A DNA stretch of 37,241 nucleotides, taken from positions 1 through 37,241 of the forward strand of contig JAJHQR010000009.1 in NCBI GenBank assembly GCA_020833255.1. The letters run 5' to 3'. The DNA is from Desulfurococcaceae archaeon. Its GTDB lineage: Archaea > Thermoproteota > Thermoprotei_A > Sulfolobales > NBVN01. The notes below the pieces were generated by a model, which was not told the DNA's origin, searched no databases, and was given only the letters and a program-made list of their open reading frames with translations. Shown here piece after piece: positions 1 to 37,241 of this stretch. The position numbers and the translations under genes were made by a program. Each line of letters opens with the position of its first letter. Position 1 is the stretch's first letter.

Positions 1-108
1 AAACTAAAGCCAGAGAAAAAAGCACTGAGAAACCTACGGACACTAACAACCTATACCTACTCAACTAACTCCCTCCCCGCCCTCCTAAGAGCGAAGCTCC
101 AGCCATAA
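1..108 (+). CDS. C-terminal fragment of a possible upstream gene truncated by the window edge; product unknown
   Basis: Frame 1 is open from base 1 to TAA at 106-108 (KLKPEKKALRNLRTLTTYTYSTNSLPALLRAKLQP*). Too short for family assignment. Confidence 0.25.
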   Translation, partial: KLKPEKKALRNLRTLTTYTYSTNSLPALLRAKLQP

Positions 109-180
109 TATCAACTACGATAAAATTATAAGTATATACCGAACTCCTCTCTACTCCTGGATCCGGCTTCCCTCCAATGC

Positions 181-340
181 TGACGGCTCCCCGCCCCTCA
201 TGGCGGGGGTTCTGCACCCTCTAGGGCTTTCCCTCATTGTTCAGAGCTCCTCGCGAGCGCGGCATCACTTGCTCAGACCCCGCCGCCAGCTCCGGGGAGG
301 TGCGGGCTCATAGCCTGCTAAACTCGCCCACACCCAACAC
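181..340 (-). repeat. Element A: 160-nt structured intergenic repeat, homologous to element B; resembles an IS605/IS1341-type right end with omega-RNA-like sequence
   Basis: Ungapped hand alignment with 31686-31845 (about 30 differences in 160). Minus-strand 3' end forms a CCCCGCC/GGCGGGG hairpin and ends ..GAGCCGTCA. Confidence 0.7.
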
Positions 341-518
341 CAAACATATTATTGAGACAAAATTGAAGCAAAAAGCATATAAGCCTTCCACACACCCCCC
401 ACCCTAAAAGGAGAGGTATCCAATCGTGGTGATGAGGTTCTCGTTTCTCTATGGCGTGTGGCTTAATTACAACTATTTTTAACTATGTTCCTCAAAAATA
501 TATTGAGGGTGTATTGAG

Positions 519-1961
519 TTGGGTTTTGATGAGGATCTCTTACGTGAATTGATTGATGCGGGAGTCGCTGTTGGAGCGTCTTACGTGGAGGTTCGTTATC
601 AGAATGATCACGGAATATCCGTGTCTATGAGGAATGGTAGGTTGATAGGGGTTGGGTCTGTTAGGGAGGAAGGTGTTGGTGTGAGGGTCTTGATTAACGG
701 GTCCTTAGGGTTTGCGGCGACTAACGACTTGAGTAGGGATGGCTTGATGAACGCGCTTGAGAAAGCCGTGAGTAGAGCTAGGGCGACGGCGTCGCTTAGG
801 AGGAACGCTATCACGTTCGCTGAGGAGAGGGTTGGGAGAGCTTCCTATGAGGTGGTACCTAAGTCTAGACTAGAAGATATTCATGTTGAGGATTTAACGA
901 GCTTGGGTAAGGAAGCTTACGGGGAACTACTCAAGACGGTTAGTCAGGTCAAGCTACCTGTATGTGTCTTCAGCGCTGAGACCCACATGCAGGAGAAGCT
1001 GATAATGACGTCTGAGGGAGCGTACGTTAGGTCAAGAATCCCTAGAATCTACGTATCACTTAATCTAGTACTCCTACATCAACAGAGGGGGACCCTGCAG
1101 AGAATGAAGGAATTCGCCAGCTCCGGCGGTGGCGAGCTCCTCAAGGAATGGAAGCCTGTTGACGTAGTCTCGGAGGAGGTTAAGAATTTAGAGGTCGTTT
1201 TACTGAAGGGTGTTGAACCGCCTAAGGATCCTGTCGACGTGGTTGTTGGGTCGGAGATAATAGGGTTGTTAGTTCATGAGTCAGCCGGCCATCCCATGGA
1301 GGCTGACAGAATACTTGGGCGTGAGGCCGCGCAGGCAGGGGAGTCCTACGTCAAGCCTGAAATGATAGGGAAGTACAGGATAGGGAATGAGTTAGCTACA
1401 GTGATCGAAGACCCTACAATACCTGGCAGTAACGGATTCTACCTCTACGACGACGAAGGGGTTCCGGCAAGGCCTAGATACCTCTACAAGGAGGGAATCA
1501 TCAACGAAGCACTCCATAACAGACACACCGCAAGCATATTCGGTGTTAAGAGTAATGCCGCGGCCAGAGCAATGAACTACGCTTCAGAACCTATAATACG
1601 TATGAGCAACACGTACCTCAAGCCAGGTAATATGAGCTTTGAGGAACTCATAGATGACATAGGTTTAGGGGTCTTCATCAAGTCGTATATGGAGTGGAAC
1701 ATAGACGACATCAGGTGGAATCAAAGATACGTAGGCTTAGAAGCCTACCTAATAAGAAACGGGGAGTTAGCCGAGCCCGTCAGAAACCCGGTGCTAGAGA
1801 TAACCACTCAAGGATTCTACAGCAACATAGTGGCGGTAGATAAGGAGTTGAAGTTCTATCCAGGTACTTGCGGTAAGGGGGAACCCTCACAAGGAGTTCC
1901 TGTATGGTTTGGTGGTCCGGATGTCAGGATCTCTAAGATTAGGTTGGGGGTGATCGCTTAA
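519..1961 (+). CDS. tldD: TldD family metallopeptidase
   Basis: Full-length 480 aa ORF with TTG start; HExxxH motif in VHESAGHPMEADRILGREAAQAGESYV; followed by a TldE-type gene overlapping by 1 nt. Confidence 0.92.
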   Translation: MGFDEDLLRELIDAGVAVGASYVEVRYQNDHGISVSMRNGRLIGVGSVREEGVGVRVLINGSLGFAATNDLSRDGLMNALEKAVSRARATASLRRNAITFAEERVGRASYEVVPKSRLEDIHVEDLTSLGKEAYGELLKTVSQVKLPVCVFSAETHMQEKLIMTSEGAYVRSRIPRIYVSLNLVLLHQQRGTLQRMKEFASSGGGELLKEWKPVDVVSEEVKNLEVVLLKGVEPPKDPVDVVVGSEIIGLLVHESAGHPMEADRILGREAAQAGESYVKPEMIGKYRIGNELATVIEDPTIPGSNGFYLYDDEGVPARPRYLYKEGIINEALHNRHTASIFGVKSNAAARAMNYASEPIIRMSNTYLKPGNMSFEELIDDIGLGVFIKSYMEWNIDDIRWNQRYVGLEAYLIRNGELAEPVRNPVLEITTQGFYSNIVAVDKELKFYPGTCGKGEPSQGVPVWFGGPDVRISKIRLGVIA

Positions 1962-3292
1962 TGACCGGGACTATAGAGTTGGGGAGGGAGGTAGTCAATA
2001 AGCTGAGGGCTAGTTACGACGACGTCGCGGTCCTCATAAAAACTCGTGACAGGGTTATGGTGAAGCTATGGAATACGGAACCCTCAGTAACTCAGAGCTG
2101 GATAACCACGGAAGTATCCTTGTTGTTAACTAAATCGAAGAGAGTTTTGATACTGGAGTTCTCCGTCGGCAGGCCTGAAGAGATCCTTAAAGCTGTTGAG
2201 AAGATCTCGAGCGTGGTTGAGAGGGTTGAGGAATCAGAACTCTACGCTCCCCTACCAGAACCTCAGGAAGTGAAGCTGGTTGAAGGGTCTTTCGACGCGA
2301 AAGTAATTGACGCGATGAGAGATCCCGGCAAGCTAACCAGGTTGATGATTGACGCCGCACTATCTGAGGGGGCTGAGAGAGTCGCGGGCACTCTAACCTT
2401 AAGTAACGATGAGAGAGTCCTGGTTACTAGTAAGGGGTTCGAGAACAGCGAGAGGAGAACGTTGGTTGAGGCATATCTGAGAGCGTTTAAGAAAGAGTTT
2501 AGCGGTCAGTGGGCTCACGGATCAACGCACGTGAACGAGAAAGAAATAGAGGAAGTCGGTAGGAAAGCCGGCTTATACGCCTCGATAACCAGTAATAAAG
2601 CGGACCTACAACCCGGTAAGTACGACGTAGTCCTCTCACCACTCGTGGTAGGTAACTTAATGAATTACGTGTCTTTCATGTCATCAGCGCTAGCGGTCTT
2701 AATGGGTTATTCAATGTTCATGAAGTTCAGACCCGGCGATAAGATAGCTTCAGAGAAGCTAACGCTGGTGGACACGCCCAGGGACCCCACCCTACCTAAC
2801 GTAGCTTCATTCGACGACGAGGGGGTCCCCACCTACGATAAGCCTATAATAGAGGACGGGGTCTTCCACAACCTACTCCACAACTCCGGCACTGCAACCA
2901 AGCTCGGGGTTAAATCCACGGGCAACGCCGGGTGGGTGATGCCGAACCCCTGGAACCTACGCATGAAGCCTGGAGAACTGAGGGAGGAAGAATTAGTTAG
3001 TGAGTTAAGGAACGGGGTCATAATAACCAATAACTGGTATACTAGACTGCAAAACTATGTTGAGGGCACGTTCTCGACGGTAGCGCGTGACGCGGCTTTA
3101 CTTGTTAAGAACGGTGAGGTGGTGGGCAACGTCGGTAGGGTGAGGATAGCGACGAGCTTCCCTCAACTCCTCAACAACATTGAGGAGATGACTAGGCAAA
3201 CATACGATATTATGTGGTGGGAGGTCCGGACACCTACTAGAGCGCCGTACGTGCTGGCCAGGAATGTTAACCTGACCAAACCCTACATATGA
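1961..3292 (+). CDS. tldE: TldE/PmbA family protein (TldD partner)
   Basis: 443 aa; PmbA/TldE-type C-terminal region (DDEGVPT...GVFHNLLHNSGTATKLGVKSTGNAG); no HExxxH; directly follows tldD. Confidence 0.88.
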   Translation: MTGTIELGREVVNKLRASYDDVAVLIKTRDRVMVKLWNTEPSVTQSWITTEVSLLLTKSKRVLILEFSVGRPEEILKAVEKISSVVERVEESELYAPLPEPQEVKLVEGSFDAKVIDAMRDPGKLTRLMIDAALSEGAERVAGTLTLSNDERVLVTSKGFENSERRTLVEAYLRAFKKEFSGQWAHGSTHVNEKEIEEVGRKAGLYASITSNKADLQPGKYDVVLSPLVVGNLMNYVSFMSSALAVLMGYSMFMKFRPGDKIASEKLTLVDTPRDPTLPNVASFDDEGVPTYDKPIIEDGVFHNLLHNSGTATKLGVKSTGNAGWVMPNPWNLRMKPGELREEELVSELRNGVIITNNWYTRLQNYVEGTFSTVARDAALLVKNGEVVGNVGRVRIATSFPQLLNNIEEMTRQTYDIMWWEVRTPTRAPYVLARNVNLTKPYI

Positions 3293-3299
3293 TTTTTCG

Positions 3300-6631
<3,332 letters not shown>

Positions 6632-6752
6632 GAACGTATTAAATATTTATATCTAAACACAACGTAATGCCCTCAAGCAATTAACATGAATAAATTAATT
6701 ATGATGAATAAAGCCATCATAACCTTCTTAACAAGACTTAGTGAAAACATCC

Positions 6753-8177
6753 TTAAAGACTCTGAAGTATTGCCCTACCGGCAATAACCCCCGTAGCAGC
6801 AGCTATGTTTAAACCTCTTGAAAGACCTGCACCGTCACCTGCCACGAAAATATTCTCTACACTGGTCTGTAAGTTCTTGTCTGTCTTGACTCTTATGCTA
6901 TAATACTTTATTTCAGGCGCGTAAAGTATTGTTTGCGGTGAGTAGAGACCTGGGTAAAGGATATTCAATCTCTTGAAGGCTTCAAGTAAGTTAACTATGA
7001 TTCTGTAAGGGAGGACGACCCCTATGTCCCCGGGCGTCACGTTCTTTAAGGTAGGTGTCACAATACTCCTCTCTATCCTCTCCCACGTACTCCTCCTACC
7101 TTTCTCTAAATCACCTAATCTCTGAATTATTGGTTTACCCACACCTACTCGAGTAGCTATCCTAGCTATAGACTTACCTAGCTCTGTGGCATCAGAGTAA
7201 GGATCCGTGAGCTTTAACGTGACTAATAACGCGAAGTTGGTATTCCTAGACTTTAAGTTCCTGTAACTAACCCCGTTAACCCCTATGGTACCGTCCTCAT
7301 ATCTCTCCTGTACTACGAACCCGCGCGGGTTCGTGCAGAAGGTCCTGACTCTATCGTCGTAGAATTTCGTGTAGAGAACTATTTTAGGGTCTGGGTTCAC
7401 CGTGGTGACGTCCTCAGCTACGTAAGACGGGACCTCTACCCTAACACCCACATCCAGAAATCCTGGCTCGTGATCTATGCCTAGATCCCTAACCACTCTC
7501 TGGAACCACGTAACCCCTCCCCTGCCGGGCGCTAGGAGTAGTCTGCGGGCCGTGAACTCCCCTCGAGTAGTACTTAACTTGAAGACGCCGTCACCCCTCA
7601 ACACCTCAACCACGCTTGTTTCCGTGAATATCCTCACGCCCTTCTTCTCTAAATAGGTACTCAAGTTATCGACAACCCTGATCATGACGTCCGTTCCAAC
7701 AATTCTCTGAGGTGTCGGTATGTACTTCGCGCCGGCCTTAGCCGCAAGCCTCTCAAGCATAGTTATTTTCTCCTTGTCTGGCACGTGGAGAGTGTCTTCA
7801 GGCACTCCGAAAGACACGAATATTCTGTCAACGTACTTCACTAATTCCTCAGCGTAATTCCAGTCACCGACTAGCTTATCTAGGTCTCCCCCTACGTCGG
7901 GTCTTAAGTTAAGTGTCCCGCTACTTAACGCGCCAGCACCCCCTACCCCGTAGGTCACGTTACATACCTCGCAGTTTAAGCACTCCACCCTGTTGTTTAA
8001 GACGTGGGAGTTCACGTTATTTGTTTTAATAGCTAACGGACACTTCCTCTCAGTGACTCTCCTCCCCTTATCAAAGACTGCCACCCTTAAACTGCCTCCC
8101 GAGTTATTCACTATCTCTAGAGCAGCCATTAGCCCGGCAGGACCCCCACCGACTATTACGACGTCGAAATCCCTCAT
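6753..8177 (-). CDS. FAD-dependent dehydrogenase, COG2509-like
   Basis: N-terminal Rossmann motif VVIVGGGPAGLMAALE; C-terminal VENIFVAGDGAGLSRGLNIAAATGVIAGRAI; Cys cluster CLNCEVCN next to GGAGALSSGTLN. Confidence 0.82.
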   Translation of the reverse strand: MRDFDVVIVGGGPAGLMAALEIVNNSGGSLRVAVFDKGRRVTERKCPLAIKTNNVNSHVLNNRVECLNCEVCNVTYGVGGAGALSSGTLNLRPDVGGDLDKLVGDWNYAEELVKYVDRIFVSFGVPEDTLHVPDKEKITMLERLAAKAGAKYIPTPQRIVGTDVMIRVVDNLSTYLEKKGVRIFTETSVVEVLRGDGVFKLSTTRGEFTARRLLLAPGRGGVTWFQRVVRDLGIDHEPGFLDVGVRVEVPSYVAEDVTTVNPDPKIVLYTKFYDDRVRTFCTNPRGFVVQERYEDGTIGVNGVSYRNLKSRNTNFALLVTLKLTDPYSDATELGKSIARIATRVGVGKPIIQRLGDLEKGRRSTWERIERSIVTPTLKNVTPGDIGVVLPYRIIVNLLEAFKRLNILYPGLYSPQTILYAPEIKYYSIRVKTDKNLQTSVENIFVAGDGAGLSRGLNIAAATGVIAGRAILQSL

Positions 8178-9190
8178 CTCATAACACCTAAATCTTTCCT
8201 CCTATCTATCATGTGAGTGACGTCATCCCCGGTACCTATGAGCGTTACCGGAATCCCTATCGAGTCCTCCAGGTCCTCCACCCATCTCTTAGCTTCAGGA
8301 GGTAACTTACCCCACTCCCTTACTCTAGCTGAGGGTGGGAAAACCTTGTCAAGACATGTTAAAGCCGCTTGAGTCGCTGAATTAAGTATTACGGCTCTCC
8401 TAGCTAGATTGTAGTCGAAGGGTGCTGCCCTCCTCATCCTCCCGGTAACGGAAGCTTTCTCTAACCAACCTCTATTAATGACTTCCTCGAGAGGTAGCTC
8501 GCCGGGTAGGGGACCGCTCCCAACCCTGGTAACGTAAGACTTAAAAACTAGGATGACCTCATCCACGTGCTTAGGCCCTAGACCTACTTCTGATAAGATT
8601 CCTGAAGCTGTGGTATCTCTGCTAGTCACGTAGGGGTACGTGCCGTGATATAGAGATAGGTAAGTGCCTTGAGTACCCTCAACCAACACGTTACCTCCCG
8701 AATCAAGAATCCTCCAAAGCTCGTCAACCAAGTCCACTAAGTACGTGCTTAACTCAGGGAAGTCTCTGGCGAGCTTCAACCTACGCATCACCCTATCAAC
8801 CATGGCCGCTCCAACACCTTGGAGGGTAGAGCCTATGGAGTTCCTGAGATACTCGTCTCTCGCCTCAGTCTCCACGTGCTTATCCTCTATAATCCCGGCG
8901 TTCTTGTCCACGAAAACCCTCCCAGCAACACCTAAAGTAGTGACTTCCCTAAAGAATACGTCAAGCCTTACTAAAGACCCGGCACCAATATAAAGCTTGC
9001 AACCACCGTTCACGAAAGCTGAGGGGATTATCCTCAACTTAAACTCCTTACCACCCCAAATCACTGTATGCCCCGCGTTAACGGAACCCACCCTCACAGC
9101 CGCGTTTACTTCGTCGTTGAGAGCTAGGTAAGCGACTACCTTACCCTTACCCTCGTCACCGAAGAACCCCCCGACAACCACACTTAACAT
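8174..9190 (-). CDS. purA: Adenylosuccinate synthetase, short archaeal form
   Basis: N-terminal VVGGFFGDEGKGKVVAYLA; VGSVNAGHTV; VEGTQGTYLSLYHGTYPYVTSRDTTASGI; 338 aa matches archaeal short PurA. Confidence 0.94.
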   Translation of the reverse strand: MLSVVVGGFFGDEGKGKVVAYLALNDEVNAAVRVGSVNAGHTVIWGGKEFKLRIIPSAFVNGGCKLYIGAGSLVRLDVFFREVTTLGVAGRVFVDKNAGIIEDKHVETEARDEYLRNSIGSTLQGVGAAMVDRVMRRLKLARDFPELSTYLVDLVDELWRILDSGGNVLVEGTQGTYLSLYHGTYPYVTSRDTTASGILSEVGLGPKHVDEVILVFKSYVTRVGSGPLPGELPLEEVINRGWLEKASVTGRMRRAAPFDYNLARRAVILNSATQAALTCLDKVFPPSARVREWGKLPPEAKRWVEDLEDSIGIPVTLIGTGDDVTHMIDRRKDLGVMR

Positions 9191-9219
9191 CTTATTCCCT
9201 GAATTAATTTACATTGAGC

Positions 9220-9233
9220 AATATAAATATTTT
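9220..9233 (-). promoter_or_regulatory. Putative TATA box for purA
   Basis: AATATAAATATTTT lies about 30-40 nt upstream of the purA start at 9190, compatible with a short-leader or leaderless archaeal transcript. Confidence 0.4.
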
Positions 9234-9360
9234 GCTAACCTAACCAGAGGTCAGTCCATGAATTTACATTAAATGATATAAAAAGGAGGACGGCGTCAAG
9301 AAAGCGATTCCTTCCTTTAAGTTAAAAACCCGTATTACATAGAGTCTAGGATAGCCGGCG

Positions 9361-11094
9361 ATGAGTGTTGAGCGAATAACTAGAAGGTATTACAGGCGCT
9401 TGAGCCTACTGCCCCGGAAGAGGTTTTTAATAGCTATATATGTTTCTCTGATTTCGTTAGCGGGCATAGCTAACGCGAAACACTATAGTGTTGAAGGGTT
9501 TTCTGCTTCAATAAGCGCGTACTTCCTACTCGGGTGTGTGTTAACCTTCATGTACTCGCCCTTAATGCTTACGAAGCTCTTTAACTTTAAGAGGGTTCTC
9601 GGGCTATCCCTAGTCACTTTCGCCACGTCTTTAATCGCGGAACTAATTCTTTACAGGCTTGCCGGGCTGAGGGGATTAGGTCTTGTGGTTACTTCAGGTT
9701 TCGTGTTGGTGATCCTATCCGCTTTCACGTCAGTGATTCACGCTTTAGCGGTCTCCCTCACGATACCTATACTAACCCTCGCAGTAGTCAATAAAGTCTT
9801 CTTCGAGCAGAGCTTAAGTTACGCGCAACTAGTTAGTGCTTTAATAGTTGAGTTTGCTTCCGTAGTTTTAGGGATTCTACTCTTGCGGTACATCGATAAC
9901 AAGGGTAGGCAGTTAAGCGGTGTCTCACCTATAGTGGCTTTAAGAGCCTTCCTCAACACGTGGTTTACGGGCGAACCCGAGAGTCTTGAGGCACTCTTCA
10001 ATCACATAGGTTCTCAGAAAAGCGTTGAGGTTAAGTGCTTGGTTATTAAGCGTGAGGTAAAACCGAACATAGTGATGGTATTCCCTAGAATCCATTTCGG
10101 CCCGTTTAACAACATAGGTTCTTCTAGGTTCATACACTACGTGGATAGTTTCTCGGAGCCTGACTTCAAGGCTTTCACGTTTCATACTGCCGGATCACAC
10201 GAGCACAACCTAGCTAACAATAAAGACGCTGAGAGAATCGCTCGTGAAGTAGTCACTAAGGCGAGAAATTCCTTAAACGATTCTCTCAAAGAATACTTGT
10301 GCGAGCCGTACAGGATTAAATTAAGTGATGGCTGGGAAGCCCTGACGTTACGGGGTGAAGACTTCATGACGCCCTTCATAATTAATAAGTCGCTAGGTAA
10401 TGACGACATACCCTATAATGCGTGGGACTACCTGAGTAAGCACCCTAAAGCCCCCGCGAACGTCATGTTGGTTGACGCCCACTCGTGTAAGGGTGATAAA
10501 GTTAAGGAACTCGAGGAACTTAAAAACCTACTGGATAGGGTGGCTGAGGCTTACGGGTGTTCAGAGCCGAGCAAGTTCTTAGTTGGGTATGGGGAAGCCG
10601 CAGTCACTAAAGCTTGTGTGGGGTTGTGTAACCCGAGAATAAAGGCGTTGAGTATGCGAGTAGGAGATAGGAGGTATGGGCTCATCTACATCTACGGGAA
10701 TAACGTAGACAAAAACTTCCGGCTTAAGCTAGATAACGTGATTAGGGAGAAGACGAACCTAACAGACTTCGAGGTAGTGACGCCGGACGATCACTCATGC
10801 GCTGCATCCTTAAAAGAATCACCGTATGAAGTGGTTAACGAGTGTGACGGGCTTGTCGAAGCGGTACTAGAATCTCTTAAGAAAGCGTCCGAGAATGAAG
10901 TACCCGCGTCCTACAAAATAGTAAACCTTGAGTTAAGCGATGTAAGGGTTGTTGGGGAAAGAGTCTTCACGTTAATAGAGAATCTTCACGTACTCGCTAG
11001 GAAGACGGAGGTAGGGATACTAATGATTTTAGCGGTCTTGAATACCTTAATGCCCTTACTATACGTGTTTTTCGCGACATACCTTACTTGGTAG
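9361..11094 (+). CDS. DUF2070 family archaeal membrane protein
   Basis: 577 aa; multiple N-terminal TM segments followed by a soluble domain with HFGPFNNIGSSRFIHYV, HTAGSHEHNLA and VDAHSCKGD; C-terminal TM segment. Confidence 0.78.
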   Translation: MSVERITRRYYRRLSLLPRKRFLIAIYVSLISLAGIANAKHYSVEGFSASISAYFLLGCVLTFMYSPLMLTKLFNFKRVLGLSLVTFATSLIAELILYRLAGLRGLGLVVTSGFVLVILSAFTSVIHALAVSLTIPILTLAVVNKVFFEQSLSYAQLVSALIVEFASVVLGILLLRYIDNKGRQLSGVSPIVALRAFLNTWFTGEPESLEALFNHIGSQKSVEVKCLVIKREVKPNIVMVFPRIHFGPFNNIGSSRFIHYVDSFSEPDFKAFTFHTAGSHEHNLANNKDAERIAREVVTKARNSLNDSLKEYLCEPYRIKLSDGWEALTLRGEDFMTPFIINKSLGNDDIPYNAWDYLSKHPKAPANVMLVDAHSCKGDKVKELEELKNLLDRVAEAYGCSEPSKFLVGYGEAAVTKACVGLCNPRIKALSMRVGDRRYGLIYIYGNNVDKNFRLKLDNVIREKTNLTDFEVVTPDDHSCAASLKESPYEVVNECDGLVEAVLESLKKASENEVPASYKIVNLELSDVRVVGERVFTLIENLHVLARKTEVGILMILAVLNTLMPLLYVFFATYLTW

Positions 11095-11119
11095 TAACTC
11101 AAAATGTGCTTGAGGTTGT

Positions 11120-11878
11120 TTAAGTCTCTAAAGCGATTATCTCTCTCCTCTTAACTACTTTGTCAGGATATATGATCACTCCCTTATCCGTTATCTCGAA
11201 GGGATGTCTCCTTAAGTCGTGCTTGGTTCCACGCATCTTCCATATTAGTATAGACCTAGTTAAGACCCCGTCTAGCTCGTCTAGATCTAGCCTTATTATG
11301 CCGTCAGCAGCGTGCTCAACTCCCGGCCCTCCGAACCCTCTGTCGGTGACGCTTACTTGAGATACTAGAAACGTCGTTACGCCAAGACCTGAGAGAACCT
11401 TCTTCAACTGCATTAACACGCTCCTAGCTATCGAGGGTTTAGTGAGGTATAGTGTTGAGACCGAGTCTATTACCGCTCTCTGAGCTTTCGTATCCTTCAG
11501 AGCTTGCCTTACTACGTCGATGAACTCCCCGATATCGTCAACGCTTTTAACCACGTATTTCTCTCTCTTAGCTGCTTCACCTATCCCGCCAGTGAACGCG
11601 TCCACTATAGCGAAGAGCCCCTCATCCTCATACTTTTTCACGTCCCAGCCAAACTCACTCATCTCCCTCCTAATCTGAACGGGGTGTTCCTCCAGAGTCA
11701 CCAGAACTCCGGGCTCCCCGTAAGTCAGCCCAAAATAAAGGAATTGCTGACTCAGTATGGTTTTCCCGGTGCCTGGACCACCCGAAATCAAGACCACGTT
11801 TCTCTTAGGAATCCCGCCAAAGAGTAGCTCGTCTAAGCCCGGAATACCGCTCTTCACCTTCTCAACCATGTGAGCCAC
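11120..11878 (-). CDS. KaiC-like RecA-superfamily ATPase, single domain
   Basis: [40 protein letters not shown] (Walker A); [11 protein letters not shown] (Walker B). Confidence 0.88.
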
Positions 11879-12069
11879 CTAAGATTATTCCCTACTTACT
11901 GCTTTAAATGGTTTTCAATCAGGAAGGCGAGGTTTGCCCTAAAGCACTCCTTAACTCGCGCGACGCGTAACTTAAGATATGTACTTCTTTTATTGAGGTA
12001 TGACGTGTCGTGAAAGTTTGCGTAAAGTTTATTAATGATTCCAACGAAAAAATATTTTGAGGTATTATT

Positions 12070-13068
12070 ATGAAAGGGATCTCGAAAACAATGGTAGCTA
12101 TAGTGGCGGTGGTAGTGGTCATACTGGCTGTTATTCTGGGTTATTATGCTTTAACCCCGCCGGCACCGTACAAGATCACCATATACACTGGGGGTACTGG
12201 AGGGGTCTACTACCCGCTAGGGGTTAAGCTAGCGGATCTACTGAATAAGTATGCTGGGGATAAGATAACTGCTTCAGCATCTTCGAGCGGTGCTTCGGTA
12301 GCTAACGCCAGAGCTTTGGGGACGGGTGACGCGAACCTGGTATTCATACAGAACGACATAGCTTACTACGCGTATAATGGGCTCTACATGTTCTCTGAAG
12401 GTAAGATAGGTAAGATAAGGGGGTTAGCGACGCTATACCCGGAAATAATTCAGATAATTGTGAGGGCTGATAGCGGGATAAAAACAATAAGTGATTTAGA
12501 GGGGAAGAGGGTTGCGGTGGGTGCGGCAGGGAGCGGGACTGCCGTGGAGGCGGAGATAATATTAAGAGCTTCCGGTGTGTGGGATAAGATAACTGTTCAG
12601 AATCTGGACTTCACGCAAGCTGCGCAAGCGCTCAAGCTAGGTCAGGTGGACGCGGCCTTCGTGGTAGCAGGTATTCCGACCTCCGCGGTTATGGAGTTAG
12701 CGGCTACGACCCCGATAAGCTTGGTTGAGATACCTGACGAGCTACTCAACACCCTCAAGCAGCAAGGCTACCTATTCTTCGTGCCGTTCACGGTACCTAA
12801 GGGAACGTACACGGGTTTGGAGAAAGACGTGAAGACCCTTGCTGTGAGAGCGATGCTAGCCGTAAGCTCAGACGTACCTGATGACGTGGCGTACACCATA
12901 CTTAAGGTCATGTTCGACCATCTAGATGAGTTAAAGCAAGCACACTCAAGAGCTCAAGACATAAGCTTAGATAAAGCTCTTGAGGGATTACCGATAAAGC
13001 TACACCCAGGAGCGGTCAAGTACTACCAAGACAAGGGAATCACAGTACCTCAAGAACTTAAGCCATGA
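12070..13068 (+). CDS. TAXI family TRAP transporter solute-binding protein
   Basis: N-terminal signal/TM segment; ITIYTGGTGGVYYPLGVKLADLLNKY; DLEGKRVAVGAAGSGTAVEAEIILRASG; next to a fused TRAP permease. Confidence 0.9.
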   Translation: MKGISKTMVAIVAVVVVILAVILGYYALTPPAPYKITIYTGGTGGVYYPLGVKLADLLNKYAGDKITASASSSGASVANARALGTGDANLVFIQNDIAYYAYNGLYMFSEGKIGKIRGLATLYPEIIQIIVRADSGIKTISDLEGKRVAVGAAGSGTAVEAEIILRASGVWDKITVQNLDFTQAAQALKLGQVDAAFVVAGIPTSAVMELAATTPISLVEIPDELLNTLKQQGYLFFVPFTVPKGTYTGLEKDVKTLAVRAMLAVSSDVPDDVAYTILKVMFDHLDELKQAHSRAQDISLDKALEGLPIKLHPGAVKYYQDKGITVPQELKP

Positions 13069-13074
13069 GGATAA

Positions 13075-13566
13075 ATGAGTTTGGTAAAGAAGAAATACTT
13101 TTTCCCTCTAATAATAACCACCGTAGCGTTAATAATCTTATTAACATATCCGGTAATAGAAGCGTGTAAGGTAGTGATTGACGGGACTGTATACGTGACC
13201 AGCCCCAACACAAGAGTGAGCATAAGACTAGAATACGAACACAGCGTTGAGCTATCAGAGATAACGGAAGTGTATGAGGTAACGAACTGTGAGATAAGGT
13301 TAGCGGAGTTTGTGTGGGCGGGGTATGGGGCAGGACTACCTTCAAGACCGGGTGATGCGCCGAATCAGTCGGTAAGCGTGGGCGGGAAGTACGTAGCAAG
13401 GAATATGATACTAAACACCACGACATTAAAAATAAGCATGAGGTACAGAGTCAACCCGGAAATAACTATCAACGGCGAGGAAGTAGTGAGTAAGGAAGAG
13501 ATAGTGGTCGAGGCGTGCACGAAAATCTCGGTGGTGGAATGGGTGTTTAGTCAGAAGCTGCGATAG
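13075..13566 (+). CDS. DUF1850-like protein of a TAXI-TRAP locus
   Basis: 163 aa; N-terminal TM segment; YEHSVELSEITEVYEV typical of DUF1850; sits between the TAXI binding protein and the fused permease. Confidence 0.7.
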   Translation: MSLVKKKYFFPLIITTVALIILLTYPVIEACKVVIDGTVYVTSPNTRVSIRLEYEHSVELSEITEVYEVTNCEIRLAEFVWAGYGAGLPSRPGDAPNQSVSVGGKYVARNMILNTTTLKISMRYRVNPEITINGEEVVSKEEIVVEACTKISVVEWVFSQKLR

Positions 13567-13623
13567 CTATTAATACTTAAATTGACTGCCTGTTAATATC
13601 TTCTTGTTGAGAGGCGTCCTAAA

Positions 13624-15738
13624 TTGACTGAAGCATTAACTATTGAGAGAGCTAAGTCAGGATGGCTAGCTAAGCTTATATTAGTTCTGGGTGTCGTGTT
13701 CGCTCTATACGAGCTATTTTTCGTGATGGGGCTTAACTTCTCGCTCTACACCATATTAAGGAGGGTGGGGCTAGACGTTAAGCTCTTGCTTTATGCTCCG
13801 GACATACAGCAGAGCATGGCCTTCCTGCTAGGCTTGCTGATGTTGGCGGCCTACATAGTATACCCAGCGACAAAAAAGGTTAAGACGGACAAGATACCTG
13901 CTTATGACTATGTGCTCGGCACGGCAGCCCTGATCTCAATGCTTTACTTAGTGATCATATACCCTGTAGTGGTTCAGTACGGGTATGTTGAAGCAACACT
14001 CCCTAACGTGTTAATGCCTCTGATAGCTATAATACTCCTCTTAGAAGCTTCTAGAAGGTCTTTAGGTGTGGCGTTGCCTGCAATAGCTTCGGTAGTTATG
14101 TTCTTAGGAGTTACTTACGAGGGATTTAACATTAGGAGATTCATTAACCACATGTTCTATGCTAGGGAGGGGATATTCGCTATCCCGCTATACGTGATGG
14201 TCTCATACGTGTTCGCGTTCGTCTTCTTCGGCTCGATACTAGAAAAGATAGGGATCGGAGACTACATAACGAAATTCGTGATGTCTTTGGTAGGGCATAG
14301 GTGGGGAGGTCCCGCGAAAACAGCGGTAGTGGCTAGCGCTCTCATGGGGACTGTCTCAGGAAGCTCGGTAGCGAACGTCTTAACGACGGGCACTTTCACA
14401 ATACCTTTAATGAAGAGAGCTGGTTACCCGCCTGAGGTAGCTGGAGCTGTCGAGCCGGCTGCATCAACCGGGGGACAACTAATGCCCCCGGTTATGGGGG
14501 CCGCGGCGTTCGTCATGGCTCAATTTCTTGGGAGGCCTTACAGAGACATAATAATAGCTGCCGCAATACCAGCTATCCTCTACTTCACTTCGGTATATAT
14601 CTTCATAGATAGGGTGACTAAGAAGCTTGGGATAAGGCCTATCTCCAGAGAATTACTACCTAGTTTTAAGGAGTTAGCTCGCGGGATATACTTGCTTAGC
14701 CCAATACCTGTGGTCACGTATCTCCTGCTTTCAGGTCTTGAACCACAGTATAGTGCTTTAGGCGCTATAGGGGCCGCCATTATTTCAGCCTGGATCTATC
14801 AAAGAACGATAGGGGTTATGCCTAAGCTACTAGTCACCGGCTCGATAATCTTGGTAGGCGTGATCTCCTACTTCCTAGGATTACCTGTTAGTGCGGCAAT
14901 ATTCTTCGCTGGGGTGATCTCCGTTTTCGTAGCGATACTCATAGGCTACGTAATAAGAGAGAGTCATGAGATGACGTCAGCACTACTTAAAGCGTTTGAC
15001 TCAAGCTTCAGGAGCGCTATGACGGTCTTCTTCGCGGCGTCATGCGCGGGATTGATACAAGGAGTTCTCACGATGACTGGGTGGGCCGCAACCATAGGGT
15101 ATCAGTTAGTAGAGATATCCGGCGGCAACATATTCGTTTTAATGGTTACCGCGATGTCTATAAGCCTGGTTCTGGGCATGGGCGTTCCTACGACAGCTAA
15201 CTACATAATAACCTCTACGATAGTGGGTGCGCCGATGGCTAGAGCGATAGCAGGAATAACTGGCGTAGATCTGGAAATGGCTAAACTAGCGGCACATATG
15301 TTCGTCTTCTACTTCGGTATACTAGCTGACTTAACACCTCCGGTAGCGCTAGCTTCGTATGCTGGCACACTACTAGCTAAGTCGGAATTCTGGAAAACAG
15401 CTTTTAACGCTACTAAGTATGCGTTGGCTGGCTACTTAGTGCCGTACATATTCGTCCTGGATCCCGCGTTACTCATACTTCCGGCGGGCGGGATAACTCC
15501 TTACGTGATTTACAGGATCGCTTACGGCATAACGAACACGGCGCTCTCAATACTGATGCTAAGTGCCGGCATAGTTGGTTGGCACGGTACGCACATAGGT
15601 AAATTGCAGAGAGGGTTGCTCATAGCGCTCGGAATAGCTAACTTAACGCCATACGAGTATATAACACCTATCCTAGCAGCCGCTTACGTAGGGCTTTACG
15701 CGTACAACGTGAGGAAAGCTAAGGTGTTATCGCAGTAG
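13624..15738 (+). CDS. TRAP transporter fused permease (4TM/12TM, DctQM-like)
   Basis: 704 aa polytopic protein; GTVSGSSVANVLTTGTFTIPLMKRAGYPPEVAGAVEPAASTGGQLMPPVMGAAAFVMA and GMGVPTTANYI motifs; TTG start. Confidence 0.92.
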   Translation: MTEALTIERAKSGWLAKLILVLGVVFALYELFFVMGLNFSLYTILRRVGLDVKLLLYAPDIQQSMAFLLGLLMLAAYIVYPATKKVKTDKIPAYDYVLGTAALISMLYLVIIYPVVVQYGYVEATLPNVLMPLIAIILLLEASRRSLGVALPAIASVVMFLGVTYEGFNIRRFINHMFYAREGIFAIPLYVMVSYVFAFVFFGSILEKIGIGDYITKFVMSLVGHRWGGPAKTAVVASALMGTVSGSSVANVLTTGTFTIPLMKRAGYPPEVAGAVEPAASTGGQLMPPVMGAAAFVMAQFLGRPYRDIIIAAAIPAILYFTSVYIFIDRVTKKLGIRPISRELLPSFKELARGIYLLSPIPVVTYLLLSGLEPQYSALGAIGAAIISAWIYQRTIGVMPKLLVTGSIILVGVISYFLGLPVSAAIFFAGVISVFVAILIGYVIRESHEMTSALLKAFDSSFRSAMTVFFAASCAGLIQGVLTMTGWAATIGYQLVEISGGNIFVLMVTAMSISLVLGMGVPTTANYIITSTIVGAPMARAIAGITGVDLEMAKLAAHMFVFYFGILADLTPPVALASYAGTLLAKSEFWKTAFNATKYALAGYLVPYIFVLDPALLILPAGGITPYVIYRIAYGITNTALSILMLSAGIVGWHGTHIGKLQRGLLIALGIANLTPYEYITPILAAAYVGLYAYNVRKAKVLSQ

Positions 15739-15859
15739 CCCGCAGGGTGATGAGCTCTGCGGGATGAGGGTCGTGAGCCCCAAACCAGCAAATGAGGCTG
15801 GGAGCGCGAAGCCCCAGCTAAACGCTGGAAACCCCCACCATTTAGGACGAGGTAGCTCA
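15739..15859 (+). ncRNA. Element C: putative orphan omega-RNA/right-end relic of an IS605/IS1341-type (tnpB) element, no adjacent tnpB
   Basis: Successive hairpins CCCGCAG..CTGCGGG, CCAGC..GCTGG and CCAGC-TAAAC-GCTGG, then GAAACCCCCACC..TTTAGG..GAGGTAGCTCA; contains GGGATGAGGGTCGTGAGCCCC. Lies between convergent stop codons. Confidence 0.5.
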
Positions 15860-16846
15860 TAGACCGGGCTTGATGCAACCCTCTTTATTAACGACTGTGT
15901 AGGGTAGCTTACCCTCCTTAAGGAACCTCACAACCTCCTTAGCTACGAACTCGCTTGTCCCTCTGAGTGCTTCGTAAGCGAAGCCGGCGATATGCGGTGT
16001 GAGAACGACGTTCTCAAGCTTCGTCAACTCGGAATCTCTTGGCAGGGGCTCGATCGTGTAGACGTCTAGTCCTGCACGCACCCTACCCTCACTTAACGCC
16101 TTAATTAAGGCTTCCTCATCTATCACTGGACCTCTTGAAACGTTAACTATGATGGCTCCCGGCTTAATTAATGAGAGCTCTCTATGACTTATGAGTCCCT
16201 TAGTCTCGGGTGTGAGAGCGATAGTAACTAAGATCACGTCCGAAGTCTTCAAGAGCTCCTCGAAATCCACGTACTTCACGTCAAGACTGTGCTCGACCTC
16301 GGTCTTCCTAGACCTACTCCAGTAAACGACCTCTGCTCCAAGAGCTCTGAAAAGCTTAGCGGCCTCGGAACCAACCCTGCCTAACCCGACGATACCGACT
16401 CTCTTACCTCTTAAGGTGGTGGTGATGAGGTTTCTCTGTGTGTCAGGTCCCCAACCACCGGACCTCACGACCCTATCACCTCTTACCACGTTCTTCATGA
16501 CTGCCAGGACTAGCGCGAGAGCGTGTTCGGCTACTGCTTGAGCTATGGCGTCAGGCGCGTTAGCTACGCACACACCCCTCCTACTAGCTTCCGCAACATC
16601 AACTCTGTCAAGTCCTGAACCGTGAACAAACAATAACTTAAGGTTGGGAGCTAAATCCATCAACTCCTTACCAAACGACTGCCAGGGAGGGATCACGACG
16701 ACCACAGCACTCCTTAAGTGTTCCTCAAACCACTCTCTAGGAGGTGTTTGACCGTCGAAATACTCGAACTCAACACCCTCACTACTCAGAACGTCGAAAG
16801 CTATCCTGTTGGGCTTGAAAGTGAAGACCACTAAACCCATACACAC
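15857..16846 (-). CDS. D-2-hydroxyacid dehydrogenase (phosphoglycerate dehydrogenase-like)
   Basis: GKRVGIVGLGRVGSEAAKLFRALGAEVVYWSRS; ALTPETKGLIS; IVNVSRGPVIDEEALIKAL; TPHIAGFAYEA. Confidence 0.92.
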   Translation of the reverse strand: MCMGLVVFTFKPNRIAFDVLSSEGVEFEYFDGQTPPREWFEEHLRSAVVVVIPPWQSFGKELMDLAPNLKLLFVHGSGLDRVDVAEASRRGVCVANAPDAIAQAVAEHALALVLAVMKNVVRGDRVVRSGGWGPDTQRNLITTTLRGKRVGIVGLGRVGSEAAKLFRALGAEVVYWSRSRKTEVEHSLDVKYVDFEELLKTSDVILVTIALTPETKGLISHRELSLIKPGAIIVNVSRGPVIDEEALIKALSEGRVRAGLDVYTIEPLPRDSELTKLENVVLTPHIAGFAYEALRGTSEFVAKEVVRFLKEGKLPYTVVNKEGCIKPGL

Positions 16847-16997
16847 ACCTCAGAAAATAACGACGGAAGCAAAATAAATGTAAGCAAGTATAAGGCGTGA
16901 GCGGCGTGAGTGAGTCAACGTTAAGACGTTGGGGGAGAGGGGTAGTTGCGTTAAGTAGACGTGAAATAAATAAAAATCTTAGAGAACACCAACTAAG

Positions 16998-17252
16998 GTG
17001 GTTAGAGTGGGCGGTGTTAAAGCGTACGTGCTGGTGACTACTAGTATAGGGCTGGAGTACGACATAGCTGAGGAAATAATGAAGCTCGAGGACGAGAACG
17101 TTAAAGTATCCGTAGACGTGGTGTTCGGGGAGTACGACCTGGTAGTGACTGCGGAAGGTAAGGATCTTAAAGACATAGATAAGCTAGTCACTAACATCAG
17201 GAGGATAAGCGGCGTCACGAAAACAGTAACGCTAATATCATCAAGAGGTTAA
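16998..17252 (+). CDS. Stand-alone Lrp/AsnC ligand-binding (RAM-like) domain protein
   Basis: 84 aa AYVLVTTSIGLEYDIAEEIMKLEDENVKVSVDVVFGEYDLVVTAEGKDLKDIDKLVTNIRRISGVTKTVTLI matches the Lrp C-terminal fold pattern; no HTH. Confidence 0.82.
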   Translation: MVRVGGVKAYVLVTTSIGLEYDIAEEIMKLEDENVKVSVDVVFGEYDLVVTAEGKDLKDIDKLVTNIRRISGVTKTVTLISSRG

Positions 17253-17260
17253 GAAACTGA

Positions 17261-17509
17261 ATGAGTACCGAAGTGGACAACCTAGTGAGAAGATTGCTGA
17301 CGAGGAGAGAGGAATTCTTCGATAAATCAAACGTCCTGAACTCGGATGGTAGGCGCCTCCTAAACAAGGTAATAAGGATGGTTTTGAGTGAGTACCCCGA
17401 ATTACGTAAGTTAGCGAGCAAGACTAGGAAGAACCCGACGCTAGAGAACGTAACTAGATTAGCCGAGGAGATAACGCGCGTGCGTGAATTAAAGAAGTCA
17501 CACACTTGA
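17261..17509 (+). CDS. Small charged protein of unknown function
   Basis: 82 aa ORF 8 nt downstream of the RAM-domain gene on the same strand; predicted mostly helical from composition. Confidence 0.55.
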   Translation: MSTEVDNLVRRLLTRREEFFDKSNVLNSDGRRLLNKVIRMVLSEYPELRKLASKTRKNPTLENVTRLAEEITRVRELKKSHT

Positions 17510-17534
17510 TGAAGCCCGGCGTTCCCTCAGGTAA

Positions 17535-18371
17535 CTAGGAACTGAAAGCCGGTATACAAGTAACGTTCCTCTCTCTGCAGATTTTCTGAAGTCTTTCCTC
17601 AACGGACCTACGCCATGAAGTGAAGTCACGGCCCCTAACATATTTTTCAGGGGATAACCCCAGGGTCTTGAAGAAGTTGCTTATCTCTTCCTTATATCTG
17701 AGCCAGTCGTAGTAAAGCGTTGAGTTAGTCTCACGCGCTACCTCAACAACCCCCTCGATAGTGCTTGAATTGTCGTTAAGTCCTGGAATTATGGGGCCAA
17801 AGAAAACCCATGTCTTAATACCTGATTCGCTAACTCTTGCTAGAGCCCTCACCCTCGCCGTGGGTGGAGGGGCTCTAACCTCAATTCCTCTTAACGCGGA
17901 GTTATCTACTGAGGTTATCGTGAACCCAACCTCAACTAGGTCGCTATGCTGGGTCAGGATATCTAAGTCTCTTAAGACTAGAGGAGACTTAGTCTGTATG
18001 ACGACCTTGAAGCCTGCTCTAAGAAGGACTTCAAGAGACGCTCTAGTTAACTTAGTTAAGGCCTCTATAGGTTGGTAAGGGTCTGTAGTGGTTGAGAGAC
18101 CTACGGAGCCCGGGCGAACCCTCCTAACCTCAGCCCTCAGCAAGTCTACCACGTTCTTCTTAACGTAGATCACGTCACCCCAACGAGTCCTGGGTTCTTC
18201 AAACCTGCAGTAACTCCTCGCATAGCAGTAACTACATTTATGGTAGCACCCGATGTAGGGGTTTAAAGCGTAGTCTAGGTCTGGTAGTCCGGACTTGCTG
18301 AGGGCTGTGGATGCGTGAATAAAGACGTACTCTACCCAGCCTTTACGTACTCTTCCTACAGAAAGAGTCAA
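17535..18371 (-). CDS. SPL-like radical SAM protein (DNA repair photolyase, COG1533 type)
   Basis: LSKSGLPDLDYALNPYIGCYHKCSYCYARSY (CxxxCxxC); VGLSTTTDPYQPIEALTKLTR. Confidence 0.85.
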   Translation of the reverse strand: MTLSVGRVRKGWVEYVFIHASTALSKSGLPDLDYALNPYIGCYHKCSYCYARSYCRFEEPRTRWGDVIYVKKNVVDLLRAEVRRVRPGSVGLSTTTDPYQPIEALTKLTRASLEVLLRAGFKVVIQTKSPLVLRDLDILTQHSDLVEVGFTITSVDNSALRGIEVRAPPPTARVRALARVSESGIKTWVFFGPIIPGLNDNSSTIEGVVEVARETNSTLYYDWLRYKEEISNFFKTLGLSPEKYVRGRDFTSWRRSVEERLQKICRERNVTCIPAFSS

Positions 18372-19668
18372 GCGTTCTCACCCTCCCGTAATTTCTTAGG
18401 ATGTAAGAGTACCTCACGATCTCCTCTACGCTGACGCGTGTACGACCCTTCAGGAAACCCAACACCTCGTTTAAGTCGCTAAACCTCGCCGGCCTAGACT
18501 CAAACAACTTCCTGATGTTCTCTCTGACGAACCAGACCCCGATAGGTATGTTGAACCCCTCGTAGATCTCCCTGTACAAGAAGACCGTGGCTTGCCTTCC
18601 CAGCCTGTGGAGGAGGTGCTCGGCGACTCCTAAGCGGGCAGCGTAGTAGCAACCTCCGGTCAACGCGTATTCAGACTTCCCTGAAGGACCTTCGTGATCG
18701 CCCCCGATCGCTACCCTAATCCCTGAGGGGTTCCACGTGCTGCCAGGGAACCAAGCCTCAACCCACTCATAACTCCAAACACCTGGTAGCAGAACCGCCA
18801 CGAAGAGATTCTTCATGTACTCCCTCACATAGACCAAGATCTCCCCGAGCTCCGGTAAACCCCTCACTTTCTTGATTAAAGACCTGGAGATGATGTCGTC
18901 AACCGCTGTTATGGACCACCTAGTGGGGACTAACCTCCTGTCCGTGAATTTACCTAAAGCACCTACAGAGAAGATCCTCTGTATTCTGGAGACGGGGACG
19001 CCTTCCTTATAAAGTAGTAAGACGGCTTCAACAGCTTTTAAGTCCGTGTCACCGAAGACTTTCTCAACGGGTCTCCCGAAGTACGGATTGCTAACCACTC
19101 TAACATCTCTTAACAAAGCTCTCGGACCGAATGGCGGGACCTCCTCACCGAAGAGAGGTTTCCTGAAATATTTCTTGTCTAGGAGGACCTCAACATCCAC
19201 GGGCTTCTCGGAAAGAGCGAGTTCCTGAATCTTGGCTACGTAATTGGTTCCTACGTCCCGGACCTTGACTTGAGTAACTCCGACGACCATGGAGAGTCTC
19301 TTAACGAGTATGTCTTCTAAGGATTTACCTATCCACACTTCAGGCAGTTCGTATTCTTTGGTGTCGCCTACTTGAGGGGGTAGTGAGGGTCCTACGTTGA
19401 CTTTAGGATAGCCTACCCTCCCAACAAAGACGGAGGGTGGTGAGGAACCCTCAATGAGGTCGCTGAACTTAACGAGCTTCACGCTGACCCTACTGTAAAA
19501 CTCTACTAGTAGTGGGCAGTAAGTGAGCCCGCATAAGTACCTAGACCCTCTGCACAGACTGCAGATCTCCCCTCTAATCAATTCCTCAAGCCTAATATTA
19601 CTTACGTTAACACGAGTATTAAGAGTTAACACGTGCGTTACTCTACTGAAACCTTGCTTAACAACCAA
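18343..19668 (-). CDS. Nre family archaeal DNA repair protein
   Basis: N-terminal CSLCRGSRYLCGLTYCPLL zinc-finger-like motif; FVGRVGYPKVNVGPSLPP; FGPRALLRDVRVVSNPYFGRPVEKVFGDTDLKAVEAV. True start may be further downstream. Confidence 0.85.
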   Translation of the reverse strand: MVVKQGFSRVTHVLTLNTRVNVSNIRLEELIRGEICSLCRGSRYLCGLTYCPLLVEFYSRVSVKLVKFSDLIEGSSPPSVFVGRVGYPKVNVGPSLPPQVGDTKEYELPEVWIGKSLEDILVKRLSMVVGVTQVKVRDVGTNYVAKIQELALSEKPVDVEVLLDKKYFRKPLFGEEVPPFGPRALLRDVRVVSNPYFGRPVEKVFGDTDLKAVEAVLLLYKEGVPVSRIQRIFSVGALGKFTDRRLVPTRWSITAVDDIISRSLIKKVRGLPELGEILVYVREYMKNLFVAVLLPGVWSYEWVEAWFPGSTWNPSGIRVAIGGDHEGPSGKSEYALTGGCYYAARLGVAEHLLHRLGRQATVFLYREIYEGFNIPIGVWFVRENIRKLFESRPARFSDLNEVLGFLKGRTRVSVEEIVRYSYILRNYGRVRTLDSFCRKST

Positions 19669-20729
19669 GTCAAATCAGAGGTTCCTAGCTTGCTTCTACC
19701 GCCACCGCATAAGGTCTTTAGAGAGTCCGGCGCGTCCTCACTGCACGCTATGCTCCTAACCCTGCTTAAGACGTAGCCTCTCCGCTTAAGTCTTGGGGTG
19801 ATCTCCCAGTAATAAGTTGTTAAGATACCCTTCCAGGGTAGGAGACGGCCGACTATCGTGAGTGAGAATATGAGTGAAAGAATTAGGGAAACCATGCTTA
19901 AGCTAACTACGCCCGTGTTCTCGCTGAAAGTTAGTAAATACCTGAAGGGGTTAGATACCGCCGCCGCGAAGTATGTGAGGTTGCTATTCATTAGCTCCGC
20001 GGTCGTCACCGGCTTCAGCCCGTACTTAGAAGAGTCTAGGTAGATCGTCCCGCCAAGACATATGGAGTTGAGGACTTCCTTAACAAGCTTGACGTAGGGG
20101 TTGTCCGGGGATAGTGATGAGAGGGCTGCGTTAGTCATTATAGAGCCGTCGCCGAACACGTACGCCGGGCTCCCGCCAACGCTCACCTTAACCCCTAAGA
20201 CCGCGTCACCTCTGTAAGCTACTACCACGCCCTTACTTGACACTACTCTCGACGCGTACGCGAAGTATATTAGTGTGTCAGCCCCGCTAACGTTCACTAT
20301 GCCGTGGAAAATCTGGGAGCCCCCGAAACTCACGTACCCCCCTAAAATCCTCGCGTCAATACCTAAGGCTTCTAAGACGGCGTTGCTGTAGGTTCCTTCA
20401 TCAGCTATGATGAGGCCTGAGCCACTCCTAACTAACCAAGCTATCGCGCTCGTTTCCTCAGGCGTAAAAGGCTTCTCAGGCGATACTATGAGTATTATGC
20501 GGCAAGATCTGGAACTCGGGTAGAGCAGGGTTAGTGTCCAGGAGTCCACCAACCTAACCTCGTAACCTAGCTTCCCCAACAATTCCCTCAACCTTGAGGT
20601 ACCCTCGTAACTAGTGTTGTGGGGTGAGGCACCGCTTAAGACTACCCCCGCGGGGAACGGCTCCGCTAATAGAGCTATCAGGAAGACAACCACTACCAGC
20701 TTACCCAGGTCCGCGTTCCTCACACTCAC
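19638..20729 (-). CDS. DUF4350-like membrane protein
   Basis: N-terminal TM; LRELLGKLGYEVRLVDSW...IILIVSPEKPFTPEETSAIAWLVRSGSGLIIADEG is DUF4350/GATase-like; second TM near the C terminus. Confidence 0.65.
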   Translation of the reverse strand: MSVRNADLGKLVVVVFLIALLAEPFPAGVVLSGASPHNTSYEGTSRLRELLGKLGYEVRLVDSWTLTLLYPSSRSCRIILIVSPEKPFTPEETSAIAWLVRSGSGLIIADEGTYSNAVLEALGIDARILGGYVSFGGSQIFHGIVNVSGADTLIYFAYASRVVSSKGVVVAYRGDAVLGVKVSVGGSPAYVFGDGSIMTNAALSSLSPDNPYVKLVKEVLNSICLGGTIYLDSSKYGLKPVTTAELMNSNLTYFAAAVSNPFRYLLTFSENTGVVSLSMVSLILSLIFSLTIVGRLLPWKGILTTYYWEITPRLKRRGYVLSRVRSIACSEDAPDSLKTLCGGGRSKLGTSDLTWLLSKVSVE

Positions 20730-20883
20730 TCACCAAGCTCTTGACGTAGCTGAGGAGGGCTAAACCTGCTACAAGGGATGTTAAGGAAGCCACATACCTT
20801 TGAGAGAGAGCTAGCACGACAGAACTCACTAACAGGGTGTAGCTTAAGTATAGTGTGAGGGGTTTTAAAATATTCTTAACCAA
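20701..20883 (-). CDS. Small two-TM membrane protein
   Basis: 60 aa hydrophobic ORF overlapping both neighbours in a same-strand block. Confidence 0.5.
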   Translation of the reverse strand: MVKNILKPLTLYLSYTLLVSSVVLALSQRYVASLTSLVAGLALLSYVKSLVSECEERGPG

Positions 20884-21658
20884 AGTACTTCAACACCTCC
20901 TCAAACAACTTCACGGATTCTTCGAAGAAACCTAACAACCAGAAAGCGTTGGTGAGAATCAAGAACGTAGTCGAGGCAACTACCAAGATGAGTCTCAAGC
21001 CAGGACTACGGATAAGGTACCACAGCACGATGGTGAGGGAACCCGCCATCGTGGAAACGAGTAGGGATTGGGTGAGGGCTAGGCCGTAATACAGTAACGT
21101 GATGAGTGTGGACGCGGAGAAAGCGAACGCTACGTAACTAAGGATAAGTAAGTTAAGGAATGTTTCAACGTTGAGTAATCGAGTCAAGGTGAGTTCAGGC
21201 ATCTCGAGACCGGTGAATCCGTAGCTAATCAACTCCTCGAAAGCCCTTAGGGAATATCCCGATATGAGAGAGACGCAGCAAACGAGTAGGTAGTGGAGTG
21301 GGGGCACCTCGATGATCGGGTGGAACAATACTGTGTAGATCAAAGCAGGCGTTAAGAAGGGGATGAAGATAAGGTGTGGTCTCCTTAAGTAAATCAAGGA
21401 TCTCACTATCAAGACTAGGGGGTAGTAGGCTATTAGGTGTGCTGTGTAAGGCCCTGCAACCAAAATCTGGAAAGGTAGTGAGAGAAATAAGATTATAGAA
21501 GCTGACAACACGTGCCCTGCCAGAATCATGTACGTGTACGTGACTAACCCGGCTACGGAGACGAGCGTGTAGTTACTTAAGTATAGGGACGCGATTAATG
21601 AGATCAGGAAGACGGTAGCGATTAACGCTTCAGGAACCCTGCCCCCACTTAAGTACAT
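20876..21658 (-). CDS. Polytopic membrane protein of unknown function
   Basis: 260 aa, multiple hydrophobic segments, same-strand overlap with flanking genes. Confidence 0.65.
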   Translation of the reverse strand: MYLSGGRVPEALIATVFLISLIASLYLSNYTLVSVAGLVTYTYMILAGHVLSASIILFLSLPFQILVAGPYTAHLIAYYPLVLIVRSLIYLRRPHLIFIPFLTPALIYTVLFHPIIEVPPLHYLLVCCVSLISGYSLRAFEELISYGFTGLEMPELTLTRLLNVETFLNLLILSYVAFAFSASTLITLLYYGLALTQSLLVSTMAGSLTIVLWYLIRSPGLRLILVVASTTFLILTNAFWLLGFFEESVKLFEEVLKYFG

Positions 21659-23219
21659 GCTCCTCGACCCGCTTAGCGACAGACACCATCACCTCATCCT
21701 CGCTTAAGTTACCGAACCTGACTAACTCGTAATACTTCGTTAAATCGTTAAACAACTTAGTGAGTTCCTCCCCTGCGAGCACCTTAATCTTAGGCAGTAA
21801 TTTGACGGCGATTTCCCTATGCGTTTCATGCTTACCTAAAGAAACTTCGAAGAACCTACATAAACTCTCCACGACTGACCAGAACGCCCTCACCACGTAG
21901 GAAGTAACGGCCTCAGTTGGCGGTGCTTGTTTAACGTGAGGCACCCTACTCACTAAGTCGCGTCTGCTGACTGAGGAGAACTTCAGGAGGAGTATTATGC
22001 TAGCCGCTGAAGACGCGAAAATAACGAGTAGTAATGGCGCGTAAGACCCTAGCATAACCCCTCTTGCGGGGGGTGGGCTCACTCCTTGACTAGGTTCGGG
22101 AAAACCGGAGCTACTTAAGAATGCTGGTTTTGAGGAAATCAAGTACATGAGAGAGCTTAACTCGCTTGAGAACCTGTAAGTGATTTCCGAATCCTTCTCG
22201 CTGCTGACCGCCGTGAAAACCCGAACTACTAGGGATGAGGTTCTAGGTTCCGGGCTGGTGATTGACATATTATACCTCCTCTCCCTCACGTACTTATTAA
22301 TCTCTTCTACAAGAACCTCCTCATCAACTTCCTCAAGCCTGTTAAGATCGTTCAATAACCTGTTAAGGTCTTCCGGCGGGAGTCTCTTAATAATCTCAAT
22401 TAACGGGCCGCTGACATTGGCTCTCAAGAGCGTCTCAAGAACCTCGCTAATAATCGTTGAGTTGCCTAGAACGTTGCCGGACCCGCCGAGCAACTTACTT
22501 AACGACGCGTATTTAGCGTAGGAGGAGGCTATTAAGTACATGCATGAACCGATCAGCATGGAGGTAGTGTAGGAGACGTTGACCCCGAAATCAGCGGCTT
22601 TCTTGAAATCCCCTGCCTCAACGTAGTCTAAGAACTTAAGGATCTGAAGCCTTAACTCGTTCCTCAAGTCCTCACTCACTACCCTGACTTTAGGTTCCCT
22701 CATCAAGTAAATCATGAAGTACGATAACTCGTTGTGATCTCCGTAACTCACGAAACCTGAGAGAATAACTAGTAACACGTTAGATAGTGTGGAATAGTCT
22801 GTCATGTTTAAAGATCTTGTCGCGTGATAAAGTAGCCAACCCAAGTCATCGTTATTCACGGTCAAATCATCAGATTTATTAAGTATTTTGAGAGCCATGA
22901 CGTGCTTACCGCCGACGAAGAAGGCAACCGGGTTATCACTAGCTAAGTACTCATAAACGCGAGTAACCACCAACTTCATTAAGGTTTGGTTGTTTGTTGA
23001 GATAGCCTCCTCCAGCAAAGCCTTCAAATCTTCTCTACCGACCCTGCTCAGCCACTCACTCAGAACTTTCGGAGCTTCTAATAACTCCTGCGACTTGCTC
23101 TGGAGGTCTGGTGAGTGTCTAGCCTCAGCGACCGGGCTGGGAACACTAAGCAATACTAAGAATAGGATTAACGTAGGAGTCAGCGCTTTGAGAAAGCAGG
23201 ATATTACAGCGAATCCCAT
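21630..23219 (-). CDS. Membrane-anchored protein with DUF4129-like C-terminal domain
   Basis: N-terminal signal, internal TM (MLGSYAPLLLVIFASSAASIILLLKF), C-terminal SLGKHETHREIAVKLLP...LTKLFNDLTKYYELVRFG pattern of DUF4129; divergent from moxR. Confidence 0.6.
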   Translation of the reverse strand: MGFAVISCFLKALTPTLILFLVLLSVPSPVAEARHSPDLQSKSQELLEAPKVLSEWLSRVGREDLKALLEEAISTNNQTLMKLVVTRVYEYLASDNPVAFFVGGKHVMALKILNKSDDLTVNNDDLGWLLYHATRSLNMTDYSTLSNVLLVILSGFVSYGDHNELSYFMIYLMREPKVRVVSEDLRNELRLQILKFLDYVEAGDFKKAADFGVNVSYTTSMLIGSCMYLIASSYAKYASLSKLLGGSGNVLGNSTIISEVLETLLRANVSGPLIEIIKRLPPEDLNRLLNDLNRLEEVDEEVLVEEINKYVRERRYNMSITSPEPRTSSLVVRVFTAVSSEKDSEITYRFSSELSSLMYLISSKPAFLSSSGFPEPSQGVSPPPARGVMLGSYAPLLLVIFASSAASIILLLKFSSVSRRDLVSRVPHVKQAPPTEAVTSYVVRAFWSVVESLCRFFEVSLGKHETHREIAVKLLPKIKVLAGEELTKLFNDLTKYYELVRFGNLSEDEVMVSVAKRVEEHVLKWGQGS

Positions 23220-23260
23220 CGCCCCAAAGAAGTTAGTCTTCGGAGAAAATAAGTTTCAGC

Positions 23261-24304
23261 ATGATCAAACGGGTAAGCTGTTTTGGAAATAACGGTAATG
23301 TTCGTTGGATTGGTTTAGTAGATATTAGGTTATTGGAAGAAATAGTGGTGGAGATAGAGTTGAGGTATGTTGAGGCGATAGTTAGTAGGGTGGTTGAGGC
23401 TTCTAGGGAGGTGTTGGTTGAGAGAGAGTGGGATGTGAAGTTGTTGGTTTTGTCGGTGATTGCCGGGGGCCATGTCTTGATTGAGGGAATACCCGGCATA
23501 GCCAAGACTCTAACAGCTAAGACCGTCGCTAAGTTGCTTAATCTGAGGTTTAGTAGGATTCAGTTAACGCCTGACTTACTGCCGGCAGACATAGTGGGTA
23601 CTAAGGTCTTTAATCAGAAGACAGGGGATTTCGAGGTTGTGGTAGGTCCTGTGAACGCTAATCTAGTCTTAGCTGACGAGATAAACAGAGCGTCTCCGAG
23701 AACTCAGTCAGCGTTGCTTGAGGCTATGCAGGAGAGGCAGGTAACTATTGAAGGTGTGACGATTAAGTTGCCGGAACCTTTCACGGTCATCGCTACCATG
23801 AATCCCGTGGAGCTGGAGGGGGTCTTCCCCTTGCCTGAAGCACAGTTAGACAGGTTCTTCCTGAAGATAAGTATGAGGACTCTGAGTAGGGAGGGCTTGA
23901 TAGAGTTGTTGAGGAGGGGTACGCTGAAGATAGAGGAAGCCTTCGCTGAGTTAAAGCCGGTCGCTAACGCTGACGAGATACTTGAGGGGAGGAGGGAGAT
24001 AAGTAACGTGTACGTCGATGACTCGGTAACGGATTACATGCTGAGGATATATGAGTCAATAAATAAGCACAGGTATGTTAGGTTAGGTGTCACGCCTAGA
24101 GGACTCATAATGCTTCACACTCTAGCTAAGTGCTTAGCGCTTTCTGAAGGGAGGAATTACGTGATACCTGACGACGTGAAATCCGCGGCGGTACCTGCCT
24201 TAAGCCACAGGGTCTTGCTTAAGCCGGAGGTCTTAGCTGAGGGTTTTTCATCGAGAGATGTCATAGAAGAGGTTTTGAGAATCGTGGAGGTGCCGAGACC
24301 ATAA
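23261..24304 (+). CDS. MoxR-type AAA+ ATPase
   Basis: GGHVLIEGIPGIAKTLTAKTVAK; LLPADIVGTKVFNQKTGDFEVVVGPV; LADEINRASPRTQSALLEAMQERQVTIEG. The start is probably downstream of the ORF-track start. Confidence 0.92.
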   Translation: MIKRVSCFGNNGNVRWIGLVDIRLLEEIVVEIELRYVEAIVSRVVEASREVLVEREWDVKLLVLSVIAGGHVLIEGIPGIAKTLTAKTVAKLLNLRFSRIQLTPDLLPADIVGTKVFNQKTGDFEVVVGPVNANLVLADEINRASPRTQSALLEAMQERQVTIEGVTIKLPEPFTVIATMNPVELEGVFPLPEAQLDRFFLKISMRTLSREGLIELLRRGTLKIEEAFAELKPVANADEILEGRREISNVYVDDSVTDYMLRIYESINKHRYVRLGVTPRGLIMLHTLAKCLALSEGRNYVIPDDVKSAAVPALSHRVLLKPEVLAEGFSSRDVIEEVLRIVEVPRP

Positions 24305-24306
24305 GA

Positions 24307-25605
24307 GTGACGAGGACCTCGGTAACGTACGTTAGTTATGGCGGGCTCTACCTACTAACACTTACTTCAGTACTCCTTTCATCAGTGCTGGTGGTTTTCG
24401 AGCTACATCACTACTTAGTGATTAGTGTCGCGGGCTTTCTGCTGGCAGGTTATGTCGCTGGAGCACTACACTCACTTAAAAAGCTGGGTAACGTCCTCGC
24501 GGATTACCCGACAGACTTGAGGGTTATCGAGGGCGAGACACCTGTTCTGAGCTTAGTTGTTAGAGCGCCTCATCTAGAGTTGCTTAAGGTGGTTAAGGCG
24601 GATCTCGCTTGTGATGCTGGCTTGAAACTCTCTGATTACTCGGTAAGGAAGAACGGTCAGGTACTGGAAATCAGGATGGGTCTTAACGCTAGGGTGGGGA
24701 CGCACAGGATAAACACGTTGTTTCTTCGATTCGTTGTTCTCGGAGGGCTTGCGGAGGGGTTGATGAGCCTTGAGATCTTCACCGAGGTTCAGGTGCTGCC
24801 CGGGTTCAGTATTGGTGTTGTCCCGTACACGATACCGGGCTTCAGACACTTAGGTGTTGGCCCTTCTAGGGTTAGGGGGCCTGGCACGAACATATTCGAG
24901 GTGAGGGAGTACATGCCGGGAGACGAGTTCAAGAAGATAGATTGGAAAGCGACGGCAAGGCTTTCAAGACTAGCTGTTAAGGAGTTTGAGAAGGAGATGC
25001 ATAGGGATGTCGTGATATCGCTCGTGCTTAGCGATAAGTTTTTCTATCCGGGGAGTAAGGCGCTTGAGAACCTGTTACGGGAGGTATGTAAGCTAGCTTT
25101 AGGGCTTCTTTCTAACGGTCTTCACGTCAGGTTACTCGTGGTTACGGAGAGGGGGTTCCTACTAAGCAATAAGGTAACGTCAATCAGTAAGATAGGTGAG
25201 TTGCTGGGGGTTCTCTCCAGAATTGAATGGCCCGACAGACCCTTAATGACCTACTCAGCGTTGAGGGTTGCTTCATGGCTACTGCTCCCAGTAGTGGTGA
25301 GTACTTGTTCCGTGCCGTGCGCGGTAGTCAACATAATGTGTCTCGAGGACGTGAGCGACGTGGAAGCGGCTTACCGCATATTTAAGAAGCTTAAGACACT
25401 AGCTCACGACGTGGTGTTCGTGGTCACCGCCCCAGCACTCATAGACTTAAGGCAAGAGGAGGTAACCCTGGAAGACTTGAGTAGCGCGTATCAAGAAGTG
25501 GAAAACCTGGTTAAGCTGTCTAGGAAGCTACCTAACAGCGTCGTAGCACCGGACATAAGTAGCGTTGCTCTTAACAAGGTCTTAAGCATGCGTGCAACCG
25601 CTTAA
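24307..25605 (+). CDS. DUF58 family protein
   Basis: GPGTNIFEVREYMPGDEFKKIDWKATARLSRLAVKEFEKEMHRDV is the DUF58 core; downstream of moxR; GTG start. Confidence 0.9.
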   Translation: MTRTSVTYVSYGGLYLLTLTSVLLSSVLVVFELHHYLVISVAGFLLAGYVAGALHSLKKLGNVLADYPTDLRVIEGETPVLSLVVRAPHLELLKVVKADLACDAGLKLSDYSVRKNGQVLEIRMGLNARVGTHRINTLFLRFVVLGGLAEGLMSLEIFTEVQVLPGFSIGVVPYTIPGFRHLGVGPSRVRGPGTNIFEVREYMPGDEFKKIDWKATARLSRLAVKEFEKEMHRDVVISLVLSDKFFYPGSKALENLLREVCKLALGLLSNGLHVRLLVVTERGFLLSNKVTSISKIGELLGVLSRIEWPDRPLMTYSALRVASWLLLPVVVSTCSVPCAVVNIMCLEDVSDVEAAYRIFKKLKTLAHDVVFVVTAPALIDLRQEEVTLEDLSSAYQEVENLVKLSRKLPNSVVAPDISSVALNKVLSMRATA

Positions 25606-25637
25606 GACTTTAATTTTCACTATCTCTTAATTGTTGA

Positions 25638-26654
25638 GTGTTGTGGATGAGTGAGGAGGCTGTTAAGGTCACTAAGCTAGCTAAGAAGTACTTGACTAAG
25701 AAGAGGAAGGGGTTGCTGAAGAGTGAGAAGCTAGTTGTTGAAGCGCTGAGAGGGGTTAGCTTCACAGTCAATTACGGCGAGGTCGTGGGGCTTCTAGGAC
25801 CTAACGGCGCCGGCAAGACAACCACGATTAAAATTCTCTCAACCCTGCTCTTACCAGACTCTGGGGAGGCTAGGGTAGGGGGTTTTGATGTGGTTAAGGA
25901 AGCAAGTAAAGTCAGGAAGTTGATCGGCGTTATGCTGAGCGTGGAGAAAGGCTTCTACGGCAAGTTAACTGGTAGGGAGAACCTTATTTACTTCGGCTCG
26001 CTTTACGGGTTGAGCGGGGCTGATTTAAGGAAGAGGGTTGATGAGGTAATGGAGCTTGTTGGGTTGAGTGAGTTAGAGGCTGAAGATAAGCTTTACGAGG
26101 AATACTCGACCGGTATGAAGGCTAGGCTCTCACTAGCTAGAGCTCTCTTGAAAAACCCGCCGATACTCTTGCTTGATGAGCCGACGCTAGGTCTTGACCC
26201 GATGAGTGCTAGGAAAGTGAGGGACTTAGTTAAGTCTCTGGCGTTGAGGGAGGGTAAAGCAGTGATATACACCACGCACAACATGTTCGAGGCCGAGCTA
26301 GTTTGTGACAGGATCTTATTAATTGATAAGGGGTCTATAGTCGCTTCGGGAACCCCGGAAGAACTGAAGAATAAGATAAGTGACATAAAGACGGTGATAC
26401 TTCAGGTTAGGAGGGGGTCCGGGAACCTGAACGCGTTCTTGAGTAAGCTGGCTGAGGTAGCTGTAGGTGGCGTGGCGATGGAGGAACTCGGCGTGGACTA
26501 CTTAGAAATAAAGTTTAACGTGAGATCCGTGGAAGAATCCCTCAATAAGGTGATGAGGTTGCTGACTGAGGGAGGGTTAACGACGAATTCGTTTAAGGTA
26601 GTTGAGCCCACGCTTGAGGACGTATTCATATACTTCACCGGAGGTAAGGCGTAG
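25638..26654 (+). CDS. ABC-2 type transporter ATP-binding protein
   Basis: GLLGPNGAGKTTTIKILSTLLLPDSG (Walker A); YSTGMKARLSLARALLKNPPILLLDEPTLGLDP (signature and Walker B). Confidence 0.95.
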   Translation: MLWMSEEAVKVTKLAKKYLTKKRKGLLKSEKLVVEALRGVSFTVNYGEVVGLLGPNGAGKTTTIKILSTLLLPDSGEARVGGFDVVKEASKVRKLIGVMLSVEKGFYGKLTGRENLIYFGSLYGLSGADLRKRVDEVMELVGLSELEAEDKLYEEYSTGMKARLSLARALLKNPPILLLDEPTLGLDPMSARKVRDLVKSLALREGKAVIYTTHNMFEAELVCDRILLIDKGSIVASGTPEELKNKISDIKTVILQVRRGSGNLNAFLSKLAEVAVGGVAMEELGVDYLEIKFNVRSVEESLNKVMRLLTEGGLTTNSFKVVEPTLEDVFIYFTGGKA

Positions 26655-27466
26655 TGAACGTGCTACCGTTGATTAAGTCCGAGATGTTGTTGGTTTACGG
26701 GGAATTGCTGAGGAGGAGACAGGCTTTATTCACTTATGTTGCCTATCCTTACATAATGACTTTCTTCATAATATTCGTCGGCTCCTCCGTAGGGTCGCTG
26801 GAGAATTTCGAGGTTAGGGTTGGTGTGAACCCCTTCCTCTTCTTCATAGCCGCATCGTTCAACTTCCTAGCCATACTCGGCATAGTAGATGATGTTTTAT
26901 GGAGCCCTATATACGATGATAACATAGGTACGTTGCCTTACGTGCTCTCAAGCACTACGCCGTGGTTCTTGAGGCTCCTCATAATACCTATACCGCGTTT
27001 AGTCTTAACTATAATACTAGGCTTCACCAGCTTAGTCCCGCTCTTCACGTATTTCGAGGGTGTTGAGGGGTTCCTTACCTCGCTCTTGCTGATGGGTTTA
27101 GCTTGCCTTGCAGGCTTGCTCTTATCGACGTTCGCTATCTTCTTGGCGTGCAGTGTGTCGATGGTGATGGGTGAGTCTTGGAGATTGCTAAACATAGTTA
27201 GGCCTCTCATGATGATATTGCTGGGTATTTACTACCCTAGAGTTTTAATGCATTTCACGATCCGCGTGATATCTTACCTCCTGCCGTCATCGCATATTGT
27301 TGACTTAACGCTTTACACGTTGGTAGGTGGGGGAACGCCTGAAGTCTTGACGGTCCTCACGATGCTCGGCTTAGGTATCGCTTTAGCGATAGCTTACGGG
27401 CCTCTCTCATACGGTAGCACCAAGTCTCTGGAGATGAAGAAGTTGAGGGAGGGGGTTAAGACGTGA
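26654..27466 (+). CDS. ABC-2 type transporter permease
   Basis: Hydrophobic 270 aa with about six TM segments, immediately downstream of the ATP-binding subunit. Confidence 0.82.
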   Translation: MNVLPLIKSEMLLVYGELLRRRQALFTYVAYPYIMTFFIIFVGSSVGSLENFEVRVGVNPFLFFIAASFNFLAILGIVDDVLWSPIYDDNIGTLPYVLSSTTPWFLRLLIIPIPRLVLTIILGFTSLVPLFTYFEGVEGFLTSLLLMGLACLAGLLLSTFAIFLACSVSMVMGESWRLLNIVRPLMMILLGIYYPRVLMHFTIRVISYLLPSSHIVDLTLYTLVGGGTPEVLTVLTMLGLGIALAIAYGPLSYGSTKSLEMKKLREGVKT

Positions 27467-28290
27467 GCTCGTTTAGTAGAGCGCGTTTATTCATGAACTC
27501 AGCTAGAACTGTGTTCGTGAGTTATGTTAAGGCTGAGCTCCTGAGGAGTAAGGGGTTTTTCTTAGGCTTAATATCGATGTCTGCTTGGCTAGCCATCCTC
27601 ATGCTCCCGATGACTCTCTTCAGGGACCCGAGAACACCTGCCGACACCATCTCCACCTACATGTTCATCGGTATAGCTATTTTCCAAGCATACTCAGTGA
27701 GTACCTGGGATTGGGGTTGGGAGTTGAGGGACTCCCTCTTCAGAGGTGTTTTAGAGAACGTGATAGTTAGCGGGTCGAGCATCTTCGTCATGTACGTCGG
27801 AATAATACCGATAACTATTAGCTGGTTAATGCTTTCGCTAGGCATAACCTACTTAATGCTCTCAGTCCTAGTAGCTCCGCCATCGCTTCAGGTCGCTGAC
27901 CCAGCCCTATTCTCCTTAGGTCTAATATCCTTAGCGGTGGTTCTCTTCGCTTACGCGATGATCCTAGGGTCGACCCTCATATCTTCCGGGACTTCCGGCG
28001 CTGTGGTAGAGTTTATTTCGTGGATACTCCCTATAGCTACGGGCGGCATAACCCCCCTAGCCAACCTACCGCCCTCGATGAGATTCATAGCGTTATTAAC
28101 CCCTTTCAGTTACCCGGCGGAACTCCTCAGACACTCACTAGGTCTCGCAAGCCTCGTATTACCTGAGGAAGTCATGTTGGTAGCCTCCGTGCTATACCCA
28201 ACTGCTTTCCTAGCTTTCGGCTACTTCTATTTCAAGATTCAGCTACGTAAGCTACTTAAGGAAGGAGTTAAGACTGTCTCGCTTTGGTAA
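27463..28290 (+). CDS. ABC-2 type transporter permease
   Basis: 275 aa, about six TM segments, 4-nt overlap with the preceding permease. Confidence 0.82.
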   Translation: MSSFSRARLFMNSARTVFVSYVKAELLRSKGFFLGLISMSAWLAILMLPMTLFRDPRTPADTISTYMFIGIAIFQAYSVSTWDWGWELRDSLFRGVLENVIVSGSSIFVMYVGIIPITISWLMLSLGITYLMLSVLVAPPSLQVADPALFSLGLISLAVVLFAYAMILGSTLISSGTSGAVVEFISWILPIATGGITPLANLPPSMRFIALLTPFSYPAELLRHSLGLASLVLPEEVMLVASVLYPTAFLAFGYFYFKIQLRKLLKEGVKTVSLW

Positions 28291-28376
28291 ACACTCCCTA
28301 ACCCATCACGTATTAAGGTAACGAAGGCTTTCTGAGACTTACCCGGTTCCAGAGCGTGAAATATAAAAGCTTCTTA

Positions 28377-28389
28377 ATAAATATTTTTC
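28377..28389 (+). promoter_or_regulatory. Putative TATA box for the SEC59-like gene
   Basis: AATAAATATTTTT about 30 nt upstream of the start at 28420; a second candidate AATATAAAAGC lies at about 28360-28370. Confidence 0.35.
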
Positions 28390-28419
28390 AGCATGTCTAA
28401 ATATGAGGTGCTTCAGTGA

Positions 28420-29121
28420 ATGAATCTAGGGTTGCACTTAGAGAGTTTATTGCCTGCGAACACCGTGGTGGAGGCTGGGATTGCTACCGTGCTCTTCATC
28501 TATGTCCTGGGAGTGGTTTACGGGACTAGGTACACGTACGATTTAATGGTTAAGAAGGGGCTTACACACAACGTAGCCGTATATTTCAACAGGAAGTTGA
28601 TACACGTGCTAGCGGGGGGTGTGGTAGCTCTTATAGTGCCCTTCGTGTTCACGTCACCCACAATACCTTTTATTTTAGCGCTAGTGTTGGCTCTCATAAC
28701 CTGGATACCGCATAAGAGAGGGAAACTCCTGACTTGGTTTCAGGTACCGGATAATGCTTACGAAGTAAACTTCTGCATAGCTTGGGGAACCATATTACTA
28801 GCTTCATGGCTTATTTTCAACACACCCATATACGGTCTAATACCCGTGCTCTTCATGTCTTTCGGTGACGCCGCCACGGGAGTGGTCAGGAACCTAATAT
28901 ACAGGAGGAGAACAAAGTCTTGGTGGGGTAACTTCGCGATGTTCTTGGCGTGTCTTCCTATAGCGTACTACTTCGTAGGGCTTTGGGGGATTCCTGTAGC
29001 CGCGCTGTCTTCATACATAGAACACTACGAGTTCAACCCGATAGACGATAACCTGTTAATTAGCGCTACCTCCTTCTTATCACTCCTTCTACTCTCATAC
29101 GCGGGATTGATAAACATCTAA
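28420..29121 (+). CDS. SEC59/dolichol kinase/phosphatidate cytidylyltransferase-like membrane protein
   Basis: NRKLIHVLAGG, MSFGDAATGVVRN and KSWWGNFAMF match the conserved motifs of this CTP-dependent lipid kinase family; polytopic. Confidence 0.72.
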   Translation: MNLGLHLESLLPANTVVEAGIATVLFIYVLGVVYGTRYTYDLMVKKGLTHNVAVYFNRKLIHVLAGGVVALIVPFVFTSPTIPFILALVLALITWIPHKRGKLLTWFQVPDNAYEVNFCIAWGTILLASWLIFNTPIYGLIPVLFMSFGDAATGVVRNLIYRRRTKSWWGNFAMFLACLPIAYYFVGLWGIPVAALSSYIEHYEFNPIDDNLLISATSFLSLLLLSYAGLINI

Positions 29122-29180
29122 GCTAGAGATTTTTAGGTTTTAAATCCAGCCACGAAAACAGTGTTCGGTTCTTGAGCGCG

Positions 29181-31631
29181 CTACTCCAGGCACTTAACGT
29201 CTAGGATCTCGCTCAATCCTTTAAGGATTGCCAGAGCCTCAACAGCCACCTCATCTCCTCCCCCAACCCTTTCTCCCAGGCTACCCCCATACTTTTTCAT
29301 CAATAAGCATACCGTAGCTCTAGTCTTCCAGAGGTTTCTGAGGGCTGAAGAGCTCATGAAGTCTTTCAACACAGAAACGCTTTTCTCAGCGTTCCTTAAG
29401 ACACTCAAGTTATTCAAGTCTTTAACAAGCGAACGTAGTTGATTGGAGATCCCGGTATCTAACTCGCTCACCAAGTTAGGTATCTCAACACCGAACTCTT
29501 TAATCATCGTGAGGACGTCGCTTAAGCTGGAGGGGTCTAGTAACTGCTTATTAAGTAACTCACGTAGCTCGTAAGTCACGTACAACTTAATAAACTCCTT
29601 GAAGTAATCGAGAAACGGCGCCCTAGAGAGGACGGCGCTCCTCGCTATCGAGTAATTGGTTGTTAGTATTTCCTTAACCCTCCAATGAACCCTATCGAGT
29701 AGGTTGCTGAAGTAATTACTTATGATGACGTCCTGGAAATCCCTACGTAACTCACTAAAATTCTTGACCCTACTAAAGCGTTGCAACATGAACTTCTCGA
29801 GCCCTGCGAGATCGTTGCTGCTAACGTAATCTCTTAAAGCGTTATGCATAGCCCTCAAATCAAGTCCCTCAGGAGTTGTTGAAGCCCCGATCAAGACACG
29901 GCCGTTTATTGAGTGGGAATAATGAACGCATTCACTACTCTCCAAGGTCGCTAGGAACGTGATCCGAGCCTTACCGAAGGAATACTTAAGACTTCCTAAG
30001 ACGTGGGACTCACTACCTAGGTCTTCAATCAAGTAACCGAAGACTCTTCTAACGCGTTCTGAGGAACCGTTATTCAGGTTCAGCATAGAGTGTAGTATGC
30101 ATACGTCGTGAAAGTCCACGACGGCTTTCTTAACGTAACGCTCGTATATGTCCGCACCGTTCCCTAAGTCCCGTATATTGCTTCTAGCACCCTCAAGAAA
30201 CTTCAAGTACTTAGTTTCTAAATCCACGCCGGCTAACTCCTTAGCTAGTTGCATGGATCTAGCAGCGTGTTTCATGACTTGAATAGACTCAATATTAGAT
30301 ATGTCGTCGAAGAACCAACCGTCGCTGGAGAGGGCTAGGTAAGCATGCCTCATCATCTCCAGGAGCTTAAGCGCTCTTACCATGACGTCCTTGGTGACGG
30401 GGGCTTTGATTAACTTGCTTAAGTAATTAATTACTGATTCTTCGGACCCGCCCATAAACGACGCGTAGTTAAGTAAGGCGTTAAGAGGGTCTGCGAAGAC
30501 CTCACGAGATTCCTTGAAGAAGATTCCCTTGACTTCGTTGAGTAACCAATCCATAGAATTCCTGAGAGGCTTTCTCCACTCCTGACTCCAAGCCCTGTTG
30601 ACGTCTATCCTGCACCCACAGTTACTCCTCCACCTCTCGATTCCGTGCACGCAACTCCAGGAAGTATTCTCGAATATCTTGACTTCCCGCCTGGGCGGGT
30701 TAAGCTCCAGAAACTCGCCGAAGTTAGTGATTCTAGCTAGTTTCTTAGCGTTAAGATCTCTTAACGCGTAAGCGAGCGCTAAGTGACCGTACTTCTTGTG
30801 GTGCCCGTACGTCTCCCCGTCAGTAGCTATAGTGACTAGCTCTACGTCGCCTGAGTTGCTGAAAGCCTTAAGAATGTTCTTGGCGAAAGTATCCCCATTA
30901 CTCAGTAAATCACCGAACGCGACGCCGTGCGAGAGTCTTGCGTCGTAAAAGAATAAAACGATGCTTCTCCCGGAAGAGGTTTTGTAGATGTATGGTTGTC
31001 TAGTGTCTACCCTGCCACCACTCACATCTACCCACACACCGTCAGGCCCCCTCACCTCACGTGCTTGATGCGGTGCTAATACAGTGAATTTAATGCCTAG
31101 CTCCGCTAGCACGTCTAGAGTTTCATCATCTACGGCGGTCTCAGGGAGCCACATACCCTCAGGGTACCTACCGAAAGCCTCTTTAAAGACCTCTATCCCC
31201 CAGTAAGTAGCTACGTACTTATCCTCCCTACTAGCGAGAGGCATTATCATGTGGTTGTAGACTTGCGCGATGGCGGACCCATGGCCTGAGAACCTGCTCC
31301 TGCTGATGTGATCAGCTTCCACAACCGCTTCGTAGACGTCAGGTGCTTTCTCCTGAAGCCACTTAAGCAATGTAGGCCCTACGTTAAAGCTAATCCAGGA
31401 GTAGTTATTGATCACGTCGATTACTCGGCCTTCACTATCGATTATGGGAATTAAGGCGTTAGGCCTATAACACTCCTCGGTGATTCTCTCGTTCCAGTCG
31501 TGGTAGGGGTAGGCACTCTCTTCTTGAGGAATCTCGAAAAGCCACGGATCCTCTCTTGACGGTTGATAGAAATGCGCGTGAATCACCACATACTTACTCA
31601 AGCTCGACATCTCAAGCACCAGATAAACCAC
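29181..31631 (-). CDS. GH57 family glycoside hydrolase with DUF3536-like C-terminal region
   Basis: VIHAHFYQPSREDPWLFEIPQEESAYPYHDWNERITEECYRPNA; RYPEGMWLPETAVDDETLDVLAELGIKFTVLAPHQA; VTIATDGETYGHHKKYG; 816 aa. Confidence 0.88.
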   Translation of the reverse strand: MVYLVLEMSSLSKYVVIHAHFYQPSREDPWLFEIPQEESAYPYHDWNERITEECYRPNALIPIIDSEGRVIDVINNYSWISFNVGPTLLKWLQEKAPDVYEAVVEADHISRSRFSGHGSAIAQVYNHMIMPLASREDKYVATYWGIEVFKEAFGRYPEGMWLPETAVDDETLDVLAELGIKFTVLAPHQAREVRGPDGVWVDVSGGRVDTRQPYIYKTSSGRSIVLFFYDARLSHGVAFGDLLSNGDTFAKNILKAFSNSGDVELVTIATDGETYGHHKKYGHLALAYALRDLNAKKLARITNFGEFLELNPPRREVKIFENTSWSCVHGIERWRSNCGCRIDVNRAWSQEWRKPLRNSMDWLLNEVKGIFFKESREVFADPLNALLNYASFMGGSEESVINYLSKLIKAPVTKDVMVRALKLLEMMRHAYLALSSDGWFFDDISNIESIQVMKHAARSMQLAKELAGVDLETKYLKFLEGARSNIRDLGNGADIYERYVKKAVVDFHDVCILHSMLNLNNGSSERVRRVFGYLIEDLGSESHVLGSLKYSFGKARITFLATLESSECVHYSHSINGRVLIGASTTPEGLDLRAMHNALRDYVSSNDLAGLEKFMLQRFSRVKNFSELRRDFQDVIISNYFSNLLDRVHWRVKEILTTNYSIARSAVLSRAPFLDYFKEFIKLYVTYELRELLNKQLLDPSSLSDVLTMIKEFGVEIPNLVSELDTGISNQLRSLVKDLNNLSVLRNAEKSVSVLKDFMSSSALRNLWKTRATVCLLMKKYGGSLGERVGGGDEVAVEALAILKGLSEILDVKCLE

Positions 31632-31685
31632 GCGGAATTCTTTTTAATTCTTAACACCTAAGCAGCATTAAGACCGGAATCGCGC

Positions 31686-31845
31686 TGACGGCTTCTCGCC
31701 TTGAATGGCGGGGGTTCTGCGCTCTCTAGGGCCGTGCATCATTGATTATGGCCCCTCAAGAGCGCGGCATCGTTTTTCAGGCCCCCGCCGCCAGCTCCGG
31801 GGAGGCGCGGGCTCATCGCCTGCTAGACTCGCCCACACCCAACAC
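31686..31845 (-). repeat. Element B: 160-nt structured intergenic repeat, homologous to element A; resembles an IS605/IS1341-type right end with omega-RNA-like sequence
   Basis: Ungapped match to 181-340; minus-strand stem GCGCTCT..AGAGCGC enclosing GGGCC..GGCCC; decayed terminal hairpin CGCC-ATTCAA-GGCG; ends ..AAGCCGTCA. Confidence 0.7.
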
Positions 31846-31861
31846 TAAGAACGATTGTTCC

Positions 31862-33775
31862 TCAACCTCTATACTTGAGGAATAGGACGGCTAACGGAGG
31901 GAGTGTTAATACTATCGAGTGGGGTTTTCCATGGTAGGGGACTTTCTCAGTCTTCACGCCGGGCGCGTTACCGACTCCTGAACCGCCGTAAACTCTTGAA
32001 TCGCTATTCAGTATCTCTTCCCAAAAACCTTCCTCCGGCACGCCAACCCTGTACACGCTTCTCACTACCGGGGTGAAGTTAAGTATTACTAGTATCACGT
32101 CACCTCCAGAGCTCTTCCTGAGGAATGATATAACGCTCTGGTCCCTGTCCCTGAAGTCAACCCATTCGAAACCCTCGGGTTTGAAATCGAGTTCGTGTAA
32201 CGCGGGTTCTCTTCTATACGTGTTGTTGAGGTCTCTCACCCATGCCTGAAGTCCTGCGTGCTCAGGGTATTTGAGGATGTGCCAGTCGATACTCCTCTCG
32301 TGGCTCCACTCATCCCATTGAGCGATCTCGTTACCCATGAACAGCAACTTCTTGCCTGGATGTGCGTACATGTAGCCGTAAAGAAGTCTTAGATTCGCGA
32401 ATTTTTGCCAGTCATCGCCCGGCATCTTATTTATCAAGGACTTCTTACCGTGCACTACCTCGTCGTGAGATAAGGAATTAACGAAATTCTCGTAAAACAC
32501 GTACCAGACATTAAACGTCAGTATGTCGTGATGGTACTTGCGGTATATCGGGTCCTTAGACATGTAGTAGAGTGTGTCGTGCATCCACCCCATATTCCAC
32601 TTCATGTCAAACCCTAACCCGCCCTCGCTGACAGGTCTCGATACTTTAGGCCACGCACTAGATTCCTCAGCTATGGTCAGAACCCCTGGGTAGTACTTAT
32701 GGACTGCCTCGTTGAATTCTTTAATGAACTCTATAGCTTCTAGATTCTCCCTACCGCCGTACACGTTAGGCACCCACTCACCCGGTTTTCTAGAGTAGTC
32801 TAAGTAGAGCATCGAAGCAACGGCGTCAACTCGTAACCCGTCGACATGGTATTTCTCGATCCAGAAGAGAGCGTTGCTTATTAGGAAAGACTTAACCTCA
32901 CCCTTACCGTAGTCGAATACGTAGCTACCCCAGTCAGGATGCACCCTCTTCCTCCAATCCTCATACTCGTATAAGTGCGTGCCGTCGTAGAACGCCAGCC
33001 CGTGCTCGTCGGTAGCGAAATGTGAGGGTACCCAATCAACTATCACCCCTATACCGCACTCATGAAGTCTCTCAACTAAGTACATGAAGTCCTGAGGTTT
33101 CCCGTACCTGCTAGTAGGGGCGTAATACCCTACTACTTGATACCCCCAAGAACCGTAGAACGGGTGCTCCATCACCGGCAAGAACTCGACGTGCGTGAAG
33201 CCCATGTAACTCACGTAATCACACAACTTCGCAGCGAGCTCGCGGTAGGTCAAGAACCTATTACCTTCTTCTGGAACCCTCATCCACGAACCTAAGTGAA
33301 CCTCGTATATGGATATGGGGGCTTCGTAAGAATTCCTCAACGCCCTAACACGTAGCCACTCATCATCCCCCCACTCATAACTTAAGTCCCAGACGATGGA
33401 CGCAGTCTTGGGGGGTGCTTCCCACAAGAACGCGTAGGGGTCTCCCTTAAAAGCTCTGTAATCCCCGAATCTGGAGACTACGTAATACTTATACCTATCA
33501 CCTACTCTAACACCCCCCACGAAACCCTCCCAAATACCGGAACCGTCTTTACGCGGGATTAGCTTATGTGTTCCCGGCCTCCAATCATTGAAGTCCCCGA
33601 CCACGTGTACTTCAGCCGCGTTAGGAGCCCACACAGCGAAGTAAACGCCTGAAACCCCGTCAACAACTAGCGGGTGAGCACCCAACTTCTCGTAAATCCG
33701 GTAGTGTTTTCCTTCTCTAAACAAGTACACGTCGTAATCAGTAATTAAACTATACTCAACCACACCATCACTCAT
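31862..33775 (-). CDS. glgB: 1,4-alpha-glucan branching enzyme, GH13 type
   Basis: [114 protein letters not shown]. Confidence 0.95.
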
Positions 33776-33832
33776 AGGTCTTTACACTCTAGGCGAGTCT
33801 GTGTTTATGCGTGTTAATGATGTTAGAAATCC

Positions 33833-34318
33833 TCACTCGGTTAATCCAATCAATTCCTCGAGGGTTTTAACGACCTCGCTTAACTCCTCAGTACTTAATC
33901 TCTTAGCTAACTCCTCATCCCCTAAGACGTTCTTAACCCACTCAGAAACATACCCTCTCCTCAGATGCTCTTTCAACACCCCCTCAGGCACTAAACCATA
34001 CTTGATAACTACGTATAATTGTTTTAAGCTCTTGATCTTGAGGGGGACAGGGACCCCTGTGTTAGGATCGGTTAACACGTAAGCTTTCTCCTCACTGACC
34101 TCGGCTAAAACACTCTTAAGTGATTCCTTAACTCTCTTACCCTTATCAGTTAACGCGTAGACACATCTGGAAACCTCGATCACTAACCCCTCCTCAAGCA
34201 ACTCCCTCACATACTTCCTCAAAGTACTCTTGCTAAGACCGACCAACTCACTCAATTCGTCGAAACTGACCTCTCCCTCAATCTTCGCGAGAATCCTGAG
34301 TAGAGACTCTCTCACCAA
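33833..34318 (-). CDS. Winged-helix transcriptional regulator
   Basis: RESLLRILAKIEGEVSFDELSELVGLSKSTLRKYVRELLEEGLVIEVSRCVYALTDKGKRV; upstream of glgB on the same strand. Confidence 0.75.
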   Translation of the reverse strand: MVRESLLRILAKIEGEVSFDELSELVGLSKSTLRKYVRELLEEGLVIEVSRCVYALTDKGKRVKESLKSVLAEVSEEKAYVLTDPNTGVPVPLKIKSLKQLYVVIKYGLVPEGVLKEHLRRGYVSEWVKNVLGDEELAKRLSTEELSEVVKTLEELIGLTE

Positions 34319-34444
34319 CTCACATCACTTCTTAATATTATTTACTGAAGACAAAGTTAAAAAACGTAACACGCAACATTGACATGAAACCATTGTACAG
34401 AAAACCGGTCACTAACTCTTAAAGGGTTGATTCACCTTAACGGC

Positions 34445-35938
34445 TTAATACGAGAATTTACTCTCCAGGTATTTCACGAAATATTCTGGGTTGTAAGATT
34501 CGTTGAATGATCTGAGAAGTAGTTCCTTCGGTGTGTAGACCGATCCCCATCTATGTATCTTCTCTCTTAAGTAATCCTTGATTTTCTGGAAATCCTTATT
34601 GATTACGTGTTCGTAGAGCCCGTTTAAGTCTCTCTCCATGTAGTGAGCTATTTGAGAAGCAAGTAGCGTTCCTAGCGTGTATGTCGGGAAGTAGCCTATA
34701 GAACCCATGCTCCAGTGGATGTCTTGCAACACCCCCTCTGAGTAGTTCTTGGGTTTAACGCCCACTAACCTCTCCATCTCGTAATTCCATAGCTCGGGTA
34801 GGTCAGCGACCCTCACCTCCCCGGAAATCATCAGCTTCTCTAGCTTGAACCTGAGTATTATGTGGAGGTTGTATGTCACCTCATCCGCGTCCACGCGGAT
34901 CAGCGAAGGCTTCACGGTATTGAAGTAAATGTATATGTCTTCAGGATCTCTGTTCCTGGCCGGGCTCACGTGCCTGATCAAGTCTATGAACGCGTGGACA
35001 AACGCTCTGGACCTGCCGATCACGTTCTCCCAGAATCTGCTCTGAGATTCGTGAATACCTAGCGAGACCCCGCTACCTACGGGGGTGTACCTGAGTTCCT
35101 CGTCTATCTGTAGCTCGTAAAGCGCGTGACCGAATTCGTGTATCACGCTGAACAAGGTTCTCTTGAAGTCGTAACCCTCATACCTCGTGGTTATCCTGAC
35201 GTCCCTCACACCCATGTTTATCGTGAACGGGTGTGCGGATACGTCGAGCCTCGCCCTCCTACCTAGAGGGAACCCGAAAGCCTCAAGTACTGCTAGGTTA
35301 AGCTTCTCAGCTTCTTCCCTCAAGTACTTCTCCTTCTCTAAGGGGTGATCCACCGAGTATTTACCATCACTTAACACCTTATCCAACACTCTCCTTATGT
35401 TAGGCTCTAAGTAACTGAACATCGTGTCCACGTCTCTGGTAGTCATCCCCTCCTCGTAGAGATCTACCAACGCGTCGTACGGGTGCTCCTTAAAACCCAG
35501 GTAGTTCGCTTTCTCTTTAGTTAAGTCAACTATTTTCTCTAAGTATGGCTTGAAAATCCCGAAGTCGTTCTTTTCTCTGGCCGTCTTCCACGCCATCCTA
35601 CCCTCCTGAGTCACTCTAGCTAACTCCTCAACGAGTCTCGGGGGTAGAGCCTTAGCGATCCTGACCTCTCTCTCAAGAACCCTTACTACGCCCTTCTCGT
35701 AATCATTCAATGATTCCTGCTTAGAAGCTCTCTCAAGTGCTTCGAGGAATTCTTTGCGGAGCAGTAGTTCCTGGACCATGAGACTTAATTCCGCGTGAGC
35801 AACGCTCCTCTCCTCAATACCCTCAGGAGGCATGTAAGTCTCTAAATCCCAGCCCATTACAGACATCGCGTGCGATAAAGCCCAGACCCTCCTGTAAAGC
35901 TTTAAGAGATCTTTAACTGCTTCATTCACGAAATACAT
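34445..35938 (-). CDS. M32 family (Taq-type) metallocarboxypeptidase
   Basis: VIHEFGHALYE (HExxH); LGIHESQSRFWENVIGRS; WSMGSIGYFPTYTLGTLLASQ. Confidence 0.95.
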   Translation of the reverse strand: MYFVNEAVKDLLKLYRRVWALSHAMSVMGWDLETYMPPEGIEERSVAHAELSLMVQELLLRKEFLEALERASKQESLNDYEKGVVRVLEREVRIAKALPPRLVEELARVTQEGRMAWKTAREKNDFGIFKPYLEKIVDLTKEKANYLGFKEHPYDALVDLYEEGMTTRDVDTMFSYLEPNIRRVLDKVLSDGKYSVDHPLEKEKYLREEAEKLNLAVLEAFGFPLGRRARLDVSAHPFTINMGVRDVRITTRYEGYDFKRTLFSVIHEFGHALYELQIDEELRYTPVGSGVSLGIHESQSRFWENVIGRSRAFVHAFIDLIRHVSPARNRDPEDIYIYFNTVKPSLIRVDADEVTYNLHIILRFKLEKLMISGEVRVADLPELWNYEMERLVGVKPKNYSEGVLQDIHWSMGSIGYFPTYTLGTLLASQIAHYMERDLNGLYEHVINKDFQKIKDYLREKIHRWGSVYTPKELLLRSFNESYNPEYFVKYLESKFSY

Positions 35939-36067
35939 TAAACCACCTAATTAAATGATGACGTAGCGTTAATATAAGCACGCAACCCGCTCCCGAGGCC
36001 TGGTTAGGCGGGACCTGCTTTAATTTGGTGGTGAACAGCTTTTAAATCCTTCCTTGCTCTCATATCG

Positions 36068-36943
36068 GTGTTGAGGTTGCTGAGCTTTGGGTACGCACTG
36101 ATTACGGCTCTCTTATGGTCTCTTAACCCGGCCTTCATAAGCAGGTACAGGAACTCCCTTCAACCCATCCTATTCACAGGGCTTAGAGCTCTGCTAGCAT
36201 TACTTCCGGCAGTTGTGTTCTGCTCGCTCGTAGGCTTCAACGCTGAGGTAACTTCCTACAGCTCAGCGTTGTTCGTGGTATCCGCTCTAATAGGGCCGGG
36301 CGTGGGCGACGCCGCTTACACCAAAGCTATTCAAATCCTCGGCGGCGGGAGAGCTGTGGTGGTAGCTTACACCTACATATTCGTCGCTCAAGCTCTTTCC
36401 GTGATAGCGGGTGAAGCTCTGAAACCGGGCACTGTGGTCGGCGCGGTTCTGGCTTTCCTAGGACTCTTTATATCGACCCCCAGAAACTCCGGTGGGTCGA
36501 GGGCTTCTTTAAGAGGTTTTGGTTACGCGGCAACCGCCTCAGTGTGTTGGGGGACGGGAACCGTGTTGAGTACCATGTCTCTCCACTACTCAGACCCTGT
36601 CTCGCTCTTGGTGATTAGGTTAGGGGTCTTAGTATCTGTCTTCATACCTGCGGGGCTGTTAAGCGTTTACGTGAGGAGGGATTACGACATACGCAACAAT
36701 ATAAGGGGATTAGTCGTGTGCTCGGGTCTGACAGGGTTTATCGGATGGTTTGGCGGGATGTACTTCTTCCTAATGTCTCTAGATATTGTTGGCACTGCCT
36801 CAACAGTTCTCGCGACCGCGCTGACTCCCATACTCTCCATGATCACCACAAGTAGTGTTGCGGGGGAATCCCACAATTATAGGCTGGTCTTAGGCGCTGG
36901 GTTAACGTCTCTGGGCATAGGGACTGCAGCACTTCTTAGTTGA
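36068..36943 (+). CDS. EamA/DMT superfamily transporter
   Basis: 291 aa polytopic protein with two related halves (ALLWSLNPAFISRYR.. / ATASVCWGTGTVLSTMSL..); GTG start. Confidence 0.8.
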   Translation: MLRLLSFGYALITALLWSLNPAFISRYRNSLQPILFTGLRALLALLPAVVFCSLVGFNAEVTSYSSALFVVSALIGPGVGDAAYTKAIQILGGGRAVVVAYTYIFVAQALSVIAGEALKPGTVVGAVLAFLGLFISTPRNSGGSRASLRGFGYAATASVCWGTGTVLSTMSLHYSDPVSLLVIRLGVLVSVFIPAGLLSVYVRRDYDIRNNIRGLVVCSGLTGFIGWFGGMYFFLMSLDIVGTASTVLATALTPILSMITTSSVAGESHNYRLVLGAGLTSLGIGTAALLS

Positions 36944-36952
36944 GCAGGCGGT

Positions 36953-37241
36953 TTAAGACTTTATGACAGGCTTTAACCAATTGCCCTTCACTATCCATAG
37001 GAGAGCTAGTAATCCGGTCACCACGTTACTCACGGACATGCCGATCCAAAGCCCTCTCACGCCCATCCCGAGCGGTCCCGGGCCGAACAAGTAAGCCAGC
37101 ACGTTTCTTAAGACCCATAACCTGAAGAGACTCAAGAACATGACTACCTTAGTGTGTCCGGACCCGCTCGCGACGGAGAAAGCGACTCGTAATATCACGA
37201 AGAATATTATTGATGGACCCATGTACAGAAGGAAGTCCGCC
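36953..37241 (-). CDS. MATE family efflux protein, C-terminal part (5' end beyond the window)
   Basis: The open frame continues to the window edge (ADFLLYMGPSIIFFVILRVAFSVASGSGHTKVVMFLSLFRLWVLRNVLAYLFGPGPLGMGVRGLWIGMSVSNVVTGLLALLWIVKGNW), a typical MATE C-terminal half. Confidence 0.78.
   Translation of the reverse strand, partial: ADFLLYMGPSIIFFVILRVAFSVASGSGHTKVVMFLSLFRLWVLRNVLAYLFGPGPLGMGVRGLWIGMSVSNVVTGLLALLWIVKGNWLKPVIKS

What the first reader, a model, noticed from the sequence alone, without database searches (positions are those of the whole stretch)
181..340. Element A and its distant twin B are structured 160-nt repeats with compensatory changes
Seen directly: 181-340 aligns without gaps to 31686-31845 over exactly 160 nt, about 30 differences by hand, with both copies in the same orientation relative to the window. 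On the minus strand both have a GTGGGC..GCCCGC helix. B has GCGCTCT..AGAGCGC enclosing GGGCC..GGCCC. A keeps the same helices through wobble and compensatory changes (GCGCTC with GGGTGC; GGAGCT with AGCCCT, one mismatch). A ends in a strong CCCCGCC-ATGAGG-GGCGGGG hairpin. Preserved pairing despite substitutions suggests selection on RNA. Inference: the shape (terminal C-rich/G-rich hairpin ending GAGCCGTCA) matches IS200/IS605 or IS1341-type 3' ends that encode TnpB guide RNA, but neither flank carries tnpB.
Basis: partly seen in the sequence, partly recalled or inferred. Interest (0 to 1): 0.82.

Follow-up and report, generated by a model that had tools for sequence, protein, structure and literature searches.

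The report
Mobile guide-RNA genes lacking their nuclease
The two repeats are copies of a small mobile element of heat-loving archaea that carries only a folded guide RNA of the kind used by TnpB (RNA-guided cutting enzymes ancestral to CRISPR-Cas12); in a few related genomes and one virus the same RNA sits back-to-back with its own unusual TnpB gene, so this looks like a transposon guide RNA that came loose from its enzyme gene and spread on its own.

Summary
In detail: A and B are gapless 160-nt copies with exactly 30 differences. They belong to an RNA family with very strong covariation (29 of 37 pairs changed on both sides in 77 copies), found in 29 Thermoproteota genomes searched. Typical copies are 220-260-bp elements without a protein gene: TCAC target, left-end hairpin, TATA box, ~160-nt RNA, right-end hairpin, GCCGTCAGC; these are IS200/IS605-type ends. 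In several genomes and one SMV1-like virus contig the same RNA lies 213-241 bp from a divergent AbrB-like + TnpB-like gene pair. A and B are best read as ωRNA-only ('ghost') derivatives of that element. A distant member (L250) has the RNA in the classical place, overlapping the 3' end of its TnpB-like gene. A long-range pseudoknot, at the register known from ISDra2 ωRNA, survives complete sequence replacement. Apparently new: divergent ωRNA-effector arrangement, an effector family with Asp for Glu at RuvC-II, and archaeal ghost ωRNAs. Guide function is inferred, not shown; the window's own genome has no detectable cognate effector, so A and B may be orphans there.

The parts
179..428 (-). Element A: complete ghost element (left end to right end, about 250 bp)
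   Evidence: left-end hairpin, TATA-like box, RNA and right end in order; target TCAC just outside
429..432 (-). TCAC target motif of A, presumed TAM
   Evidence: TCAC in 39 of 54 copies with a left end versus 5 of 108 background windows
397..421 (-). Left-end hairpin of A (GGATACCTCTCC..GGGTGGGG), IS605-like, partly decayed
   Evidence: alignment with other copies; position by sequence
376..383 (-). TATA-like box of A, 36-43 nt upstream of the first conserved RNA base
   Evidence: CTTATATG; TTTATAA-type box at the same place in most copies
179..340 (-). RNA of A (omega-RNA scaffold, 162 nt)
   Evidence: CM R1 match 140 bits, E 3.2e-35; covariation. A is one of the sequences the model was built from
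283..290 (-). 5' strand of the pseudoknot in A (GCTGGCGG, loop of hairpin P2)
   Evidence: pairs with 179-186; 92.9% of cells paired over the family; helix also in the MFE fold
179..186 (-). 3' strand of the pseudoknot in A (CCGTCAGC), end of the scaffold
189..209 (-). Right-end hairpin of A (CCCCCGCC-ATGAGG-GGCGGGG)
   Evidence: sequence; helix 8
159..178 (-). Presumed guide of A (flanking DNA ATTGGAGGGAAGCCGGATCC)
   Evidence: inference from TnpB biology; sequence
31684..31845 (-). RNA of B (162 nt); no recognisable left end or promoter
   Evidence: CM R1 match 137.6 bits, E 1.5e-34; upstream sequence
31664..31683 (-). Presumed guide of B (flanking DNA GCGATTCCGGTCTTAATGCT)
   Evidence: inference; sequence

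Best explanation
A and B are copies of a non-autonomous IS200/IS605-type element whose only product is a TnpB-type guide RNA (omega-RNA/reRNA). The parent element reads: TCAC | left end, then a tnpB-like gene and a small AbrB-like gene (both transcribed towards the left end), a shared promoter region, then the omega-RNA transcribed towards the right end, then flanking DNA used as guide. Loss of the two genes leaves left end + promoter + omega-RNA + right end, the ~250-bp ghost element. Inferred: a Y1 TnpA supplied in trans moves it; a TnpB-like nuclease supplied in trans binds the RNA, uses the right flank as guide and TCAC as TAM, and cuts the empty site, which helps the element persist. Shown by sequence: RNA structure and covariation, ends, target motif, linkage to the effector, and the classical arrangement in one relative. 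Not shown: transcription, RNP formation, cleavage. In the window's own genome no cognate effector was found, so A and B are probably orphaned there.
For: RNA family with strong covariation. IS605-like hairpins at both ends and a TCAC target. Divergent AbrB-like + TnpB-like pair 213-241 bp from the RNA in G142, G146, G005, G152, G314 (two), G349, Vulcanisaeta JCM 14467 and virus contig L225. Left-end hairpin lies antisense in the tnpB 3' end (G142, two G146 copies); ghost copies L079 and L089 share that left end. The effector profile hits ISDra2 TnpB structures and aligns with local TnpBs; PF07282 over its cut-off. L250: RNA on the same strand, overlapping the effector stop codon. Pseudoknot -8..-1 with -107..-100 versus -6..-2 with -106..-102 in ISDra2 (PMC10097598), kept through complete replacement in G152 and L250. 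SMV1 lacks the insert found in L225. Fanzor ghost omega-RNAs, without a protein gene in their loci, guided Fanzor (PMC10432273).
Against: No RNA or protein data. No cognate effector in G000 or in several other carriers, among them the single-contig genome G048; G048 and G046 also lack a detectable Y1 transposase. Empty sites are not base-precise. RuvC-II Glu is Asp. The pseudoknot shuffle test restricted to variant rows is not significant.
Confidence: 0.8

Rival explanations
1. A plain IS605-derived miniature element (MITE/PATE): only the end hairpins matter, as DNA signals for TnpA, and the interior has no RNA function.
For: IS605-like ends and target; PATEs derived from IS605-type elements are known in Haloquadratum (PMC3119063); many copies have no effector in the genome.
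Against: The interior helices P1-P4 and the pseudoknot covary as strongly as the right-end hairpin; a TATA box precedes the RNA; the same interior is kept next to the effector and at a tnpB 3' end in L250.
Confidence: 0.08
2. The RNA partners the TnpB-like protein, but the protein is an RNA-guided DNA binder or regulator (TldR-like), not a nuclease.
For: RuvC-II Glu is Asp throughout the aligned family; a small AbrB-like transcription factor is encoded with it.
Against: All three acidic positions (D167, D268, D343) stay acidic and invariant although identity falls to about 28%; the gene stays inside a mobile element.
Confidence: 0.2
3. The RNA is a host regulatory RNA, or an antisense regulator of the tnpB/abrB operon, and not a guide.
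For: Own TATA box, divergent transcription, persistence in genomes without effector.
Against: Copies sit at unrelated places with unrelated 3' flanks; the scaffold ends exactly at the element end, as an omega-RNA does; pseudoknot register matches ISDra2.
Confidence: 0.07
4. In genomes without the cognate effector (the window's included) the copies are dead relics on the way to decay.
For: No effector in G000; B has no recognisable left end or promoter; partial copies.
Against: A and B keep the pseudoknot and most helices; A keeps a TATA-like box; ordinary TnpBs exist in G000 and might use the RNA, untested.
Confidence: 0.55

Closest known systems
ISDra2 TnpB and its reRNA/omega-RNA (PMC8612924, PMC10097598)
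   Same: IS200/IS605 element; RNA at the right end with the guide expected from the flank; insertion 3' of a fixed short motif that serves as TAM; pseudoknot between the last scaffold bases and bases about 100 nt upstream
   Different: ISDra2 RNA overlaps the 3' end of tnpB; here the RNA is a separate gene with its own TATA box, divergent from the effector or without it; RuvC-II Asp instead of Glu; AbrB-like partner gene
Fanzor ghost loci (PMC10432273)
   Same: Elements with ends and an omega-RNA but no protein gene, more numerous than full ones
   Different: Eukaryotic (a chytrid); effector is Fanzor; there the RNA follows the effector gene on the same strand, while here full copies are divergent
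PATEs of Haloquadratum (PMC3119063)
   Same: Transposase-free archaeal elements with near-terminal palindromes derived from IS605-type transposons, some by core deletion
   Different: No guide RNA was described for them in the passages read; here a structured RNA gene is retained
Sense-overlapping/omega-RNAs of archaeal IS1341 and IS200/IS605 genes (Gomes-Filho 2015; PMC12558985)
   Same: Archaeal RNAs from TnpB elements
   Different: Those are described at tnpB genes; here only the distant member L250 is

Membership tests
TnpB omega-RNA/reRNA | Ends at the right end of an IS200/IS605-type element, guide expected from the flank | tested here: met
   Scaffold ends at GTCAGC, after which flanks differ between copies
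TnpB omega-RNA/reRNA | Pseudoknot between the last scaffold bases and bases about 100 nt upstream | tested here: met
   92.9% of cells paired, 4 of 8 pairs changed on both sides; replaced wholesale in G152 and L250; ISDra2 register from PMC10097598
TnpB omega-RNA/reRNA | Gene overlaps the 3' end of tnpB | tested here: not met
   A, B and the divergent copies: no; met only in the distant member L250
TnpB omega-RNA/reRNA | Is transcribed, binds TnpB and guides cleavage | not testable with these tools
   needs RNA-seq and biochemistry
IS200/IS605 element | Subterminal hairpins at both ends | tested here: met
   left-end hairpin found by pattern in 54 of 77 copies; right-end hairpin covaries
IS200/IS605 element | Insertion next to a fixed short target motif on the left | tested here: met
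   TCAC in 39 of 54 versus 5 of 108
IS200/IS605 element | Y1 transposase TnpA in the element | tested here: not met
   none in elements read; one Y1 gene elsewhere in G000; 8 of 20 genomes tested have one
TnpB protein (partner gene) | RuvC acidic triad D-E-D | tested here: inconclusive
   D167, D268, D343 invariant; second is Asp, not Glu
TnpB protein (partner gene) | Profile match to TnpB families | tested here: met
   PF07282 32.9 bits over the 26.3 cut-off, but NCBIfam guided_TnpB 28.9 bits under its cut-off of 100; PDB hits ISDra2 TnpB E 1.3e-3; hhalign 97% with local TnpBs
AbrB/MazE (small partner gene) | PF04014 match over its cut-off | tested here: inconclusive
   G152 copy 21.1 bits, E 3e-4, cut-off 24.7; other copies tested have no PF04014 hit
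Rfam families | Match over a gathering score | tested here: not met
   none in the window

The most novel reading that the evidence does not exclude
A trans-encoded TnpB system: one AbrB-linked TnpB-like effector, transcribed divergently from its guide RNA, serves a genome-wide set of independently moving guide-RNA genes (at least 17 in Zestosphaera), so the omega-RNA has become a mobile element in its own right, also carried by a crenarchaeal virus.
Probability: 0.45. Interest if true: 0.88.

Novelty: new variant of a known kind. Interest (0 to 1): 0.78.

Why it matters
[quoted passage not shown] How guide and effector genes came apart on the way to CRISPR-Cas12 (separate tracrRNA and crRNA genes) is open. 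This family shows, in one phylum, a classical overlap (L250), full uncoupling with divergent transcription, and RNA-only elements that spread alone. It makes testable whether one effector can serve many trans guides, and whether a RuvC site with Asp at the second position still cuts.

Tried and rejected
Rfam: nothing. CM R1 on ordinary tnpB loci: one strong hit, a ghost copy antisense just downstream of a G005 tnpB (L049), otherwise only weak hits, most of them right-end hairpins. Weak hits at 3' ends of other tnpB genes in G196 and G092 (E 0.001-0.005) were not used as proof. Joining flanks to show interrupted genes: the only long joined frames were an apparent fusion of two neighbouring genes and a frame that does not look like a gene, so not used. 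G048 versus G046 empty site: flanks rearranged, not clean. AlphaFold2 with 2-3 sequences: mean pLDDT 42-45, so no fold search was made. A 27-base pattern found nothing in viral contigs, though a protein search found L225. Named phages and plasmids: no relative of the effector. Pseudoknot shuffle test on variant rows: p 0.23; the argument rests on both-side changes and the wholesale replacements. Literature: no paper found joining AbrB with TnpB guide RNAs in archaea or, in the queries made, archaeal TnpB omega-RNAs without tnpB; open-access library only.

Full report
Observation. A (181-340) and B (31686-31845) are gapless copies with exactly 30 differences. A third full copy and four partial or contig-edge copies exist in the same 1.33-Mb genome. 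No ORF of at least 100 aa overlaps A or B, and no Rfam family matches. In the same family of genomes, G007 has two copies and G005 has 17. G005 is evidently Zestosphaera tikiterensis: contig lengths of its RNA loci equal those of NBVN records of that name, an archaeon of the Desulfurococcales in NCBI taxonomy.

Anatomy. In A the left end lies at about 428, next to TCAC (429-432), with a TATA-like box at 376-383. B keeps the RNA but no recognisable left end. G001-G003 have only 9-139 bp of other sequence between the same two genes, and in G004 the sequence upstream of the alpha-amylase family gene also lacks B.

RNA. A covariance model from 22 copies finds the family in 16 of 214 genomes of the order and in 19 of 398 sampled across the phylum; 13 of those 19 are not in the order, so 29 genomes in all. 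An exact-pattern scan names Ignisphaera, Desulfurococcaceae, Vulcanisaeta and Candidatus Methanomethylicota among carriers. In 77 copies 29 of 37 pairs have changes on both sides, and sliding the partners halves the pairing. That alignment was fitted to the model, so absolute values lean upward; the 22-copy MAFFT alignment points the same way. The terminal CCGTCAGC pairs with GCTGRCGG in the loop of hairpin P2: model positions 151-158 with 52-59 of 158, i.e. -8..-1 with -107..-100 relative to a guide. In ISDra2 the pseudoknot joins -6..-2 with -106..-102 (PMC10097598). In two distant members the pairing sequence is wholly different yet complementary: AGACCTC/GAGGTCT in G152 (L156) and CACCCC/GGGGTG in L250.

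Mobility. Of 54 copies with a recognisable left end 39 have TCAC within 22 nt outside it, against 5 of 108 background windows. Homology among copies of one genus stops at nearly the same places on both sides. Ghost copies L079 and L089 share the left ~45 bp of the full elements, as an internal deletion would leave. The full element in IMG/VR contig L225 sits between two genes that are neighbours in Sulfolobus monocaudavirus SMV1. One Y1 transposase gene occurs in G000; none was seen in the elements read.

Partner. Some copies have a divergent operon upstream: a ~50-aa AbrB-like ORF, then a ~370-aa protein with RuvC motifs and a zinc ribbon. It occurs in G142, G146 (two), G124 (truncated by a contig end), G005 and, at 39% identity, G152; in virus contig L225 at 64%; and in G314 (two), G349 and a Vulcanisaeta genome, the last two with frame breaks. 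Wherever the effector start and its flank are on the contig the RNA lies 213-241 bp away on the opposite strand. In G142 and both G146 copies the left-end hairpin lies antisense in the tnpB 3' end. The effector profile hits ISDra2 TnpB in the PDB (E about 1e-3), aligns with local TnpBs at 97% probability, and PF07282 is over its cut-off. Three acidic positions (D167, D268, D343) are invariant, the second Asp where TnpB has Glu. In L250 a member of this effector family (27-33% identity) has the RNA (E 1.1e-6) on its own strand, overlapping its stop codon: the classical omega-RNA place. Several full copies carry a dyad over the TATA box, e.g. GAGCAAAAAG-cttataaa-CTTTTTGCTC, with changed but still symmetric arms in others; against shuffles it is significant in some copies and not in others. 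I infer an operator for the AbrB-like protein and a bidirectional promoter.

Interpretation. A and B are best read as omega-RNA-only ghost elements derived from an IS605-type element with an inverted, AbrB-linked TnpB-like gene. That they guide a nuclease in trans is inference; the precedent is the Fanzor ghost loci, whose omega-RNAs gave Fanzor editing in cells (PMC10432273). G000 has four tnpB genes of other kinds and no close relative of this effector, so here the RNAs may be orphans, relics, or users of another TnpB.

Limits. No expression data, no base-precise empty site, no usable effector model. Broad genome searches scored only a few candidates per genome, so copy numbers are lower bounds. 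The literature search covers an open-access library only.

Noticed in passing
L225 (IMG/VR contig IMGVR_UViG_3300026625_000045), about 2629-4100: An SMV1-like virus contig (80% identical 738-aa protein) carries a full copy of the element between two genes that are adjacent in SMV1.
   Followed up: yes
L156 (G152) 1141-1326 and L168 (G067) 1017-1199: Small AbrB/MazE-like ORFs precede TnpB-like genes also in more distant relatives (39% and 28% identity), so the operon may be wider than the RNA family; no RNA match was found beside the G067 genes.
   Followed up: partly
L166 (G196) 1389-1535 and L170 (G092) 2198-2329: Weak matches of the RNA model at the 3' ends of TnpB genes, same strand (E 0.001-0.005): possibly distant omega-RNAs of the same design.
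   Followed up: partly
L049 (G005:C13) 1990-2221: A ghost copy lies antisense just downstream of an ordinary tnpB in Zestosphaera.
   Followed up: no
L120 (G156:C22) about 567-730 and L253 (G349:C67): Head-to-head or overlapping inverted copies of the RNA element.
   Followed up: no
L241 (G263:C9), upstream of 1647: This copy follows what looks like the 3' end of a tRNA gene; not checked with a tRNA finder.
   Followed up: no
window 519-1958, 29184-31631, 31865-33775: Neighbours of A and B are ordinary: a PmbA/TldD-type peptidase, a GH57/DUF3536 protein and an alpha-amylase family protein with CBM48.
   Followed up: yes

Follow-up and report, generated by a model that had tools for sequence, protein, structure and literature searches.

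A probable relic of a tnpB-less IS200/IS605-family element with an omega-RNA-like scaffold at the junction of two convergent archaeal genes

Element C, a 124-bp segment at the junction of a permease gene and a convergent dehydrogenase gene, is in all likelihood a tnpB-less, non-autonomous element of the IS200/IS605 family that has decayed and been truncated on the left; of the original it keeps the last tnpB codons, the scaffold of the omega-RNA and the right end (RE). It was studied in the window, by which we mean the whole stretch of 37,241 nucleotides that was analysed (Table 1). C cannot move by itself, and it is most likely an inert relic that today is only intergenic and 3′-UTR sequence giving two stop codons.

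Table 1. Location of element C, its helices, its neighbouring genes and its copies on other contigs of the same genome (window positions unless a contig is named)
Feature	Location	Strand	Basis or remark
Element C (probable): tnpB-type reading-frame 3′ end, omega-RNA scaffold and RE, IS200/IS605-family, left-truncated	15736..15859	+	dispersed own-genome copies; covariance-model homologues directly 3′ of tnpB
Host gene: TRAP transporter permease, DctM family	13624..15738	+	PF06808, E 1.1e-76
DctM-type permease stop TAG; its counterpart in relatives lies within the 'I-A' codons (ATA GCC) of tnpB	15736..15738	+	alignments, TnpB frames
Helix P1, CCCGCAGGGT-GATGA-GCTCTGCGGG	15739..15763	+	93.5% of cells paired; 6/10 pairs changed on both sides
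Helix P2, GAGGG...CCCC, shortened in C	15767..15784	+	93.1% of cells paired
Helix P3, nested: outer CCAGC (15785-15789) with GCTGG (15824-15828), inner GCTGG with CCAGC	15785..15828	+	
RE hairpin CCCCCACCATTTAGGACGAGG; intact in relatives as CCTCGTCCTTCAGGACGGGG	15832..15853	+	A4, pair table; 2/5 scored pairs broken in C
D-2-hydroxyacid dehydrogenase stop TGA, contained in ..GCTCA, the conserved RE terminus	15857..15859	-	terminus alignment; empty site in relatives
Host gene: D-isomer specific 2-hydroxyacid dehydrogenase	15857..16846	-	PF02826, E 1.1e-59
Expected omega-RNA guide if C is transcribed; antisense to the dehydrogenase gene end	15860..15879	+	predicted from reRNA anatomy (PMC8612924)
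Near-full copy	C24:23621-23743		85% identity to C
Near-full copy	C77:24889-24987		89% identity to C
Partial copies	C9 and C50		first 32 bases only in BLAST

The sequence-only reading had called C omega-RNA-like and had proposed a search for similarity to archaeal tnpB-downstream regions. A covariance model (R1) was made from four copies with no tnpB in their vicinity. Of the order's 197 genomes, 24 gave a match at E ≤ 0.01. Within the order, C has relatives outside its own genus and also outside its own family. The best matches outside the family of the window, up to 131 bits, were in a family (f8) that includes a draft genome with 17 copies. At 13 or more of the examined loci the match lay immediately 3′ of a same-strand tnpB frame or overlapped its end; by our own estimate, with few to some tens of tnpB genes per 1–3 Mb genome, well under one such adjacency is expected by chance. 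At eight loci (L057, L058, L061, L062, L065, L066, L099 and L100) the match started at the same codon, after the TnpB sequence ...CPKCGL.YNRDLNAAINI/A. The end of the Pfam Cas12f1-like_TNB domain lay at most 2 bases from the start of the match at four of these (in G191:C23, for example, TNB domain 2178-2369 and R1 match 2054-2179), and the two of the eight TnpB proteins that were checked against Pfam matched PF07282 (87–91 bits). The search was thus positive, and the omega-RNA-like identity is supported: the homologues run from the end of the TNB domain through a covarying scaffold to the RE hairpin and a terminal ..GTAGCTCA, and C is therefore read as a tnpB 3′ end, an omega-RNA scaffold and an RE of IS1341 type. 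The homologues are located at the tnpB 3′ end and extend into the RE; C itself has no tnpB, and none is found within the 37-kb window, as had been noticed earlier. The covariance matches at L072–L075 (E near 0.01, no tnpB nearby) are probably due to chance; a search of 197 genomes should yield about two such matches at random.

C had been described as exactly filling, from 15739 onwards, the gap between two convergent stop codons. All of its coordinates and named motifs were present, with the permease TAG at 15736-15738 and a terminal TCA at 15857-15859 that is the complement of the dehydrogenase TGA. The start has to be moved: homology with the relatives is seen already from 15736, so that the permease stop falls within the homologous segment. 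C begins with TAGCCC, matching the ..ATA GCC.. that encodes Ile-Ala of TnpB, and many tnpB-less copies retain bases before TAGCCC (e.g. GCATAAACATAGCCC). At the other border, a terminal GCTCA or GTTCA/GTTTA is conserved among the relatives of C (alignment A4, below), and the RE terminus ..GTAGCTCA is intact in C. The exact fit is thus explained by both stop codons sitting in inserted sequence. The permease TAG at the junction could equally be a three-base chance match, which would leave the identification of C unaffected.

In two congeners (G029 and G027) the same two genes, with permease and dehydrogenase 83–87% identical, converge without the element. The stop-to-stop distance, as read from the sequences, is 6 nt in G029 and 118 nt in the window, and the stops overlap in G027. 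These empty sites indicate that C is a lineage-specific insertion; for a target-site duplication, both are too diverged at the junction for base-by-base alignment. A third congener (G028) has unrelated sequence at the junction, and the closest named match of the permease is from a Thermoproteota archaeon MAG (68% identity).

The + strand of 15739-15859 folds with −51.3 kcal/mol (z −3.49, with 0 of 200 shuffles as good), and the − strand is unremarkable (z −1.48). The fold and the position of C bear on whether it has nothing to do with transposons and instead terminates transcription of the two convergent genes from both sides, as a bidirectional terminator. Its strong hairpins and its placement between convergent stops would suit such a function, but neither strand carries a terminator-like site in a scan for bacterial-type sites, and a terminator as the origin of C is contradicted by the stable fold on one strand only, by congeners lacking such a sequence between the same genes and by homologues located 3′ of tnpB. 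We consider the terminator explanation very improbable.

Covariation was analysed after 34 homologues had been aligned with MAFFT without structural constraint (alignment A4). A five-helix structure paired 88.8% of the cells, with changes on both sides in 18 of 28 pairs. The covariation score was 0.441, compared with 0.206 when shuffled and at most 0.161 with partners slid; because the shuffle ignores relatedness and the nested P3 structure was chosen partly from folds of family members, the comparison with slid or alternative pairings is the safer part. P1 is perfect in C (10 of 10 pairs), and among the relatives the whole helix is replaced, from CCCGCAGGGT/GCTCTGCGGG to CCCATACCTT/GAGGTATGGG. 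Three successive hairpins had been proposed for C, and their motifs are there; the second and third, however, are better described as one nested two-part stem, P3, whose outer and inner parts pair in 87.9% and 72.4% of the cells, compared with 62.1% and 60.1% for the sequential hairpins. Across the 34 relatives the enclosed stem of P3 is GGCTGG/CCCAGC.

No Rfam family matched C or the rest of the window at the gathering threshold, nor up to E = 1, so that the relatives of C provide a scaffold family unmatched by any Rfam model in this window. The structure of C and its one C-box-like motif (GTGATGA) might suit a non-coding RNA conserved in the host, such as a box C/D RNA; yet the GATGA lies in the loop of P1, which is conserved in the tnpB-linked copies, Rfam gives no match and the site is empty in the congeners. 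On these grounds the box C/D reading is rejected, and a host RNA is extremely unlikely.

The ISDra2 reRNA covers the end of tnpB on its 3′ side together with the RE, and the ~16 nt of flanking sequence that follow serve as its guide (PMC8612924). The relatives of C share this overlap and a covarying scaffold with the omega-RNAs or reRNAs of TnpB, both archaeal (SisTnpB1; PMC10640517) and bacterial (ISDra2; PMC8612924), whereas C is adjoined by no tnpB. The tnpB-overlapping sotRNAs of haloarchaea (Rfam families RF02656 and RF02657; PMC12558985) are likewise archaeal, but Rfam matches neither to C. Among described tnpB-less copies, the haloarchaeal PATE class comes closest, especially HqIRS71 of Haloquadratum (PMC3119063). 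Like the C family, PATEs are non-coding, derive from the ends of IS605-type transposons and have near-terminal palindromes; their description (2011) predates the omega-RNA reading. C holds no ORF of at least 80 aa and is, like a PATE, too short for a transposase. It differs in archaeal phylum, in sequence and in being a broken copy: palindromes near both termini are present in relatives of the L022 type, and C, having lost its left end and with it the left palindrome, is a remnant rather than a complete PATE.

Five copies, namely C, two other near-full and two partial ones, were found in its own genome, with 85–89% identity and E values down to 2.4e-31, which argues that C is not a chance sequence. 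When the partial copies were aligned with their flanks, they also had the last bases ..ACGGTAGCTCA in common with C, and their middle was different. One relative (81%) occurs in another genus of the same family (G004). An exact 24-base pattern scan of a collection of genome contigs, from which near records may have been withheld, gave no match, and neither did BLASTN of a plasmid collection.

Four copies (L002, L003, L005 and L022) extend ~130 bases further left to a common left end, T(T)TATAA..CTGAAAACCTCGC..TTCA..GGCGGG; the right border of L003 is divergent. The common end indicates a family of ~250-bp elements that encode no transposase, of which C is a left-truncated copy. This end is absent from C and from L004. 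The left border of C, set by lost similarity, would fit insertion of an already truncated unit or a later deletion. The sequence-only reading had called C a relic, and the missing left end and the two broken RE pairs support that status.

Some copies look composite. L004 (190-299) and L005 (1498-1682) have C-like first 32 bases, the same terminal GGTAGCTCA and a different middle, as if subfamilies had swapped element ends. In L090 (46-175) and L087 (1886-2012), the two arms of P1 come from different subfamilies, one supplying the 5′ and the other the 3′ arm, so that full pairing is impossible, which suggests recombination between copies in their genome, G073. This draft genome holds 17 C-like copies (L054, L077, L082–L090), many less than 200 bases from a contig end, as would be expected if a small element had recently been amplified and had fragmented the assembly.

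The genome of C has four tnpB loci. Only one, on contig C36, is followed by any R1 match, a weak one of 23.3 bits that lacks most of P3, and this tnpB carries an insert. The own TnpBs are ~28–49% identical to TnpBs that carry homologous scaffolds. These loci were accordingly rejected as the cognate autonomous element of C; such an element with a C-like scaffold was not found in the 77-contig assembly, and given the weak C36 match alone, the source is taken as absent or unassembled. Since repeats tend to break assemblies, copy numbers and the absent autonomous source are provisional for an assembly of 77 contigs.

C could also be a retained stand-alone omega-RNA acting in trans, co-transcribed with the permease and loaded into a TnpB encoded elsewhere, which it would guide to sequences like the dehydrogenase 3′ end or for which it would act as a decoy. 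P2 and P3 can form in C, tnpB is present at four loci in the genome, and omega-RNAs are expressed in archaea (PMC12558985). The full pairing of P1 points the same way and counts against the relic reading, as a pure relic need not keep this helix. But C has no left end and a damaged RE hairpin, the own TnpBs lack a C-like scaffold apart from the partial match at the interrupted tnpB, and the congeners lack C, so that we give a trans-acting or exapted C little probability. We hold it similarly improbable that C and its tnpB-less sisters are dispersed stand-alone omega-RNA genes, kept because TnpBs use them in trans, with several guides per nuclease. If any solo copy is transcribed, this genome would offer a natural setting in which to test whether omega-RNAs act in trans.

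One Y1 transposase (TnpA) gene was found in the genome, on contig C48. The sequence upstream of it, TTTTTACAACTGAAAGCTTCGTCC.., is similar to the left end that the small elements share. One end of C48 (L195) overlaps one end of C36 (L198) by exactly 127 bases, and from this overlap the C48 tnpA and the C36 tnpB are probably one IS605 element split by the assembly. This TnpA may move the small elements. Several copies have TTTAT flanking their left end, in agreement with the 5′-TTTAT motif reported for solo tnpB in Sulfolobus islandicus (PMC10640517).

Under the favoured reading of C as a decayed tnpB-less element, an ancestral element would have lost most of tnpB by internal deletion, and its copies would have been mobilised in trans by a Y1 transposase. 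One copy would then have landed where the two convergent genes meet, presumably harmlessly, since each reading frame ran into a stop codon at an edge of the element; the left end may have been lost and the RE hairpin eroded thereafter. A residual omega-RNA, if any, would arise by read-through from the permease gene and carry a guide antisense to the dehydrogenase gene end. These data show (i) that, in these archaea and in a second family of the order, TnpB elements can spread and be retained as their guide-RNA end, with tnpB missing; and (ii) how such an insertion can be tolerated, by lending stop codons to both neighbours.

Other arrangements of element ends were seen. The tnpB at L021 is broken at ~2090-2230 by a short insert whose translation resembles the C-terminus of a different TnpB (83% identity with L026 over 36 aa), as if the right-end part of one element sat within another. 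The window also has another dispersed repeat family, at 179-343 and 31684-31848 (81–83% between these two), with more copies on contigs C50, C21, C68, C67 and C13; genome G073 has a match of 71%. The − strand of this repeat terminates in ..GAACCCCCGCCATGAGGGGCGGGGAGCCGTCA, resembling an IS605-type right end.
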